From: Hydrotalea flava
GTDB lineage: Bacteria; Bacteroidota; Bacteroidia; Chitinophagales; Chitinophagaceae
Direction of reading: 5' to 3'
Assembly (NCBI RefSeq): GCF_001623405.1
Contig: NZ_LUHG01000100.1
Coordinates: forward strand, 62,001-126,000
Length of the DNA: 64,000 nt
Of the stretch, positions 1-64,000 are shown one piece after another. Position numbers and translations under genes: made by a program. How positions within the stretch are numbered: the stretch's first letter is position 1; the number at the start of each line of letters is the position of its first letter. Below the pieces are notes generated by a model, which saw only the letters and a program-made list of their open reading frames with translations, did no database searches and had not been told where the DNA came from.

Positions 1-1278
1 ATAAAAACCTTTATCCTGCATGGTTTTTACTTCAAATAAATTTCTGCCATCAAATATAGTTTTCTGATTCATTCTTTTTACCATTTCGTCAAAATCGGGT
101 GTTCTGAATTCATTCCACTCAGTAGCAATAATTAATGCATCTGCATTTTGCAGGGCTTCATACTGATCTTTTGCATAGTGAATACGATCGCCAATTTGCT
201 GTTGCACATTGTGCATTGCTTCCGGATCAAAAGCTGTAATGGTAGCACCTTCGGCTAATAATGCCTGAATGATATACAAAGCAGGTGCTTCACGAATATC
301 ATCTGTATTCGGTTTAAAAGCTAAACCCCACAATGCAAAATGCTTACCTGTCAGTTTGCCTGAAAAATAATTTTTTATTTTAGGAAGTAGGTGCAATTTT
401 TGGTTTTCATTTACTGTTTCAACTGCTTTTAAAATTTTAAAATCGTATTGCACTTGTTCGGCAGATTTAATTAAGGCCTGCACATCTTTTGGAAAGCAAC
501 TGCCACCATAACCAATACCGGGGAATAAAAATCTTTTTCCAATCCGTTCGTCGCTACCTATGCCTCTGCGCACCATATCCACATCTGCTCCTAACTTTTC
601 GCAGAGTTGTGCAATTTCATTCATGAATGATATTTTGGTTGCCAAAAACGAATTAGCAGCATATTTTGTAAGCTCAGCACTTTTTTCATCCATGAATATA
701 ACGGGGTTACCTTGCCGTACATACGGCGCATACAATTCACCCATTATTTTTCTGGCTCTTTCCGAGTTGGTGCCAATTACAACTCTGTCGGGCTTCATAA
801 AATCATCTACTGCAACACCTTCCCTTAAAAATTCAGGATTACTTACCACATCAAATTCGCCTTTATAGTTGGCGGCAATTGCAGCTTTTACTTTTTCGGC
901 GGTACCAACGGGTACAGTACTTTTATCTACAATTACTTTATAACCGGTCATTATTTTTCCTAACTGATCTGCAACTCCTAAAATATATTTTAAATCTGCC
1001 GACCCGTCTTCACCCGGTGGTGTGGGCAATGCCAGAAAAATAATTTGTGCATCTTTTATGCCATCGGCAAGTTGGGTAGTAAAATCTAAACGTTTTTCAT
1101 TTAAGTTTCTGATGAATATTTTTTCTAAACCCGGCTCATAAATGGTAATAGTGCCGGAAGATAATTTTTGTACCTTTTGGGTATCAATATCAATACAGGT
1201 AACATGATTACCGGTTTCAGCAAAACAGGTTCCGGAAACCAATCCAACATATCCGGTACCAACAACTGCTATCTTCAT
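1..1278 (-). CDS. ugd: UDP-glucose 6-dehydrogenase (3' end beyond window)
   Basis: Oxidises UDP-glucose to UDP-glucuronate in two NAD-dependent steps, supplying precursor for capsule or exopolysaccharide. The reading frame runs from an ATG at 1278 to the window edge without a stop, giving 426 residues of a family usually about 435-440 long, so only the extreme C-terminus is missing. The N-terminus has the Rossmann glycine motif GTGYVG followed by LVSGTCFAETG. The catalytic cysteine is C261 in GGSCFPKD, and the central NPEFLREG and C-terminal FKPNTDDIRE motifs are present. The DegT aminotransferase ends just upstream (1282), only 3 nt away and on the same strand, so the two are co-transcribed and probably act in one nucleotide-sugar pathway. 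Identification is secure. Confidence 0.95.
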   Translation of the reverse strand, partial: MKIAVVGTGYVGLVSGTCFAETGNHVTCIDIDTQKVQKLSSGTITIYEPGLEKIFIRNLNEKRLDFTTQLADGIKDAQIIFLALPTPPGEDGSADLKYILGVADQLGKIMTGYKVIVDKSTVPVGTAEKVKAAIAANYKGEFDVVSNPEFLREGVAVDDFMKPDRVVIGTNSERARKIMGELYAPYVRQGNPVIFMDEKSAELTKYAANSFLATKISFMNEIAQLCEKLGADVDMVRRGIGSDERIGKRFLFPGIGYGGSCFPKDVQALIKSAEQVQYDFKILKAVETVNENQKLHLLPKIKNYFSGKLTGKHFALWGLAFKPNTDDIREAPALYIIQALLAEGATITAFDPEAMHNVQQQIGDRIHYAKDQYEALQNADALIIATEWNEFRTPDFDEMVKRMNQKTIFDGRNLFEVKTMQDKGFY

Positions 1279-1281
1279 ATA

Positions 1282-2412
1282 TTATTTATTTAAAAAATTT
1301 AAAACATGCGTGGTGATGTATCCTAATTGTTCTGTATCTAATTCTGTATGCATGGGCAGTGAAATTACCCGTTCGGTAAGCCAGTCAGTAACAGGCAACT
1401 GCACTTCCGGCAAACCAAATGTGCTGAACATTTTTTGTTTATGGCCGGGTACAGGGTAATAGATCATGGAAGGAATTTTTTGTTCAGCCAAATAGGCATT
1501 CAAAGCATCTCTGTCAGCATTATTCAGTACCAGCGTATATTGATGATAAACATGGTTTGAATACGATGCAATACCCGGCACAGTAATATTTGCATGGTTG
1601 GCAAATGCCTGGTTATAAAAAGCAGCAGCCTGATTACGTGCGGCAATATATTCATCCAGGTGTTTTAATTTAACATCTAAAATAGCGGCCTGTATAGCAT
1701 CTAATCTGGAATTACATCCTACTACATCATGGTAATACCTTACCTTTTGACCATGATTGGCAATTATTTTTAGTTTGTCCGCCAATGTGTCATCGTTGGT
1801 AAATATAGCACCCCCATCACCATAAGCACCTAAATTTTTACTGGGATAAAAAGAGGTACATCCAATATGACCAATGGTTCCTGTTTTTACTGTTGTACCA
1901 TTTGAGAAGGTATAGTTACAACCAATGGCCTGCGCATTATCTTCCACAACAAATAAATGGTGTGCTTCTGCAATGGCCATAATTGCTTCCATATTCGCCG
2001 CCTGTCCGTATAAATGCACCGGCACAATTGCTTTGGTTTTTGGAGTAATGGATTTTTCAATAACATTGTGGTCAATACAAAATGTAACAGGATCCACATC
2101 AACAAACACCGGCTTTAAACGCAATAAAGCCACCACTTCCGTAGTTGCAATATAGGTAAAGGATGGAGTAATTATTTCATCGCCGGGTTGCAAACCCAAT
2201 GCCATTAAAGCAATTTGTAACGCATCGGTACCATTGGCGCAAGGAATGGTGTGTTTGGACCCCATATAGGTATTTAAAGAATGGGTAAACCTTTGAACAG
2301 CAGGCCCATTAATATATGCAGCACTCTCTAATACCTCCTGAATTCCTTCTTGTATAGCATCTTTAATTTTAAGATACTGGGTTTTGGTATCCACCATTTG
2401 AATTGGTTTCAT
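1282..2412 (-). CDS. DegT/DnrJ/EryC1/StrS family PLP-dependent sugar aminotransferase
   Basis: A 376-residue fold-type I aminotransferase that would transfer an amino group to a keto nucleotide sugar for surface polysaccharide synthesis. The PLP-binding lysine is K192 in FYPSKNLGAYGDGG and the pyridine-nitrogen aspartate is D158 in VVEDNAQ. The N-terminal substrate-loop motif PCANGTDAL lies near residue 57. Length and motif order match the family closely. It is transcribed with ugd (3-nt gap). A TAnnTTTG -7 box on the minus strand at 2432-2439 places the transcript start about 16 nt before the ATG. The exact sugar substrate cannot be told from sequence; WbpE/WlbC-like 3-amino sugar enzymes are the nearest remembered relatives. 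Confidence 0.9.
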   Translation of the reverse strand: MKPIQMVDTKTQYLKIKDAIQEGIQEVLESAAYINGPAVQRFTHSLNTYMGSKHTIPCANGTDALQIALMALGLQPGDEIITPSFTYIATTEVVALLRLKPVFVDVDPVTFCIDHNVIEKSITPKTKAIVPVHLYGQAANMEAIMAIAEAHHLFVVEDNAQAIGCNYTFSNGTTVKTGTIGHIGCTSFYPSKNLGAYGDGGAIFTNDDTLADKLKIIANHGQKVRYYHDVVGCNSRLDAIQAAILDVKLKHLDEYIAARNQAAAFYNQAFANHANITVPGIASYSNHVYHQYTLVLNNADRDALNAYLAEQKIPSMIYYPVPGHKQKMFSTFGLPEVQLPVTDWLTERVISLPMHTELDTEQLGYITTHVLNFLNK

Positions 2413-2431
2413 GGGCTCAATTTAAGTGCGG

Positions 2432-2439
2432 CAAAAGTA
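2432..2439 (-). promoter_or_regulatory. -7 box of degT-ugd operon
   Basis: Minus-strand TACTTTTG fits the Bacteroidota TAnnTTTG -7 consensus and lies about 20 nt upstream of the DegT start codon. No good TTTG -33 element is seen at the expected spacing, so this is a partial match. Confidence 0.45.
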
Positions 2440-2530
2440 AAACAAAATTATAATTGAAAACAGTTTTACATATTTCATGCCATAACTTGTACATTAAATG
2501 GTTTAAAAGCGTTTATTTGTACCAACAATT

Positions 2531-3790
2531 ATGTGGCAACTTTTTTTTTATAACCTTTTTTTAAAATTGTATGTGGTTATTGCCAAGCTCATTCAACGTG
2601 GCAATAAAAAGGCTGCTTTGTGGTTAACCGGCAGAAAAAATATTTTTGATCAGGTTTCAGCTGCTATACAAAACAATGCTCCACCCAATGTTTGGTTTCA
2701 TTGCGCCTCATTAGGCGAATTTGAACAGGGAAGGCCATTAATGGAACAGATAAAAACCCAATTTCCTACTTATAAAATTCTGGTTACTTTTTTTTCTCCT
2801 TCGGGTTATGAAGCAAAAAAGAATGATGCCATTGCTGATTGGATATTTTATTTACCAATGGATAGTGCTGCCCATGCTGAGCAATGGCTGACCATAACAA
2901 TGCCTGCTTTGGTGGTATTTGTTAAATATGAATTTTGGTATTATTATTTAACTGCCATCAAAAATAAAAATATCCCTGCCATTTTGGTATCGGGCATTTT
3001 TAGAGGCAACCAGCCATTTTTTAAATGGTATGGAGGCCTGCATCGAAACATGCTACATTGCTTTCAACATCTGTTTGTTCAAAATCAGGATTCAAAAAAA
3101 CTACTCGCTTCTATTGGATTGGACAATAAAACCACTGTTGCCGGAGATACCAGATTTGACCGTGTTACTAATATTGCCCTTGAGCCTTATCAAAATGCAT
3201 TGATTGAACAATTTATTCAAAACAGGCAGGTAATTGTTGCCGGCAGTACATGGACAGAAGATGATGAAGCCTTAGATCATTTTGCCAATACACACCCGGA
3301 ATTGTGTTTTATTATAGCCCCACATGAAATTGATGAAGATAGAATTGCCGAATGCAAAGCACTATATAAAAATAATATTTGTTACTCCGGTTTACATGCA
3401 GGTATCGATTTTTCAGGATGCAACGTTTTAATCATTGATAATATTGGTATGTTAAGCCGATTGTACCGATACGCCACTATATGCTATGTAGGAGGTGGAT
3501 TTGGGGAAGATGGGGTACATAATATTTTAGAAGCCGCCGTTTATGGCAAACCTGTTGTTTTTGGCCCCGTTTACGATAAGTTTTTTGAAGCAACAGCCTT
3601 GGTTGAATTAGGTGGAGCCTTTAGCATAGATGATGCTTTGATGCTTGAACAAGAATTTAAAAAATTATTGAATGAAGCGGAGCTATATTCAAATGCCTGT
3701 AAAATTTCCGGAAATTATGTACAACAGCATGCTGGTTCAACCAGAGGTATTGTAAAATATATTCAGGAAAATCTTCTTTTAATCAATTGA
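2531..3790 (+). CDS. waaA: 3-deoxy-D-manno-octulosonic acid (Kdo) transferase
   Basis: Inner-membrane GT-B glycosyltransferase that adds Kdo to lipid A precursor. The protein has 419 residues, as expected. An N-terminal hydrophobic anchor is followed by the diagnostic motif WFHCASLGEFEQGRP near residue 55. The C-terminal nucleotide-binding half contains YVGGGFGEDGVHNILEAAVYGKPVVFGP. The gene stands alone on the plus strand, divergent from degT-ugd. Its last 28 bp overlap the 3' end of the convergent gene at 3763-4389. Whether it is mono- or bifunctional cannot be decided by eye. Confidence 0.93.
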   Translation: MWQLFFYNLFLKLYVVIAKLIQRGNKKAALWLTGRKNIFDQVSAAIQNNAPPNVWFHCASLGEFEQGRPLMEQIKTQFPTYKILVTFFSPSGYEAKKNDAIADWIFYLPMDSAAHAEQWLTITMPALVVFVKYEFWYYYLTAIKNKNIPAILVSGIFRGNQPFFKWYGGLHRNMLHCFQHLFVQNQDSKKLLASIGLDNKTTVAGDTRFDRVTNIALEPYQNALIEQFIQNRQVIVAGSTWTEDDEALDHFANTHPELCFIIAPHEIDEDRIAECKALYKNNICYSGLHAGIDFSGCNVLIIDNIGMLSRLYRYATICYVGGGFGEDGVHNILEAAVYGKPVVFGPVYDKFFEATALVELGGAFSIDDALMLEQEFKKLLNEAELYSNACKISGNYVQQHAGSTRGIVKYIQENLLLIN

Positions 3791-4389
3791 TAAAAAGTGG
3801 CAATTGTTTCATTCTCATCCTGCCAGCCTAATTTCAGTTTTAGTTCTTTTTCCATCCAAAATGAAGCTTCCGGAAAAGATGCAAAACCATTAATGGTTTT
3901 AATACTCCTTTCAAACATGGTTTCATCTCCATGAAACAATTCATTCACAAAAAGATAGCGATCGTTAATGCCAATGGCTTTGCGTAAATCTTTTATGGGT
4001 GCTTCCTGTAAGGTGGCTGCTAATTCTTTCTTTTCTGTTTTTAATTTTTCGTTCAGGCTTTTATCGCCTTCCATTCCTTCCATAAATTCGGAGGCGGGTT
4101 TGTTAGGATGCGGAATGAATGTTGGCTTTTGGAATAGATTTGCTATGTAGGGATTCGATGTATCCTTATTATCCTCTAAAATTTTCTTTTCCGGAATGGG
4201 CATAGCTTGTTCTGAAGCAGGAAAATGAAATGGCATCACCACCGATACATGATTACCCACAGGCGCATGATGATGATCCTGCTGCAAGGCTGCCAGCAAC
4301 AATTGAACAGTGGCTAATAAAGCAGCCGATGACTCTTTTTTTGCCCATTGCTCATTTAATTTGTTGATAAGAGTATCCACTCTTTCCAT
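3763..4389 (-). CDS. Conserved protein of unknown function
   Basis: I do not recognise a named domain in this 208-residue protein. The N-terminal 55 residues are rich in Ala, Leu, Gln and His and look helical. A polar linker follows. The C-terminal 70 residues look conserved in character, with KAIGINDRYLFVNELF, then ERSIKTINGF and a Trp/Lys-rich WMEKELKLKLGW segment. I recall similar C-termini in many Bacteroidota hypothetical proteins. There is no signal peptide or membrane segment, so it is probably cytoplasmic. It converges on waaA with a 28-bp coding overlap. Confidence 0.75.
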   Translation of the reverse strand: MERVDTLINKLNEQWAKKESSAALLATVQLLLAALQQDHHHAPVGNHVSVVMPFHFPASEQAMPIPEKKILEDNKDTSNPYIANLFQKPTFIPHPNKPASEFMEGMEGDKSLNEKLKTEKKELAATLQEAPIKDLRKAIGINDRYLFVNELFHGDETMFERSIKTINGFASFPEASFWMEKELKLKLGWQDENETIATFYQLIKRRFS

Positions 4390-4463
4390 AGGATGTAATA
4401 CATTTGATGTTTGAAAATACGGTTAAAGTTAATAAGCTTTTACCAATTAACCCTTTTTAAAAA

Positions 4464-5033
4464 ATGTTTATAGAACCACACATTAAAGGCGATAAAATTG
4501 GTTGGATTGAAGTGATATGCGGCAGTATGTTTAGCGGAAAAACAGAAGAACTGATTAGAAGATTGAAAAGAGCCAAAATTGCTAATTTGAAAGTTGAAAT
4601 TTTTAAACCTGCAATTGATATAAGATACGATGATAATGATGTGGTAAGTCATGATGCCAATGCCATTGCATCTACACCCATAGAAAATTCGCAAACCATA
4701 TTGCTTTTGGCTCAGGATGTTGACGTAGTGGGAGTTGACGAAGCACAATTTTTTGATGATGAAATTGGAGATGTATGTGAAAAATTGGCTTTAAGGGGTA
4801 TACGCGTTATTGTTGCAGGATTAGATATGGATTATTTAGGCAACCCATTTGGACAAATGCCCAATTTGTTAGCACGAGCAGATTACATTACCAAACTACA
4901 TGCCATTTGTGTAGTATGTGGCAATATCGCGAACATATCGCATAGAAAAACAGAACAGTCTGGCCAGGTTTTATTGGGCGAAAAAGATATTTATGAACCC
5001 AGATGCAGGAAATGCCATCAAATTAAACCCTGA
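4464..5033 (+). CDS. tdk: Thymidine kinase (type II, zinc-binding)
   Basis: Phosphorylates thymidine to dTMP using ATP in the nucleotide salvage pathway. The 189-residue protein has the P-loop GSMFSGKT (residues 20-27), the catalytic glutamate E93 in VDEAQFFD, and four zinc-binding cysteines (C149, C152, C181, C184) in two CxxC pairs, all typical of the TK1-like family. Its TGA stop overlaps the ATG of ccmB by one base, so the two genes are translationally coupled although their functions are unrelated. Confidence 0.95.
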
Positions 5034-5689
5034 TGAACAAGCAGCACATTATTGCCCTAATTAAAAAAGATATATTGCTCGAAACCCGACAGCAATATAC
5101 CTTCTACGGTATTTTACTGTATGTGGCTTCTACTATTTTTGTAGTGTATTTAAGTATGGGGCAACCGGAAGATCGGGTTTGGAATGCTTTATTTTGGGTA
5201 GTGCAATTATTTATATGCATTAATGCTGTAGCCAAAAGTTTTTTAGCTGAAAGCAGGGGTAGAATGTTGTATTTTTATTCAATTGCAGGTGCCGGCGATT
5301 TTATGATCGCAAAACTGGTGTTTAATGCCATACTCATGTTATTGATGAGCCTTGTTAGTTTGGCTGTATTTACCTTGCTATTGGGTAATCCGCTTGAAAA
5401 TATGATAGCCTTTGTGGGCATTAGTATGTTAGGCGGGCTTAGCCTTAGTTTGGTATTTACATTTTTAGCAGCCATTGCCGCCAAAGCAGAGCAACAGGCT
5501 GCATTAATGGCCATCATGGGGTTTCCGCTCATTATACCGCAATTGTTGCTACTCATTAAAATTGCAGCCATTGGCTTTTCCTCTGTTGTTCAGGGTGGCC
5601 TCTGGCAAATGGTAGGTTTAATGATTGGCCTCGATGCAATGGTGGCAATTCTGGCATTTATTTTATTTCCTTTTTTATGGAAAGATTAA
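5033..5689 (+). CDS. ccmB: Haem exporter membrane protein CcmB
   Basis: Membrane subunit of the haem ABC exporter used in cytochrome c maturation. It has 218 residues with about six hydrophobic helices. The N-terminus KKDILLETRQQYT and the ESRGRMLYFY segment after helix 2 are typical of the family. It is separated by about 4.7 kb and by strand from ccmC and ccmD (10217-11109); no ccmA ATPase or ccmE is in the window. The start codon overlaps the tdk stop. The last 4 bp overlap the 3' end of the AMP nucleosidase gene. Confidence 0.88.
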   Translation: MNKQHIIALIKKDILLETRQQYTFYGILLYVASTIFVVYLSMGQPEDRVWNALFWVVQLFICINAVAKSFLAESRGRMLYFYSIAGAGDFMIAKLVFNAILMLLMSLVSLAVFTLLLGNPLENMIAFVGISMLGGLSLSLVFTFLAAIAAKAEQQAALMAIMGFPLIIPQLLLLIKIAAIGFSSVVQGGLWQMVGLMIGLDAMVAILAFILFPFLWKD

Positions 5690-6456
5690 AAACGCAAGTG
5701 CCTTACCGTTAATCCGTTATTTTTAAGCTGCAACAATGAATCAATTCCGATTTTTAGATGTCGGTCTACAAATTTGCTGGTAACTTTTTTATCGCTTGCT
5801 TCTGTTTTTACTCCTTCAGGAATCATAGGAGAATCGCTTACCAACAATAATGCACCTGTAGGTATATGGTTATAAAAACCAACAGTAAATATAGTTGCTG
5901 TTTCCATATCAATAGCATAAGCACGAACCTTGGTAAGGTAGGCTTTAAACTCATCGTCATGTTCCCAAACCCTTCTGTTGGTAGTGTAAACAGTTCCTGT
6001 CCAATAATCAACTTTATTATCACGAATGGTGGTTGAAATAGCTTTTTGCAAAGCAAATGCCGGCAGTGCAGGCACTTCAGGTGGAAAATAATCGTTAGAA
6101 GTACCTTCCCCGCGAAGGGCAGCAATGGGTAAAATTAAATCACCAATTTTATTACGTTTTTTTAAGCCACCGCATTTTCCTAAAAACAATACTGCTTTGG
6201 GTTCAATGGCTGAAAGTAAATCCATAATCGTGGCTGCACCCGGGCTCCCCATCCCAAAATTAATAATCGTAATATCATTCGCTGTTGCACATTGAAAAGA
6301 ACGATCTTTTCCTACTACATTTACTCTATTCCATTCTGCAAATTTTTCAACATAGTTATTGAAATTGGTTAGCAAAATGTACTCCCCAAAGTTTTCTAAT
6401 TTTTCTCCTGTATAACGGGGTAACCAGTTTTTTACAATTTCAGATTTTGTTTTCAT
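5686..6456 (-). CDS. amn: AMP nucleosidase (short form)
   Basis: Hydrolyses AMP to adenine and ribose 5-phosphate. The 256-residue protein is a member of the PNP/UDP phosphorylase superfamily, with NFGMGSPGAATIMDLL, FLGKCGGL and the MET(A) motif AIDMETATIF. It lacks the roughly 200-residue N-terminal domain of the enterobacterial enzyme, which is normal for the Bacteroidota form. It is a single gene, convergent with ccmB (4-bp overlap). Confidence 0.88.
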   Translation of the reverse strand: MKTKSEIVKNWLPRYTGEKLENFGEYILLTNFNNYVEKFAEWNRVNVVGKDRSFQCATANDITIINFGMGSPGAATIMDLLSAIEPKAVLFLGKCGGLKKRNKIGDLILPIAALRGEGTSNDYFPPEVPALPAFALQKAISTTIRDNKVDYWTGTVYTTNRRVWEHDDEFKAYLTKVRAYAIDMETATIFTVGFYNHIPTGALLLVSDSPMIPEGVKTEASDKKVTSKFVDRHLKIGIDSLLQLKNNGLTVRHLRF

Positions 6457-6673
6457 AATTTCTTAATATATATTATTTAAATACACAATCGTTACATCAT
6501 TCCAATTTCAAAAACCGCGGGTAAATGATTTCATTTCAAAAATTTCCGATAGTTTAACTGGTAAATGTAGCTTTTTTTGCTAAAAAGTTGCACACATTCA
6601 TTAAAAAAATATCACAACGTATATTTACAAACTATTTCAAAAAAATTGAGCTGACAAAAACCAGCTTCAAATC

Positions 6674-7105
6674 ATGATTCAAATACAGTACCCTCAATCG
6701 GATTTTAGTATTAAAGAACAAGGTGATAAAGCTTTTATTTTTGATACCATCAGAAAAATTTGGGTAACACTTACACCTGAAGAGTGGGTAAGGCAAAATT
6801 TTTTAAACTATCTGGTAAAAGAAAAAAAATATCCTGCATCGCTCATTGCAATAGAACAGGAAATATGGTTAACCGATAAAAAGAAAAGATTTGATATTGC
6901 TATTTATAAAAACAATGTACCCTGGATGCTGATAGAATGTAAGGAGATGAAGGTATCCTTATCCACTTCAATTATTGACCAGATTTTATCATACCAACAA
7001 ATATTAAAAACCGATTATCTGGTAATAACAAATGGGAACCAAAGTTTTTGTTGGGATACCATGAATGGAAAAGCCCTGGATGATTTACCCGAATATCATT
7101 CATGA
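6674..7105 (+). CDS. Stand-alone HsdR N-terminal-like (PD-(D/E)XK) nuclease-fold protein
   Basis: A 143-residue protein matching the 'type I restriction enzyme R protein N-terminal domain' family (HsdR_N_2). The nuclease core is visible: KKRFDIAIY supplies the aspartate and MLIECKEM the E-x-K pair, followed by QILSYQQILKTDYLVITNG. It has no helicase domain, and no HsdM or HsdS gene is nearby, so it is not part of a restriction system here. The family is widespread in Bacteroidota as a single-domain protein of unknown role. Its 3' end overlaps the convergent vWA-like gene by 10 bp. Confidence 0.82.
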   Translation: MIQIQYPQSDFSIKEQGDKAFIFDTIRKIWVTLTPEEWVRQNFLNYLVKEKKYPASLIAIEQEIWLTDKKKRFDIAIYKNNVPWMLIECKEMKVSLSTSIIDQILSYQQILKTDYLVITNGNQSFCWDTMNGKALDDLPEYHS

Positions 7106-8574
7106 CGGCTGTTGATACTAACCATAATCCGACCATTTTTATCTATCCGGAATGGCAAAGAACGGATCAGCAGCTCCCCCCCATTTTGCAACGCACTAAA
7201 ATCTGAAATTGTTTTATCAGTGAAATGCAAACTTCCACCGGTTTTATAGGCAATGGTTACATAATCAGGATGCACGCCAATTGTACCACCGCAAATCATA
7301 ATGTTTACTGGCTTTTTTATTTCTTGTACCAGTTCAATATCTCTTACAGGCGCCCAGTTATCAGCTATTAAAATAACTTCTTTACAATCTGCACAACGCG
7401 CTATAGATTGAATGAGCGCCTCACAAACATTTTCGGGTGTATCGCCTCCTGAACCCTTTTGCATGGCAGTTTCCATCAATGCAGCAGCATTTTTAATATT
7501 GCTATACGGTTGCATATAAATACCGCCGGTATGCCCCATTACTTTTCGCGCTGTAGGCATATCATCTCCATCATTAAAACAGGAAAACTGTTTAATGGAA
7601 TGCATCGTATCTGTTTGTTGTAACCAATGCAACAGTTGTATCGTATACAACGACATACTGGCCGTAACATCTACCACCAATAATGCCTGTTTGAATGATT
7701 GTTGCCGCAGGTTATGCAATAATGTTGTGTCTGGTAACGGTAATGACTTGGCGATTACAACTGATTGATGCAGCTGATCATCCGGCCATTCACGGGGTGG
7801 ACCTAATAAACAATACAATTGTGTTGCTTTTTGAAACTTTTGTTGTTGTTGCCGGGTAAGCATTCTTTTTTGCATGGCAGCCTCGAAAGGCATTTGCACA
7901 ATTGAATCGGATGGTACAATTGAAGTAAAAACAGTATCAGCAATTTGCAATACCGGCCTGTTTTTGATATAGAATACAGATGCGGTGGATGCTGATGAAC
8001 CATAAATTACATCCCAATACCTGATTTTTTTAGCCGGTTCAGGTGCATTGGAAGCAGTTTGCAGAACCGGATGATATGATAATTGCCGGAGTGCAGTTGC
8101 TGTTTGTTTTACCAGGGTTAATTCTTTTTGAACCGAGGCAAGTGTAGGAAAGGAACGATAATGAATTACGAATCCGTGCATCAATTGTTCTGAAGTGATG
8201 GCATCCTTTCCATTGGTTTGGCGAATCATTCTCCATTGTGTAAAAGATTGATCATGAATAAAGGGAATAAGTTGTAGCAATGATTTGAACCGAGCACCAT
8301 TGAGTGATGTTAATGTATTGGCTGCAGGATAATCAGTAAATACCAAATCAACCGATAAAATATCTGCATGTTGTAAATAAAAGACACCGGCAGTATCAAC
8401 AAAATCAGATTTGGCAAAAGGCATGGGTAAATACAAAACAGAAGTACTGACTGTATCTATCTGATAAACGGGAATTTTAATGACCTCACTACTTAAAATA
8501 TTATTGATCCATTTGGGCGGTTGTGCTTCAAGGCAAACAGGAATGAGCAGGAATATAGCAATAAGGTTTCTCAT
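7096..8574 (-). CDS. Secreted protein with von Willebrand factor A-like domain, function unknown
   Basis: A 492-residue protein with an N-terminal signal peptide (MRNLIAIFLLIPVCLEAQ), so it is exported. The C-terminal half, starting near residue 297, resembles a vWA fold: ALLVVDVTASMSLY supplies a D-x-T-x-S metal-ion-dependent adhesion site in place of the usual DxSxS, and later segments GSGGDTPEN and ILIADNWAP fit the following strands. The N-terminal 290 residues are not recognised. It faces the HsdR_N-like gene with a 10-bp overlap. The function may be adhesion or protein assembly, but this is inference. Confidence 0.7.
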   Translation of the reverse strand: MRNLIAIFLLIPVCLEAQPPKWINNILSSEVIKIPVYQIDTVSTSVLYLPMPFAKSDFVDTAGVFYLQHADILSVDLVFTDYPAANTLTSLNGARFKSLLQLIPFIHDQSFTQWRMIRQTNGKDAITSEQLMHGFVIHYRSFPTLASVQKELTLVKQTATALRQLSYHPVLQTASNAPEPAKKIRYWDVIYGSSASTASVFYIKNRPVLQIADTVFTSIVPSDSIVQMPFEAAMQKRMLTRQQQQKFQKATQLYCLLGPPREWPDDQLHQSVVIAKSLPLPDTTLLHNLRQQSFKQALLVVDVTASMSLYTIQLLHWLQQTDTMHSIKQFSCFNDGDDMPTARKVMGHTGGIYMQPYSNIKNAAALMETAMQKGSGGDTPENVCEALIQSIARCADCKEVILIADNWAPVRDIELVQEIKKPVNIMICGGTIGVHPDYVTIAYKTGGSLHFTDKTISDFSALQNGGELLIRSLPFRIDKNGRIMVSINSRHE

Positions 8575-8637
8575 ATCATCAATGAATCAACAGTTAAATT
8601 AATGAATTCATTTGGTATCATCAATTTTTGTACACCG

Positions 8638-8665
8638 AAAAAAAAGCCGTTGCAAAAGCAACGGC
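8638..8665 (-). terminator. Rho-independent terminator of gdhA
   Basis: A perfect 8-bp stem (GCCGTTGC at 8646-8653 pairing with GCAACGGC at 8658-8665) encloses an AAAA loop and is followed on the minus strand by eight U residues. It lies 30 bp beyond the glutamate dehydrogenase stop codon. Confidence 0.9.
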
Positions 8666-8695
8666 AATATTATTCAGCATAGTACATGAAGCAGA

Positions 8696-10114
8696 TTATG
8701 GGAAAATTCCCAGTTCATTATATGAAATGGCTACTTTATTAATAGCACAAACATACGCTGCAGTACGCATATCAGGAATTTCAGGATTTTTATCCCAAAT
8801 CTCAATAATTTCCTGTGTAGCAGTAATCATGGTTTCTTCCAATCCGCTATGCACTAAATCAACCTCTTCGGCACCATGCATAATAAATTTTCTTTCTGCA
8901 TCAGAAACAGTTTTTCCGGTTAATGATTCCATTTGTGTTAAAATATGGCTATTCATATTTTCAGTAAACCTTTTTTCCAAACGGCCATAACGCACATGTG
9001 AAAGGTTTTTAAGCCACTCAAAATAAGACACCGTTACACCACCGGCATTTAAGTACATATCAGGCACAATTAAAGTGCCTTTTTTGTTTAAAATAGCATC
9101 GGCCTCCGGTGTTAATGGACCGTTGGCAGCTTCTCCAATAATTTTTGCTTTGATGCGGTCTGCATTATTGCCATTAATTACATTCTCCAATGCTGCAGGT
9201 ATCAAAATATCACATTCTAATTCCAATGCATCAGTACTTTTTACAATATTTGTTGCACCGGGGAAATTTAAAATTGAACCGGTTGATTTTCGATGCTGAA
9301 ATACTGCTTCCTCATTCAAACCGTTGAGGTTAAATATAGCACCTTCATATTCAGCAATGGCAATAACGATTGAACCATGCTCTCTGAAAAATTTTGCAGA
9401 GTGATAGCCCACATTACCCAAACCCTGCACTACTACTCTCTTTCCTTCAACACCGGGAGTAAGGCCTAATTTTTTCATTCTGTCGGCCATATTGCATACT
9501 TCGCGAACACCATAAAATACACCCAATCCGGTGGCTTCTTTTCTGCCCCGAACCCCACCCTGCGATACGGGTTTTCCGGTAACACAACCGGCAGCATCAA
9601 TTTCGCCGGGCTTTAATGAAGCATAGGTATCTACAATCCAGGCCATCTCTCTTTCTCCTGTTCCATAATCGGGTGCCGGAACATCTATGCCGGGGCCAAT
9701 AAAATTTTTCTTTACCAATTCACTGGTATAACGGCGGGTAATTTTTTCTAACTCATAAGTGCTGTAATTTCTGGGATTAATTTTAATTCCGCCTTTGGCT
9801 CCACCAAAAGGCACATTTACAATGGCGCATTTATAAGTCATTAAACTGGCCAAAGCCATTACCTCGTCCTGATCAACTGCTTCACTGAAGCGAATACCCC
9901 CTTTACATGGTGATTTATGCTGACTGTGTTGTACCCGATAGGCTTCAATTACTTCTATCCTGCCGTCATCCATTTTAACAGGAAAACGCATTCTATATAC
10001 ACTGTTACAGGCTTTGATTTGTTCTAACAAACCTTTATCCCATTTGGTAAATTCTGCTGCTTTATCAAAACTGCGTTCTACGTTATGAAAAAAGCTGTAC
10101 TGTTCATTTGACAT
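8696..10114 (-). CDS. gdhA: Glutamate dehydrogenase (Glu/Leu/Phe/Val family)
   Basis: Interconverts glutamate with 2-oxoglutarate and ammonia, linking nitrogen assimilation to the TCA cycle. I place the start at the ATG at 10114 (472 residues, MSNEQYSFF); a TTG two codons upstream is less likely. The dehydrogenase signature VPFGGAKGG contains the catalytic K107, and K71 and K95 match the substrate-binding lysines. A Rossmann domain follows with [10 protein letters not shown] strong terminator follows the gene. Coenzyme choice (NAD or NADP) is not certain from sequence alone. Confidence 0.94.
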
Positions 10115-10216
10115 AATCAATCGTTTTTAAATGTTATGTATCGTAGTAAATCGTTTATGCTAGTGAAGATAAAATTGTGTGTATTTTTAATAATGAAGTG
10201 GGAGAAATAGGATGTT

Positions 10217-10432
10217 CTACTTTTTTTCAATGCGCCTGATTTGACGATCTAATGCAATCAGGTAAATGAATAAGCCCAGCACAATTACCACTACCACTGC
10301 CATTACTACATAAATTTTTCCATTACTTTTCATGATGCTGCCATCATCTGGCGTATTGGTTTGTGCCATCAGTACATTATTCAATAAGAATAAGCATACT
10401 GCCATCATCCAAAATTTTATTTTTTTTATCAT
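10217..10432 (-). CDS. ccmD: CcmD-like small membrane protein
   Basis: A 71-residue protein with an N-terminal hydrophobic segment that may be a signal peptide (MKxxFWMMAVCLFLLNNVLMAQ-like) and a second membrane helix around residues 40-60, ending in basic residues (DRQIRRIEKK). Size, topology and position directly after ccmC match the CcmD family, which helps release holo-CcmE from the haem exporter. The ccmC stop and this ATG overlap by one base (TAATG), implying translational coupling. Confidence 0.8.
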   Translation of the reverse strand: MIKKIKFWMMAVCLFLLNNVLMAQTNTPDDGSIMKSNGKIYVVMAVVVVIVLGLFIYLIALDRQIRRIEKK

Positions 10433-11109
10433 TATGCTATGGCTTTTTCTTTAATAAATTGTAACCGAATACGCAAGGTGGTTATCCAAACACCTAAAAG
10501 TGACCAGCCAATAACAGCGGGCCAAAACACCAAACGCATGGAAGCGTCTAAATCATTCCCATTCAATGCCGGGTTACCATCACTACCCAATCCACCCGGA
10601 TGCAAACTTTCTACTAATCTGGGTAATATCCAGATAGAGGGATATAGCATAAAAAATGCAAATATATTATAAACACCACCTACTCTGGCTTTTTTCTCAT
10701 CATCATTCAACGAACCTCTTAAAACAAAATAAGCCAAATAAATGAGTAAAGCAATAGCAGCCCCATTTTGTTTGGCATCGCCACTCCAGGCAGCACCCCA
10801 TTGGTATTTGGCCCAAATGGCACCTGTAATTAAGCCCAAAATGCCAAAAACTATTCCGGTACGGGCATATTCTAATGAATAGGTATCATACTTTTTAAGC
10901 GGATTACGTAAATATTTTATGGCATATATAAAGGATACCAAGAATAAAATATTCATCCCAAACCACATGGGCACATGAAAAAATAAATTACGGATGCTTT
11001 GTTGTAAAGGAACACCGGGTGGCGTAGGCACTCTTACTAAAAACCCCATAAAACAGGTGTACATTAATAACAAGAAACTCAATATCTTCCACCAAGCTGA
11101 TTTTATCAT
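10432..11109 (-). CDS. ccmC: Cytochrome c biogenesis protein CcmC/CcsA family
   Basis: Integral membrane haem-handling protein of cytochrome c maturation. I choose the ATG at 11109 (225 residues, MIKSAWWKIL); the frame can extend to a TTG at 11130. Six membrane helices are visible. Haem-ligand histidines are suggested in NLFFHVPMWFG and near ESLHPGG. The tryptophan-rich motif reads WGAAWSGDAKQNGA, a weakened version of the usual WGxxWxWDxxxT. A TAATTTTG -7 box lies at 11144-11151. The gene is translationally coupled to ccmD. Confidence 0.88.
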   Translation of the reverse strand: MIKSAWWKILSFLLLMYTCFMGFLVRVPTPPGVPLQQSIRNLFFHVPMWFGMNILFLVSFIYAIKYLRNPLKKYDTYSLEYARTGIVFGILGLITGAIWAKYQWGAAWSGDAKQNGAAIALLIYLAYFVLRGSLNDDEKKARVGGVYNIFAFFMLYPSIWILPRLVESLHPGGLGSDGNPALNGNDLDASMRLVFWPAVIGWSLLGVWITTLRIRLQFIKEKAIA

Positions 11110-11143
11110 AACAAAAATGGGCTGTGCCAAAACTTTAGTTTCG

Positions 11144-11151
11144 CAAAATTA
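11144..11151 (-). promoter_or_regulatory. -7 box of ccmC-ccmD operon
   Basis: Minus-strand TAATTTTG matches TAnnTTTG exactly. It predicts a transcript start near 11140, which leaves about 30 nt of leader before the ATG at 11109. No clear -33 TTTG is seen. Confidence 0.45.
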
Positions 11152-11289
11152 GGGCATTGTATGCCATGAAATGCATACATGTTATAAAATTTACGCAAAG
11201 ATTAACCAGTGATGCAATTGTTAAACAACATTTAAACAATGTTTGAAATTATTAGAGATTCTATGCAGAAAAATGGTTTAATTAGCACT

Positions 11290-12996
11290 ATGTCTAAACC
11301 TTTGTTAGAAATCAATCAACTATCAGTTGATTTTGTTCAAAATAAAAACATTACTACTGCTATTGAAAACATTCAGTTCACAATATCGCGGGGCGAATGG
11401 GTGGCCATTGTGGGAGAAAGCGGTAGTGGCAAATCTGTTACCGCCCTGTCAGTACTACGTTTAATTGCAAGCCCTCCTGCTTTTTACAAAAACGGGAGTA
11501 TTGTTTACAATAACAAGGAAGAAACGATTGATTTGCTTACTACCGGAATGCAACAAATACGCAACATCAGAGGTCAAAAAATTGCCATGATTTTTCAAGA
11601 ACCCATGTCATCGCTGAATCCCATCATGACTTGTGGCAAGCAGGTAACAGAAGCTATAAAAGCTCATTTGTCAATGGGAAAAAAAGCAGCTAAACAAAAA
11701 GCGCTGGCCTTATTTCAACAGGTACAATTACCCGATCCGGAACGTTTATTTTATAAATACCCACATGAACTAAGTGGCGGCCAAAAACAAAGAGTGATGA
11801 TTGCCATGGCCATGAGTTGCCAGCCCGACCTGTTGATCTGCGATGAACCTATCACAGCTCTGGATGCTACCGTTCAAAAAATTTTGCTCAATTTATTACA
11901 GCAACTACAAAGAACCCATCAAATGGCACTCCTGTTCATTAGCCACGATTTAGGGGTAGTGAAAAAATATGCACAAAAAGTATTGGTGATGTATAAAGGA
12001 AAAATTGTTGAAAGCAATACCAACGATGTTATTTTTAGTCATCCTGCGCATCCTTATACAAAAGCCTTGTTAACCTGCCGCCCATCCATGTACCATCATG
12101 GGCAACATTTACCGCTGGTTCAGGATTTAATGGAAAAATTAATAGACGGGAGTATCATTGCAAAAACATATCATCCACCGGCTTTAAAATATTCATCAAC
12201 AATTGCACCTATCAGTAAAACCCCAATTTTGCAGGTACAACAGCTGAATATTCGTTTTCCTATTAAAAGAAATATGGCAGGCACCCCAATTGCCTTCCAA
12301 AACATATTGCACAATATTCATTTTGAAGTGTATACAGGTGAAATTTTGGGTGTGGCAGGTGAAAGTGGATGTGGCAAAAGCACATTGGCAAAAGCCATCA
12401 TGCAAATTATACCTGTTGAATTTGGTTCCATTCACTTTAATGGAATGAATTTATCTGCCTTATCTTCTACAAATAAGCACTGGCGCAAAGAAATACAAAT
12501 GGTTTTTCAGGACCCTTATACCTCATTAAACAGCCGCCAAACCATTGGAGAAACTATTGCCGAACCAATGAAAGTACACGGGTTGTTTGCAACGCCATCT
12601 GAAAAGAAAGAACATGTGTTGGCTTTGCTGGAGAAAGTAAAACTCAATCCCAATTATTATAGCCGTTATCCTAAAGAACTCAGTGGTGGTCAAAGACAAA
12701 GAGTGGTGATTGCACGAGCTTTGGCAGTACATCCAAGCCTCATTATTTTCGATGAGAGTGTAGCAGCATTGGATGTAAGTGTGCAGGCACATATTTTAAA
12801 TTTAATCAATGATTTAAAAAATGAATTCAATTATACAGGTATCTTTATTTCGCACGATATGGGTGTTGTAAAATATATCAGCGACAGAATAATGGTAATG
12901 AATAAAGGCAGAATAGAAGAAATAGGTACTACAGAACAAATTTTCCATCATCCGGCAAGCGCTTATACCCAAACCCTAATCAATGCCATGCTGTAA
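11290..12996 (+). CDS. ABC transporter ATPase with two fused nucleotide-binding domains (oligopeptide/nickel type)
   Basis: A fused DppD-DppF or YejF/GsiA-like protein that would power uptake of peptides or similar solutes. With the ATG at 11290 (MSKPLLEI) it has 568 residues; an in-frame ATG at 11239 would add 17 residues that do not look like the family. Domain 1 has Walker [10 protein letters not shown], signature LSGGQKQRV and Walker B LLICDEP. Domain 2 has [18 protein letters not shown] and LIIFDES, where serine replaces the usual proline after the catalytic Glu. Both domains end in the oligopeptide-family HPAxxYT motif. No permease or binding-protein gene is adjacent. Confidence 0.9.
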
Positions 12997-13014
12997 TATA
13001 TTTGCATGATTTAC

Positions 13015-13045
13015 TTTGTAAGTATAGCGAATAAGCTTAACTTTG
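13015..13045 (+). promoter_or_regulatory. Promoter of queA
   Basis: TTTG at 13015-13018 and TAACTTTG at 13038-13045 are separated by 19 nt, a full match to the Bacteroidota sigma-factor consensus. Transcription should start near 13049, giving a leader of roughly 95 nt, unusually long for this window. Confidence 0.75.
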
Positions 13046-13060
13046 CACCCTTCAAAAAAA

Positions 13061-13117
13061 TTCATGCCGTAACATGAAGCGAGTCGCCCCGTAAGGCGGC
13101 GGCAAACTGAATGTGGC
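13061..13117 (+). ncRNA. Structured queA 5' leader with tandem CCGTAA-loop hairpins (candidate cis-regulatory RNA)
   Basis: Two consecutive hairpins lie in the leader. The first pairs TTCATG (13061-13066) with CATGAA (13073-13078), and the second pairs GTCGCC (13083-13088) with GGCGGC (13095-13100, one G-U). Both close over the same 6-nt loop, CCGTAA, and the loops are 22 nt apart. A competing fold pairs GCC and ACAT (13066-13068, 13072-13075) with ATGTGGC at 13111-13117. The segment is a GC-rich island in AT-rich sequence. I do not recognise it as a preQ1, SAM or guanidine riboswitch. Regulation of queA is inferred from position. Confidence 0.55.
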
Positions 13118-13144
13118 TATCATTTCAAAAAAAAGATTAGACAC

Positions 13145-14194
13145 ATGAAATTATCTCAATTTCGATTCGATTTACCGTTAAATCTAATTGCACAAAACCC
13201 CACAAAAAGAAGAGAAGACAGCCGTATGATGGTGGTTGATCGTAAAACCGGCAACATGGAAAACAAACATTTCCGAGACATATTGGAATATTTTGACGAT
13301 AAGGATGTGTTTGTAGTGAACAATACCAAGGTTTTTCCAGCAAGAATGTATGGCAGAAAAGAAAAAACCGGCGCAAAAATTGAAGTTTTCCTGTTAAGAG
13401 AACTCAATAAACCCAACAGGTTATGGGATGTTATTGTAGATCCAGCCCGTAAAATTAGAGTAGGTAATAAATTGTATTTTGGTGATAATGAAGAATTGGT
13501 GGCAGAAGTAATTGATAACACCACCAGCCGTGGCCGTACCATTCGTTTTTTGTGGGAAGGAGATGACGCCAGTTTTAAAGAAATGCTGGAAACACTCGGT
13601 GAAACACCCTTACCCAAATACATTAAACGCAAACCCGATGAAGAAGATAAAGAGCGCTACCAAACCGTTTATGCAAAATATGAAGGTGCTGTAGCAGCCC
13701 CCACTGCAGGTTTGCATTTTAGTAAAGAGTTAATTAAACGCTGCGAAATTCAAGGTATCCGTTTTGCGGAAGTTACACTGCATACCGGCTTAGGTACTTT
13801 TAGGCCCATTGAAGTAGAAGATTTAAGTAAACACAAAATGGATGCAGAATACTATCAAATTACAGAAGAAGCCTGCCGCATTGTGAATACGGCCAAACAA
13901 ACCGGCCATCGCATCTGCTCAATTGGTACCACTACCATGCGTGCTATGGAAAGTAGTTTTACTGCACAAAAATTATTAAAGCCCAGTGAAGGTTGGACCA
14001 ATCATTTTATACATCCTCCCTATGAATTTAGTGTGGCAGACAGTTTGGTAACCAATTTTCATTTACCCAAAACTAGTTTGTTAATTATGACTTGTGCATT
14101 TGCGGGTTATGACTTAACCATGGAGGCTTATAAAAAAGCAATAAAAGATAAATATCGTTTCTTCAGCTATGGTGATGCTTTACTGATTATTTAA
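13145..14194 (+). CDS. queA: S-adenosylmethionine:tRNA ribosyltransferase-isomerase
   Basis: Transfers and isomerises the ribosyl part of SAM onto preQ1-modified tRNA to give epoxyqueuosine at wobble position 34. The 349-residue protein starts with [18 protein letters not shown] and contains [21 protein letters not shown] and [11 protein letters not shown], all typical of the family. It is a single-gene unit with a clear promoter, a roughly 95-nt structured leader and a terminator shared with lysC. No other queuosine gene is in the window. Confidence 0.96.
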
Positions 14195-14220
14195 GCATCA
14201 CAACAAAATCTAAAACTAAA

Positions 14221-14252
14221 AAAGACTGCAGCTTGAAAAAATTGCAGTCTTT
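14221..14252. terminator. Bidirectional terminator between queA and lysC
   Basis: A perfect 10-bp stem pairs AAAGACTGCA (14221-14230) with TGCAGTCTTT (14243-14252) around a 12-nt loop. The A/T-rich ends supply U-runs on both strands, so it can serve the converging queA and aspartate kinase genes. Confidence 0.85.
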
Positions 14253-14274
14253 ATATATATGTTTTTATATGTAA

Positions 14275-15597
14275 TTATTCCAGGCCAAATAAACCCTTGT
14301 TCAATAATTGAAGGGTTTCTTTTTTATAGGCAGAAGGTACCAGAAGCGAAATATTGTGCGGACTGCCACCATAACTTACCATCCGCACAGGAATATCATG
14401 TATGGCATCAAACAGCTTCTTTAATACCTCTTTGGTTTCAGCAATTTGATTGCCTACAATAGAAATAATGGTTTGTTCTTTATCAGTTTCTACTACACCA
14501 AATGGTTCTAACTCACGGATAATTTCATTTAAAAAAACCGGTTGATCGATGGTAACAGAAACAGCTACTTCCGAGGTAGTAATCATATCGATAGATGTTT
14601 TGTATTTTTCAAACACCTCAAAAACTTTACGCAAAAAACCATAAGCCAGTAACATGCGGCTGCTTCGAATTTTTATGGCAAAAATACCATCTTTTGCTGC
14701 AATGGCTTTTACCCCAACACTGCCCGCTTCATGCATAATGGTAGTGCCTTTTGCAGTGGGTTCCATGGTATTCAGTAACTTAACCGGAACATTTTGCTGT
14801 TGTGCAGGCCAAATACAGGTAGGATGCAAAATTTTTGCACCAAAGTAGGCCAGCTCCGCTGCTTCATCAAAACTTAATTGCTCAATGGCAATGGTTTTAT
14901 TTACAACACGGGGGTCATTATTGTGCATCCCGTCAATATCTGTCCATATTTCGCAAACACTGGCATTCACTGCTGCTGCAACCAGTGATGCGGTATAATC
15001 GCTTCCACCTCTTTTCAAATTATCTACCTCACCACGAGCATTTTTACAAATATATCCCTGGGTAATAAATAATTTTTTATCGGAATGCTGTTTCAGTAAA
15101 GCCTCTATCTTGGTTTTAATAACAGGTAAATTGGGTTCTTCATTTGCATCTATCCGCATAAACTCTAATGCAGGTAATAATACATGATCAATATCCTGTT
15201 CTTCTAAATACACTGAAAAGAGGCGGGTACTCATCAATTCACCTTGTGCTAAAATATCTTTATTTAATGCATCACTAAATGATATCCGTGTAATGATATT
15301 CAGGAATTCAAAATGCTCAGCAACAATTGCCTTGGCTTTTGCTAAAAATTCGGGTTGTTTTAAAAGTGAAAGAATGAAAGATTGATAATGCGTTTCTAAT
15401 TTTTGAATGCATGCTCGAGCTTCTTCTTTATTACCATCTGCTAAATGGCTGCTAATTTCAACCAAAGCGTTGGTGGTACCACTTAATGCACTTAACACAG
15501 TAATTACCGGCTCATCGCCTTTGGTAATTAATTGGGCAACCTGATGCATTCTTTCCGGCTTTCCTACACTGGTGCCTCCAAATTTCATTACTTTCAT
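14275..15597 (-). CDS. lysC: Aspartate kinase (monofunctional)
   Basis: Phosphorylates aspartate, the first step towards lysine, threonine and methionine. The 440-residue protein opens with the kinase motif KFGGTSVGK and continues with LKRGGSDYTASLVAAAV and the WTDIDGMHNNDPR substrate segment. The C-terminal 140 residues form two ACT regulatory modules (AIKIRSSRMLLAYGF and TIISIVGNQIAETK), so feedback control by an end-product amino acid is expected. There is no fused homoserine dehydrogenase. A TACTTTTG -7 box at 15680-15687 suggests a leader of about 80 nt. Confidence 0.94.
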   Translation of the reverse strand: MKVMKFGGTSVGKPERMHQVAQLITKGDEPVITVLSALSGTTNALVEISSHLADGNKEEARACIQKLETHYQSFILSLLKQPEFLAKAKAIVAEHFEFLNIITRISFSDALNKDILAQGELMSTRLFSVYLEEQDIDHVLLPALEFMRIDANEEPNLPVIKTKIEALLKQHSDKKLFITQGYICKNARGEVDNLKRGGSDYTASLVAAAVNASVCEIWTDIDGMHNNDPRVVNKTIAIEQLSFDEAAELAYFGAKILHPTCIWPAQQQNVPVKLLNTMEPTAKGTTIMHEAGSVGVKAIAAKDGIFAIKIRSSRMLLAYGFLRKVFEVFEKYKTSIDMITTSEVAVSVTIDQPVFLNEIIRELEPFGVVETDKEQTIISIVGNQIAETKEVLKKLFDAIHDIPVRMVSYGGSPHNISLLVPSAYKKETLQLLNKGLFGLE

Positions 15598-15679
15598 AGA
15601 TGCCTGTAAAATTTTAACTGAATAAAAAAATTTAATTCATTGAATGATAGTGTTTCATCACTTTTCATTAAATTGTTTG

Positions 15680-15687
15680 CAAAAGTA
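15680..15687 (-). promoter_or_regulatory. -7 box of lysC
   Basis: Minus-strand TACTTTTG fits TAnnTTTG. No convincing -33 element is seen, and the implied leader before the lysC ATG is about 80 nt with no obvious riboswitch fold. Confidence 0.4.
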
Positions 15688-15773
15688 ATTGCCATATCGC
15701 ATATACAGCTATTCTTTTTTAATAACAAACGTTAGTAGGTTTCCTGATATTTTTATCAAAAACTTTGAATGAA

Positions 15774-16148
15774 ATGCAAACCGGTATTCATACAATTTCG
15801 CTTTGGTTAATGATTCTGCTTTATGTGTTTGCCGGCATCAATCATTTTCTTCGCCCTAAAATATATATCAAAATAATGCCATCTTATTTTCCTGCTAAAA
15901 AATTCTTGAATATCGCGGCTGGTATTGCAGAAATTACACTGGGCATAGCATTATATTTTGATGAAACGCGTTATTGGGCTGCATGGATTATTATGGCTAT
16001 GCTTACTAGTTTTTTCCCCGTACACATTCACATGCAACAACTGGCTCCTTTTAAAATGGGAAAATTTACCCTCACCAAACAACTGGCCTTTATTAGAACT
16101 TTGTTGCAGTTTGTATTGATTTACTGGGCGTATACTTTTACCCGATAG
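15774..16148 (+). CDS. DoxX-like integral membrane protein
   Basis: A 124-residue protein with four membrane helices (about residues 7-25, 43-62, 68-88 and 100-120). The segment YVFAGINHFLRPKIYIKIMP after the first helix and GIAEITLGI in the second are characteristic of the DoxX/DUF4870-like group of small quinone-related or redox membrane proteins. I start at the ATG at 15774, since the frame upstream begins only with TTG. The physiological role is unknown. It converges with the chitinase-like gene, whose stop is 2 bp away. Confidence 0.75.
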   Translation: MQTGIHTISLWLMILLYVFAGINHFLRPKIYIKIMPSYFPAKKFLNIAAGIAEITLGIALYFDETRYWAAWIIMAMLTSFFPVHIHMQQLAPFKMGKFTLTKQLAFIRTLLQFVLIYWAYTFTR

Positions 16149-16149
16149 T

Positions 16150-17064
16150 TTAATTTATACTGTTGAATGGCTTTTGTTCCATACAACTGCTATCTGTCCC
16201 CGGGCTTACTTTAAAATAATTACAAAAATACCGATAGTATCCTACACGACTGTAAGTACCATCGGGTTTACCGGTACCACATTCAATCCCACCATTGATG
16301 ATATTGATAACTGCCCCAAAACCTGGCAAAATATTTCGTGCACTATCATAAGCATTGGGTTGCCAACTGCCCACCATTATTGCATGACAGGAGGGTTTGG
16401 GTTTTTGGTCATGCATCCAAAACCAAAGTGCAGAAGCAAATGAAACCAATGAATTTTCAGCCACTATTTCAGGATGTAGTAACAAACTATCTTTATTGCC
16501 GTAAAAAAATTGACTGAATTGTCCGTAATTATAATTCCAGCTGAGTTGTAAAGGACCCCGGCCATGGTAAGATTTGCCGGCTACCGGCATCCAGTCTTTT
16601 TTAGAAGTATCGGTATACTGTGGGCATCCTTTTGTACAACCCTGTTCTTCCACAAAATGTAGTCCCCATTTAAAATATCCATCTGGGGCATCGGGCCATC
16701 CCCCACCTGTTTCATAAGCCATATTGGCTAAAAATGCAGCCAGTTCTCGTTTTTGTAATACTTTATCTTTTACATCTAAAAATTCGGGGAAAAATTTTAT
16801 GGCATTCAAAAAAGCATCAAATGAATAAAAATCAGATAAACCATTTTTTGAATTTGCCGGCTGAATGCCATACCGATGCGGGAACAATTCATTCCATTTT
16901 TGTTGATTTAAATACGATAATACTCTTTTTTGTACGGCCAAACTATCTGTTACAATTGGGCCGGGCAACTTTGATTGACTGCGGGAAGATATCCATGACA
17001 TGAATGAAAAAGTCATGATTATCGTTAGCAATATCATCCAAATTTTGCTCAGCTTTATCTTCAT
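16150..17064 (-). CDS. Glycoside hydrolase family 19 (chitinase/lysozyme-like) protein with N-terminal membrane anchor
   Basis: Predicted endo-acting hydrolase of beta-1,4 GlcNAc polymers. Starting at the ATG at 17064 it has 304 residues: a basic N-terminus, one hydrophobic helix (about residues 8-22) and a GH19 domain. The first catalytic glutamate is in MAYETGGGWPDAPDG and the second in HFVEEQG. The glycan-binding motif GRGPLQLSWNYNYG, the LWFWMHDQKPKPSCH segment and INIINGGIECG complete the family pattern. The helix could be a signal peptide or a periplasm-facing anchor. It may act on chitin, or on peptidoglycan as some GH19 enzymes do. Confidence 0.85.
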   Translation of the reverse strand: MKIKLSKIWMILLTIIMTFSFMSWISSRSQSKLPGPIVTDSLAVQKRVLSYLNQQKWNELFPHRYGIQPANSKNGLSDFYSFDAFLNAIKFFPEFLDVKDKVLQKRELAAFLANMAYETGGGWPDAPDGYFKWGLHFVEEQGCTKGCPQYTDTSKKDWMPVAGKSYHGRGPLQLSWNYNYGQFSQFFYGNKDSLLLHPEIVAENSLVSFASALWFWMHDQKPKPSCHAIMVGSWQPNAYDSARNILPGFGAVINIINGGIECGTGKPDGTYSRVGYYRYFCNYFKVSPGTDSSCMEQKPFNSIN

Positions 17065-17148
17065 ACAATAGTATTTCAACACAGTTGTAACTGCCATACA
17101 AATTCGCTGCCATGTTTGTGTTAGAAAGAAAATTTCATTTTTTAACCT

Positions 17149-18219
17149 CTACCAAACCAGTTTAAATTTTTCTGCAATCATTTTTAAATCGTTCACAACA
17201 GGTGCCAATAATGGTATGCCTGTTTGCATCCTTATTTTTTCCATTTCCTGTTCCGGATCGCCGGGAATTAAAACTTTATCCTGTCCATTTACGGTTTTAG
17301 CATTGCGAAAACGTTCAATCCAATGATCCATGTGCTGTTTAAATTCATTGGCTGGTCTAAATGCATCAATACGCATTGCTCCTAAAAAATGCCCCAGGCC
17401 TTTTCCCGGCATATCTTCAGGCATGGGTACATAGGCAGGAAATGGGGGCACCCATGGACCATAAGCCGCACCACTTAAAACTGCTGAAAAAATATCTACT
17501 ATACTTCCCAAAGCATAACCTTTGTGGCTGCCATGTTCCCTATCACTGCCCAATGGCAGCATAGCACCACCTTTTTTTAAAATGGCAGCATCCTGAGTAG
17601 GCATTCCTTTTTCATTTTGCACCCATCCTAACGGTGCATCATCATTTTTCCGTTGCAAAATTTCCAATTTCCCATTCGATGCGGTTGTAGTGGCAAAATC
17701 AGCCACAAAGGGTGGCTGTTGCCCGGCCGGTATGGCCACGGCTATTGGGTTAGTACCTAACATTTTTTCAACAGAAAATGTAGGTGCTACCAACGCACTG
17801 GCGTTGGTCATGGCAATGCCAATCATATCTTGCTGTAAAGCCATCATGGCATGATAACCGGCAATACCGAAGTGGTTACTATTTTGTACACTAACCCAAC
17901 CGGTGCCACATTGTTGGGCCTTTTGTATGGCAATATTCATGGCAAAAGGAGCAACTATCAGGCCCAATCCGGCATCACCATCTACCACTGCCGTTGAAGG
18001 AGTTTCATGTATTATTTTAATATGGGGTTTTGTATTGATACGGCCTGCTTCCCATAAACGCACATAACCACTTAGGCGAGCAACACCATGACTATCAATA
18101 CCCCTTACATCGGCTGAAAGCAAAACAGTGGTAGCAGTTTGTGCATCTGTTTCAGAGCAGCCCATTTGTAAGAATGTGTTTTTGGTAAATTGAAAAAGTG
18201 TAGAATAGGAGTACAACAT
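17149..18219 (-). CDS. Ldh2/malate/ureidoglycolate dehydrogenase family NAD(P) oxidoreductase
   Basis: A 356-residue member of the Ldh2 family, which reduces 2-keto acids such as pyruvate, oxaloacetate or related compounds with NAD(P)H and has a fold unlike classical lactate dehydrogenase. Motifs include DVRGIDSHGVARLSGYV, VQNSNHFGIAGYHAMMAL with its conserved His, MLGTNPIAVAIPA and HKGYALG. Length is normal. It is transcribed alone, and substrate specificity cannot be read from sequence. Confidence 0.88.
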   Translation of the reverse strand: MLYSYSTLFQFTKNTFLQMGCSETDAQTATTVLLSADVRGIDSHGVARLSGYVRLWEAGRINTKPHIKIIHETPSTAVVDGDAGLGLIVAPFAMNIAIQKAQQCGTGWVSVQNSNHFGIAGYHAMMALQQDMIGIAMTNASALVAPTFSVEKMLGTNPIAVAIPAGQQPPFVADFATTTASNGKLEILQRKNDDAPLGWVQNEKGMPTQDAAILKKGGAMLPLGSDREHGSHKGYALGSIVDIFSAVLSGAAYGPWVPPFPAYVPMPEDMPGKGLGHFLGAMRIDAFRPANEFKQHMDHWIERFRNAKTVNGQDKVLIPGDPEQEMEKIRMQTGIPLLAPVVNDLKMIAEKFKLVW

Positions 18220-18333
18220 AGCGATAAATAAGGATGAAAAAGTTGCAATTTATTAAAACCATTCAGTAATAATTGTTAGCAACACGGTAATATGTTTTAA
18301 AATAGTATGCATACCGCATTTAAAAGTGATATG

Positions 18334-18360
18334 AAAAAGCCGGGCATTGAGATACCCGGC
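18334..18360 (-). terminator. Rho-independent terminator of ssb
   Basis: A 6-bp GC-only stem pairs GCCGGG (18339-18344) with CCCGGC (18355-18360) around a 10-nt loop, with a run of five U residues following on the minus strand. It sits 24 bp past the ssb stop. Confidence 0.85.
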
Positions 18361-18383
18361 TAAAACAAAAATTATATTGTATT

Positions 18384-18824
18384 TTAGAATGGCAAATCAT
18401 CACCGGTATCCGGAGCATCAGAGGCTTGCTCTACAGATGTATGGGTTGACTGATAAGCACCACCCGATGCATTACCGGAAGGATTATTTCCACCCGTACC
18501 ACCTTCCTGCCTGCTGCCCAATAACTGAACACTGGCAATACGCAGCGATAAAGAAGCACCCTGTCTGCCATCTTGTGTTGCATAAGTTCTAACATCGGGC
18601 TGGCCTTCCACATACACCTGGGTGCCTTTTTTTAAATAAGGGGCAATAGCTGTCCTGTCGGTCCAATAAGCACACTCTACCCAAGTTGTTCGTTCTTTCT
18701 GGGCGCCTTGTGCATCTTTATAACGCTCGGTATGTGCCACTGAAAAATTAATGACATTACGGCCATTTACATTGTTTACTACGGCATCTTTACCAAGATT
18801 TCCAATCACCTGAAGTTTAATCAT
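18384..18824 (-). CDS. ssb: Single-stranded DNA-binding protein
   Basis: Binds ssDNA during replication and repair. The 146-residue protein has the OB-fold core (IGNLGKDAVV, TERTTWVEC-like strand, YLKKGTQVYVEGQPDVRTY), a Gly/Ser/Asn-rich flexible linker from residue 110, and the acidic C-terminal tip DTGDDLPF that recruits partner proteins. It is a single-gene unit with its own terminator. Confidence 0.96.
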   Translation of the reverse strand: MIKLQVIGNLGKDAVVNNVNGRNVINFSVAHTERYKDAQGAQKERTTWVECAYWTDRTAIAPYLKKGTQVYVEGQPDVRTYATQDGRQGASLSLRIASVQLLGSRQEGGTGGNNPSGNASGGAYQSTHTSVEQASDAPDTGDDLPF

Positions 18825-19002
18825 ATCTCTAAATTTTGGGCATTGAATAAAATAAAAGCGTAAAATGGAAAATTAGTAAAAAAAACAAAGCCAAAAACAG
18901 TTCTTTTAAAAATTTGTGCAGGGAATTTTCAAAAAAAGATAAACAAAAAACACATTGGGTGATTTCGAATAAATTAGTAGCTTTTGGTTATAAAACATCC
19001 CA

Positions 19003-19443
19003 GTGCAACAACAACAATTTATTATAGAAGAACTAAATGAAAACGGGCCCATTATTTTGGCAGAAATTCATACAAATGAGCATACATTTTTATATAATAA
19101 AAACAAACAACAACCTTCATTGTACAAAAAAGCCAGATTGTTGATTGATACAGGTGCCAGTATTTCGGGATTAGATAAAGATTTAATTCAATTACTGCAA
19201 CTACCCGAATACACAGCATTAGCGCAGGTAGAAGGAGCCGGTGGCTTAGTGCAATTAAAGAAATACCGATGTGTGCTTTATCTGCCTATTTTTTTACAAA
19301 AGGGGCTTCCCTTAGATATTGTGGAAGGCAATTTTCAACAAACGCCGTACCAAGGTATTTTAGGCAGAGATGTGCTTCAATTTTGCCATTTTGAATACAG
19401 TGGCCCTTCGGGTAAATACATTTTAAAAGCCATCAACTTTTAA
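19003..19443 (+). CDS. Retropepsin-like (clan AA) aspartic protease-family protein, function unknown
   Basis: A 146-residue protein resembling a single-domain retropepsin. The active-site triad is seen as LLIDTGASISGLD around residues 46-58, and the late motif GILGRDVLQFC near residue 117 matches the second conserved strand of the fold. There is no signal peptide or transmembrane segment. An in-frame TAA at 18991-18993 and the absence of any internal methionine force initiation at the GTG at 19003 (or another non-ATG codon). No retroelement or phage genes surround it, so it looks like a stand-alone cellular protein. Confidence 0.7.
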   Translation: MQQQQFIIEELNENGPIILAEIHTNEHTFLYNKNKQQPSLYKKARLLIDTGASISGLDKDLIQLLQLPEYTALAQVEGAGGLVQLKKYRCVLYLPIFLQKGLPLDIVEGNFQQTPYQGILGRDVLQFCHFEYSGPSGKYILKAINF

Positions 19444-19623
19444 TAAAACAGACTATTCCCGGATTTAAACAAAAAAAGGGTGTTACATGTCTGTTGAAAT
19501 AAAAAACAAATAAAATTATACAGGGCATAGGCTTTTGTAGTATTTACAACATAAAAACAACTAAAAATTCCTTTCATCGCAAATTACAATCCCCCCTAAC
19601 GGCAATAAACAATCTGTAAAATG

Positions 19624-19631
19624 TATCTTTG
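19624..19631 (+). promoter_or_regulatory. -7 box of mnmA
   Basis: TATCTTTG fits TAnnTTTG exactly and would start transcription near 19635, about 19 nt before the mnmA ATG at 19654. It therefore rules out initiation at the in-frame ATG at 19621. No clear -33 TTTG is present. Confidence 0.5.
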
Positions 19632-19653
19632 CACGTTAAAAATCAAAAAAATA

Positions 19654-20757
19654 ATGAGCAGAAACGGAAAAGTATTGGTGGCGATGAGTGGTGGAGTGGA
19701 TAGTACTGTAACCGCATTAATGCTACATGAACAAGGTTATGAAGTAGTAGGCATTACCATGAAAACCTGGGATTATGCAAGCAGTGGCAGCAGCAGTAAA
19801 GAAACCGGTTGCTGTAATTTAGACTCATTTAATGATGCACGACAGGCTGCCGTTCAACATGGATTTCCTCATTTTATATTGGATATACGTGATGAATTTG
19901 GAGATTTTGTAATTGAAAACTTTGTTGAAGAATATATTGCCGGCCGTACCCCTAACCCTTGTGTTATGTGTAATACGCATATAAAATGGAGAGCCCTGCT
20001 AAAGCGTGCCGATGCATTGAATTGCGATTTTATTGCTACAGGGCATTATGCTTCTATATATCAACATACCAATAACCGTTATGTAATTTGTAAAGGAAAA
20101 GACGAAACCAAAGATCAAAGCTATGTTTTATGGGGGCTGCAACAGGATTTACTTAGCAGAACTATTTTGCCATTAGGTGGATATCAGAAAACCGAGATCA
20201 GACAAATGGCGCTTGATTTTGGATATCCTGAACTGGCCAAAAAAAGCGAGAGCTATGAAATTTGTTTTGTGCCGGATAATGACTACCGCGGTTTTTTAAA
20301 AAATAAAGTAGCCGGCCTGGAAGATCGGGTAAATGGCGGATGGTTTGTAGATAAAACCGGAAAAAAATTAGGACAACACAAGGGCTACCCTTTTTATACC
20401 ATTGGCCAAAGAAAAGGATTGGATATTGCTTTGGGTAAACCTGCTTTCGTAACAGCCATTCACCCCGAAACGAACACGGTGGTATTGGGCGATGAAAAAG
20501 ATCTGGAACAAAACAACATGGTAGTTACCCGTTTAAATTATATTAAATATGCAGGCATAACTGATGGCATGGAAGCAACCACTAAAATCAGGTACAAAGA
20601 CAAAGGCGCTTTCAGCAGATTACAAATGCATGAAAATGGAATAGAAGTACAATTTTTTGAACACGTGAAGGGTATTGCACCAGGACAAAGTGCTGTGTTT
20701 TATGAAGGCAATGATGTAATTGGTGGTGGTACCATTATGCGCAGCAATTTGCTATAA
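19654..20757 (+). CDS. mnmA: tRNA-specific 2-thiouridylase
   Basis: Thiolates U34 of tRNA-Lys, -Glu and -Gln using a sulfur relay. From the ATG at 19654 it has 367 residues. The N-terminal PP-loop VAMSGGVDST binds ATP. The two catalytic cysteines are seen in NPCVMCNTHIKW and SYEICFVPDNDYRGFL, and the C-terminal beta-barrel carries YTIGQRKGL. An upstream in-frame ATG at 19621 lies inside the promoter -7 element and is rejected. The gene ends 16 bp from the converging RsmB-like gene. Confidence 0.95.
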   Translation: MSRNGKVLVAMSGGVDSTVTALMLHEQGYEVVGITMKTWDYASSGSSSKETGCCNLDSFNDARQAAVQHGFPHFILDIRDEFGDFVIENFVEEYIAGRTPNPCVMCNTHIKWRALLKRADALNCDFIATGHYASIYQHTNNRYVICKGKDETKDQSYVLWGLQQDLLSRTILPLGGYQKTEIRQMALDFGYPELAKKSESYEICFVPDNDYRGFLKNKVAGLEDRVNGGWFVDKTGKKLGQHKGYPFYTIGQRKGLDIALGKPAFVTAIHPETNTVVLGDEKDLEQNNMVVTRLNYIKYAGITDGMEATTKIRYKDKGAFSRLQMHENGIEVQFFEHVKGIAPGQSAVFYEGNDVIGGGTIMRSNLL

Positions 20758-20773
20758 CACCATTTTTTATGAG

Positions 20774-21958
20774 CTATATCTGTTTGGGCTTTTGAAATAA
20801 TGCAGCAAACAGCGTATCGGCTTTTTGGTGATACCCCATTAAAAGTTCGTCCTTTATCAATACCAAACCATAAGCATTTATAATGTATGCCACCATTTCC
20901 TGATTTTCCTGTTTAAAAACAGAACAGGTGATATATATGAAGTAACCACCCGGTTTTATTTGAGGAATTGCCTGTTGCACAATTGCCCTTTGCAACCAAC
21001 TATAAGTGTTTATCTGTACAGCAGAAAAAAAGAACAATTGTTCAGGTGTGCGGCTCCAAGTGCCGCTTCCTGTGCAAGGCACATCGGCAATGACCACATC
21101 AAAATAGCGTTGCAATAATGATTTGGGCAGTGGCTGTGATAAATCTGCCACCATAGCTGTGTAATTGCTTATGTTAGCCGCCTGAAATCGTTTTGATAGA
21201 TTGTGCAAAATACTTTCCCTAACATCACTCACAGTTAATTGTATGTTACCCCATATATCTCTAGCCAGAATAGATTTGCCTCCACTGGCTGCGCAGCAAT
21301 CCCATACCAATGGTATTGTGTTATTCCACTGAATCAACTGCAAAAATTCAGCGATGCGTTGCGAACTAAAATCCTGTATGACCAATGCTGCATCTATATT
21401 GAAAAGGTGATCTATTTTAGTGCCTGCTTTTACAGCAATGGTTTGATGGCTTAATTGTTGAAACGGAATACCGGCCTCATTGAATCGATTCACTATATTT
21501 TCTTTCTTACCCGGACGAATACGAATAAATACATCAGGCTGAGTAAAAAAAGATTGAGTAAAAGCTACTATATCCAATTGTTCACTCACTTCATTTTTAA
21601 AAGGAAAAACATCTTCATATTTTAAACCAGAAAATCTTTGCTGCAATACATACCACCTTTGTTGCCATTCAGCAGGCCAATCCTTTAACCATAGCGGTTC
21701 AAAAACTATCTCCCATACACCGGGTTCTTCCAATAATAAGTATAAAGCAGCTTTCAATCTTACATCTACAGCTACTTCACATAATGCCTTACCCAGCCTA
21801 AAGTAAGCATAACAGGCATTGGTAATTATTTTCCTGTCTTTACTACCATGTTTTTTATGTTGGGCAAAATATTGTTTGATAAAATGTGCCAAAGGCATTT
21901 CACCTTTGTATTGCTGAATAATAAATAAAGCAGTATTGAAATAAGATTGGTAGCGCAT
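20774..21958 (-). CDS. RNA m5C methyltransferase, RsmB/RsmF (NOL1/NOP2/Sun) family
   Basis: SAM-dependent cytosine-C5 RNA methyltransferase, most likely acting on 16S rRNA. The 394-residue protein has an N-terminal helical region resembling NusB/RsmB, then a Rossmann methylase core: DCCAASGGKS binds SAM, ADVPCTGSGTWSRTPE contains motif IV with its cysteine, and YITCSVFKQENQ holds the catalytic motif VI cysteine. Target position cannot be assigned without alignment. The upstream gap before sucB carries the inverted-repeat element at 22031-22143. Confidence 0.85.
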   Translation of the reverse strand: MRYQSYFNTALFIIQQYKGEMPLAHFIKQYFAQHKKHGSKDRKIITNACYAYFRLGKALCEVAVDVRLKAALYLLLEEPGVWEIVFEPLWLKDWPAEWQQRWYVLQQRFSGLKYEDVFPFKNEVSEQLDIVAFTQSFFTQPDVFIRIRPGKKENIVNRFNEAGIPFQQLSHQTIAVKAGTKIDHLFNIDAALVIQDFSSQRIAEFLQLIQWNNTIPLVWDCCAASGGKSILARDIWGNIQLTVSDVRESILHNLSKRFQAANISNYTAMVADLSQPLPKSLLQRYFDVVIADVPCTGSGTWSRTPEQLFFFSAVQINTYSWLQRAIVQQAIPQIKPGGYFIYITCSVFKQENQEMVAYIINAYGLVLIKDELLMGYHQKADTLFAALFQKPKQI

Positions 21959-22030
21959 AATTTTTTATAAGTATAAACGAACATGGAACATTCATCAAGC
22001 ATAATAATAATAAAGCTATTAAAAAAACAA

Positions 22031-22143
22031 AAGAGGCTGTCTCAAAAGTCCGAGGCAGCCTCTTTTTGTTCAGTAAGGGGGTGGAGAAAGTTTTCATTTA
22101 AGCCATTCTCAAACGCTTCATTTTACTTTTGAGACTTCCTCTT
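22031..22143. mobile_element. MITE-like inverted-repeat element, copy 1
   Basis: A 113-bp non-coding element bounded by imperfect 19-bp terminal inverted repeats (AAGAGGCTGTCTCAAAAGT on the left, complementary to ACTTTTGAGACTTCCTCTT on the right). It is roughly 80% identical by eye to the element at 57672-57783. Its left end folds into an 11-bp hairpin (22029-22039 with 22056-22066) flanked by T/A runs on both strands, so it can also terminate sucB transcription. The ends resemble those of small non-autonomous transposon derivatives; no transposase is in the window, and no convincing target-site duplication is seen. Confidence 0.75.
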
Positions 22144-22164
22144 ACTTATTAAAGAACTTCTTTT

Positions 22165-23397
22165 TTATAACTCTAACAATGTTTTTACGGGATCTTTTCC
22201 GAACAACAGCAGTTCAGGGTTTTCCAATAATTCTTTTATCCTCACTAAAAAACTTACGCTTTCCCTGCCATCAATTACGCGATGATCGTAGCTTAAGGCC
22301 AAATACATCATGGGACGTATTTCAACCTTTCCATCAATAGCCATGGGCCGCTCCTGAATTTTATGCATACCCAGAATGGCACTTTGGGGAATATTGATGA
22401 TGGGTGTACTCATTAAACTGCCAAATACACCACCGTTGGTAATGGTAAATGTGCCACCCTGTAATTCTTCTGCAGTTAATTTGCTATCACGGGCCTTCCC
22501 TGCCAATTCAACTACTTTTTTCTCAATTTCAGCCATACTCAGGCTTTCAACATTCCTGATAACCGGTACTGTTAATCCGCGTGGTGTGCTTACTGCAATG
22601 CTAATATCGGCATAATCGTGATACACCAATTCATCGCCATCAATAAAAGCATTTACGGCAGGCCATTCACTTAACGCAATGGCACAGGCTTTGGCAAAAA
22701 AGCTCATAAACCCAAGGTTTACACCGTGGTTTTCTTTGAACTTATCTTTGTATTGTTTACGTACATCCATAATACGGCTCATATCTACTTCATTAAAAGT
22801 AGTTAGCATAGCCGTTGTATTTTTTGCTTCAACCAATCGGCGACTAATGGTTTTACGCAGGTTACTCATTTTTTCTTTTCGCACCACACGTGAAAATAAT
22901 TCTGCACCCGCAAATGCTTTTTTGCCGGGGTTGGATAAAGCTTCCAATACATCATTTTTAACAATTTTGCCTCCAAAACCGGAAGGTGTAATATGGGTTG
23001 GATTCATATTTTTATCGGCAATGATTGCGCTGGCAACGGGAGTTGCCTTTACGTTATTCAGAATAGCTGTTACCGGTAACTGCGCCGGCGCAGCAGGGGC
23101 TTTCGGTGTTTCTGCGCTCACTGATTCTTTTTTCTCAGTTTCAGCAATGGCAGCAGGCTTTTCAGCTGTTTCATCTATTTGTGCCAATACTGCACCAATT
23201 AAAATGGTATCGCCTTCATTGGCCAGAGTTTTTAAAATGCCGGCTTTTTCTGCATTTACTTCAAAAGTTGCTTTTTCGCTTTCTAATTCAGCAATCACCT
23301 CATCGCGTTCAACATAAGCGCCATCTTTTTTCAGCCATTTCAGTAAAGTTACTTCACTGATTGATTCTCCAACGGTAGGTACTTTAATATCTATCAT
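22165..23397 (-). CDS. sucB: 2-oxoglutarate dehydrogenase E2 (dihydrolipoamide succinyltransferase)
   Basis: Core subunit of the 2-oxoglutarate dehydrogenase complex, transferring the succinyl group to CoA in the TCA cycle. The 410-residue protein has one lipoyl domain with the lipoylated K42 in [11 protein letters not shown], an Ala/Pro-rich linker, a peripheral subunit-binding domain (residues about 120-160, [17 protein letters not shown]) and a catalytic domain ending in [16 protein letters not shown] with the active-site His. It lies 90 bp downstream of sucA and is presumably in the same operon. Confidence 0.95.
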
Positions 23398-23487
23398 AAA
23401 ATATACTTAATATGTTTTTGTTATCAGCTTTATCACCATGTGCAGCATCTGTTGCGTCGCACACTTATACAATTGTAATCCTGTGCA

Positions 23488-26229
23488 TCAAATAGCAAAT
23501 GCAGTATCAATAATTTCCGCCTGCTCCTGTGCATGAATTTTTGAATAACCCGTAGCAGTAGCTGCACTGGCATGCCTGCTAATAATTCCAAAATTCAATT
23601 GTGTTAAATTCATTTTCAAAAATGAAGCTGCACCCATGTTGAGGGGTTCTTCCTGTACCCAAAACCATGTTGCTTTGCCGTATTTTTTATACAAAGCCTC
23701 TAATTGCCGGTGTGGCAATGGATATATCTGCTCTAACCGAATAATGGCAATATGTGTGGCATTGTCTTTTTTCTGCCGTTCAGCCAGTTCAAAATACAAT
23801 TTACCTGAACAAAATAAAACTTTCTTAACGCTATCGGGTTGTGACACAAATGTATCGTCAATTACTTCTTTAAAGCCTCCTACTGTAAATTCAGAAATAT
23901 GAGAATACGTTCCGGGATAACGCAAATAAGCTTTGGGTGAAAAATTTATCAACGGCTTTCTGAATGGGAATGCAATTTGCCTGCGTAATAGATGGAAAAA
24001 ATTAGCGGCCGATGTAACGTTGGTAATAATCATATTTAATTCGGCACACATTTGTAAAAACCGTTCCATTCTGGCACTGCTGTGTTCAGGCCCCTGCCCT
24101 TCATATCCATGTGGCAGTAACATCACCAAACCATTCATTCTATTCCATTTTTGTTCGCCACCGGCTATAAACTGATCAATCATGGTTTGTGCACCGTTGC
24201 TAAAATCTCCAAACTGTGCTTCCCATATTACCAATGCATCCGGATTCGCCAATGCATAACCGTATTCAAAGCCCAGTACACCATATTCACTTAATAAAGA
24301 ATTGTAAATGCGGAATTTTTCCTGATGCGCTTGTAAATTTTTTAATCGGTTATAGCCCCGGTTGGTTTCTTCATCCCTAAGAACGGCATGCCGGTGCGAA
24401 AAAGTGCCCCGCTTCACATCCTGCCCACTCATCCGCACAATTTTATTTTCGACAATAATACTGGCATAGGCCAATAATTCGGCTGTAGCCCAGTCAATTT
24501 TATCTTCGGTTTCTAATAATTTAATTTTTTCCTGTAATAGCTTTTCTATTTTTTTCAATGGCTTAAAATCATCAGGCCAAGTCATAATGCCTTTAAAAAG
24601 CCTGCGTACTTCTGCCTCAGGAATTCCTGTTTCAGGCGATTGTATAAAATCATCAGGTGTAGCCTTTCGTAAACTTTTCCAGGCCAATTCAGGTAATTGG
24701 TAGGTGTATGGTAATGGCTTTTGTTTTACTTCATCCAATCTTTCCTGCAAATCGTCCCAGAACTTTTTCTCCATTTCTTTGGCTAACTGCTGCGCATCGG
24801 GTTCACCGTGTTGCATTAGATATTGCACATACACTTCCCGCGGATTAGGATGCTGATCGATCAATTTGTACAATTGAGGCTGGGTATATTTGGGGTCATC
24901 ACCTTCATTGTGTCCATGACGGCGATAGCATACCATATCAATAAAAATATCGGAATTAAATTCTTGACGATACCGGGTGGCTATTTCAACACATTTTACC
25001 ACGGCTTCGGCATCATCTCCATTCACATGCAATACCGGCGCCTGCACCATTGCTGCAACGGAGGTGGCATAATCGGCACTCCGGGCATCATCAAAATCGG
25101 TCGTAAACCCAATTTGGTTATTGATCACAAAATGAAGGGTGCCACCTGTATAATAACCTTTCAGGTTGCACATTTGCAATACTTCATAAATAATACCCTG
25201 CCCTGCTACTGAAGCATCGCCATGTATTAATATGGGTAAAATTTTGTCATAATTACTTTTATACAACACATCTGCTTTGGCTCTGGAAAAACCTACTACA
25301 ACAGGGTCTACTGCCTCCAGATGGGATGGGTTGGGCATTAATTTTAAATGAATAGTTTTATCATCTAAGGTTTTTACCTCACTGCCAAAACCCAGATGAT
25401 ATTTTACATCGCCACTGCCCATGGTTTGGTCTACTTTGGCGGTTCCTTCAAATTCGCTGAAAATTTGCTCATAGGTTTTACCCATAATATTGGCCAGTAC
25501 ATTCAGTCTGCCGCGATGGGCCATGCCAATTACCACTTCTTGAACATCATGATTGGCGGCTGTATTGATGATGGCATCCAAAGCTGCAATGGTAGTTTCA
25601 CCGCCTTCTAATGAAAATCGTTTTTGTCCAACATATTTGGTGTGTAAAAACTTTTCAAAAATTACACCCTGATTCAGTTTTTCAAGAATGCGTTGTTTTT
25701 TGGCCAATGGCAGCGGTTCAAAAAATTCTTTTTCAATGGCCTTGGTTAACCAGTCTACTTTTTTCTGATCGCTGATGTATTTAAATTCAATACCCACATG
25801 GTTGGCATAACACAACTGCAGGTGTTGTAAAATATTTCGTAAAGTAGTTGCGCCTAAACCAATTAAATTTCCCACCTGAAAGGTTTGGTTTAAATCGGCA
25901 TCAGATAAATGGTAATGCGCCAGTTCTAAATTAGCGCCTCTGTCTTTTCTTGGTCTGATGGGGTTGGTATTGGCAATGAGATGCCCTTTGTTTCTATAGC
26001 CCAGAATCATGCGGTACACATTCACTTCCTTCATCCAGTCAATATTACTGGGCAAGTTGGTGGTTACTGCAATTGCAGGTAAACCGGTTGAGTTACTAAT
26101 GGCGAAATCGAATCCTTCAAAAAATTTTCTAAGGTCCGGATCTATATTGTCAGGGTTTTTTACAAATTCCTGATATAAACTTTCTATATATGCCGGATGC
26201 GAGTTGGTGATGTATGAAAAATCCTTCAT
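23488..26229 (-). CDS. sucA: 2-oxoglutarate dehydrogenase E1 (decarboxylating, ThDP-dependent)
   Basis: Decarboxylates 2-oxoglutarate and passes the succinyl group to SucB. The 913-residue protein has the short N-terminal segment that docks to E2 (SHPAYIESLYQEFVKNPDNID), the GMAHRGRLNVLANI motif, the ThDP-binding region (GDASVAGQG, CYRRHGHNEGDDP) and the C-terminal transketolase-like pyrimidine domain (LPHGYEGQGPEHSSARMERF). It is the first gene of sucAB and is divergent from rpsT. Confidence 0.97.
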   Translation of the reverse strand: MKDFSYITNSHPAYIESLYQEFVKNPDNIDPDLRKFFEGFDFAISNSTGLPAIAVTTNLPSNIDWMKEVNVYRMILGYRNKGHLIANTNPIRPRKDRGANLELAHYHLSDADLNQTFQVGNLIGLGATTLRNILQHLQLCYANHVGIEFKYISDQKKVDWLTKAIEKEFFEPLPLAKKQRILEKLNQGVIFEKFLHTKYVGQKRFSLEGGETTIAALDAIINTAANHDVQEVVIGMAHRGRLNVLANIMGKTYEQIFSEFEGTAKVDQTMGSGDVKYHLGFGSEVKTLDDKTIHLKLMPNPSHLEAVDPVVVGFSRAKADVLYKSNYDKILPILIHGDASVAGQGIIYEVLQMCNLKGYYTGGTLHFVINNQIGFTTDFDDARSADYATSVAAMVQAPVLHVNGDDAEAVVKCVEIATRYRQEFNSDIFIDMVCYRRHGHNEGDDPKYTQPQLYKLIDQHPNPREVYVQYLMQHGEPDAQQLAKEMEKKFWDDLQERLDEVKQKPLPYTYQLPELAWKSLRKATPDDFIQSPETGIPEAEVRRLFKGIMTWPDDFKPLKKIEKLLQEKIKLLETEDKIDWATAELLAYASIIVENKIVRMSGQDVKRGTFSHRHAVLRDEETNRGYNRLKNLQAHQEKFRIYNSLLSEYGVLGFEYGYALANPDALVIWEAQFGDFSNGAQTMIDQFIAGGEQKWNRMNGLVMLLPHGYEGQGPEHSSARMERFLQMCAELNMIITNVTSAANFFHLLRRQIAFPFRKPLINFSPKAYLRYPGTYSHISEFTVGGFKEVIDDTFVSQPDSVKKVLFCSGKLYFELAERQKKDNATHIAIIRLEQIYPLPHRQLEALYKKYGKATWFWVQEEPLNMGAASFLKMNLTQLNFGIISRHASAATATGYSKIHAQEQAEIIDTAFAI

Positions 26230-26374
26230 TTTGTGCGAGATTGTGCTTGCAATTTAATGGTGTGCAAATATCGTACATTGCATTAAGAAATCAGCTGAAT
26301 AAATGAATAGATTTACAGATAATTTAATAGCACCCATTGCATTCGGTGCAAAAAAATAATTTTTGATTTAAATT

Positions 26375-26404
26375 TTTGATTTTCCCCGAATGCCCTTACC
26401 TTTG
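26375..26404 (+). promoter_or_regulatory. Promoter of rpsT
   Basis: TTTG at 26375-26378 and TACCTTTG at 26397-26404 are separated by 18 nt. The implied transcript start near 26408 gives an 18-nt leader to the ATG at 26426, and excludes the in-frame ATG at 26390. Confidence 0.75.
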
Positions 26405-26425
26405 CCGTCCTTAAAAAAGGATACA

Positions 26426-26683
26426 ATGGCAAATCATAAAGCTACAAAAAAAGATACCAGGCAAGCCGCCAAACGCAGAGAAAGAAATAAGTATTACGGT
26501 AAAACCACACGTAATGCCATTCGTGCTTTAAAAGCTACCAACGAAGAAGCTGATTATACAGGTAAATTACCCGATGTAATTTCAATGATTGATAAGTTAG
26601 CGAAAAGGGGAATTATCCATAAAAATAAAGCGGCTAATTTAAAAAGTAAATTATCAAAGAAAAAAACAACGGCTACTGCTTAG
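26426..26683 (+). CDS. rpsT: 30S ribosomal protein S20
   Basis: Binds 16S rRNA in the body of the small subunit. From the ATG at 26426 the protein has 85 residues, is very Lys/Arg-rich and begins MANHKATKKDTRQAAKRRERN, the typical S20 N-terminus. The C-terminal helix contains IDKLAKRGIIHKNKAANLKSKL. It is a single-gene unit with a strong promoter and a hairpin terminator shared with the histidine kinase. Confidence 0.96.
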   Translation: MANHKATKKDTRQAAKRRERNKYYGKTTRNAIRALKATNEEADYTGKLPDVISMIDKLAKRGIIHKNKAANLKSKLSKKKTTATA

Positions 26684-26730
26684 TACCTTTGCCTTGTTTC
26701 TAGATTTGATGTAAATATTTAAATAACATA

Positions 26731-26759
26731 TATAGCCTCCTGATAAACAGGGGGCTATA
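26731..26759. terminator. Bidirectional hairpin terminator between rpsT and histidine kinase gene
   Basis: A 12-bp stem (TATAGCCTCCTG at 26731-26742 with CAGGGGGCTATA at 26748-26759, one G-U) closes over a 5-nt loop. The flanking U-runs are short, so it is a stable hairpin but a less than ideal intrinsic terminator. Confidence 0.65.
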
Positions 26760-26764
26760 CTATT

Positions 26765-28129
26765 TTAAGCTTTGGGCAGTACAATGGTAAACCGATTAAT
26801 AGAATTGTTAACAGCAGTATACAACAAACTTCCCTGATGTAATTGTAAAATTCGCTGAACAATAGACAAACCTAGTCCATAACCTTTCACTTTTTGTACA
26901 TTGGCACCTCTGAAAAATGGAACCATCATATTGTTACTTTCAGCCTCGGTTAATACAGTACCACTATTTTCAAATTGAATTTTCATTACTGATTTTTCCG
27001 GAACAATGGTTATCAGCACTTTTCTGTCATTTGAATAGTTGATTCCATTTTTTATTAGATTTATCATCGCCACTTTTAACAGTGCATCATTGCCCTGCAC
27101 CATAATGTCTTCTTCATCATCCGGTAATGAAGAAAATTGAAAAAGCACTGTGTCATCCGGAATCATTTTTTGTACACTGGCCATGGTTTCATAAATCAGT
27201 TCATCTATTCTTATTTTGGGCCATTGGGTACTTTCGTTCATTTTTTCGTATTGTGATAACAACAGCAAAGCATTGGTCAATTCAATAATATTCAGCTCAT
27301 CCTCTTTTAATGATTGCAATACCAGCACATATTCCTGCTCTGTTAATTTTTTATTTAGAGCCGATTCAGTTTGAGACAGCATGCTGGCCAGGGGGGTACG
27401 CAGTTCATGTGATGCATGGTGCACAAAGCTTTTTTGGTTTTCGAAGGCTTTGTTCAGCCTGCTAAGCATTTCATTAAAATTTTGGGCAATTTGCCAAAGT
27501 TCATCATGTGTTTTTCGTTCAGGAAGGCGTTTGTTTAAATTTTGTTCTGTAGTATACTTCATTTGTGTACTTAGCAAACGCAGGGGTTTTAAAGCGCCAT
27601 TTACGAAAAAGAATGAAAATAAAGCGGTAATCAGCAGTCCGCCTAAAAATACCGTTGTTAAAATAATACGCAAATCGGCCAATTTATTCATACCTACCAC
27701 ATCAACCCCCGATGCAATGATATAATGGTGCGTTTGGGGTATGTACATGGCAACATACTGCCGCTGGTTATCTATGTATCGATGTTCGCCTGTTTTTTTG
27801 ATATGGCTTAAAAAGGCCGGTTTAATTGAATATGAAAGTGTATCAGGAATTTTATCGATAACTTTTCCGGTAGAATCAATAAGCAGCAAAGTTTCATCCC
27901 AAAGAATAGTTTCGTGCAGCATTTGCACATTTTTAGAGGAAATTTTATTTTTTGGAGTAGCTATTTTGGTTACAAAATCGTAGAATTCTAACCCTTCACT
28001 TTTCACCAGCTCATAAAAGTCGGCCTGTCGATAATTAAAGTAAAGTATGTAAATGGTAACGGATGAAATGAGTAAAACAATCGCTACAAAGATGGTAAAA
28101 AGCAGGGCAAAGCGAAGTCTTAAACTCAT
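26765..28129 (-). CDS. Sensor histidine kinase (HAMP-containing)
   Basis: Membrane sensor that autophosphorylates and signals to the adjacent OmpR-type regulator. The 454-residue protein has transmembrane helices at about residues 7-30 and 156-178, a periplasmic sensor loop of roughly 125 residues between them, a HAMP segment, and a HisKA domain with the phospho-acceptor H241 in FVHHASHELRTPL. The ATPase domain has the N-box LIKNGINYSND and the G-box KGYGLGLSIV. It starts 15 nt downstream of the response regulator stop, so both are co-transcribed. The stimulus is unknown. Confidence 0.93.
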   Translation of the reverse strand: MSLRLRFALLFTIFVAIVLLISSVTIYILYFNYRQADFYELVKSEGLEFYDFVTKIATPKNKISSKNVQMLHETILWDETLLLIDSTGKVIDKIPDTLSYSIKPAFLSHIKKTGEHRYIDNQRQYVAMYIPQTHHYIIASGVDVVGMNKLADLRIILTTVFLGGLLITALFSFFFVNGALKPLRLLSTQMKYTTEQNLNKRLPERKTHDELWQIAQNFNEMLSRLNKAFENQKSFVHHASHELRTPLASMLSQTESALNKKLTEQEYVLVLQSLKEDELNIIELTNALLLLSQYEKMNESTQWPKIRIDELIYETMASVQKMIPDDTVLFQFSSLPDDEEDIMVQGNDALLKVAMINLIKNGINYSNDRKVLITIVPEKSVMKIQFENSGTVLTEAESNNMMVPFFRGANVQKVKGYGLGLSIVQRILQLHQGSLLYTAVNNSINRFTIVLPKA

Positions 28130-28144
28130 AAGGCAACCGGATTT

Positions 28145-28828
28145 TTATTTGATGTAATAACCAAATCCCGGCTTGGTATGAATCAGTTTATCATTAAAGG
28201 GTTTGTCAATTTTGTTGCGAAGGAAACTAATATACACCTCTATTGTATTGGTTCCGGTATCAAAACTCAGATCCCACACTTTTTCCAGAATTTGTTGCTT
28301 GGAAATAACTTTTCCTCTGTTGCGTGCCAGCAAAGCCAATAACGAAAATTCTTTGGCAGTTAATGGTATTTCAGTTCCGGCACGGGTAACCATTTTAGTA
28401 GAAAAATCTATGGTCAAATCGCCCACTTCAATATTTTCAAATACTTCTTCCGTAGTTTCAGCATGTTTCAGAGCAACTTTAATTCGGGCATTTAATTCAT
28501 CAAAATGAAAGGGTTTTACAATATAATCATCGGCGCCTAAGTTAAATGCATCCATCTTGTCCTGAATTTCGCCTAATGCTGTTAACATAATGATGGGTAC
28601 TTTGTTATTGGTTTCCCTAAATTGTTTGCAAAGGGCAAAACCATTTTTGTAGGGCAAATTGATATCTAACAATATCAAAGCATAGTTATGTTCGGCAAAA
28701 AGCTTTTCGGCTACCAAGCCATCATAGGCCAAATCAACCCGATAATCGAGTCTGGTTAACTCTTCCTGAATAACCTGCCCCAACTTGGGTTCATCTTCTG
28801 CTAAAAGTATTCTGTAGTTTTTTTCCAT
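28145..28828 (-). CDS. OmpR/PhoB-family response regulator
   Basis: A 227-residue DNA-binding regulator. The receiver domain has the acidic pocket E11-D12, the phospho-acceptor D55 in LILLDINLP, T83 and K105 in DDYIVKPF. The C-terminal winged-helix domain carries LTAKEFSLLALLARNRGKVISKQ and ends in HTKPGFGYYIK. It is paired with the histidine kinase downstream. A near-consensus -7 box (TTACTTTG, minus strand, 28851-28858) lies about 20 nt upstream of the ATG. Confidence 0.95.
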   Translation of the reverse strand: MEKNYRILLAEDEPKLGQVIQEELTRLDYRVDLAYDGLVAEKLFAEHNYALILLDINLPYKNGFALCKQFRETNNKVPIIMLTALGEIQDKMDAFNLGADDYIVKPFHFDELNARIKVALKHAETTEEVFENIEVGDLTIDFSTKMVTRAGTEIPLTAKEFSLLALLARNRGKVISKQQILEKVWDLSFDTGTNTIEVYISFLRNKIDKPFNDKLIHTKPGFGYYIK

Positions 28829-29054
28829 TAGAATTGATGTATTAACACAGCAAAGTAATGAAAAAACTTTTCCACCACATCACAAATCATGCTTATTGTG
28901 TAATTTTTAGAGTATAATCCTGAAAATTTTCCTTTTTTACTTTCAAAACAGAAATAAAATTGACTGGAAAATTGCGGTTGATAAGAACACAACACGTTTA
29001 TTTTCCATAGAATTGTATTTGTATTAATTCTAATAAATATGGTTGAAAATAATA

Positions 29055-29783
29055 TTATTCCAGTTTTTTGATGTTTCCATTTCCGGCAATGTATTGTGAC
29101 AGGGCAGCTTTTCCTGCATAATAAACAGTACCACTGCCTGCTATGGAAATATCTAACTGATTATCTGCAAATACATATACATTACCGCTGCCGGCTATCT
29201 TAATCTTTACATTTTCTGCTTTTAGGTTGGCGCATTTTACATCACCATTTCCTGCAATAGATATATTTTCATCTTTGGTTTCGCCATTTAAGCTAATATT
29301 TCCGGTTCCGGCAATTTTTGAAATTACCTTCGGTGTATTTACCGATAAATTAATATTACCAATGCCTGCAATTTCGGCATGCAATTCATTGCCGCCGCTA
29401 AATTTTCCAATACCGGTAATATTGCCGGAACCCGCTATATACACCCCTTCCAAATTTTCAACCTTTACTTGTATTTGAACTCTTTTTCGGGTATCAATAC
29501 GATAGTGATTTTTAATACGTATTTCTAAAGTGCCATCTTCATTTACACGGGTAATAATATAAGGCAACACATTTTCATCGGCCTGAATGGTTAATCCAAC
29601 GGGTAAATCCTGTGTAACGGTTACATCAAAATCGCCCATCAATTGAATGGTTTTTACGGATGGAATGGCACGCTGTTGGGTAGTCACAATCCCGTTTCCC
29701 GTAATTTTCTGATCGAACCAGAAATTGCAGGAAGAAAATAATACAAGGCTACCAATGATAACCGCCAGTGATTTTAGATACAT
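29055..29783 (-). CDS. DUF2807 (head GIN) domain lipoprotein
   Basis: Starting at the ATG at 29783 (MYLKSLAVIIGS) the protein has 242 residues. The signal peptide ends in a lipobox (LVLFSSC), indicating an envelope lipoprotein. The rest is a right-handed beta-helix-like DUF2807 domain: short repeats with IAGSGN, IAGTGN or IAGNGD recur about every 20 residues. In Bacteroidota this domain is of unknown function, though often annotated as a putative adhesin. It is upstream and co-directional with the response regulator and kinase genes, separated by about 225 bp. Confidence 0.85.
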   Translation of the reverse strand: MYLKSLAVIIGSLVLFSSCNFWFDQKITGNGIVTTQQRAIPSVKTIQLMGDFDVTVTQDLPVGLTIQADENVLPYIITRVNEDGTLEIRIKNHYRIDTRKRVQIQVKVENLEGVYIAGSGNITGIGKFSGGNELHAEIAGIGNINLSVNTPKVISKIAGTGNISLNGETKDENISIAGNGDVKCANLKAENVKIKIAGSGNVYVFADNQLDISIAGSGTVYYAGKAALSQYIAGNGNIKKLE

Positions 29784-29977
29784 GTAATAGTAATTAAAGT
29801 TGAACAATGTTTTTAACCCTAACCAATCGCAATAATTGTTTACAATACTGCCGGGGGCATTAAAGTAAAGTTAAATAACAGGGCAAACCAACAAAAAAAA
29901 TAAAAACGGAGCTGCAGCAGGAAGAAAGGAAAATAAACCAGATGAGTAACATTCAGTAATAAAACAGGTGTATGCCA

Positions 29978-30008
29978 TTTTGAAAAACTCAATTTTAGGT
30001 TACCTTCG
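29978..30008 (+). promoter_or_regulatory. Promoter of guaA, predicting a leaderless mRNA
   Basis: TTTTG at 29978-29982 and TACCTTCG (one mismatch to TAnnTTTG) at 30001-30008 are 18 nt apart. With the usual 4-nt distance from box to start, transcription begins at about 30012, one base before the guaA ATG at 30013. Confidence 0.6.
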
Positions 30009-30012
30009 CCGC

Positions 30013-31548
30013 ATGATAGAAAAGATCATCATTCTCGATTTTGGAAGCCAATACACCCAACTTATAGCAAGGGCGGTAAGAGAAGCCAATGTATACTGCG
30101 AAATTATACCTTATCATCAGTCGTTTTCATTAACAGATGGTATTAAAGGTGTTATTTTAAGCGGTTCGCCTTTTAGTGTAAACGATGCCAAAGCCCCTGT
30201 AGTACCTATTGCAACATTCAATAAAACCTTACCGGTTTTGGGTATTTGTTATGGTGCTCAATTGACTGCAAAGGAGTTTGGAGGTATTGTGAATAAAAGC
30301 AACAAAAGAGAATATGGCAGAGCCACTTTATTGTTGCAAAAAACCGATGCACTTTTCGAAAATGTACCACAACAATCGCAGGTTTGGATGAGCCATAGTG
30401 ATTCCATTCAACTACTGCCCAATAATTTTGAAATTTTGGCTACAACTGAAAGCATTCCTGTTGCAGCTTTTAAACAGTATGGTACAGCACATAAAGATTT
30501 GTATGGGCTGCAATTTCATCCGGAAGTTTACCATTCTACAGAAGGGAAAAAGATCATCAAAAATTTTTTGGTGCATATTTGCGGCTGCAGTCAAAACTGG
30601 ACACCAGCTAATTTTATTCAGGGAACAGTTGCAGCGCTGAAAGCAAAAATTGGGGATAAAAAAGTAATGATGGCTTTAAGCGGCGGTGTAGATAGTACGG
30701 TTGCCGCCACTTTAATCAGCAAAGCCATTGGTGCGAATTTATATTGCTTATTTGTTGACAATGGTGTATTACGAAAAAATGAATACGAACAGGTACTCGA
30801 TACGTATCGTTTGTTGCAACTTAACGTTAAAGGCATTGACGCCAAAGAACATTTTTATACCAAACTGGCCGGAAAAACGGATCCGGAAGAAAAAAGAAAA
30901 ATTATTGGTAATACATTTATTGAAATATTTGATCGCGAAGCAAAGCATATGAACGATATCAGTATGCTTGGTCAGGGTACCATTTATCCTGATGTAATAG
31001 AAAGTGTAAGTGTACATGGCCCATCGCAAACCATTAAATCCCATCATAACGTAGGTGGATTGCCGGATTACATGAAATTGGAATTGGTAGAGCCATTACG
31101 TTTTTTATTTAAAGATGAAGTAAGAAAAGTGGGTATTGAACTTGGAATACCTGCCGAACTGATTAGCAGACATCCTTTTCCAGGCCCCGGTTTGGCAATC
31201 CGTATTTTAGGTGAGGTAACAGAAGAAAAAATAAAATTATTGCAAGAAGCAGATGCCATATTTATAGAAACACTGCGTTCAGCAAATTTGTACCACACCA
31301 TTTGGCAGGCTGGCACCATATTATTACCTGTAAAAAGTGTGGGTGTAATGGGCGATGAACGCACTTATGAATTTACCATTGCGCTGAGAGCAGTAACCAG
31401 CGTAGATGGAATGACGGCAGATTGGGCACATTTACCTTATGAGTTTTTAGCTAATGTTTCCAACGAAATTATCAATCGGGTAAAAGGAATTAACCGGGTG
31501 GTATACGATATTAGCAGCAAACCACCTGCTACCATTGAATGGGAATGA
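30013..31548 (+). CDS. guaA: GMP synthase (glutamine-hydrolysing)
   Basis: Converts XMP to GMP using glutamine amide nitrogen. From the ATG at 30013 it has 511 residues. The class I amidotransferase domain has the nucleophile C79 in LGICYGAQL and the His-Glu pair in [11 protein letters not shown]. The ATP-pyrophosphatase domain has ALSGGVDST, and the C-terminal dimerisation domain ends in [14 protein letters not shown]. Upstream in-frame codons to 29968 lie inside the promoter and are excluded. It appears to be monocistronic. Confidence 0.96.
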
Positions 31549-31605
31549 TTTTTGTTTGATAAATCAATCATTGAATCATACCGTTTTGAAAATTAAATTG
31601 TTTTC

Positions 31606-32778
31606 ATGAAATTAAAATACCGATTATCTTTATTTGGGCTGTTCATTCTGTCAGTTGCTACATCTTATGCACAGGTAATACCTATAAAAGTTGCCATCTT
31701 TTCACCAATTTATATTGATTCTGCCTTTAACGGCAATACCTATCAGTTAGGTGATGCCAATTTGCCTAAACAAATTTTGCCGGGATTAGAATTTTACAAT
31801 GGTGCCATGGCAGCCATCGATTCCTTACAAAAACAAGGTGTACAAGCCATCGTATCCATATATGATACCAAAAACCGTCAACAACCAATAGATAGTGTAT
31901 TAAATAGTTCAACCATGCAGGGGGTTAATTTTATCATTACCTCCAGCAATGACAGAAACGATTTAAAAAAATTAGCCGATTTTGCTTTACTGCATCAAAT
32001 TCCATTGTTATCGGCTACCTATCCTAATAATGCAGGTATTAGCAACAACCCCTTTTTTATCATCCTTAACTCAACACTTCAAACACATTGCAGAGAAATT
32101 TACAAATACCTGCAACGAAATCATGCATTTGATAAAATAATTCTTTTTACAAGAAAAAGCCAGCCGGCAGAAATTATACAGTCCATCTTTACCAACATGA
32201 GCCAAAATGCTTATAGCATTTCATTAAAGTATCTGACCGTGCAATTACCTGATTCGTTTTCTGTAAAACAGATTACACCATATATGGATAGTACCCGGCA
32301 GAATATTTTAATTTGTGGTTCATTAAATGATGCCTTTGCTTTACAATTAATTAAAGCAGCCAATGATGCTAAAAATTATCCATCACTGGTTGTTGGAATG
32401 CCTACCTGGGATGCGATGCCTGGCTTAGACCAACCCATGTATAACAATGCCAGTATTGTATATACTACCCCATTTTACTGTAACCGAACTACTGCACTTT
32501 ATAATAGTATTGCCGATAAATACAAACAACAACTAAATAGCTATCCCAGCGATATGATGCTGAAGGGCTATGAAACCGTTTTTCATTTCATTAAAGTTTG
32601 GCAACAATATGGTGCAGATGCCATCAATCATTTGTCCGACAACCACTTTACATTGTTTAATACGTTTAAAATTCAGCCAGTAAGAGATCAAAAAAACCTA
32701 GGAATTATCAACTATCAGGAAAATCAAAAGCTCTATTTTTTAAAAAAAATCGGAGGAGTGATAAAGTCTGTTAACTAA
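31606..32778 (+). CDS. Exported periplasmic-binding-protein-like protein (type I fold), orphan
   Basis: A 390-residue protein with a signal peptide (MKLKYRLSLFGLFILSVATSYAQ). The mature part resembles the receptor/substrate-binding family of branched-chain amino-acid type (Peripla_BP_6): IKVAIFSPIYIDSAF at the start, GLEFYNGAMAAIDSLQKQGV, VNFIITSSNDRND, ILICGSLNDAFALQLIKAA and FYCNRTTALYNSIADKY. No ABC permease or ATPase gene is adjacent, so it may be a ligand-binding or structural protein rather than a transporter subunit. It follows guaA by 57 bp on the same strand. Confidence 0.65.
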   Translation: MKLKYRLSLFGLFILSVATSYAQVIPIKVAIFSPIYIDSAFNGNTYQLGDANLPKQILPGLEFYNGAMAAIDSLQKQGVQAIVSIYDTKNRQQPIDSVLNSSTMQGVNFIITSSNDRNDLKKLADFALLHQIPLLSATYPNNAGISNNPFFIILNSTLQTHCREIYKYLQRNHAFDKIILFTRKSQPAEIIQSIFTNMSQNAYSISLKYLTVQLPDSFSVKQITPYMDSTRQNILICGSLNDAFALQLIKAANDAKNYPSLVVGMPTWDAMPGLDQPMYNNASIVYTTPFYCNRTTALYNSIADKYKQQLNSYPSDMMLKGYETVFHFIKVWQQYGADAINHLSDNHFTLFNTFKIQPVRDQKNLGIINYQENQKLYFLKKIGGVIKSVN

Positions 32779-32965
32779 TTGCAGAAATTGGCTTACATTG
32801 CTGAGAGCAAACCTTTCACCATCTTAAAAAAGTAAGTTTTGGACAATACCAATCTTGCATCTGCCAATTAAGGCATTTAAATACAATATAACTGCCTGGT
32901 GCATGTATCAACTTTCATGACACTACAATTGTTTTAATTTTTTCCGTATACTAATTACGCTAATA

Positions 32966-32989
32966 CAAATACCTGCAATCTGGTATTTG
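32966..32989. repeat. Perfect 8-bp inverted repeat in 277-bp intergenic region
   Basis: CAAATACC (32966-32973) and GGTATTTG (32982-32989) flank an 8-nt spacer in the gap 32779-33055. No U-run follows, so it is not an evident terminator. Apart from this inverted repeat I see nothing functional in that gap. Confidence 0.4.
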
Positions 32990-33055
32990 CAGTATATAGA
33001 AAGCAGTTATATTAATAAGCTTTTAAGCTAAAATGAGTTAACTTTAAACAAAAAA

Positions 33056-33424
33056 ATGATGGATACCAATACAACTACTTTATTCGAATTTTTTGAAGAT
33101 GCCAAAAAAGTGTTGCAGGATTATGTGAACATACAAATAAAAATTTTTAAATTAGAATTAATAAAAAAGAATGCAACCATTGGTGGCCTTTTGCTTTGGA
33201 TGCTGATTTTTGTATTTTTATTTTTTGGTTTGTTGTTGTTTGCTGGATTTGCTTTTAGCTTTTGGATGGGTGCCTTGTTACAAAATATTCCGGCGGGCTT
33301 TGCCATTACCACCATTATTTTTTCAATTTTAATTGTACTGATTACGCTTTTCAGGAAACAGTTGTTCATCAATCCTTTTATTAAAATTATTATACAACAA
33401 CAAACCCTCGATTTAGACGATTAA
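33056..33424 (+). CDS. Holin-X-like small integral membrane protein
   Basis: A 122-residue protein with an N-terminal helical segment (FEFFEDAKKVLQDYVNIQIKIFKLEL) and two membrane helices at about residues 42-62 and 76-98. This layout fits the family labelled 'phage holin family' (holin-X), which in Bacteroidota is a chromosomal membrane protein usually next to a small helical protein, as here. There is no phage context. A second ATG at 33059 is an equally possible start. Confidence 0.7.
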   Translation: MMDTNTTTLFEFFEDAKKVLQDYVNIQIKIFKLELIKKNATIGGLLLWMLIFVFLFFGLLLFAGFAFSFWMGALLQNIPAGFAITTIIFSILIVLITLFRKQLFINPFIKIIIQQQTLDLDD

Positions 33425-33473
33425 ATAATGTAGCCCAATACAGTTATTTCTATTAATTCATTCAAAAAAAATT

Positions 33474-33800
33474 ATGCCACAGCCAACAAGCATCCGCAAT
33501 TTAGCTGAATTAAATGAAGCCATTCATCAATTAAAGCAACAAAAAAAAGAAATGGAATCAACCATTGCATTTAAATGGAAAATACTGCAGGAACAATATC
33601 CGGTATTGATTAAAAATACAATTTTCAAAAAATATCCCATACTCAAAAAAGGAAATATCTTAATTACTTTACTGGGCATTCCGGCCATTCAACAAAATAT
33701 TGAAAAATGGTTACTAAAGGCAGGATCAAAAGCTGAAAGTTTATTGGATCGATGGATTGATCATTTGTTGAATAAAATAGAAAATAACACTGCTGAATGA
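33474..33800 (+). CDS. Small conserved helical protein of unknown function
   Basis: A 108-residue protein, mostly helical and Lys-rich, beginning with a coiled-coil-like segment (LNEAIHQLKQQKKEMESTIAFKWKILQ) and containing a moderately hydrophobic stretch near residues 60-75. It follows the holin-X-like gene by 49 bp on the same strand, so both may act together at the membrane. I do not recognise a named domain. Confidence 0.65.
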   Translation: MPQPTSIRNLAELNEAIHQLKQQKKEMESTIAFKWKILQEQYPVLIKNTIFKKYPILKKGNILITLLGIPAIQQNIEKWLLKAGSKAESLLDRWIDHLLNKIENNTAE

Positions 33801-33860
33801 TGAACTTAATAAAATGCTAATACACTTGTTAGTTAATTTAGTTGAGCAAATTATTTCGGC

Positions 33861-35252
33861 ATGTATCGTAAACAAACTATTTGCATTTTATGTGTAATGG
33901 CATTTATTACCCTTTCGGCCACAGTTACCAAAAAATTTGGCGATACGCCAATGCCTGAGCCTATTCCACCCTCACAACAACAAACAGGCAATGCACAAAA
34001 AGGATACGAATACCTTATTACCGGCAATTATGTAAGCAGCGGATTCCCTTATAAATTTTACAGAATTATTGCCGGAAAAGACAAGGATAATTACCTGAAA
34101 CGTACCGGGAAAAATGCAAATATTCCCTTTGGCTTTAATGTTATTAAAAATGAACAGGGAATTGATATGGTTGTACCTACCTGCTTGCAATGCCATGCTC
34201 AGGTTTTCGATAAACACCTGTATGTGGGTTTAGGAAATAGTTTTATTGATTTTAGCAATACCAAAAAACAAAATACCATTCTAACCAATACTACATTCAA
34301 ATTTTTAAAAGCAATTGCACCTAAACAATTTGAAGGTAGCAAAGCCATTGTGCAATCATTTAAAGCTGTTTATCCCGATTTGCAAACGGCGGTAAGAGGC
34401 GTAAATGCAGCAGACAGATTGGCTATGTTGCTGGTAGCACATCGCAATTCGGTTACATTGCAATGGAGTGATAGTGCTTTATTATCTATTCCTGATGAAG
34501 TTGTGCCCACCGATGCTCCGGCCTGGTGGTTATTGAAAAAGAAAAATGCCATGTTTTATACCGGTTTTGGCCGTGGCGATTTTGGTAAATTTTTAATGCT
34601 GAGTAATATTTTAACCGTAAAAGATACTACTGAAACTGCTGAAGTGTACAAACATTTTGCAGATGTGTTGGCATATATACAATCTATTGAACCACCTAAA
34701 TATACAAAACCCATTAATCGGGAATTGGCCATGGAGGGCGAACTTTTATTTACTACCAAATGCAGCAAATGTCATGGTACTTATGGGCCCAATGGCCACT
34801 ACCCTAACTTGCTTATTCCTGAAAAAATAATTGGAACAGATTCATTATTGTTTCAAACCAACCAACAAAACCCACAATTTATTCAATGGTTTAATGACAG
34901 TTGGTTTGCCACCGGTAACCATCCTGCAAAATTGGTTCCTTACAATGGATACATTGCACCGCCATTAGATGGGGTATGGATAACGGCCCCCTATTTTCAT
35001 AATGGCTCTGTACCTACTTTAGAGGGTGTACTAAATAGCAAAAAACGCCCTACCTATTGGAGCAGAGATTTCAGAAAGCCAACCTATAATTATGAGGCGG
35101 TTGGATGGAATTACACTACCCATAAAACTGCCGGCGGAAGAAAAGTATATAATACTACCCTACCCGGTTACGGCAATTACGGACACAACTTTGGCGACGA
35201 TTTATCGGAAGCTGACCGTAAAGCGATTATTGAATATTTAAAAAAGCTTTAA
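33861..35252 (+). CDS. Dihaem c-type cytochrome (exported)
   Basis: A 463-residue protein with an N-terminal hydrophobic export segment (residues 5-22) and two haem c attachment motifs, CLQCH (108-112) and CSKCH (301-305). The C-terminal segment PPLDGVWITAPYFHNGSVPTLEGVL is shared with dihaem cytochromes and MauG/peroxidase-like proteins. It would act in the periplasm as an electron carrier or oxidase/peroxidase. It converges on the bd-like operon, which also has haem c tails, so an electron-transfer partnership is possible but unproven. Confidence 0.85.
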   Translation: MYRKQTICILCVMAFITLSATVTKKFGDTPMPEPIPPSQQQTGNAQKGYEYLITGNYVSSGFPYKFYRIIAGKDKDNYLKRTGKNANIPFGFNVIKNEQGIDMVVPTCLQCHAQVFDKHLYVGLGNSFIDFSNTKKQNTILTNTTFKFLKAIAPKQFEGSKAIVQSFKAVYPDLQTAVRGVNAADRLAMLLVAHRNSVTLQWSDSALLSIPDEVVPTDAPAWWLLKKKNAMFYTGFGRGDFGKFLMLSNILTVKDTTETAEVYKHFADVLAYIQSIEPPKYTKPINRELAMEGELLFTTKCSKCHGTYGPNGHYPNLLIPEKIIGTDSLLFQTNQQNPQFIQWFNDSWFATGNHPAKLVPYNGYIAPPLDGVWITAPYFHNGSVPTLEGVLNSKKRPTYWSRDFRKPTYNYEAVGWNYTTHKTAGGRKVYNTTLPGYGNYGHNFGDDLSEADRKAIIEYLKKL

Positions 35253-35299
35253 CAAACTATAACAGATGCACCCATTAATTTTACAATTAAACAAAATAA

Positions 35300-35467
35300 T
35301 TAATACAACCCTTTTATAAACTGATATTCCTTTTCTTCTTTTATATGTACCTGCAACAAAGCGGCATCTTTACTTAAAGAAATAATATACGTGTAAAGAC
35401 GTACCAGTTGTATGCCAATAAAAATAACCAATAACAGTGCTGCAAGTGTGAAAATAACGGTATACAT
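35300..35467 (-). CDS. 55-residue single-span membrane protein, candidate small subunit of bd-like oxidase
   Basis: This gene is easily missed because of its length. It starts with ATG at 35465-35467 and ends with TAA at 35300-35302. The product has one hydrophobic helix (about residues 3-25, VIFTLAALLLVIFIGIQ) followed by a polar tail with KDAALLQ and KEEKEYQF. It begins 11 nt after the stop of the second cytochrome gene, so it is the third gene of that operon. By analogy with CydX-type subunits of bd oxidases it may stabilise the complex; that role is inferred from size, topology and position only. Confidence 0.6.
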   Translation of the reverse strand: MYTVIFTLAALLLVIFIGIQLVRLYTYIISLSKDAALLQVHIKEEKEYQFIKGLY

Positions 35468-35478
35468 AAACTTAAATA

Positions 35479-36846
35479 TTATTGAATTGATAAAATATAT
35501 TTTGCCAATTCTGCTCTATCTGCATCTGAAAGCTGACTCAACGTTGGCATCTGCGGATAATCAGGCCTTTTTTTGCCGGGCGCTTTAATCCATTGCTCTA
35601 ATCCGGATATATTGTTTTTATAAATGCTAACCATTTCTGTAATAGGTGGGCCCACCAGTTTGGTATCTTTCTGATGACAAATACTACAATTGGTTTTAAA
35701 CAGTGCTGCTCCTTTTGCAACCGTTCCTAAACTACTATCTACCACCTCTGCAGTATTACTTTGCTGAGGATGCATTCTGGCTTCTTCAGATAATTTTTCA
35801 AACGCTGCAGTTTTTTCAGCCATTAATTGTCTGTGCGGATCTAAAGCATTGGCACGATAAGTATGGCGGCCACTTCCCATAAATAACACCGTAATACTCA
35901 TTAAAATAACAATGGCCCCAAATCTACGATTGATGGCTTCCTTTGGCCCAATTAATGCTTTCCAAATCCACCACATAGCAATTAAAGCCAATGAAGCACC
36001 GGTAAGAATAATGGAGAGTAATCCCCATCCAAATCCTTTAGATGGCAATGATATTAATACAATTGGGCCTATTAAAAATTGTATAACACTGGCCCCCAAT
36101 GTAAGCGAATAGGCAATTTTTTTCACATCGTATCTGGAAATATCTGCCGGGAATATAGTTTCAAAAGGATAATTTTTTCTACCAACATACCAAAATAAAA
36201 ATAATCCGGTAACAGCTAAAGAGGCAAAAATAAAATGCAAGTAACGCGGAAAAACATTGGGTAAAAATAATGCGCTAATAAAGCCATGAATGCTTGACCA
36301 CTTTTCAGGAAATAACATTAAATTGATATTCACTAAAAAAATTAATGGAATAAACAAAAACAACAACACAGAAGCACCAATAATGGCAATATGCAAGCGC
36401 TTTAAATGCGCCATGCTGTGCCAGGTATATTTATGTAAATAGGTTAATAAAAATGCCACAGCTACCAAGGGTATAATTAAAATCCACATTAAACCGGTAA
36501 GTGCATTGGCAGAATAAAAATAAATGGTATACAAGGCATTAATGCTTAATAGCGGAGCTACTCCTAAAACTACTGCCAAACTTTTATTTACAGTAATGGT
36601 TCGGGCCACTTCATAAGCCAATGTATCATATGCTTTATTTTTTAATCCTTTTATTTCAGCCCATAGCGTTACCATTGAGCCGCCTACCATCAAATTCACA
36701 AAAACAATATGCAATAAAAAAGAGAATACCAGCAAAACAACCAATAACCATTCGGGTAATGGTAGTGGAATAGGAATATCTCTGGGAACAGGTGTGTTCA
36801 TCTGCAAAAAATGTATCAATAACATATTCATAATAAAAGCTTTCAT
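35479..36846 (-). CDS. Cytochrome bd-like membrane subunit with C-terminal cytochrome c domain (subunit II)
   Basis: A 455-residue protein with about eight membrane helices (residues 33-325) and a C-terminal class I cytochrome c domain (CSICH at 387-391, likely axial Met433 in YPQMP). The membrane part seems related to CydA: H46 lies in helix 1 (FLLHIVFVNLMVGG), RYLHFIFASLAVTG with H204 aligns by eye with the CydA segment holding the haem b558 ligand H186, and GRHTYR after helix 8 resembles the GRQPW motif. No quinol-binding loop is seen. It follows the 494-residue subunit by 9 nt. Confidence 0.72.
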   Translation of the reverse strand: MKAFIMNMLLIHFLQMNTPVPRDIPIPLPLPEWLLVVLLVFSFLLHIVFVNLMVGGSMVTLWAEIKGLKNKAYDTLAYEVARTITVNKSLAVVLGVAPLLSINALYTIYFYSANALTGLMWILIIPLVAVAFLLTYLHKYTWHSMAHLKRLHIAIIGASVLLFLFIPLIFLVNINLMLFPEKWSSIHGFISALFLPNVFPRYLHFIFASLAVTGLFLFWYVGRKNYPFETIFPADISRYDVKKIAYSLTLGASVIQFLIGPIVLISLPSKGFGWGLLSIILTGASLALIAMWWIWKALIGPKEAINRRFGAIVILMSITVLFMGSGRHTYRANALDPHRQLMAEKTAAFEKLSEEARMHPQQSNTAEVVDSSLGTVAKGAALFKTNCSICHQKDTKLVGPPITEMVSIYKNNISGLEQWIKAPGKKRPDYPQMPTLSQLSDADRAELAKYILSIQ

Positions 36847-36855
36847 TTTTGGGAA

Positions 36856-38340
36856 TTATTTTTTTGCCAGTTTAACTGCTTTAACCGAATCGGCAGTTTG
36901 TTGTATTTGTATAGCAGCATCTATGTTATTCAACGAATTTACAACAACGCCGGCTGTTTGCACGCCCTCTAATGTCTCATGACTTTGTTGTAAGAATTTA
37001 AGGTAAGCAGCCAGTGCCTCAGCTTCTTTTTGGTTGCCCGGAAAAGGCGGCATAAACGTTCTACCATTGTGCATATTAGGAATATAAGCTGCCATGGCAT
37101 TTTCATCTAAGGGTTTGTTGAAACTTCCATACATTCTTTCAAATACATAGGTAATAGAATTTATGCCTTGTGTGGTATGACACCTGCTGCATGAAAGCAT
37201 AAAAACATTTCTACCCGCTTCAATTTTATTGGTGGCTGTAATTTCAGGGGTAGAGTTATAGGTTGCATATTTTAGTATACCATCTCTTTGATATAAAGGA
37301 TAATCTTCTTTACGCAATAAATTAGAATACATGTATCCGCCAATTACATATGGCTTCCTAATAAATTCTCTTACCCTTTCAAATATGCCTAAAAACCCAA
37401 ATGCCATAATGGTTGGAAACAAAACCAAACCCCAACGCACTTTTCCCGGTTTTAACAAGCCTAATAATGCAATTAAAAAAATAGAAGAAGTAGCGCCCAG
37501 AATAATGTATTTTAATAATTGATAATACTGCTGAAATTCAATAGTACCAACGGCTGTACTCATATTATCGCGCATGGCAGCAGGCATGGCCTTGTAATAA
37601 TAAACAGCACCCAAAACAGAAAATGGAATCCAAAACAATATCCATTTGGCACTGGTTTGTATAGCCTGCTTTCTGGTTTCCGTATTTTTTTGGGTAAAAG
37701 CAAATACTAATAAATATCCAAATGTGCCGGCAATCACCATTGCTGTGGGTGTTCTGAAAAACAATTGTGGCAAATAAATAGGATTGGTAAAGCCATTGAT
37801 GAAGCTATGATGTTTATTCCAATTTCCAGGATCCATCATAAAACCTAATATCGCAACAATAATGGCCATAGTAAACCAAGAGAATACAGATAAATACCAG
37901 CCAAATTTGATGTGTTTTAATTTTGACTGGAGTGATTGATTGGAATTTTTCCAGGTTAAATAATACACCATGATTAAAACCACCTCAGTTACAAAAATGG
38001 TCCATTCTGTAAACCAGGCCCAATAAAATACCCTGATTAAACTTCCAATAGAAGCCGGACTAACCAAAGCAGCAGAAAACCAAATGCCAACACCGGTCAT
38101 CGCTCCTACCGTTGTAGTTACAATAAATGCCACCTTCATCATCCGCTCTGCCATGCCATCCCATTTTGTATCCGTAATTTCAGTTGCGTTGCTTTTACAA
38201 ACACCCTTCTGTTCTAACCAGACAATATAGGGCACAAAGCCTACCGCAATTCCATGATTAATTAATACATGTAGAATGGCAATCATGGCTATCAAAAAAC
38301 GATCATTCAGCCAATCTAAATGAAACATAGGGAAATCCAT
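36856..38340 (-). CDS. Cytochrome bd-like (CydA-related) subunit with C-terminal cytochrome c domain (subunit I)
   Basis: A 494-residue protein with about eight membrane helices and a haem c domain (CSRCH at 384-388, likely axial Met430). By eye it aligns with CydA: DRFLIAMIAILHVL carries H24 where CydA has H19, FTEWTIFVTEV has E112 and E119 at the helix-3 glutamate pair, and REFIRKPYVIGGY matches the GRQPWAIGE segment. CydA H186 and M393 (haem b558 ligands) and the quinol loop have no counterpart. First gene of the operon; a TAGCTTTG -7 box lies at 38361-38368. The electron donor is probably a cytochrome c, by inference. Confidence 0.75.
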   Translation of the reverse strand: MDFPMFHLDWLNDRFLIAMIAILHVLINHGIAVGFVPYIVWLEQKGVCKSNATEITDTKWDGMAERMMKVAFIVTTTVGAMTGVGIWFSAALVSPASIGSLIRVFYWAWFTEWTIFVTEVVLIMVYYLTWKNSNQSLQSKLKHIKFGWYLSVFSWFTMAIIVAILGFMMDPGNWNKHHSFINGFTNPIYLPQLFFRTPTAMVIAGTFGYLLVFAFTQKNTETRKQAIQTSAKWILFWIPFSVLGAVYYYKAMPAAMRDNMSTAVGTIEFQQYYQLLKYIILGATSSIFLIALLGLLKPGKVRWGLVLFPTIMAFGFLGIFERVREFIRKPYVIGGYMYSNLLRKEDYPLYQRDGILKYATYNSTPEITATNKIEAGRNVFMLSCSRCHTTQGINSITYVFERMYGSFNKPLDENAMAAYIPNMHNGRTFMPPFPGNQKEAEALAAYLKFLQQSHETLEGVQTAGVVVNSLNNIDAAIQIQQTADSVKAVKLAKK

Positions 38341-38360
38341 AATATAATATTTTGTAATTG

Positions 38361-38368
38361 CAAAGCTA
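38361..38368 (-). promoter_or_regulatory. -7 box of bd-like operon
   Basis: Minus-strand TAGCTTTG fits TAnnTTTG and predicts a start near 38357, 17 nt before the first ATG. The -33 region is poor, as expected for a promoter that needs an activator such as the AraC-type protein encoded just upstream. Confidence 0.5.
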
Positions 38369-38411
38369 CCTTACTCAATAACGGTAACAGTTTACACAAT
38401 TATGGCAAGTT

Positions 38412-38440
38412 TATACTTATTTATGGAATTGATAAGTATA
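38412..38440. promoter_or_regulatory. Perfect 9-bp inverted repeat upstream of bd-like operon
   Basis: TATACTTAT (38412-38420) and ATAAGTATA (38432-38440) flank an 11-nt spacer, between the AraC gene stop and the bd-like promoter. No U-run follows, so an operator or mRNA hairpin fits better than a terminator. It sits about 45-75 bp upstream of the -7 box, a plausible activator position. Confidence 0.5.
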
Positions 38441-38479
38441 GTATTTTTATAGACAAATGAAATAATTAGGTAGCGCCCA

Positions 38480-39358
38480 TTATGCAACCTGTTTACGAAA
38501 ATCCTCAGGTGTAACAGCACAATATTTTTTGAAGAAACGGGAAAAATAAGAATGATTTTCAAAATGAAGCGACCAGGCAATTTCACTAATACTTAGGGAA
38601 GAATTAACAAGCAGGCGTTTTGCCTCTAATAAAATTCTGTTTCTGATATGCTCACCAGCCGAATGACCGGTATGCAACACACATAGTTCATTTAAATAGT
38701 TGGGTGTAATAAAAAGCATGGCTGCATATTCTTTAGGTAAATGTTTGTTGGTATAATGTTCTTCAATCAACAAATCAAATTTGCGCATAATATGCATGCC
38801 GGGTTTTATCATTTCAGTTTCCTCTGTTGCATCAATTTGCCGGTTCATCCATTCAAATAATTGCATTAGCAACAATCGAAGCATATTCAAATTTTTAACC
38901 GGCTGATGAAAATACTCGTCCCGAATATCTTGTAACAGGGGTTTAATTTTATGTTCCACCGATTGAATATCCAATACAACATGTGAGCCATTGGCCAAAA
39001 AAAACGGAAAATTTTTTAAGTAATGAAAATTGGATAAATACAATGAAAAAAACGCTTCAGTGAAATTAATCAACAAACCTTTTGTACCCGGACTAAATTG
39101 CCATTCATGAACCTGACCGGGTGTTAAAAAGTAAACGATATTTTTCCTTACTTCAAACTTCTTAAAATCAATGATATGAAAGCCGACTCCAGATTCAATA
39201 AACAATACCTGATAAAATGAATGTCGGTGGGGGAATACCATATTTTGATGCGATTGCAAAAACATGTCCAATTCAAATACCAAAACCTCCTGTGGTACAG
39301 AAGTGGCATCTACCATATTACAGATTTCTAATACCGGAATTTTTTCTTTTGCTAACAT
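38480..39358 (-). CDS. AraC-family transcriptional regulator
   Basis: From the ATG at 39358 the protein has 292 residues. The N-terminal half is a cupin-like sensing domain (FPHRHSFYQVLFIESG, FLTPGQVHEW), and the C-terminal 100 residues form the double helix-turn-helix DNA-binding domain (LNELCVLHTGHSAGEHI, ISEIAWSLHFENHSYFSRFFKKY). A longer frame to 39475 exists but covers the -7 box (TACTTTTG, minus strand, 39367-39374), so it is rejected. It lies 139 bp upstream of the bd-like operon on the same strand, making that operon the most likely target. Confidence 0.9.
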   Translation of the reverse strand: MLAKEKIPVLEICNMVDATSVPQEVLVFELDMFLQSHQNMVFPHRHSFYQVLFIESGVGFHIIDFKKFEVRKNIVYFLTPGQVHEWQFSPGTKGLLINFTEAFFSLYLSNFHYLKNFPFFLANGSHVVLDIQSVEHKIKPLLQDIRDEYFHQPVKNLNMLRLLLMQLFEWMNRQIDATEETEMIKPGMHIMRKFDLLIEEHYTNKHLPKEYAAMLFITPNYLNELCVLHTGHSAGEHIRNRILLEAKRLLVNSSLSISEIAWSLHFENHSYFSRFFKKYCAVTPEDFRKQVA

Positions 39359-39366
39359 CTTATCCG

Positions 39367-39374
39367 CAAAAGTA
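39367..39374 (-). promoter_or_regulatory. -7 box of araC-family gene
   Basis: Minus-strand TACTTTTG fits TAnnTTTG, with a predicted start about 5 nt before the ATG at 39358. It decides the start codon of this gene. No clear -33 is seen. Confidence 0.45.
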
Positions 39375-39459
39375 AATTTGTAATGAAAAGAAAATGGTGA
39401 CTTTTCACACATTAACAAAAACAACTTACTAACAAATACTACCCTATTTTTCCAATAGA

Positions 39460-41943
39460 ATGATGCACAATACAAAAACCATAGGGCATACAGTTATCAG
39501 GTAATTTTTTGAAAGCAATAATCAAAAGTCTTTTGCTTTTCAGGAAGCGGCCTGGCAGGCCATAAGTAATGGTGAAAGCGGTTTAATAAATGCCCCAACC
39601 GGTTTTGGTAAAACATTTGCTGTTTTTTGGGGAGCTGTTATCCAGTTCATTGATCAACATCCCAATAATTTTCATTCTAAAAATAACAATGGACTGCAAT
39701 TACTTTGAATTACCTCATTAAAAGCATTGGTAAAAGATTTAGCCCGTGCCATGGAAAATACATTAGATTCTTTACAAATACCTTGGCAAGTTGGTATTAG
39801 AACCGGAAATACCACCACACAAGAACGATTACAACAAAAAAAACAATTACCGGAAATTTTATTAATAACACCCAAAAGCCTGCACTTATTACTTTCGCAT
39901 ACACAACACACACAATATTTTAAAACATTACAAATTATTGCAGTAGATGAATGGCATGAGTTACTGGGCAACAAAAGAGGTGTTCAGGTAGAATTGGCTT
40001 TATCGAGACTAATATATTTACACAACTTAAACCCGGAAAATAAAACAACAAACAATCTGTGTATATGGAGTATTAGTGCCACCATTGGTAATTTAGAAGA
40101 GGCTAAAAATGTTTTACTACTACCACTCAAAAAAACGGGCAGCATTATACAAGCGCAACAAAGCAAAAAAATTCATATTCATACAATTATTCCAGATGAA
40201 CTAGAACGCTATCCCTGGGCGGGTCATCTGGGATTGAAATTAGTACACAAAATTATTCCCATTATTGAGCAAAGTAATTCTACGCTTATTTTTATTAATA
40301 CAAGAGGGATGATGGAAATATGGTATCAAGCCATTTTAGAAACTGCCCCACATCTGTCAGGAGCTATTGCCATACATCATGGCAGTATTGAAAAAGAATT
40401 AAGGGTTTGGGTAGAAGAAGCTTTACACCAACAGAAATTAAAAGCCGTTGTATGCACAGCGAGTTTAGATTTAGGAGTAGATTTTAAACCGGTAGATACT
40501 GTTATTCAAATTGGCTCACCAAAAGGAATTGCCCGTTTTATGCAACGTGCAGGAAGAAGCGGGCACCAACCTGATGCAGCTGCAAAAATTTATTTTTTAC
40601 CTACCCATTCGTTAGAGTTAGCTGAATTAGCAGCATTAAGACAATGCATACAAAAAAATATTTTGGAAAACCTAATCCCCATTGCTATTATGTTATGATG
40701 TTTTGGTACAAGACCTCTGCACCCCGGTTATTGGAGCAGGTTTTTATGCAGATGAATTATTGAATGAAATAAAACAAACGTATTGTTACTAGCAGTTATC
40801 CATTGACGAATGTAACAATATACTACTATATTTAACCAATGGCGGTAATGCATTTCATGAATACGATGCTTTTAAAAAATTAGAACAAGAGGATGATGGA
40901 AGATATATAATTAAAAACAGAAAAATTGCTATGCAACACCGTATGCATATTGGCACCATTGTGAGTGATGCCATGCTAAAAGTAAAATGGATGCATGGAG
41001 GCTATTTAGGTGTAATTGAAGAATGGTTCATCAAACGTTTAAAAATAGGCGACAGTTTTGTATTAGCCGGAAAAAATGTAATGCTGAGTATGATAAAAGA
41101 CATGACTGTATGGGTAAAAAAATCAACCGCTACCAACACCATTATACCCAGTTGGATGGGTGGCCGAATGTCGCTCTCTGCCAATTTAGGGGAACAACTG
41201 CGACAAACATGCTCAGATGCCTTAGCAATAGGGAGGAAATGAAAGCTTTGCAACCATTATTTCAACTACAGCAACAGCTATTCGTTATTCCACAAATGCA
41301 GGAAATATTGGTTGAATTAATTCAGGAGAAAAAAAGTTTCCATATTTTGGTATATCCTTTCGAAGGAAGGTTGGTTCATGAAGCCATGAGTGCTTTAATG
41401 GCTTATCGGCTTTCAAAAATAAAACCTATCTCTTTTTCTATTGCCATGAATGATTATGGTTTTGAACTATTCTGCGATGAACCTATTGAATTAACAGAGC
41501 AAACCTTAAAAACACTATTCTCAACCAGCCATCTTTTAATTGATCTTCAAAAAAGTGTAAATGGCAGTGAAATGGCTGCAAGGGCATTTAGAGATATTGC
41601 AGTAATTGGCGGACTAATTTTTCAGGGATATCCCGGACAACATAAAAAAACAAAACATCTGCAAGCTTCTGCCTCATTATTATTCAAGGTATTGAACGAA
41701 TATGATGTGCAGAATGTTTTATTACAGCAAGCTTATAAAGAGGTTTTTGAAAAACAAATGGAAGAGGTTAGATTAAGAATGGCTTTGCAAAGAATTCAAC
41801 AATCAAAAATAATCATCACCTACCCCAAACAATATACACCCTTTAGTTTTCCCATTATTGCAGATGGTTTAAATCGTAACCATTTATCATCTGAAAAATT
41901 AGAGGACAGAATTAAAAAAATACAGCAACAGCTTTTACAATAA
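39460..41943 (+). pseudogene. Ligase-associated DEXH-box helicase (Lhr-like), disrupted by stops and frameshifts
   Basis: Remnant of the Lhr-type helicase of the ligase-associated DNA repair set. Helicase motifs remain: GLINAPTGFGKT (motif I), VDEWHELLG (II), ISATIGN (III) and FMQRAGRSGHQP (VI). The frame from ATG 39460 is broken by TAA at 39502 and by TGA at 39706, where a conserved Trp is expected (L-W-I-T-P). It shifts to +1 near 40690, meets TAG at 40790, and shifts again near 41220-41240 before the last open piece ends at 41943. Three stops and two shifts exclude a single sequencing error. The intact pdeM follows. Residual ORFs at 39727, 40931 and 41250 should not be annotated as genes. 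Confidence 0.88.
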
Positions 41944-41971
41944 AAACTGTTGCTGTATACATATTCAACAA

Positions 41972-42475
41972 TTAGTAAATCAAATATTTACGTTGTGTCG
42001 TGTACAAAATAATGAATAACAATAAAAATGCATAACCAAAATAGGTAGTCCAACCTGTAACAGAAGCCATTCCTAATAAAATAACGGTAGCAATTACCGG
42101 AAAAAGTTCACCAATCAGCCACATATAGTAGCCCTGCATTTTCAGCTTACGCATATCTATTGCACCTAAAATACATAATATAGCACCAATTAGGGTAACC
42201 ACCAAAATGGGCAACTTGTTGGTAGCTGCTTTTCGCATTAACTCCATTGCTTCAGGAGAGTAAAAACTTTTGGCAAAATCGGGTAGTTTGGCAAAATCGG
42301 GGCTATTCATTAATTTCTCCATCGCCGCTAAACTTTTTTCGGCGTTGATGTATTGGTATATGCCGGATAAAATAGCAATACCACTCCCAATAAAAGTTAA
42401 AATAGTTAATACCTTCAAGCTGCCATATTTAGGCGCCATGGGCATGTCTGGTTGCAGTTGAGTGTCGGTCATCAT
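41972..42475 (-). CDS. Integral membrane protein of unknown function
   Basis: From the ATG at 42475 (MMTDTQ; a second ATG follows at 42472) it has 167 residues. Three or four membrane helices are visible (around residues 22-40, 88-105, 115-135 and 140-160), with a polar loop after the first helix carrying repeated PDFAK segments. No domain is recognised. It stands between the helicase remnant and pdeM, on the opposite strand to both. Confidence 0.65.
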   Translation of the reverse strand: MMTDTQLQPDMPMAPKYGSLKVLTILTFIGSGIAILSGIYQYINAEKSLAAMEKLMNSPDFAKLPDFAKSFYSPEAMELMRKAATNKLPILVVTLIGAILCILGAIDMRKLKMQGYYMWLIGELFPVIATVILLGMASVTGWTTYFGYAFLLLFIILYTTQRKYLIY

Positions 42476-42543
42476 ATTATTTTTTTTGTTGCAATAAATA
42501 TAATACACCCCTTTTATACAGCAAAATTTAGTTACATAAAATT

Positions 42544-43233
42544 ATGGCATTTGTTGATACATTTGTTCCTATGCAGGCGCCATATTTATTTCAATTACTT
42601 GGTCAGCACCTATGGTTATCATCAGAAAAATGTATGTTTTGGAAGGAAGAAGCAACTCTCATTCTTTCTGATGTGCACATTGGCAAAACCGGCCATTTTA
42701 AAGAAAACGGCATACCGGTGCCCGAAGCATTGTTTAAAGAAGATATGCATCGGCTTTTTCATTGTATTACTGTATTTAATCCAAAAACAGTAATAATAGT
42801 TGGCGATTTGCTGCACAAAAAAAATAACGAAGAAGTTGCACATTTTTTAAAATGGAAATTGGAATTTACTGATATACCATTTCAGTTAGTGAAGGGTAAC
42901 CATGATATATTGCCGAAGCAATGGTATGCCGATGCAGGTATTATTTTACATCCTGAATGGTTATACAAAGCACCATTTTTATTGATGCATGATATTACAG
43001 ATACAATTCCTGAAGAACACCAAGATGCTTATATTATTACAGGACATATTCATCCGGGTGTGCGTGTAAAAATTACCGGGAAGCAACACATTAAATTGCC
43101 TTGTTTTTATTTTGGAAAACAATATGCCATTCTCCCTGCATTCAGTAATTTTACAGGTGTTGCTGTGGTAAAGCCCGGTAAAAAAGATAAGGTATTTGCC
43201 ATCGCCAATCAACAAATCATTCCTATAGCATGA
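42544..43233 (+). CDS. pdeM: Ligase-associated DNA damage response endonuclease PdeM
   Basis: A calcineurin-like metallophosphoesterase of the ligase-associated repair gene set. The 229-residue protein has all metal-binding motifs: SDVHIGK (D43, H45), VGDLLH (87-91), KGNHD (118-121) and TGHIHPG near residue 164. Its usual partner, the DEXH helicase, is a pseudogene just upstream, and the dedicated ATP-dependent ligase and exonuclease are not in this window. The stop overlaps the next start (ATGA), so translation of the deacetylase-family gene is coupled. Confidence 0.9.
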   Translation: MAFVDTFVPMQAPYLFQLLGQHLWLSSEKCMFWKEEATLILSDVHIGKTGHFKENGIPVPEALFKEDMHRLFHCITVFNPKTVIIVGDLLHKKNNEEVAHFLKWKLEFTDIPFQLVKGNHDILPKQWYADAGIILHPEWLYKAPFLLMHDITDTIPEEHQDAYIITGHIHPGVRVKITGKQHIKLPCFYFGKQYAILPAFSNFTGVAVVKPGKKDKVFAIANQQIIPIA

Positions 43234-44129
43234 TACAAATTGCTTACCATCCATTATATGCACATGCTTTGCCGGCCGGTCACCGCTTCCCAATGGAAAA
43301 ATATGAATTAATACCGGCTCAATTATTACATGAAGGCACCATTACTTCAGAAAATTTATTTAGTATGGATGAAGTAAGTGATACTGTTGTTTTATTAACC
43401 CACGATGCGGAATATGTTCAAAAACTGAAAACACAAACACTTACAGCAGCAGAAGAAAGAAAAATAGGATTCCCACAATCTCCGGCATTAACCAAAAGAG
43501 AATGGTTGATAACACAAGGCACCATTCTGTGTTGCTATTCAGCTTTACAAAATGGCATTGCATTGAATGTGGCCGGCGGTACGCATCATGCTTTTAAAGA
43601 TCATGGAGAAGGCTTTTGTTTGTTGAACGATTTTGCCGTTGCTGCCCATTATTTATTACAACAAAAATTAGCCAAACAAATTTTAATAATAGATGTGGAC
43701 GTGCATCAGGGGAATGGAACGGCATCAATTTTTAATACCCATCCCGAAGTATTTACATTTAGCATGCATGGAGCGCACAATTATCCATTCCACAAAGAAA
43801 TTTCAGATATTGATTTGCCTTTGGCAGATGGCACAGATGATAAACTATATTTAAAACTATTACAGGAAGCATTACTTTTTTTGTTACCAACGGTAAAGCC
43901 CGATTTTATTTTTTATCTATCTGGTGTTGATATTTTAAACACTGATAAGTACGGAAAATTAAATATAAGTATAGCTGGCTGTAAAAAAAGAGATGAATTA
44001 GTATTTAAAACTTTAAAACAGCAAGGAATACCTGTTGTAGTAGCTATGGGTGGCGGATATTCACCTCACATTCGCACCATTATTGAGGCGCACTGCAATA
44101 CATTTAGAACTGCCTTACATTTGTATTAA
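43230..44129 (+). CDS. Histone deacetylase superfamily protein
   Basis: A 299-residue zinc hydrolase of the arginase/deacetylase fold, which would deacetylate lysines, polyamines or related amides. Typical motifs are AGGTHHAFKDHGEGFCLLND with the paired active-site histidines, IIDVDVHQGNGTA with the zinc-binding Asp and His, and LSGVDILNTDKYG carrying the second aspartate. VAMGGGYSP closes the active site. The substrate is not known. It overlaps pdeM by 4 nt and converges on the DUF5916 gene (15-bp overlap). Confidence 0.9.
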   Translation: MIQIAYHPLYAHALPAGHRFPMEKYELIPAQLLHEGTITSENLFSMDEVSDTVVLLTHDAEYVQKLKTQTLTAAEERKIGFPQSPALTKREWLITQGTILCCYSALQNGIALNVAGGTHHAFKDHGEGFCLLNDFAVAAHYLLQQKLAKQILIIDVDVHQGNGTASIFNTHPEVFTFSMHGAHNYPFHKEISDIDLPLADGTDDKLYLKLLQEALLFLLPTVKPDFIFYLSGVDILNTDKYGKLNISIAGCKKRDELVFKTLKQQGIPVVVAMGGGYSPHIRTIIEAHCNTFRTALHLY

Positions 44130-46586
44130 TCTGTTTTTCTTCAACTGGTTGTAATCAATAAAATAAATAAACTTTGCGGAAATTTGGTTACTGAGTGGCG
44201 ATGAAAATGATTGCACTAAATTATTAATGTATTTATTGTATTGTGTTCCATCAATGGTTACATCAGGTCCAATTGCATTTTTCCAGGCAACAAGTAAACG
44301 ACTTCCTAACCGAAAATCCCAGGTATAAAAAGCATCTACATTCAATGCATTAAAATTATCATCGTAGCCGGGTTCAAGTGGCCGTTCTAAATCCTGAAAA
44401 TATCCTTCAATATTTACATTAAACATTTTTACATAATGCACTTTACTCCAATAATGCCTAACCCTAACAGTCAAATTCATTCTTGCCTGAAAATTATAAA
44501 TTACATTCAATACATTATCCATACGCTCTACCCTGCGTTGCCCAATTACAGGTGCGTTGGTAACGGCATCAAAATGCGACCAGCCAAATTCACCTGCATC
44601 AAATTCTTTTTTACTGTTTAAACTAAGCGTAAAATGATTGTTGAAACGATATCTAATTCCACCGCTTACTACTGAATAAGGAATGGCATCTTTATAATCG
44701 TATGCAGAGGCATAACCAACTCCATAGTTAAAAAAGAATTTTCTTCTACTATCTGAACTACCGAAAACGCCTGCAAAAGCATAAGGTACTCTTTTGAGTT
44801 TGGCACCCGGCGTTCTCAGTTCAAAATAGTCGTTACTCCAAATTGGGCTACCCGACACTTCTAATGAAATATCATAAAAATTCTTAAATACTTTTAAGAA
44901 ACTGGCATTGTAATTCAAACTGCTGAAGGCATAGGGTTTATAGAGGTTTTGATAATTAATGCTAAACCGATAAACTTTAAAGTTGTAATGCTTACCGGGT
45001 TTGTATTGATTATAGGAAACAGAGCCAAAATAGCTTACTTCGTTGGGTGCTTTTAAAAATCCTAAATCGTTTGGATCGTATTGATCACTTTCAATATTAT
45101 TCATAATATTCCATTGCCACAAACCACTTACTTTACCAAAACTATTTTTTAGTTTAAACCCATTGTGCGCAAAGGGGCCGCCCACCGTGCTAAAAGCAGC
45201 CTTCGACTGCAGATTATATTTGTTCTCTTTATCAAATAAACTAAAATCTACCACGCTTACATTGGCCATTTTATCGCCGCCACGCCTCAATACATTGGCA
45301 TTGGTAAAAGTAATACTGCTTCTATTGGCCAAAGCCTGATCTAAAACAATAATATTATAATTTGATAATGGTTCCGTTTCAATACGGCGTAACTGCCCAC
45401 TCTTATCTTTCAAGCCGGCATACATGGGTGCTGTTATGGCATTGAAAATTCCAATGCCTAAATTATGCCTAGTTCTGCCGGAGAATTTTGTAGCATTGTA
45501 CAATTGTGTTAAAGATGGATTTTGAAGAATGGTATATCCGCTATCTGTTGCCAACTGATTGATACTATCATACAATCCGGGCGCTTTCCCAACCCTGCGG
45601 GAATAAAAAATCCCTGCTTTATTAAACAATTCAGTTCCTTCAGTAAAAAACGGGCGGTTTTCTGCAAACTGAACTTCATAAGGAGAGAGATTCAATATCA
45701 CATTATCACTCAATGTTTGTCCAAAATCGGGTACCAAAGTCATATCTAAAGTAAAGCTTTCATTCACACCATATTTTACATCCATTCCACCATTATGAAT
45801 GGCATTTTGAATAGTACCGGTAGCAGTGGGCATAGTGCTGTAACCTGCAGAAATGTATGGCAGAAACGACAACCGCAACGGGGGTTCTAAATTTTCTAAT
45901 CCGGTTAATAATCCAAATTGATTCACTAATCCGGAAACGGTTGGACTTACTTTATTCCAATAACTGGATTCATTCAGCCGGCGAATAGACCGGTAAAAAT
46001 TAACACCCCATTCCTGTACCTCTTTCTTTGCAAAACGAAGACTCATGTATGGAATTTTCATTTCTACAATCCAGCCATCAGCAACAATACTTACACGGCT
46101 ATCCCAAACAGCATCCCAATTGTAATCCACCCCATTATTGAAAGTATTGTTTCCTGAAAGCTTCGCGTCACTTTGCGCATTAGCAGCCGTTACACTAAAC
46201 ATGAATGCATTTTGGCCATCATGATAGGTATCAAAAGAAACTGCAAATACATCCACATCCTGCCTTTGTTCTCCATCCCGTAAGGTGAGTTGTCTTCTTA
46301 TCAGTTTTGGATCATCATACAAATATGCAGCAATATAAATAGCCGAATTATCGTATATAATTTTTACAACTGTATTTTTAGATGCAGGCAACCCAAATTC
46401 TGGTTGTGTAATAATAAAATTGGTGGCTGCCTCTGCTGCAGTCCATTCCGGTTCATTTAAAATACCGTCAATTTTTATGGAATGTTGCGTTCTAAATGCC
46501 TTTACCTGTTTTACCTGTGCCTGAATGGTAAAATTGATGAACAATAAAAGCAATAAAAATGAGAATAATGTAATTTTTCCTTGCAT
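44115..46586 (-). CDS. DUF5916 protein with N-terminal CBM9-like domain, outer-membrane associated
   Basis: From the ATG at 46586 the protein has 823 residues. A signal peptide (about 23 residues) precedes a CBM9-like beta-sandwich (IKIDGILNEPEWTAAEAATNF, IYIAAYLYDDP, DVFAVSFDTYHDGQNAFMFSV), as found in front of DUF5916. The remaining 600 residues are rich in alternating aromatic/polar strands (FKVYRFSINYQN, FNVNIEGYFQDL), resembling an outer-membrane beta-barrel. The function is unknown; a role with surface glycans is suggested only by the CBM9-like part. It is monocistronic. Confidence 0.82.
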   Translation of the reverse strand: MQGKITLFSFLLLLLFINFTIQAQVKQVKAFRTQHSIKIDGILNEPEWTAAEAATNFIITQPEFGLPASKNTVVKIIYDNSAIYIAAYLYDDPKLIRRQLTLRDGEQRQDVDVFAVSFDTYHDGQNAFMFSVTAANAQSDAKLSGNNTFNNGVDYNWDAVWDSRVSIVADGWIVEMKIPYMSLRFAKKEVQEWGVNFYRSIRRLNESSYWNKVSPTVSGLVNQFGLLTGLENLEPPLRLSFLPYISAGYSTMPTATGTIQNAIHNGGMDVKYGVNESFTLDMTLVPDFGQTLSDNVILNLSPYEVQFAENRPFFTEGTELFNKAGIFYSRRVGKAPGLYDSINQLATDSGYTILQNPSLTQLYNATKFSGRTRHNLGIGIFNAITAPMYAGLKDKSGQLRRIETEPLSNYNIIVLDQALANRSSITFTNANVLRRGGDKMANVSVVDFSLFDKENKYNLQSKAAFSTVGGPFAHNGFKLKNSFGKVSGLWQWNIMNNIESDQYDPNDLGFLKAPNEVSYFGSVSYNQYKPGKHYNFKVYRFSINYQNLYKPYAFSSLNYNASFLKVFKNFYDISLEVSGSPIWSNDYFELRTPGAKLKRVPYAFAGVFGSSDSRRKFFFNYGVGYASAYDYKDAIPYSVVSGGIRYRFNNHFTLSLNSKKEFDAGEFGWSHFDAVTNAPVIGQRRVERMDNVLNVIYNFQARMNLTVRVRHYWSKVHYVKMFNVNIEGYFQDLERPLEPGYDDNFNALNVDAFYTWDFRLGSRLLVAWKNAIGPDVTIDGTQYNKYINNLVQSFSSPLSNQISAKFIYFIDYNQLKKNRLIQM

Positions 46587-46686
46587 GGGTTCATACTCCT
46601 TCACTCCAAAACTAAATAGAAATGAAAAGCGCAGAGTACAATTTTAGGATGAATGGCAAATAATGAGTGATGTAACAAATACAAAT

Positions 46687-46714
46687 AAAAAAGCCGCTCT
46701 AAAAAGAACAGCTT
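46687..46714 (-). terminator. Rho-independent terminator of XRE/S24 regulator gene
   Basis: A 10-bp stem with two or three G-U pairs joins 46691-46700 and 46705-46714 around a 4-nt loop, with U-rich sequence following on the minus strand. It lies about 43 bp past the regulator stop and separates it from the DUF5916 gene. Confidence 0.75.
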
Positions 46715-46757
46715 CTTTCATTCATAAAAATCATCCATCATTATCCAATATCCAAGC

Positions 46758-47513
46758 CTAATTCAGTTTCTTTTTTAAAGTAGAAACCTGTGCCTGTAAA
46801 TTATTCACCATACCTGCCAACTGATTTACATCCCAGCGCTGCACCGTATTGGCTTTTTGTAAAATAAACAATGCTTTCCATACTTCCAGAATATCATCCG
46901 TAGCTACTGCATAGGGTTCATATATTGGATTATCGCTCACCAGCGTTAATTTATTTTTGGCACGGTTATTTTTTAATATTCTTTTGTAAACAATACCATC
47001 TTGTTTAGACAGTACCACATAAGTATTGCTGGATTTTACTTCTTCAATATCCTCTACTTTTTCCCCAACAATTACACTGCCGCTGGGTGTAGGCAACATA
47101 CTATCACCAATTATTTCAAATGCACGATATTGGCCGGGCGCCAGCATGGGTAGGGTAAACGTGTTGAGTTCGTCTAAAAAATCGGTATCTGCATAACCGG
47201 CTAAATAACCGGCTGCAGCTTTTACCGGAACAAAAGAGATAATAGCAGAACCCGAGGAGGCCATTTTTAATTTTCTTCTTTGCTCCAGATAACTGCTTCC
47301 TTTTGCAGCGGATAAATCTTTTAAGAGTAATTCATCCAAACTTAGTTTAAACAATTGTGCTACTTCTTCCAGCACTTCTAATTTTGGTTCGGCTCTTTCT
47401 TCTTCATATGCACCAATTAAGGAACGTTTTACACCTAATTTCTGTGCAAATTCTTCCTGAGTATAGCCTCTTAATTTGCGGAGGTATCTTAAATTTTTTC
47501 CGGCAAAACTCAT
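46758..47513 (-). CDS. XRE-family transcriptional regulator with S24 (LexA/CI-like) peptidase domain
   Basis: A 251-residue repressor-like protein. The N-terminal helix-turn-helix (residues about 8-62) reads NLRYLRKLRGYTQEEFAQKLGVKRSLIGAYEEERAEP-like across its length. The C-terminal half resembles the S24 peptidase: the nucleophile serine is in IGDSMLPTPSGS and the lysine in GIVYKRIL. Such proteins self-cleave in response to RecA filaments or simply dimerise through this domain. A C-terminal coiled coil ends the protein. It has no phage neighbours, so it is a chromosomal regulator, possibly of stress genes. Confidence 0.88.
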   Translation of the reverse strand: MSFAGKNLRYLRKLRGYTQEEFAQKLGVKRSLIGAYEEERAEPKLEVLEEVAQLFKLSLDELLLKDLSAAKGSSYLEQRRKLKMASSGSAIISFVPVKAAAGYLAGYADTDFLDELNTFTLPMLAPGQYRAFEIIGDSMLPTPSGSVIVGEKVEDIEEVKSSNTYVVLSKQDGIVYKRILKNNRAKNKLTLVSDNPIYEPYAVATDDILEVWKALFILQKANTVQRWDVNQLAGMVNNLQAQVSTLKKKLN

Positions 47514-47538
47514 AAACTAATGATTTTAGCCGCAAAAT

Positions 47539-47553
47539 ACTAATTTTTTTAGT
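47539..47553. promoter_or_regulatory. Candidate operator upstream of XRE/S24 regulator
   Basis: The short inverted repeat ACTAA-N5-TTAGT (47539-47543 and 47549-47553) lies 26-40 bp before the regulator ATG, where an autoregulatory operator would be expected. The A/T-rich context makes chance occurrence quite possible. Confidence 0.3.
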
Positions 47554-47595
47554 TAACAAAAAATATTTTTTTATTTTCTTTAAAAATATTTTTAT

Positions 47596-48591
47596 TTACC
47601 AGTTTGCCCGGGCCGATGGAGAAACACTTAAATCGGAAAACTGTTCTGCCTGAAATTTGTAATAGGCAGTGATAGCAATCATGCCTGCATTATCGGTACA
47701 ATATTCAAATGCCGGTATAAAAGTATCCCACCCGTTTTGTTTTCCCATCATTTCAAATGCAGTACGCAGGCCTTTATTGGCACTAACACCGCCGGCTATG
47801 CATAATTGCCTGATGCCGGTTTGGTGAGCTGCTAATTTCAATTTTTGTAATAATATTTTAATAATGGTAGCCTGAATAGAAGCGCATAAATCGTTCAAAT
47901 GATTGGCAACAAATTCAGGTGACTGCTTCTGCAGAAAATAAAGAACGGATGTTTTTAACCCGCTAAAAGAAAAATTGAGGCCGGGCACCTGTGGTTCGGC
48001 AAACTTAAAAGCGGTTGCAATGCCCGTTTGTGCATATTTATCTACCAAAGGACCGCCGGGATAGGGCAGCCCTAATAATTTGGCGGTTTTATCAAAGGCT
48101 TCGCCCGCCGCATCATCAATGGTTTCGCCTAACACTTCTAAATGCAATGGGCTATGCGCCAACACAATTTGTGTATGTCCCCCGCTTACCGTTAAACATA
48201 AAAATGGAAAACTCGGTTTTCTTTCACCAATTAAATTGGCCAGAACATGCGCCTGCATATGGTGCACTGCAATTAACGGTTTATTTAAACCCAATGCCAG
48301 CGATTTGGCAAATTGGGTACCTACCAGCAAACTACCCAATAAACCCGGCGCCTGTGTAAATGCAATGGCATCGATGTCAGCTAACTGTGTTTGTGCTTTT
48401 TTCAATGAAGCTTCTACAACAGGTACAATATTTTGCATGTGTGCACGGCTGGCCAATTCAGGAACCACGCCACCATATTGTGCATGTATGGATTGATTGG
48501 CAATAAAATTAGACAAAATAATTCCATCGGTACAAACTGCGGCTGAGGTTTCATCGCAGGAAGATTCAATAGCTAAAATAGAAACAGACAC
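47596..48591 (-). CDS. tsaD: tRNA N6-adenosine threonylcarbamoyltransferase TsaD
   Basis: Transfers threonylcarbamoyl to A37 of ANN-decoding tRNAs. The metal-binding histidines are in HHMQAHVLANL, and LTVSGGHTQIVL, GEAFDKTAKLLGLPYPGGP and CIAGGVSANKGLR are typical. I choose a GTG start at 48591 (331 residues, MSVSILAIESSCDET): a -7 box (TACTTTTG, minus strand, 48607-48614) covers the in-frame TTG at 48609, and no in-frame ATG exists before the conserved ILAIESSCDET. It is downstream of and co-directional with the MacB-like permease gene. Confidence 0.93.
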   Translation of the reverse strand: MSVSILAIESSCDETSAAVCTDGIILSNFIANQSIHAQYGGVVPELASRAHMQNIVPVVEASLKKAQTQLADIDAIAFTQAPGLLGSLLVGTQFAKSLALGLNKPLIAVHHMQAHVLANLIGERKPSFPFLCLTVSGGHTQIVLAHSPLHLEVLGETIDDAAGEAFDKTAKLLGLPYPGGPLVDKYAQTGIATAFKFAEPQVPGLNFSFSGLKTSVLYFLQKQSPEFVANHLNDLCASIQATIIKILLQKLKLAAHQTGIRQLCIAGGVSANKGLRTAFEMMGKQNGWDTFIPAFEYCTDNAGMIAITAYYKFQAEQFSDLSVSPSARANW

Positions 48592-48606
48592 AGATAAAAA
48601 TTTTGG

Positions 48607-48614
48607 CAAAAGTA
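48607..48614 (-). promoter_or_regulatory. -7 box of tsaD
   Basis: Minus-strand TACTTTTG overlaps the longest possible tsaD start codon (TTG at 48609) and so favours the GTG at 48591, with a leader of about 12 nt. The -33 would lie in the end of the upstream gene and is not clear. Confidence 0.45.
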
Positions 48615-48618
48615 CAGG

Positions 48619-49866
48619 CTATTTGCTACGTATGGCCACAACAGGATCCATTTTTGCGGCAATAGAGGCCGGAATAATACCCGATAAAATTCCCAATACA
48701 ATACAAATATTCAATGCTAATACAATGATGTTGGGTGCTATAAAAATAGGAAAAGGTAACACCTTACTCAGTGCCATGGTAAGTATCCAAACCAAAAACA
48801 AACCGAGTAATCCGCCAATCACACATAAAAATGCACTTTCTAACAAAAACTCGGTTAAAATAGTGCGCTTTTTGGCACCAATGGCTTTTTTTAATCCAAT
48901 TTGGCTGGTACGTTCCCGAACGGTTACAAACATAATATTGGCTACACCAAAAGCGCCCACCAGCAAACTTAAACCGGCTATCGCCCATCCGCCCAAATTC
49001 AACGAACCAAACAATCCGTTTAAAGAATTGCCCAACAAATTCACATCATTCAAAGCAAAATTATCTTCCTGCTGTGGACTTAACTTTCGTTGTTGCCGCA
49101 TAATGCCCTTCAACTCATCAGATAAACTGGCTGTAGCAATATTGTTTTTTGCCTGCACCATAATAAAAGGGCTGCTTTGTTTAATATTGTAAATAGAAGC
49201 AAAATATCGATAAGGTAATAAAATACAATCATCATAATTAAATCCGCCCAATAAACTATTGCCCTGCTTTTCCAGCACACCTACAATGATGGCTTTGTGG
49301 TGGTTAAAATCTATTTGTTTACCCATTGCTTTTTCGGCATTGCCAAACAATTCTTCAGCTACTTTATTGCCAATTACTGTGGCATTGGTGCCATAAGTAA
49401 AATCGTAATCGCTAATATAACGGCCGGCTGCAACGTTAATAGATTGTATTTTATTAAAATCTTCTGTAACACTGTAAATGTTTGTATTGGTTAAACTATT
49501 GTCACCATACGATAAAGTTGCATTTTGCGAGGCAAAAAATGCCATTGCATCAGCCAACTCGCTTTTAGCCTGAATAAACTTCATTTCATCATAAGTTGGA
49601 GTTGGCCGTTTTACGAACTTCCACCAGGGGTACTCTCCGCCTCCGCCATATTCCCATTTATCAATATAAATAGTATTATTACCCAAGGTTTGCACCTCCC
49701 CTTTTATCTTTCGTTTTAAACTATCTACCGTAGCCAATACGCCAATAATGCAAAAAATACCGATGGTGATACCGAATAACGACAAAAAAGTACGCAACTT
49801 ATTTACCCTTAATTCCTGAAGAGCCATTTTAAAACTGTTCCAGATAATGGTGAGCAATTTTATCAT
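48619..49866 (-). CDS. ABC transporter permease, MacB/FtsX type
   Basis: From the ATG at 49866 it has 415 residues. The first membrane helix (LSLFGITIGIFCIIGVLATV) precedes a large periplasmic domain (MacB-like core domain, residues about 55-270), then three C-terminal helices of the FtsX domain with FGVANIMFVTVRERTSQIGLKKAIGAKKRTI between helices 2 and 3. Such proteins move lipoproteins, antimicrobials or peptides by mechanotransmission. The cognate ATPase and periplasmic adaptor are not adjacent. The gene appears to have a full promoter directly before the ATG. Confidence 0.9.
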   Translation of the reverse strand: MIKLLTIIWNSFKMALQELRVNKLRTFLSLFGITIGIFCIIGVLATVDSLKRKIKGEVQTLGNNTIYIDKWEYGGGGEYPWWKFVKRPTPTYDEMKFIQAKSELADAMAFFASQNATLSYGDNSLTNTNIYSVTEDFNKIQSINVAAGRYISDYDFTYGTNATVIGNKVAEELFGNAEKAMGKQIDFNHHKAIIVGVLEKQGNSLLGGFNYDDCILLPYRYFASIYNIKQSSPFIMVQAKNNIATASLSDELKGIMRQQRKLSPQQEDNFALNDVNLLGNSLNGLFGSLNLGGWAIAGLSLLVGAFGVANIMFVTVRERTSQIGLKKAIGAKKRTILTEFLLESAFLCVIGGLLGLFLVWILTMALSKVLPFPIFIAPNIIVLALNICIVLGILSGIIPASIAAKMDPVVAIRSK

Positions 49867-49870
49867 AAAC

Positions 49871-49903
49871 CAAATGTAATGTGTTATTTCACATTTTTTC
49901 AAA
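49871..49903 (-). promoter_or_regulatory. Promoter of MacB-like permease gene, predicting a leaderless mRNA
   Basis: On the minus strand TTTG (49900-49903) and TACATTTG (49871-49878) are 21 nt apart, a full consensus match. Transcription should begin at about 49867, one base before the ATG at 49866. Confidence 0.7.
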
Positions 49904-50147
49904 TTATTGGTTCAGCGTATATTAATAAGGATGAGCGCAATAATTCAACAATGAACTGAATTTAAATTACTACAATAAAGCCGGGCATATTTTTTTCAAA
50001 GCAAATAAAATTTCAAATTATTAAACAAAGGTTGCGTTTACATCATTAAAATGCAGTAAAAATGGCATTCTTCGCTTCTATACATCAACAAATACCAACA
50101 AATACTGTTATTTGAATAAATGCATTTTGCAAAAAATAAAAAAATCA
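49904..50147. other. Intergenic region between divergent permease and sdh promoters
   Basis: The gene-free stretch 49867-50214 holds the two divergent promoters at its ends. I see no gene, RNA fold, repeat or terminator in the AT-rich middle part. Confidence 0.6.
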
Positions 50148-50181
50148 TTTTGTTATAGCATTGCTGTGAATTGTATTTTTG
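50148..50181 (+). promoter_or_regulatory. Promoter of sdhCAB operon
   Basis: TTTTG at 50148-50152 and TATTTTTG at 50174-50181 are 21 nt apart. The predicted start near 50185 leaves a 30-nt leader before the sdhC ATG at 50215. Confidence 0.7.
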
Positions 50182-50214
50182 CAAAGATTTTTTTTTCAAC
50201 TTCAATTCTGCTAT

Positions 50215-50901
50215 ATGACCTGGAAGCAAGTCTTTACCTCTTCGGTAGGAAAAAAATTAGTAATGGGTTTAACAGGGGTTTTCCTGATTTTGTTTTTAGT
50301 AGTACATGCCGGTTTAAATGCCTGTATTTGGGCAGATGATGGTGGTGTAATGTTTAACAGAGCGGCCAATTTTATGGGTAGCAATATTGTACCTCGAATT
50401 TTAGAAATTGGTTTGTTCATTTTTATATTTCTCCACATTATTCAGGGTTATGTTTTAGAAGCGGGTAACCGTAGTAAACGTAAAGTAGGTTATGCCATTG
50501 CATATGGTAACCGAGGCAGTAAGTGGTACAGCCGCAGTATGGCCATTTTAGGCACTATCTTATTATTATTCTTTATTGTACACTGGAAGCAGTTTTGGAT
50601 ACCCTCCAGATTTACCGGTGTAGAAGAAGTAACACTGCCCAATGGGTTGCAGGTGCATAATTTATATGCACTCATGCGTGATACTTTTTCGCAGTTATGG
50701 GTGGTTATATTCTATGTAATTTGCTGCATTAGCTTAGGTTACCACTTAGCACATGGCTTTCAAAGTGCATTTAAAACTTTAGGCGTACACAATAAAAGAT
50801 ACCAGCAAATGCTCACTTCATTTGGGTATGGTTTTGCCATTGTGATTCCTGCCATTTTCGCATTGATGCCAATTAGTTTTTATTTTCATTTAATTAGCTG
50901 A
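50215..50901 (+). CDS. sdhC: Succinate dehydrogenase cytochrome b subunit (single-subunit anchor)
   Basis: Membrane anchor of succinate:quinone oxidoreductase, binding haem b and quinone. From the ATG at 50215 it has 228 residues with five membrane helices, as in the Bacteroidota/epsilon type with one large anchor subunit rather than SdhC plus SdhD. Candidate haem-ligand histidines lie in FLVVHAGLN, FLHIIQGYVLE, FIVHWKQFW and LGYHLAHGFQSA. First gene of sdhCAB. Confidence 0.9.
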   Translation: MTWKQVFTSSVGKKLVMGLTGVFLILFLVVHAGLNACIWADDGGVMFNRAANFMGSNIVPRILEIGLFIFIFLHIIQGYVLEAGNRSKRKVGYAIAYGNRGSKWYSRSMAILGTILLLFFIVHWKQFWIPSRFTGVEEVTLPNGLQVHNLYALMRDTFSQLWVVIFYVICCISLGYHLAHGFQSAFKTLGVHNKRYQQMLTSFGYGFAIVIPAIFALMPISFYFHLIS

Positions 50902-50998
50902 TTGAAAAAATATAACAGCAAAAAGGAACCGCTTCATTCAACAAAAGAAGTTTTCCTTTATAAAAAATACCAATTTTAATCTACAAAAAAGTAGTACC

Positions 50999-52972
50999 AT
51001 GTTAGAATCAAAAATTCCTCCCGGCTCTCTGGAACATAAATGGACCGATTACAAAGGACATTGTAAATTGGTAAACCCCGCCAACAAACGGAAGTTAGAA
51101 ATTATTGTAGTAGGTACTGGTTTGGCCGGAGCCAGTGCTGCCGCCAGTTTGGGCGAATTGGGTTATAAAGTAAAAGCATTTTGCTTTCAGGATAGTCCGC
51201 GCAGAGCCCACTCTATTGCTGCACAGGGTGGAATTAATGCGGCTAAGAATTACCAAAATGATGGTGACAGTGTTTTTCGTTTATTTTATGATACGGTAAA
51301 AGGTGGCGATTACCGCAGCCGCGAAGCCAATGTATACCGCCTTGCCGAAGTAAGTGCCAATATTATTGATCAGTGTGTGGCACAAGGCGTACCCTTTGCC
51401 AGGGAATATGGTGGTGTGTTAAGCAACCGTTCATTTGGCGGTGTGCAGGTACAAAGAACTTTTTACGCTGCAGGGCAAACTGGTCAGCAATTACTCATTG
51501 GTGCCTATCAGGCTTTAGAACGTCAGGTGGCATTGGGCAATGTAAAAATGTATGCCCGTCATGAAATGCAGGAAATTGTAGTAATTGATGGAAAAGCAAG
51601 AGGTATTATTGCAAGAGATTTGATTTCCGGAAAATTAGAAAGATATTTCGGCCATGCGGTACTATTGTGTAGTGGAGGTTATGGTAACGTGTTTTATTTG
51701 TCGACCAACGCAATGGGTAGCAATGTAACTGCCGCCTGGAAAGCGCATAAAAACGGCGCATTATTTGGCAATCCCTGTTTTACACAAATACATCCTACCT
51801 GTATTCCCGTAACCGGCGATCATCAAAGTAAATTAACCTTAATGAGCGAATCATTAAGAAATGATGGCCGTATATGGGTTCCCAAACAAAAAGGAGATAC
51901 GCGTAAAGCCAGCCAGATACCTGAAGAGGAAAGAGATTATTATTTAGAAAGAAGATATCCTGCATTTGGTAATCTGGTACCTCGTGATGTGGCTTCCAGA
52001 GCTGCCAAAGAAAGATGTGATGAAGGATACGGTGTAGGCTCTTCTAAACAGGCAGTTTATCTTGACTTTAGTGCCGCTTTTGAAAGATATGGTACAACAG
52101 AAGCCGGTATACATGGTATCGATAATCCTTCAAAAGAGCAAATTATATCACTCGGCAAACAGGTGGTAAAAGAAAAATATGGTAATCTTTTCGATATGTA
52201 TGAAAAAATTACCGGGGAAAATCCTTATGAAGTTCCCATGCGCATCTACCCTGCCGTACACTATACCATGGGCGGTTTGTGGGTTGATTATGAATTGATG
52301 ACAACTGTAAAAGGATTGTATGCATTGGGAGAAGCCAACTTCTCTGATCATGGTGCCAACCGCTTAGGTGCCAGTGCCTTAATGCAAGGATTAGCGGATG
52401 GTTATTTTGTTATTCCCTATACCATTGGAAATTATCTGGCTGACGAAATTTATAATAAGCCAATTTCAACCGATCATGAAGCTTTTCAAATCGCAGAAAA
52501 AAAGGTACAGGAAAGATTAGAAAGTTTAATGAGTATTCAGGGTACACAAACTGTAGAAAGTTTTCATAAACGCCTCGGTAAAATTATGTGGGACAAATGT
52601 GGTATGGCCAGAAATGCCAATGGTTTACAACAAGCCATCACCGAAATACAACAACTCAAAAAAGAATTTTGGAGTGATGTTAAAATACCCGGTGGCATTA
52701 ATGAACTGAATACTGAATTAGACAAAGCAGGCCGTGTTGCCGATTTTATTGAATTAGGTGAATTAATGTGTATAGATGCTTTAAACAGAAATGAAAGCTG
52801 TGGCGGACATTTTAGAGAAGAATACCAAACCCCCGATGGTGAAGCATTAAGAGATGATGCCAATTATATGTATGTAGCTGCCTGGCAATATAAAGGCGAT
52901 CACAACTGGGAATTACACAAAGAACCTTTACAGTACGATGTAATTAAACCCACTCAAAGAAATTACAAGTAA
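50999..52972 (+). CDS. sdhA: Succinate dehydrogenase flavoprotein subunit
   Basis: Catalytic FAD subunit oxidising succinate to fumarate. The 657-residue protein has the dinucleotide fold [21 protein letters not shown] near residue 35, the covalent FAD histidine in [17 protein letters not shown], catalytic-domain segments FTQIHPTC and [12 protein letters not shown], and the [21 protein letters not shown] motif. The usual C-terminal helical domain is complete. It is 97 bp after sdhC and 39 bp before sdhB in one operon. Confidence 0.96.
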
Positions 52973-53011
52973 ACAATGGAATCCTATTTTTAAAGATTTT
53001 AATATTTTTAT

Positions 53012-53776
53012 ATGGAACACTATACCATGAATCTAAACTTAAAAGTTTGGAAACAAAAAGACAAAAATGCAAAGGGTAGTTTTAAAATGTATCGGGTAGA
53101 AAACATTTCTTCGGAAATGAGTTTTTTGGAAATGTTTGATGTACTGAACGAACAACTGATTAAAGCAGGCGAAGACCCAATTGCATTTGACCATGATTGT
53201 CGCGAAGGTATTTGTGGTATGTGTTCTATGTATATTAATGGTAAACCGCATGGTCCGTGGCAAGCCAATACTACCTGCCAATTACACATGCGGGCATTTC
53301 AAAATGAAGATACCATAGTTGTAGAGCCTTGGAGAGCCAATGCTTTCCCGGTAATTAAAGATTTAATGGTTGACCGTTCTGCTTTCGACAGAATTATACA
53401 AGCCGGCGGATACATTTCTGTAAATACCGGTAATGCAGTAGATGGTAATGCTATATTGGTTGATAAAGACAATGCTGACAATTCCTTTGCTGCAGCCATG
53501 TGTATTGGCTGTGGTGCCTGTGTAGCAGCTTGCAAAAACAGCAGTGCCATGCTGTTTGTTTCAGCCAAAATATCGCATTTGGCGCTTTTACCACAAGGAG
53601 ATCCTGAACGCCATCATCGCGTAATTAATATGATTGCACAAATGGATAAAGAGGGTTTTGGTTCCTGCACCAATACCGGTGCCTGCGAAGCTGCCTGCCC
53701 GAAAGAAATTTCGCTCACCAATATTGCACGCCTCAACAATGAATATTTGAAAGCAAGCCTGGTTGCAGAAAAATAA
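53012..53776 (+). CDS. sdhB: Succinate dehydrogenase iron-sulfur subunit
   Basis: Carries electrons from the flavin to the membrane quinone. The 254-residue protein has the N-terminal [2Fe-2S] ferredoxin domain ([15 protein letters not shown]), the [4Fe-4S] motif [11 protein letters not shown] and the [3Fe-4S]-type motif [16 protein letters not shown] downstream ATG at 53027 (MNLNLKVW) is an alternative start. It is the last gene of the operon and is followed by a clear terminator. Confidence 0.95.
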
Positions 53777-53797
53777 ATTACATAACAATTTTCTTAG

Positions 53798-53837
53798 AAA
53801 AAATCTCATTTTACCTTAAGCAATGAGATTTTTTTTA
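53798..53837 (+). terminator. Rho-independent terminator of sdhCAB
   Basis: AAAAATCTCATT (53799-53810) pairs with AATGAGATTTTT (53822-53833) around an 11-nt loop, followed by further T residues. It lies 22 bp past the sdhB stop. Confidence 0.88.
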
Positions 53838-54021
53838 TGCAATTTGGCCAAATCTTAAAATTTATCGTATATTGAATTAAAATGCTATTCATGATGTATT
53901 ATTTCAATCCACATAACCCATTTGTGCCTGCAACCCTGCCAGGCATTTTGTTCAAAAAGCCTAACACGAAATGATACCAATACACTCCCATCTTTAATGA
54001 TTGCTATTTGCTATTCAAACT

Positions 54022-54741
54022 ATGTCAAATTCCTATTTTTCATTCAAACAATTTCATGTTGCGCAAGATAAATGTGCCATGAAAGTATGTACCGATGCCT
54101 GCCTGTTTGGGGCTTTTATAGCGCAATATATATCGAACCATTCGGCTAACGCTATTGCTGATATTGGAACAGGAACAGGACTGTTGAGTTTAATGATGGC
54201 ACAAAAAAATGCATCCATCATTCATGCCTATGAAATAGATGAACAAGCCGCAATGCAGGCAAACGAAAATTTTTCAGCCTCAAAATGGCATCAACGATTA
54301 ACAGTAATCAAAGGAAATGTATTGCTACTAAAGCCTGCTACTACTTATGAATGGATTGTTTGTAACCCGCCTTTTTATGAAAAAAGCCTGAAAAGCCCAA
54401 ATTCCAGCAAAAACATAGCAATGCACAGTGAACAACTTCGGCTACCAGATTTGCTTCCATTATGCCATCAATATTTAACCCAAAAAGGAAGATTTGCATT
54501 GCTTTTGCCCTATAACCAAACCACATCATTTATAGCGATGGCACATCAAAATCATTTTTATTTAGAATATAAATTAGATGTAAAACCCAGCCCTAAACAT
54601 CATTTTTTTAGAACCATCTGTATTTTTTCTAAGCAGCCAACACCTACATTATTGGAAGAAAACTTAACGATAAAAGAGCTAAGCAATGCCTACAGCGAGC
54701 CTTTCAAAGCGTTATTAAAAGATTATTATCAGTTTCTTTAA
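54022..54741 (+). CDS. trmN6: TrmN6-like tRNA1(Val) (adenine-37-N6)-methyltransferase
   Basis: From the ATG at 54022 it has 239 residues. The SAM-binding motif is ADIGTGTGLLSLMMAQ near residue 50, and the N6-adenine methylase motif NPPF is at about residue 115 (WIVCNPPFYEKSL). The N-terminus FKQFHVAQDKCAMKVCTDACLFGAF matches the YfiC/TrmN6 family, which modifies A37 of tRNA-Val. The gene is single and converges on the alanine-dehydrogenase-like gene with a 7-bp gap. Confidence 0.87.
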   Translation: MSNSYFSFKQFHVAQDKCAMKVCTDACLFGAFIAQYISNHSANAIADIGTGTGLLSLMMAQKNASIIHAYEIDEQAAMQANENFSASKWHQRLTVIKGNVLLLKPATTYEWIVCNPPFYEKSLKSPNSSKNIAMHSEQLRLPDLLPLCHQYLTQKGRFALLLPYNQTTSFIAMAHQNHFYLEYKLDVKPSPKHHFFRTICIFSKQPTPTLLEENLTIKELSNAYSEPFKALLKDYYQFL

Positions 54742-54748
54742 ATCAAAA

Positions 54749-55945
54749 TTATTTGGCGGCATAATCAGCTAAATAAGAGAAGGCCTGGGTAAGTTGCCCT
54801 TTCTTTAAAATTGTAGCCCTTTCAATCATATCACTTCCGGAAGTTAATAAATCGGGTAATACATGCTTCATGAGCTGTTCGCCAAAATAACGGCTGGCAT
54901 CGCGGGGTAACTCATTGGGTAAATTTCCAACAGCAATTACGTCAATACTGCCGGGTAAGTAAGGCTTTGTTTTGGTAAAGTTCACTCTGTCAACTCCATA
55001 AACAGGATCTTCAATAGTTTGATCGCCCAGATTGATGGGTACAGAGCCATGTGCATCGTCGGTTATATCAGAAATAATTTGTATAGTAAAATGTTCATCA
55101 ATATCAGTTAATTCAAATAACCTTGGCATTTCCGCTGTCCAAAAGATACCATTCATCAATATATCGGTACAGTGAGCATAAGGCAAAAACCTGCTTCTGT
55201 AATCTTTTGAATTGGTATGAAAATGTTCACGCTGATAGGTTTTTAAATATTTATGCGTAAATAAATCGGGACCTTTTAGTTGTACATAAACAGGATAGGT
55301 AAATTTTTTTTCTAAATACTCGTCGGGTTCTACCTCGGTAACACCCAATAAATTCATCACTTCAATAATACCATGCGCCACTCTTCCACTTCCTGTTACA
55401 GCAATTTTAATATTAGGTAATTTTAATCCAAAATAATGATGAATGAGAGAGCGGTAATCTTTTACTTCATATACCCGGCCTAAATGAAAGAGTCCGGTTC
55501 TGTTTCCATAACACATCATACCATTGTGTGCTCCAACAATACCGGCAAAAAATCCAAAACCTATAATTCGCTGCCCATCTTCATGCTCCAAACATTCATA
55601 ATCAATTAATGTGATTTTTTTATCTATCATTTCATGAAACAAAGCACGGTTATAAGGTTGTTTCTTTCGCGTATGTGAGAAAAAAAGATATACCTTATCG
55701 GGAATAAGATCAGTTTTAGGTACTTCTTTTATACCCAGCAAAATATCACAATCTGTAACATCCGCTGTAACTTTTATTCCGGCTCTTCTATATTCATCAT
55801 CTGAAAAACAACGATTGAAAGAAGACTGAACAACAATAGCAATATCAGGGAAATGTTGCATCATCCATTTGCATTGAGCGGGTATTAAAGCCACGCGACT
55901 ATCAGCAGGAATTTTTCCTTCTTTAATAAGTCCAATCTTGATCAT
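54749..55945 (-). CDS. Alanine dehydrogenase/saccharopine dehydrogenase-like NAD(P) oxidoreductase
   Basis: A 398-residue protein with the N-terminal AlaDh_PNT fold (IGLIKEGKIPADSRVALIPAQC, with the conserved Arg and Lys of the substrate site) and a C-terminal Rossmann domain (IAVTGSGRVAHGIIEVMNLLG) that would bind NAD(P). It resembles yeast-type lysine-forming saccharopine dehydrogenase as much as alanine dehydrogenase, so the substrate is uncertain. The gene is single. Its 5' side faces a 279-bp gap before the CoA-transferase gene that shows only promoter-like sequence near 56208. Confidence 0.8.
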   Translation of the reverse strand: MIKIGLIKEGKIPADSRVALIPAQCKWMMQHFPDIAIVVQSSFNRCFSDDEYRRAGIKVTADVTDCDILLGIKEVPKTDLIPDKVYLFFSHTRKKQPYNRALFHEMIDKKITLIDYECLEHEDGQRIIGFGFFAGIVGAHNGMMCYGNRTGLFHLGRVYEVKDYRSLIHHYFGLKLPNIKIAVTGSGRVAHGIIEVMNLLGVTEVEPDEYLEKKFTYPVYVQLKGPDLFTHKYLKTYQREHFHTNSKDYRSRFLPYAHCTDILMNGIFWTAEMPRLFELTDIDEHFTIQIISDITDDAHGSVPINLGDQTIEDPVYGVDRVNFTKTKPYLPGSIDVIAVGNLPNELPRDASRYFGEQLMKHVLPDLLTSGSDMIERATILKKGQLTQAFSYLADYAAK

Positions 55946-56224
55946 ACGGCTACTATTTGAAACATAAAGGTATTTTATTCACTACAAATAATGCATACTA
56001 TATTCTTCCAATTTCCAAACCACAAATTTTCTATACTTGTAAATAAAAAAGAATACATGATTGGTTTTAGAGGAAAAATCTAATAGGGCAAAACACAATT
56101 ATTATAGCAATTCTATCAATAAGCAAACCATACCATCCTGTTCAATTAAGTATGTTAAATGTACAGCTAACCTAACAAAAATCATTTTTCAGGCAGTAAA
56201 ACAAATGTTACTTTGCTGAAAAAC

Positions 56225-57511
56225 ATGTATCCTATTCAATATGTAAGTGCAACAGAAGCTTTATCGGTTATACAGAGCAACCAGCGTGTTTTTATTCAGG
56301 GCAGTGCATGTACACCCTTATTTTTATTGAGAGAGCTGGCAAAAGAAGCACCACGATTAGAAAATGTAGAAACGGTATTTATTACTGTTCAGGGTAGTAT
56401 TGAAATTGACAAGCCCGAATATCAAAAAGCATTTCATATCAACTGTTTGTTTGTATCTGCCTCTGTTCGCGAAGCCGTAAACAGCGGACGTGCTGATTTT
56501 GTTCCTGCATTTTTAAGTGACATTCCGGATTTATTTAAAAAGAATGTATTGCCCATTGATGTAGCCATTGTACAGGTATCGCCACCCGACGAACACGGTT
56601 ACTGTACTTTAGGATTATCGGTTGATATAGCACGTACTGCTGTAAATACGGCCAAATACATTATTGCACAGGTAAACCCTAATATGCCACGCACACACGG
56701 TGATGGATTGCTGCATGTAAGCCATATTACCAAAATGGTATATCATGAAGAACAATTGCCTGAATTAGATTATGGCAGCAAATCGGGTAAAGAAGAATTG
56801 CAGATAGGTAAATATATTGCCGAAATGATAGACGATGGCAGTACGTTACAATTAGGTATTGGTACCATACCCGATGCTGTTTTAAAAGCTTTACACAATC
56901 ATAAAAATTTGGGCCTGCACACAGAAATGTGCAGTGATGGGGTAATTGATTTAATGGAAAAAGATATTATCAATAACAAATTTAAAAAAATACATCCCAA
57001 TAAAAACGTAACCAGTTTTGCCATTGGTACCAAAAGATTGTATGATTATGTAAATGATAACCCTGCTTTTGCTTTTTTAGATATTGATTATGTGAATGAC
57101 CCACATGTTATTAGAAGAAATAATAAAGTAATTGCCATTAACAGTGCCATTGAAGTAGATATTACCGGACAAGTTTGTGCCGATAGTATTGGGCCATTCC
57201 AGTACAGTGGTATTGGCGGGCAAATGGATTTTATGCGTGGAGCCGCTTTAAGTGAAGGAGGTAAACCCATTATTGCTTTAACCAGCCGTACTAAAAAAGG
57301 TATTTCCAGAATTACCCCTCATTTAAGAGAAAGTGCAGGTGTTGTTACTACCAGGGGCCATATTCATTATGTAGTAACAGAGTACGGTGTGGCTTACTTA
57401 TATGGTAAAAATTTAAGGCAGCGGGCAAAATTACTGGTGGATATTGCACATCCCGATGATAGAGAGGCATTAACCAAAAGTTGTTACGAACGCTTTAAAA
57501 TTTTTATTTAA
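56225..57511 (+). CDS. Acetyl-CoA hydrolase/CoA-transferase family protein
   Basis: From the ATG at 56225 it has 428 residues. It belongs to the family of acetyl-CoA hydrolases and butyryl/4-hydroxybutyrate CoA transferases, which form an acyl-glutamyl-CoA intermediate. Motifs include VQVSPPDEHGYCTLG, TLQLGIGTIPDAVL, IGGQMDFMRGAALSEGGKPI and TEYGVAYLYGKNLRQRAKLLVDIAHPDDRE. The active-site Glu is probably in the TEYGVA segment or nearby. A near-consensus -7 box (TTACTTTG, 56208-56215) covers the in-frame TTG at 56213, supporting the ATG at 56225. Confidence 0.87.
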   Translation: MYPIQYVSATEALSVIQSNQRVFIQGSACTPLFLLRELAKEAPRLENVETVFITVQGSIEIDKPEYQKAFHINCLFVSASVREAVNSGRADFVPAFLSDIPDLFKKNVLPIDVAIVQVSPPDEHGYCTLGLSVDIARTAVNTAKYIIAQVNPNMPRTHGDGLLHVSHITKMVYHEEQLPELDYGSKSGKEELQIGKYIAEMIDDGSTLQLGIGTIPDAVLKALHNHKNLGLHTEMCSDGVIDLMEKDIINNKFKKIHPNKNVTSFAIGTKRLYDYVNDNPAFAFLDIDYVNDPHVIRRNNKVIAINSAIEVDITGQVCADSIGPFQYSGIGGQMDFMRGAALSEGGKPIIALTSRTKKGISRITPHLRESAGVVTTRGHIHYVVTEYGVAYLYGKNLRQRAKLLVDIAHPDDREALTKSCYERFKIFI

Positions 57512-57533
57512 ACCCGAAAATTACCCTGCTGCA

Positions 57534-57566
57534 TTTTGGTGTATTAAACAGGATGCCTTAATATTG
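57534..57566 (+). promoter_or_regulatory. Promoter of tRNA-Leu
   Basis: TTTTG at 57534-57538 and TAATATTG (one mismatch to TAnnTTTG) at 57559-57566 are 20 nt apart. The predicted start near 57570 is 6 nt before the mature tRNA 5' end. Confidence 0.6.
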
Positions 57567-57575
57567 CAGCCCCAA

Positions 57576-57659
57576 GCCCAGATGGCGGAACTGGTAGACG
57601 CGCCAGACTCAAAATCTGGTTATCGCAAGGTAGTGCAGGTTCGATTCCTGTTCTGGGCA
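57576..57659 (+). tRNA. tRNA-Leu (anticodon CAA)
   Basis: The 84-nt gene has a perfect 7-bp acceptor stem (GCCCAGA with TCTGGGC), the anticodon stem CCAGA/TCTGG with loop CTCAAAA so the anticodon is CAA at 57610-57612 (reads UUG), a long variable arm as in class II tRNAs, and a T-arm with GGTTCGATTCC. The 3' CCA is not encoded. The terminator-forming end of the inverted-repeat element follows 12 bp downstream. Confidence 0.97.
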
Positions 57660-57671
57660 CTTCACCGGAAA

Positions 57672-57783
57672 AAGAGGCTGTCTCAAAAGTGCTATGCAGC
57701 CTCTTTTTATTCGGTAGGGTATGGAGAAAATTTTCGTTTATGCAAATCTCAGCCCCTTCATTTTGCTTTTGATACATCCTCTT
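57672..57783. mobile_element. MITE-like inverted-repeat element, copy 2
   Basis: A 112-bp non-coding element with the same ends as copy 1 (AAGAGGCTGTCTCAAAAGT, and a right end GCTTTTGATACATCCTCTT). It is about 80% identical to copy 1 over its length by eye, including the shared ATGGAGAAA and CCTTCATTTT segments. The left end folds into a 12-bp hairpin (57669-57680 with 57697-57708) that also supplies a terminator for the adjacent tRNA-Leu. Confidence 0.75.
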
Positions 57784-57921
57784 TTATTTTATTGTTTTAC
57801 ATTGTTCCAAAAGGTAATATCTTCAATTACAACCTATTTTACCATTCATTTATTTTTATTTGCACAATAACACTAAAAAATATTCATATTAATTATCTTT
57901 ATCCGCTAAAACCTGAAAAGC

Positions 57922-58899
57922 ATGTTGAAAGTAGGTGTATTTGGCGTTGGCCATTTAGGTAAATACCATTTAAATAACTGGAAAGAAATAAAGGATGTTA
58001 AATTGGTTGGCTTTTTTGATCCCAATAACGATGCAGCCAAAGAAGTTGCCAATCATTATGGCTTAAAACGTTTTTTAGATGAAGAGAAATTAATGGATAC
58101 CTGTGATATTATTGATGTAGTAGTACCCACCGATAAACATTTTGAAATTTGTATGTCGGCCATTAGAAAAGGGAAACATGTATTTGTAGAAAAACCTTTT
58201 ACCCATACCATTCAGGAAGCAAAAAGTTTGGTAAACATGGTGAAAGAAGCCAACATTAAATTACAGGTAGGCCATGTTGAAAGATTTAACCCCGCATTTC
58301 TGGCAATCAAAGATTTAAAGCTGAACCCAATGTTCATTGAAGTGCATCGGCTGGCACAATTTAACCCCAGAGGAACAGAGGTGAGTGTTATTCTGGATTT
58401 AATGATTCATGATATAGATATTATTTTAAGCTTAGTGAAAAGTGGTGTGAAAAATATTTATGCCAGTGGTGTGACCGTTATGACTGATACACCCGATATT
58501 GCCAATGTACGCATTGAATTTAACAATGGATGTGTTGCCAATTTAACCAGCAGCCGCATTAGCATGAAAAAAATGCGAAAAATACGCTTGTTTCAAAAAG
58601 ATGCCTATTATGGTATCGACTTTCTGGAAAAGAAAACCGAAATTATAACCTTGAAACAACCGGAAGACAACAATAGCTTTTCATTTGATATAGAAACCCC
58701 CAATGGTACCAAAACAATCGCTGTATCGAATCCGGAAATTGAGCCTGCCAACGCCATTCTACTTGAATTACAAAGTTTTGTTGATGCAATTAAAAACAAT
58801 ACACCTACTTTAGTGAGTGAAATTGATGGTTTACTGGCGCTGGAAGTTGCACACCAGATACTTACAAAAATTAATAGTAATAATATTGCCATATCTTAA
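57922..58899 (+). CDS. Gfo/Idh/MocA family NAD(P)-dependent oxidoreductase
   Basis: A 325-residue sugar oxidoreductase. The N-terminal Rossmann motif is VGVFGVGHLGKYH, the EKPFTHT motif typical of the family is at about residue 91, and DLMIHDIDIILSL carries the catalytic-site histidine. It lies 10 bp before a sugar transferase gene and probably makes a modified sugar for surface polysaccharide, an inference from context. Confidence 0.88.
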   Translation: MLKVGVFGVGHLGKYHLNNWKEIKDVKLVGFFDPNNDAAKEVANHYGLKRFLDEEKLMDTCDIIDVVVPTDKHFEICMSAIRKGKHVFVEKPFTHTIQEAKSLVNMVKEANIKLQVGHVERFNPAFLAIKDLKLNPMFIEVHRLAQFNPRGTEVSVILDLMIHDIDIILSLVKSGVKNIYASGVTVMTDTPDIANVRIEFNNGCVANLTSSRISMKKMRKIRLFQKDAYYGIDFLEKKTEIITLKQPEDNNSFSFDIETPNGTKTIAVSNPEIEPANAILLELQSFVDAIKNNTPTLVSEIDGLLALEVAHQILTKINSNNIAIS

Positions 58900-58909
58900 A
58901 TGTGCGCCA

Positions 58910-59566
58910 ATGTTTTATAAGACTTTGGAAATAAAGCTTGCACGAACTAAAGAAAATGTACAAAGACGACAAACCAAAAGTTTGTTGTACAATGCTGTTA
59001 AAAGATTTACTGATATCGTACTTTCTTTGTCCGCATTAGTTGTATTGGCCCCTCTCATTATTTTTATTATTATCAGAACCAAACTTTCTTCACCCGGAAA
59101 CATTTTTTATTTGCAGGAAAGAATTGGTTACAAAGGCATTCCATTTACTATTTATAAGTTTAGAAGTATGTATGCAGATGCTGAAAAAAACGGCCCGCAG
59201 CTTTCTTCAGATGATGACAAACGCATTACCCCATGGGGAAAAATTATGCGCAAATGGCGCTTAGATGAAATTCCGCAGTTATGGAATATCATTAAGGGAG
59301 ATATGTCGTTGGTAGGACCAAGACCCGAAAGGCAATTTTATACCAGCCAACTGATAGAAATTGTACCGGATTATGCCGCTTTATTTTTGGTAGAACCCGG
59401 TCTTACTTCTTTGGGTATGATTGAATTTGGATATGCATCTAACATCCATGAAATGGTAGAACGTGCCCAATATGATTTAATATATGTACAAAAAAAATCC
59501 TTTTTATTGGATGCAGGAATTATTCTAAAAACATTGCTCATTATTATTTTGGGCAAAGGAAAATAA
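58910..59566 (+). CDS. Bacterial sugar transferase (undecaprenyl-phosphate sugar phosphotransferase type)
   Basis: From the ATG at 58910 it has 218 residues. One membrane helix (residues about 32-52, IVLSLSALVVLAPLIIFII) precedes the cytoplasmic catalytic domain with KFRSMYADAEKNG, RKWRLDEIPQLWNIIKGDMSLVGPRP and the EPGLTSLGMIEF segment. These transferases attach the first sugar to the lipid carrier for O-antigen or exopolysaccharide. It is co-directional with the Gfo/Idh gene upstream and the FemAB-like gene 17 bp downstream. Confidence 0.9.
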   Translation: MFYKTLEIKLARTKENVQRRQTKSLLYNAVKRFTDIVLSLSALVVLAPLIIFIIIRTKLSSPGNIFYLQERIGYKGIPFTIYKFRSMYADAEKNGPQLSSDDDKRITPWGKIMRKWRLDEIPQLWNIIKGDMSLVGPRPERQFYTSQLIEIVPDYAALFLVEPGLTSLGMIEFGYASNIHEMVERAQYDLIYVQKKSFLLDAGIILKTLLIIILGKGK

Positions 59567-59583
59567 GCAACGAAATTTTATGC

Positions 59584-60504
59584 ATGAACAATGAATTTCA
59601 AATAATACCCGCTCATGCAATTAATACTAAAAAATGGGATGCATGCATAGCCCAATCGCACACCCCGCTTATTTATGCTTATACCCGGTACTTAAATGCA
59701 CTTTGCCCGCAATGGGTGGGTTTTGTACTCAATAATTATGAAGCCGTAATGCCGGTGCCCTTCAAAAAAAAATGCGGTATTGCTTACTGTTATCAACCAA
59801 ACTTTATTCAACAATTGGGTTTATTTGAAAAAAATTACAACACCTATCCTATTCATGAACTTTTAAAATGGGTTCTGAAAGAATTTAAATATGGCGATTT
59901 ATTTATTCCTTTTTATCACCCGCTGCCCAACATTCAAAATTGCACTATTCAGGTTCGAGATAATTTTGTGCTAAACTTAAAGGCTGATTACTGCCAAATT
60001 GCAACCAACTACTCAGGGGATTTGAAAAGGAATCTGATGAAAGCTTACAGCAATCAGTTGGTGTACCACGACAAAACCCATGCGCAATTGATATTAAATC
60101 ATTTCTACCAGCTTTATCACCCTGCCATGCATTTGAAGCAACAAAATATTACTGCTTTCGCAACACTTTTAATGCAAAACGAAATGCAGCCATATTTTTT
60201 TGTACGAGGTGTGAATGATGCTAATGGAGTATTAGTTACGGGAGCCATTTTTCTGAAAGATTGCAACAGAATTTATAATATCGTGAATTTTACAACCGAA
60301 GCCGGCCGTAAACTGAGTGCCAATCATTATTTATTAGATCAATGTATTCAGGAGTTTGCCGGAAAAGCAATGTTATTTGATTTTGAAGGCTCTTCTCAAA
60401 AGGGCATTCAGGCATTCTATAAAAATTTTCATCCCGACCATCACCCCTATTTACAATTACACATCAACCAACTACCCCTGCCTTTCAGGTATTTAAAACA
60501 ATGA
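59584..60504 (+). CDS. FemAB/GNAT-like acyltransferase, function unknown
   Basis: A 306-residue protein with two GNAT-like lobes. The N-terminal part contains TPLIYAYTRYLNALCPQW and the C-terminal part the motif FDFEGSSQKGIQAFYKNF, which is typical of FemAB/BioF2-like acyltransferases that add amino acids or acyl groups to cell-wall or sugar substrates. It follows the sugar transferase in the same direction, so modification of a surface polymer is a reasonable inference. It overlaps the convergent ispD by 12 bp. Confidence 0.72.
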   Translation: MNNEFQIIPAHAINTKKWDACIAQSHTPLIYAYTRYLNALCPQWVGFVLNNYEAVMPVPFKKKCGIAYCYQPNFIQQLGLFEKNYNTYPIHELLKWVLKEFKYGDLFIPFYHPLPNIQNCTIQVRDNFVLNLKADYCQIATNYSGDLKRNLMKAYSNQLVYHDKTHAQLILNHFYQLYHPAMHLKQQNITAFATLLMQNEMQPYFFVRGVNDANGVLVTGAIFLKDCNRIYNIVNFTTEAGRKLSANHYLLDQCIQEFAGKAMLFDFEGSSQKGIQAFYKNFHPDHHPYLQLHINQLPLPFRYLKQ

Positions 60505-61176
60505 TGGATCTTCTAAAAATTTCTGCGCAATTAATAAATCAATGGGCCTTGTAATTTTTATGTTTTGGTATTCCCCTTCAATTAAATGTATGGAAACGCC
60601 GGAGTGCTCTACAACAGTTGCCTCATCAGTAAACGAAGCTTGGTAAGGCATTTGAAATGCCGGCAATAAAATACTGCTTTTAAAAGTTTGAGGTGTTTGC
60701 ATTAAATATATTTCATCTCTATTAATGGGGATAGAAGTTTGGTCTTTGAGTTGCCTTATGCTATCAGTAGCTTTTATGGCAGGAATGGCGCTTCCTTTTT
60801 CTATGGCCTGATGATAACATTGCTGAATAAGTTTTGTACTCAATAAGCAGCGCACTCCATCATGTACAAAAATAACCGCATCTGTTTTCGATGAAATTGC
60901 TGCTAAGCCTGATTGTACAGAATGAAACCTGGTATCGCCACCTGCAACAATTTGTATCCGTTGGTATTGAGGCAAGGAACGGATCATTGTTTCCCCTGCT
61001 TCAAAATAAGCAGCCGGTAAAACCAAAATCACCTGCATATCTTCAAAAGCGGCAAAAAAAGTTTGCAGGGTATACAACAGAATTGGCTGGTTATCGAGCA
61101 ATAAAAACTGTTTGGGTAAATGGGATCCCATTCTAACACCTGAACCACCGGCTACAATCACTGCAATTTTTTCCAT
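60493..61176 (-). CDS. ispD: 2-C-methyl-D-erythritol 4-phosphate cytidylyltransferase
   Basis: Third enzyme of the non-mevalonate isoprenoid pathway, joining CMP to MEP. From the ATG at 61176 it has 227 residues. The nucleotide-binding loop is VAGGSGVRMGSHLPKQFL, followed by VAGGDTRFHSVQSGL, VHDGVRCLLS and the C-terminal TDEATVVEHSG and NIKITRPIDL motifs. It faces a FemAB-like gene, with a 12-bp 3' overlap. Confidence 0.92.
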   Translation of the reverse strand: MEKIAVIVAGGSGVRMGSHLPKQFLLLDNQPILLYTLQTFFAAFEDMQVILVLPAAYFEAGETMIRSLPQYQRIQIVAGGDTRFHSVQSGLAAISSKTDAVIFVHDGVRCLLSTKLIQQCYHQAIEKGSAIPAIKATDSIRQLKDQTSIPINRDEIYLMQTPQTFKSSILLPAFQMPYQASFTDEATVVEHSGVSIHLIEGEYQNIKITRPIDLLIAQKFLEDPSLF

Positions 61177-61232
61177 GAAATATTGATCATTAAAATACAA
61201 ATGTAGCAGTGATTAGAAAAAGTATTGCTATT

Positions 61233-62180
61233 TTAAGCATAAATAGCTAACTCATAAAATCCTTTACTGTTTTTAGCTGCCCTGTACATACCTGCACTGT
61301 TAAATTCCATGGCTATATTGCCGTGAGCATCCACACCAATCATCCCTCCCTCTCCTTTCATGGCTACTAATTTTTTATGCACCACTTCATGCATGGCTTC
61401 CTGAAGCGAAAAGCCTTTGTATTCGATTAAACAACTTACATCATGTGCAGCAACTGCACGAATAAACAATTCTCCATGCCCAGTGCAACTAATACCACAA
61501 GTTGCATTATTGGCGTAAGTTCCTGCACCAATAACAGGACTATCGCCAATACGACCATATTTTTTATTAGTCATTCCACCTGTACTGGTAGCAGCAGCAA
61601 TATTGCCATTGGCATCACAAGCTACTGCACCAACGGTACCAAATTTCTTATCTCTTAACAATTCTTCTAAATGATGGTTGGTATGATCTAAAGAGTAGTT
61701 ATCACTATCTCGAATGGCCTTCCATTGTTCATACCGAAAGGGGGAGAAAAAATATTCATCGGGTTCTAATTTAACGCCTTGTTTAATCGCAAAATCGTTA
61801 GCGCCCTTTCCACTTAAAAAAACGTGATTGCTATGCTGCATTACTTCAGTGGCAAGTACTATCGGATTTCTTACATTACGTACACCCGCAACAGCACCGG
61901 CATTTAAAGTAGTGCCATCCATGATGGCTGCATCCATTTCCTGAACGCCTTTCTTTGTAAAAACCGCACCTCTTCCTGCATTAAACAAAACATTGTCTTC
62001 TAATAAAACAATGGCGGCTTTAACCGCATTAATGGCACTGCCGCCATTTTCAAGTACTGCATAACCAGCCTCCAATGCTGCAGCCAGTCCATCTTCATAT
62101 GCCTGTTCTAATTCGGGGGTCATATCTTCTTTTAGAATAGTGCCGGCACCCCCATGTATTACCAATGCGTAAATTGACAT
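61233..62180 (-). CDS. Isoaspartyl peptidase/L-asparaginase (Ntn-hydrolase, type 2)
   Basis: Hydrolyses beta-aspartyl dipeptides and asparagine. The 315-residue precursor self-cleaves before the nucleophilic Thr in DKKFGTVGAVACD, giving alpha and beta chains. The N-terminus LVIHGGAGTI, the GRGAVFTKKGVQEMDAAIMDG segment and GRIGDSPVIGAGTYANN are typical of plant-type asparaginases. There is no signal peptide, so the enzyme is probably cytoplasmic and may recycle damaged protein fragments. It is 56 bp from ispD on the same strand. Confidence 0.92.
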   Translation of the reverse strand: MSIYALVIHGGAGTILKEDMTPELEQAYEDGLAAALEAGYAVLENGGSAINAVKAAIVLLEDNVLFNAGRGAVFTKKGVQEMDAAIMDGTTLNAGAVAGVRNVRNPIVLATEVMQHSNHVFLSGKGANDFAIKQGVKLEPDEYFFSPFRYEQWKAIRDSDNYSLDHTNHHLEELLRDKKFGTVGAVACDANGNIAAATSTGGMTNKKYGRIGDSPVIGAGTYANNATCGISCTGHGELFIRAVAAHDVSCLIEYKGFSLQEAMHEVVHKKLVAMKGEGGMIGVDAHGNIAMEFNSAGMYRAAKNSKGFYELAIYA

Positions 62181-62290
62181 ACTTGTAGAATTTCAACCCG
62201 AAATTATACAAATCAACGAAGTAGAATTTTGAAATATATTTACAGAATGATGAAGAACATGCAATGTATTTGCCAGTTTGTTGAACAAAG

Positions 62291-63277
62291 CTATGAAAGC
62301 AGGATGTTGCATTCTTTCAATAATTTTTCTTTTTGAATAGCAGCGGTACCCACTTCTTCACAAACCAACCCACCGGCAATATTTGCCATGTCAGCTGCCA
62401 GTGCAATTTGATAGGTTGCTGCATATACCAGCGAGGCTACAGCAATTACGGTATCGCCGGCACCGCTAACATCTGCAATGTTTCGCACATGTGTAGGAAT
62501 AATTTTAGATTCATTCCCATATTGATAAAAAACCCCTTTTTCGGAAAGTGTAATCAGTGAAATTTTGTGTGCTAAAATATTGGCTAATTCGGCATGTATT
62601 TTCTCCAAAACAGATTGGTTCACTTCTTCCAACAATAGGTTAAGCCCTTCTTTTACCTCTTTTAAATTAGGTTTAAAAATATCTACCCCTTTGAAGGATA
62701 AGAAGTTTTTCTTTTTAGGATCTACTGCTGTAAGCACATTATACTGCTTACAAAGTGCAATTGTTTTTTGAATAATTTTTGGAGTAAGTACTCCTTTGTT
62801 GTAATCTTCAAAAATGAGCACATTGGGTTGATGCTGCATAAAGTATTGCTCTACATTATGCAATAAAGCATTTTCAGTTGTTTCATCAATATCAGTAGCT
62901 ACCTCGCAATCTAACCGCAGCATTTGCTGATTACGGCTCATAATCCTGGTTTTATTGGTGGTAACCCGATTAGGTGCTGTTATAATAAAGCCGGTATCAA
63001 TCCCATTTTGACTGAGCAAACCGGTTAACAGTTTGCCATCATCATCATTGCCAATTACAGATAAAATTGTGGTGGGTGCACCCAGAGAAATGGTATTTAA
63101 AGCTACATTACCAGCACCACCAATACGCAATTCTCTTTTATCTAATGCTACAACAGGTACCGGTGCTTCAGGAGAAATACGATCTACATGACCCCACCAA
63201 TAACTATCTAACATTATATCGCCAATTACGGCTACTTTAATTTCTGTAAAACGATGAAATAGTGCTTCGAAATTCAT
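62291..63277 (-). CDS. rfaE1: D-glycero-beta-D-manno-heptose-7-phosphate kinase (PfkB family)
   Basis: Phosphorylates heptose 7-phosphate during synthesis of the ADP-heptose used in LPS core. The 328-residue protein corresponds to the kinase half of HldE: DIMLDSYWWGHVDRISPEAPVPV at the start, IGGAGNVALN, and the ATP/anion-hole motif DVSGAGDTVIAV with its catalytic Asp. The cytidylyl/adenylyltransferase half is absent, so a separate gene elsewhere is expected. It starts immediately after the permease stop (TAA ATG), indicating co-translation. Confidence 0.9.
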   Translation of the reverse strand: MNFEALFHRFTEIKVAVIGDIMLDSYWWGHVDRISPEAPVPVVALDKRELRIGGAGNVALNTISLGAPTTILSVIGNDDDGKLLTGLLSQNGIDTGFIITAPNRVTTNKTRIMSRNQQMLRLDCEVATDIDETTENALLHNVEQYFMQHQPNVLIFEDYNKGVLTPKIIQKTIALCKQYNVLTAVDPKKKNFLSFKGVDIFKPNLKEVKEGLNLLLEEVNQSVLEKIHAELANILAHKISLITLSEKGVFYQYGNESKIIPTHVRNIADVSGAGDTVIAVASLVYAATYQIALAADMANIAGGLVCEEVGTAAIQKEKLLKECNILLS

Positions 63278-64000
63278 TTATTGATGCTTTGACTTTGTTG
63301 CGAGTGCAAGATAATACAAAGGAATACCTAAGAGTGCAAAAATTAATCCCGGCCAGGTATATTCTGGTTTATAAATAATTAATAGTGTACAAAAAGTTAA
63401 TCCCATTATGATATATAATGCAGGTAAAACCGGGTACCCAAATGCACGGTAAGGCCTTTCTGCCGCAGGCATTTTTTTTCTGAGAATGAAAATGCCGATA
63501 ATGGTTAACACATAAAAAATTACAACAACAAAAGAAACCATATCTAATAAATCGCCATACTTTCCGCTTAAGCATAGTATAGAAGCCATAGCACATTGTA
63601 TCCATAATGCAAATTCGGGAACGGCTTTTTTGTTTAGCTGTGCTGTTTGTTTAAAAAACAAACCATCATTGGCCATTGTATAATAAACTCTTGCACCTGC
63701 CAAAATTAATCCGTTATTACAACCAAAAGTTGAAATCATAATCATCACTGCAATAATGATAGTTCCTATATTACCGAAAATAACATGAGAGACAGCTACA
63801 GCAACCCGATCGTTTGCTGCTGAGGCAATGCTTTGCATGGGCAATAATCCGGTGTAAACAATATTGGTAGACACATAAACGATGGTTACCAACAAAGTTC
63901 CAAGAAATAGGCTTAAACCTATGTTCCGTTTAGGGTTTTTAATTTCCCCCGCAATAAAGGTTACATTGTTCCAGGCATCACTACTAAAAATGGAGCCTAC
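63278..64000 (-). CDS. APC-family amino-acid permease (5' end beyond window)
   Basis: The C-terminal 240 codons of a 12-helix transporter are present; the start lies beyond 64000. The visible part begins VGSIFSSDAWNNVTFIAGEIKNPKRN, which is the conserved loop and helix 6 region of the amino acid/polyamine/organocation family, and contains at least six membrane helices including ILAGARVYYTMANDGLFF. It would take up or exchange amino acids. The stop is directly followed by the rfaE1 ATG. Confidence 0.88.
   Translation of the reverse strand, partial: VGSIFSSDAWNNVTFIAGEIKNPKRNIGLSLFLGTLLVTIVYVSTNIVYTGLLPMQSIASAANDRVAVAVSHVIFGNIGTIIIAVMIMISTFGCNNGLILAGARVYYTMANDGLFFKQTAQLNKKAVPEFALWIQCAMASILCLSGKYGDLLDMVSFVVVIFYVLTIIGIFILRKKMPAAERPYRAFGYPVLPALYIIMGLTFCTLLIIYKPEYTWPGLIFALLGIPLYYLALATKSKHQ

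Follow-up and report, generated by a model that had tools for sequence, protein, structure and literature searches.

The queA leader of Hydrotalea flava, a member of Rfam family RF03093, as a probable cis-acting translational switch

Introduction

In the thrS operator of E. coli, which is under autogenous control, the leader carries two anticodon-like hairpins (PMC9976931), mimics of the anticodon arm placed upstream of a gene for a tRNA-binding enzyme (PMC9976931, PMC6542539). Two further groups of small leader RNAs invite comparison with the locus described here, namely the preQ1-I, -II and -III riboswitches, which likewise concern the queuosine pathway and lie near the translation start, and guanidine-II (mini-ykkC), in which two short hairpins likewise carry similar loops containing CG. 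The closest described system is RF03093, the queA RNA of Rfam, an entry that is typed as sRNA and whose description assigns no function. A literature search, which did not cover the original description of the motif, found no paper in which RF03093 is discussed.

Here we analyze a leader of queA in a window of 64,000 nucleotides from Hydrotalea flava (the whole stretch of DNA studied, to which all positions refer), together with its counterparts in about 250 relatives. The original prediction, made from the window alone, had taken two tandem hairpins upstream of queA to be a new RNA element.

Results

Layout of the locus

The features of the locus are as follows.

13015..13045, + strand: putative Bacteroidota promoter, with TTTG at 13015-13018, 19 nt, and TAACTTTG at 13038-13045 (from sequence)
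13061..13078, + strand: P1 hairpin, strand 1 at 13061-13066 and strand 2 at 13073-13078 (helix of RF03093)
13067..13072, + strand: CCGUAA hexaloop of P1, candidate recognition motif, near-invariant in P1-bearing leaders
13083..13103, + strand: P2 hairpin, loop CCGUAA/GUAA (Rfam helix, minimum free energy (MFE) fold; covarying, but variable)
13072..13117, + strand: P-alt, likely helix enclosing P2 and excluding P1 and P3 (MFE fold of the nascent transcript up to 13130)
13111..13146, + strand: P3, the predicted helix on the start codon, in which AUGUG 13111-13115 pairs with CACAU 13142-13146 and further pairs form above (MFE, covariation, swap tests)
13145..14194, + strand: queA, presumably S-adenosylmethionine:tRNA ribosyltransferase-isomerase, as established for its family, 349 aa (open reading frame)

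The two 6-bp hairpins over an identical loop are present as first described: P1 reads TTCATG-CCGTAA-CATGAA (13061-13078), and the second hairpin, 22 nt from it, reads GTCGCC-CCGTAA-GGCGGC (13083-13100). They form the sole pair of 6-bp hairpins at most 40 nt apart with identical hexaloops in the 64-kb window, and no same-loop pair occurred in 60 Markov shuffles of it. MFE folding prefers a longer stem for the second hairpin, 13083-13103, which includes 13083-13100 and closes as CC-GUAA-GG. The consensus of Bacteroidota promoters is TTG-N19-TAnnTTTG, and the putative promoter fits this type, in agreement with the leader of about 95 nt that had been proposed between promoter and queA ATG (13145); the putative mRNA start would lie about 11 nt from P1. 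TACCTT/CTTTGC is among the commonest hexamers in the leaders of relatives. Upstream, an open reading frame of 585 aa (11239-12996) ends about 150 nt before queA; its single chain combines two ATPase domains of ABC transporters, with two Walker A motifs and two LSGGQ-like motifs, and by eye it is of the oligopeptide-transporter type.

The element belongs to RF03093

Scanning with cmscan identified window positions 13061-13120 as RF03093, a match that scored 73.3 bits (gathering cut-off 52.6) over the full length of the model (positions 1-59 of 59). In the alignment both hairpins are present and the conserved tail CUGAAUGUGGCUAU comes after them, as the family demands, and the element sits upstream of queA, as it does in the relatives. 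The hairpin pair before queA is thus a member of an already known family, sharing with it sequence, both hairpins and gene, and the claim of novelty does not hold. What did hold of that prediction is a structured, conserved leader element tied to queA with CCGUAA loops that carry meaning.

In a Rfam scan of 12950-13200 with E values up to 1, the only other hit was a sub-threshold match to FopS on the opposite strand. No SAM riboswitch model matched, nor did preQ1-I, -II or -III, from which the element also differs in gene context and structure. The guanidine-II model was equally without a match; the loops here are CCGUAA and not ACGR, many relatives have a single hairpin, and the gene context is another one.

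The RF03093 model reaches no further than 13120, and neither P3 nor P-alt appears in its structure line. It also misses half of the leaders with P1, P2 and P3, as well as the minimal and P2-only leaders described below. As far as the sources show, and the original motif description aside, the known family is extended here by P3, by P-alt and by a broader range of leaders with CCGUAA.

Distribution and association with queA

Across the phylum the Rfam model matches 3 of 395 genomes, each of them from Chitinophagaceae. Within that family it matches 46 of 394 genomes, and a queA orthologue is found in 375 of the 394. We built an extended covariance model from 40 sequences with P3 added as a third helix, and this model matches 92 of the 394 genomes, in 28 of 101 genera. 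Its matches across the order all lie within Chitinophagaceae, with 0 of 61 genomes matched in the sister family f2.

All 47 additional loci found with the extended model and examined lie directly upstream of queA. The same applies to every earlier locus with downstream DNA, except one (L033) in which the remaining DNA is too short to assign. Searches for the hairpin cores gave a consistent picture: neither the P1 core CATGCCGTAACATG (45 of 50 genomes matched) nor the P2 core GGYGCCGTAAGRCC (26 of 27) is found more than once in any genome searched, and every match lies immediately upstream of queA on its strand. On these sequence comparisons the element is, as we read it, a cis leader of queA, with one element for each copy of the gene. 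It is conserved before queA orthologues, the point on which the original prediction was to stand or fall.

Most of 30 Chitinophagaceae genomes examined carry, besides queA, a second and distant QueA-like gene (for instance G400:C20:27157-27996), with 32-40% identity and an open reading frame of about 405-470 aa; no CCGUAA hairpin core was found at this gene in the genomes searched.

Helices P1 and P2 and the CCGUAA loop

The outer three pairs of P1 covary and are the top-ranked pairs by mutual information (MI), and the swap test for P1 gave z = -7.4. P2 also covaries but varies among relatives. Stems change with compensation while the loop stays, as in UUCAUA-CCGUAA-UAUGAA (L264) and UUCGUG-CCGUAA-CACGAA (L367); the exceptions in the P1 loop are CCGAAA in L022 and L195. 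The loop is also kept beyond the reach of both models. Among 62 distinct leaders missed by both, 50 contain CCGTAA (3.1 expected), usually as the loop of a hairpin whose stem has at least 5 bp, and none contains its reverse complement; a Rfam scan of 20 sampled leaders of this group gave none above threshold. Sequence comparison points to the CCGUAA hexaloop as the constant part of queA leaders. Tandem loops as originally described are kept in part of the family only: 61 of 146 distinct leaders combine CCGUAA in P1 with CCGUAA or CUGUAA in P2, the exact CUGUAA being found in P2 of 9 distinct leaders. The idea that the repeated loop matters is supported.

Three kinds of leader occur: a minimal 18-nt hairpin, the form modelled by Rfam, and one with P2 only, GGYG-CCGUAA-GRCC. 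In the minimal form the CCGUAA hairpin contains the AUG of queA itself (L069, L128, L143, L144, L241, L243 and L330-L334). P1 is absent in several genera; in L207, L208, L211, L216, L221, L231 and L232 it has decayed, whereas P2 (GCCCCGUAAGGC), the tail and P3 are kept.

Two other readings of the loop were considered and set aside. The second CCGUAA might be a mere stable GUAA tetraloop, but this is insufficient as a full explanation, since GGYG-CCGUAA-GRCC hairpins cannot close CC/GG and still keep CCGUAA. A pseudoknot joining CCGUA of loop 1 to UGUGG of the tail would be sterically tight and gave no covariation signal (swap z of about -0.5).

The start-codon helix P3

The conserved tail carries (A)UGUG, which in almost every relative can pair with CACA(U) of the start-codon region. 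Aligning P1, P2 and P3 together, 57 cells are changed on both sides compared to 24 in shuffles, and 84% of the cells are paired compared to at most 55% when the structure is slid. Compensatory pairs in P3 include UGUGG/CCACA (L015), UGUGC/GCACA (L164), UGUAACAAUU/AAUUGUACA (L213) and AUGUAAUAA/UUAUUACAU (L224), with UGUGA/UCACA as a further case in distant leaders. These observations are corroborated by an alignment-free swap test on 68 distinct leaders, in which a leader pairs with its own start region better than other leaders do (z = -6.3), the four controls ranging from z = 1.7 to -1.7. In genus g186 (L160, L161, L163, L165, L194) and in L162 P3 and its CACA strand persist, although the AUG of queA lies 60-110 nt beyond P3, indicating that burial of the start codon is not the whole story there.

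The competing helix P-alt

The competing pairing with 13111-13117 that had been predicted is borne out by MFE folding and energy estimates. In the window it comprises ACAU 13072-13075 with AUGU 13111-13114, AG 13078-13079 with CU 13107-13108, and GCC 13066-13068 with GGC 13115-13117; in L212, L214, L222 and L233 (genera g13, g178 and g12) P-alt reaches about 8-14 bp (10-14 bp in the first three), and L221 carries a compensatory ACAC/GUGU change. A fixed-register count of covariation was no better for P-alt than for a slide of +1, and since this count gave no clear separation we used an alignment-free swap test with the bases of P2 trimmed out. At three clustering levels this gave z values of -2.8 to -6.6, compared to -0.4 to -2.5 for reversed controls, which across the swap tests reach about -2 to -3. 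Energy estimates suggest a consistent flip: P-alt is preferred by the nascent RNA, before strand 4 is made, in 115 of 139 leaders, and once the leader is complete the P1 state is preferred in 126 of the 139. Strand 1 of some relatives is able to pair with the start codon in the P-alt state, which may therefore be incompletely open.

At the level of sequence, comparison among relatives establishes the association with queA in cis, P1, P3 and the conservation of the loop. It supports P-alt and switching too, at a weaker level, P-alt being a likely helix that is not proven.

Discussion

We propose that RF03093 is probably a cis-acting translational switch of queA. Strand 1 (UUCAUG) would pair with strand 2 (CAUGAA) to form P1, and the tail, as strand 3, would pair either with strand 2, giving P-alt, or with strand 4 in the start-codon region, giving P3. 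P1 and P3 are predicted to be compatible, burying the start codon, and P-alt would exclude both, in which case the start codon could be freed. An effector recognizing the CCGUAA loop of P1 (and that of P2 where present) would stabilize P1 and leave the tail free for P3, and queA would be repressed; in the 18-nt form the recognized hairpin holds the start codon, and binding would also repress. We infer repression as the direction, as well as the existence and nature of the effector: the recognized hairpin and the hidden start codon coincide in the minimal and the full forms, and binding to CCGUAA should therefore repress queA.

Our preferred, tentative candidate for the effector is QueA itself, which would bind the hairpin as an anticodon-loop-like structure. 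QueA is the lead because the loop resembles the anticodon loop of tRNA-Tyr and no other gene in the genomes searched carries it, and the exclusive link of the element to queA favours feedback by QueA. CCGUAA agrees with CUGUAA of the anticodon loop of the genome's own tRNA-Tyr at 5 of 6 positions, and we estimate that by chance about 2% of 6-mers would agree equally well with one of the four queuosine tRNAs, assuming uniform bases and uncorrected for the choice of hypothesis. U33-G34-U35 matters for queuosine enzymes. The C in place of U33 makes the mimicry imperfect and counts against the QueA reading. The nearest precedent, by analogy, may be the thrS operator: the queA leader, too, precedes the gene of a tRNA-binding enzyme and has one or two anticodon-loop-like hairpins (CCGUAA or CUGUAA, compared to CUGUAAA in tRNA-Tyr), and the translation start is the apparent target in both. 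It differs in its loop of 6 nt, usually with C instead of U33, and in an added layer of helix exchange. That QueA represses its own mRNA throughout the family, through one or two hairpins that imitate the anticodon loop of the queuosine tRNA on which it acts, seems to us unlikely.

A small molecule, such as preQ1, SAM or another, is about as likely an effector as QueA. In its full form, a metabolite riboswitch whose CCGUAA hairpins bind preQ1, epoxyqueuosine or SAM, with P1/P3 and P-alt as the expression platform, we consider rather doubtful. Loop and tail are very highly conserved and the helices covary, as is typical of aptamers, the genome of the window yielded no preQ1-I element, and binding of a queuosine precursor is within reach of very small RNAs, as preQ1 riboswitches demonstrate (PMC7266159); however, a preQ1 or SAM sensor would be expected on other genes of the pathway, whereas among the genomes searched the element is on queA only, the locus has no Rfam riboswitch match, and 18 nt is small for a selective aptamer. 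A ligand-dependent kissing pair of the tandem loops through the self-complementary CG, in the manner of guanidine-II, would make use of the two identical loops and their spacing and would fit the leaders that keep both; it is very improbable given the many leaders with a single CCGUAA hairpin, loops other than ACGR, the missing mini-ykkC match and a gene that is not a guanidine gene.

Slightly less probable still is a small RNA acting in trans or an attenuator of transcription in place of a translational leader. The Rfam type would suit the former, but the behaviour in our comparison is that of a cis leader: core matches always lie on the queA strand, the element ends at or overlaps the start codon, which itself takes part in covariation, and no T-run follows P3. 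The near-invariance of AUGCCGUAA in P1 and the closeness of P1 to the putative mRNA start would also suit a translated mini-ORF, AUG-CCG-UAA (Met-Pro-stop), controlling queA by ribosome occupancy. We rejected this reading, which we hold to be extremely unlikely, on three leaders: L264 keeps the loop but has AUA in place of AUG, compensated by a U, L367 has GUG-CCGUAA-CAC, and L022 loses the stop. Neither the Pro codon nor the stop shows synonymous variation.

With a start-codon helix, a competing helix and a constant CCGUAA loop, the comparison makes RF03093 testable, and the 18-nt form offers an ideal minimal substrate for binding tests. Were QueA the effector, a queuosine enzyme would regulate its own synthesis through an anticodon mimic, that is, by feedback through substrate mimicry; were it a metabolite, the leader would be a further riboswitch of the queuosine pathway or of SAM, and an unusually small one.

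Finally, two observations concern the genomes themselves. Two contigs from metagenome-assembled genomes, labelled Comamonas (L092, CALPWK020000078.1) and Sphingobacterium (L133, CALPNW020000156.1), carry queA leaders and QueA of the Chitinophagaceae type, and are probably mislabelled or contaminating. Genome G719 (contamination 2%) has two copies of queA, each with its own leader element (L200 and L202), reflecting either a duplication or two mixed strains.

Follow-up and report, generated by a model that had tools for sequence, protein, structure and literature searches.

A CydA-related protein pair with two cytochrome c domains and a small third gene in Hydrotalea flava: a probable copper-independent cytochrome c:O2 reductase of the bd superfamily

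The window analysed here, the whole 64,000-nucleotide stretch at positions 62,001 to 126,000 of Hydrotalea flava contig NZ_LUHG01000100.1, carries three closely spaced genes, designated A, B and X, preceded on the same strand by a regulator gene. In window coordinates, the features are as follows.

38480..39475, minus strand: AraC-type regulator gene, directly upstream of A on the same strand
38341..38479, minus strand: likely promoter region of A-B-X, the 139 bp separating the regulator from A
36856..38340, minus strand: subunit A, 494 aa; its CydA-like core spans about residues 1-350, and a cytochrome c domain follows at the C-terminus
35479..36846, minus strand: subunit B, 455 aa, with a second CydA-like core and a C-terminal cytochrome c domain
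35300..35467, minus strand: X, 55 aa, single-span, with the C-terminal motif YQFIKGLY; probable small subunit

The intergenic gaps are 9 nt between A and B and 11 nt between B and X. In each of the 80 loci found, A lies next to B, and the conservation of A, B and X far exceeds chance. The closest named relative is H. sandarakina (A 84% identical). Convergent with the operon, at 33861-35252 on the plus strand, lies a gene for a RoxA-like or dihaem peroxidase-like protein (PF21419, 81.8 bits, over the cut-off).

Hydropathy predicts eight membrane spans in A, eight in B and one in X, and positive charges are concentrated in the odd loops of both large proteins; with eight spans and basic residues so placed, A and B would each have the N-terminus outside and the c domain in the periplasm. 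The CxxCH sites (CSRCH at 384-388 in A, CSICH at 387-391 in B) are invariant among the aligned homologues and are followed by a conserved Met, M430 in 77 of 77 aligned relatives of A and M433 in 76 of 77 for B. Hydropathy and the 77-sequence alignments thus confirm the description, given in an earlier note on this DNA, of two 8-span proteins with a C-terminal CxxCH and a late axial Met. Apart from the c domains, Pfam and NCBIfam recognise nothing in either protein, and hydropathy and topology place no long insertion, of the kind that a quinol loop would form, between the later spans.

Both A and B are distant relatives of CydA, a kinship already proposed in that note and now supported by profile comparisons, by intermediate sequences matching PF01654 and by Foldseek matches of the predicted folds. 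Taken without their c domains, the membrane cores match a CydA profile at E 4e-5 (A) and 3e-6 (B) when that profile contains an E. coli CydA row entered by hand. Once this row is left out, A matches at 5e-4 (probability 32%) and B at 8e-6; the CydA set for this comparison contains an ORF, L101, that seems to have been picked in error and behaves unlike CydA. A and B themselves score nothing on PF01654. Distant relatives of A from other Bacteroidota genomes reach 74 bits on it (cut-off 26), and the same proteins match a profile built from 57 A sequences at 1e-55 to 1e-67; this A profile also matches the solved subunit I of the Geobacillus bd oxidase (5doq_A, residues 13-208) at E 8e-5. AlphaFold models, with mean pLDDT of 78 for A and 87 for B and low confidence over residues 329-340 of A (a GRQPW-like turn), find bd oxidases as their leading PDB matches, at E 1.7e-5 for A (7oy2) and more weakly for B (6rko, E 1.2e-3). 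As A's own match is weak once the hand-entered row is removed, the case for a CydA-type identity of A rests on the intermediates and the fold. The candidacy of B as a CydB homologue was rejected, since profiles give E 0.3 against CydB and 8e-6 against CydA. Tree reconstruction places A together with its distant relatives in a single clade adjoining canonical CydA, and B groups apart with its distant partners; long branches and the wrong row, L101, make the broad picture the usable part of this result. A 613-aa divergent CydA match (95 bits) was also encountered at another locus (L113, 1339-3177), in a Bacteroidota genome that has a canonical CydA as well.

The ligands of the haem groups can be followed residue by residue. 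In canonical CydA, H186 ligates haem b558. In A, the counterparts of E99, E107, E445 and R448 (E112, E119, E325 and R328) are invariant in 77 of 77 aligned sequences, and that of H19 (H24) is present in all 76 that are readable at this position; the spacing of the Glu pair is 7, versus 8 in CydA, and R196 occupies the position of the b558 His in 77 of 77. As regards the retained counterparts of H19 and of the Glu pair, and the missing b558 His, the alignment upholds the earlier reading of A by eye; the segment with E445 and R448 is likewise kept. A is thus predicted to retain the residues of the O2-reducing haem pair and to have lost haem b558, which fits the published description of MCA1187 discussed below. 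The companion subunit has its own set of invariant residues (H46, R201, Y202, R327, Y330 and R331), and in the 77-sequence alignment its two-haem active-site set is incomplete, some counterparts being absent. Its His204, at the H186 position, is His in 58 and Glu in 19 of 77 homologues and so is not a strict ligand; the H186-like segment that had been noted in B is not borne out in that role.

Divergent active sites could alter substrate, and bd oxidases tolerate and handle NO. On these grounds A-B-X might be read as an enzyme of the bd fold that reduces or detoxifies NO with electrons from cytochrome c, which we judge distinctly improbable: A has invariant residues at the O2-reducing two-haem centre, no denitrification gene occurs among the recurrent neighbours that were annotated (a subset of all neighbours), the genome encodes its own NorB (PF22085 and PF00115 both above cut-off), and the described relative MCA1187 responds to copper (PMC4831470). 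Of the earlier suggestion of a cytochrome-c-dependent terminal or NO reductase, the first element stands, cytochrome c being the most likely donor; the NO alternative loses ground to the absence of NO genes among those annotated neighbours and to the separate NorB. The respiratory inventory of this genome further includes caa3-type genes adjoining an NrfD-type (ACIII-like) gene, a cbb3 oxidase, another COX1/FixO pair and canonical CydAB (G000:C77). A further cluster of the same genome (L130, 2079-10667) encodes a COX1-domain protein of 726 aa, a FixO/cytochrome c protein and, beside a DUF2249 protein, a 420-aa protein with a weak match to COX1; it has the appearance of an oxidase cluster related to NO or stress.

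X is probably a small accessory subunit. Of the 60 Bacteroidota loci that could be evaluated, at least 54 encode an X that ends in YQFIKGLY or a near form of it, so that the small protein is indeed conserved in related operons; in three others (L010, L017 and L063) a comparable short protein lacks the motif, one further copy (L003) was detected by tblastn, and some Sphingobacterium-type loci carry a form of 88-89 aa with two hydrophobic stretches. Among measurable close pairs its dN/dS is about 0.09-0.15. X was not found in loci outside Bacteroidota, and in methanotroph loci an unrelated gene of about 100 aa occupies its position. Its place and single span are compatible with a CydX-type small subunit. 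The earlier proposal of a CydX analogue survives as regards position; searches of Pfam and NCBIfam gave no meaningful match to CydX, CydS or CydH, although proteins so short are easily missed by such profiles.

The upstream regulator is similarly persistent. Where 5 kb or more could be read upstream of a Bacteroidota locus, an AraC-type regulator lies upstream on the same strand in 52 of 53 cases, a count that takes in regulators anywhere upstream, those immediately upstream being fewer. The Hydrotalea protein is about 39-42% identical to the regulators adjoining A in Myroides, and about 35-37% identical to those of several other A-linked loci, some of which are linked to SCO1.

More distant pairs bear on the history of the c domains and on the source of electrons. 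CxxCH is absent from B in the distant pairs examined, from which c-haem on this subunit looks like a later gain. Two relatives of A (L118, 5940-8627, and L119, 6546-9221) are about 895 aa long and combine a single CBB3-type c domain with seven further CxxCH motifs of cytochrome c7/MtrC-like character; each adjoins a B gene without c-haem. Fusions of A with B, suspected in two genomes (G287 and G345), were rejected, as the proteins consist of A plus seven more CxxCH, with B a separate gene. In another relative (L121, 6244-10462) the operon order is B, Rieske, cytochrome b, A, which points to a cytochrome bc-type complex as the electron source. Cytochrome c as donor is thus suggested jointly by the two periplasmic c domains, by the missing quinol loop and by this distant operon.

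Evidence concerning physiological role comes from the neighbourhoods of related loci. Of the 80 loci, which are not fully independent of one another, 43 have SCO1/SenC within the retrieved stretch, against an expectation of about 1% by chance, derived from some 2.2 copies of SCO1 per Bacteroidota genome; these SCO1 neighbours could instead deliver copper to another enzyme. Recurrent as well are MbnP (PF20243), MbnH (TIGR04039), YHS proteins and a TonB receptor with similarity to copper receptors; SCO1, MbnP, MbnH and the copper-type receptors recur across several families. Small Cys-rich single-span proteins of about 125 aa (cluster c2, with C...C(N/K)GxC), found in 55 of 80 loci (e.g., L009, 154-522), adjoin SCO1, MbnP/MbnH and TonB receptors; the member tested has no Pfam or NCBIfam match, and the family is possibly copper-binding. 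A 669-aa neighbour in L009, taken at one stage for NosZ, is a TonB receptor. In three methanotroph loci (L074, L080 and L081) A-B lies a few kb upstream of mmoX/mmoY, the genes of soluble methane monooxygenase (sMMO). No copper gene was found beside the operon in Hydrotalea or Myroides, so copper control in Hydrotalea is extrapolated from its relatives; the Hydrotalea genome does have an MbnP/MbnH pair on contig C75 and SCO1 genes on C83 and C66.

Two other explanations were weighed. Fe/Mn-SOD and DJ-1 genes are close to some loci, bd enzymes are often of high O2 affinity, and the Hydrotalea and Myroides operons stand apart from copper genes, all of which would suit a cytochrome c:O2 reductase unrelated to copper and serving, for example, under low O2 or oxidative stress. 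We nevertheless regard this as unlikely, given the recurrence of copper-associated genes in several families and the induction of MCA1187 by copper starvation (PMC4831470). The copper-handling neighbours, the two c-haems and the adjoining regulator could also be accommodated by a membrane redox complex that handles or senses copper or haem and is not a respiratory oxidase; to this we assign very little probability, as the bd active-site set is fully conserved in A and one distant relative sits with Rieske and cytochrome b genes.

Usual cytochrome c oxidases require copper. We consider it probable that A-B-X constitutes a copper-independent cytochrome c:O2 reductase of the bd superfamily, for use in copper shortage. 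This reading draws on homology, residue conservation, gene linkage, topology and the copper neighbourhood of relatives, and from these we infer complex formation, donor, substrate and regulation; for Bacteroidota, the likeliest reading of the sequences is that the enzyme would reduce O2, draw electrons from cytochrome c and be controlled by copper. Under such a scheme, two CydA-type subunits, A and A', would assemble with X as a small accessory subunit; alternative complex III would reduce periplasmic cytochrome c, from which electrons would reach the c-haem of B and/or A and then the two-haem active site in A (the counterparts of H19, E99/E107, E445 and R448), where O2 would be reduced. The c-haem would substitute for haem b558 and the quinol loop, the AraC-type protein would control the operon, and the enzyme would stand in for the copper-dependent caa3 and cbb3 oxidases at low copper. 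A more specific proposal, that Bacteroidota possess a copper-starvation heterotrimer CydA(c)-CydA'(c)-X with c-haem on both large subunits, X as a subunit or assembly factor dedicated to it and not described before, and the AraC-type protein as a copper-responsive regulator, is put forward tentatively, at somewhat under even chances. If the general reading is correct, many Bacteroidota would sustain cytochrome c-based respiration without copper through an enzyme that goes unrecognised as an oxidase by the standard profiles used here; this would explain a gene neighbourhood common to soil and water Bacteroidota and to methanotrophs, bring in a new small subunit, and mean that counts of oxygen reductases in genomes need correcting.

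We know of no purified enzyme of the A-B-X kind. Canonical CydAB(X) shares with it the CydA fold and the active-site residues of A, as well as a small single-span third gene. The differences are considerable: A-B has no quinol loop, A has no b558 His, the spans number 8 and not 9, c domains are added, and B matches the CydA profile and not CydB, unlike the canonical second subunit. Within the superfamily, OR-C carries c-haem. The OR-C/OR-N and CydAA' families of Murali, Gennis & Hemp 2021, as they are relayed in PMC10839748 and PMC12342949, resemble A-B in having paired CydA-type subunits without a quinol site and cytochrome c as the proposed donor; a counterpart of X is not known to have been reported for them. 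The pairing of a copper-independent bd oxidase with a copper-requiring one follows the same logic in M. tuberculosis (PMC12140626). The closest described counterpart is MCA1187 of Methylococcus capsulatus, named "cytochrome cbd" by Larsen & Karlsen 2016 (PMC4831470), which rises 28.3-fold without copper, is detected as a membrane protein only in copper-limited cells, and was proposed to be a copper-independent cytochrome c oxidase. Like A, it is an 8-span CydA-like protein with a C-terminal CxxCH domain that has kept H19 and the Glu pair and lost H186, M393 and the quinol loop; it lies in the sMMO gene cluster, as A-B does in the methanotroph relatives found here, and its orthology with A is judged from the published description and this linkage. 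The published account deals with a single c-haem subunit, a possible partner in MCA1186 and a dihaem c4 in MCA1185 (PMC4831470), whereas here c-haem is carried on both CydA-type subunits, a 55-aa third gene follows, and the host belongs to the Bacteroidota. The divergent bd type with c-haem tails pointed out in the earlier note had therefore already been described, and is less new than was implied; what is new in the present case is X, the c-haem on both subunits and the copper neighbourhood.
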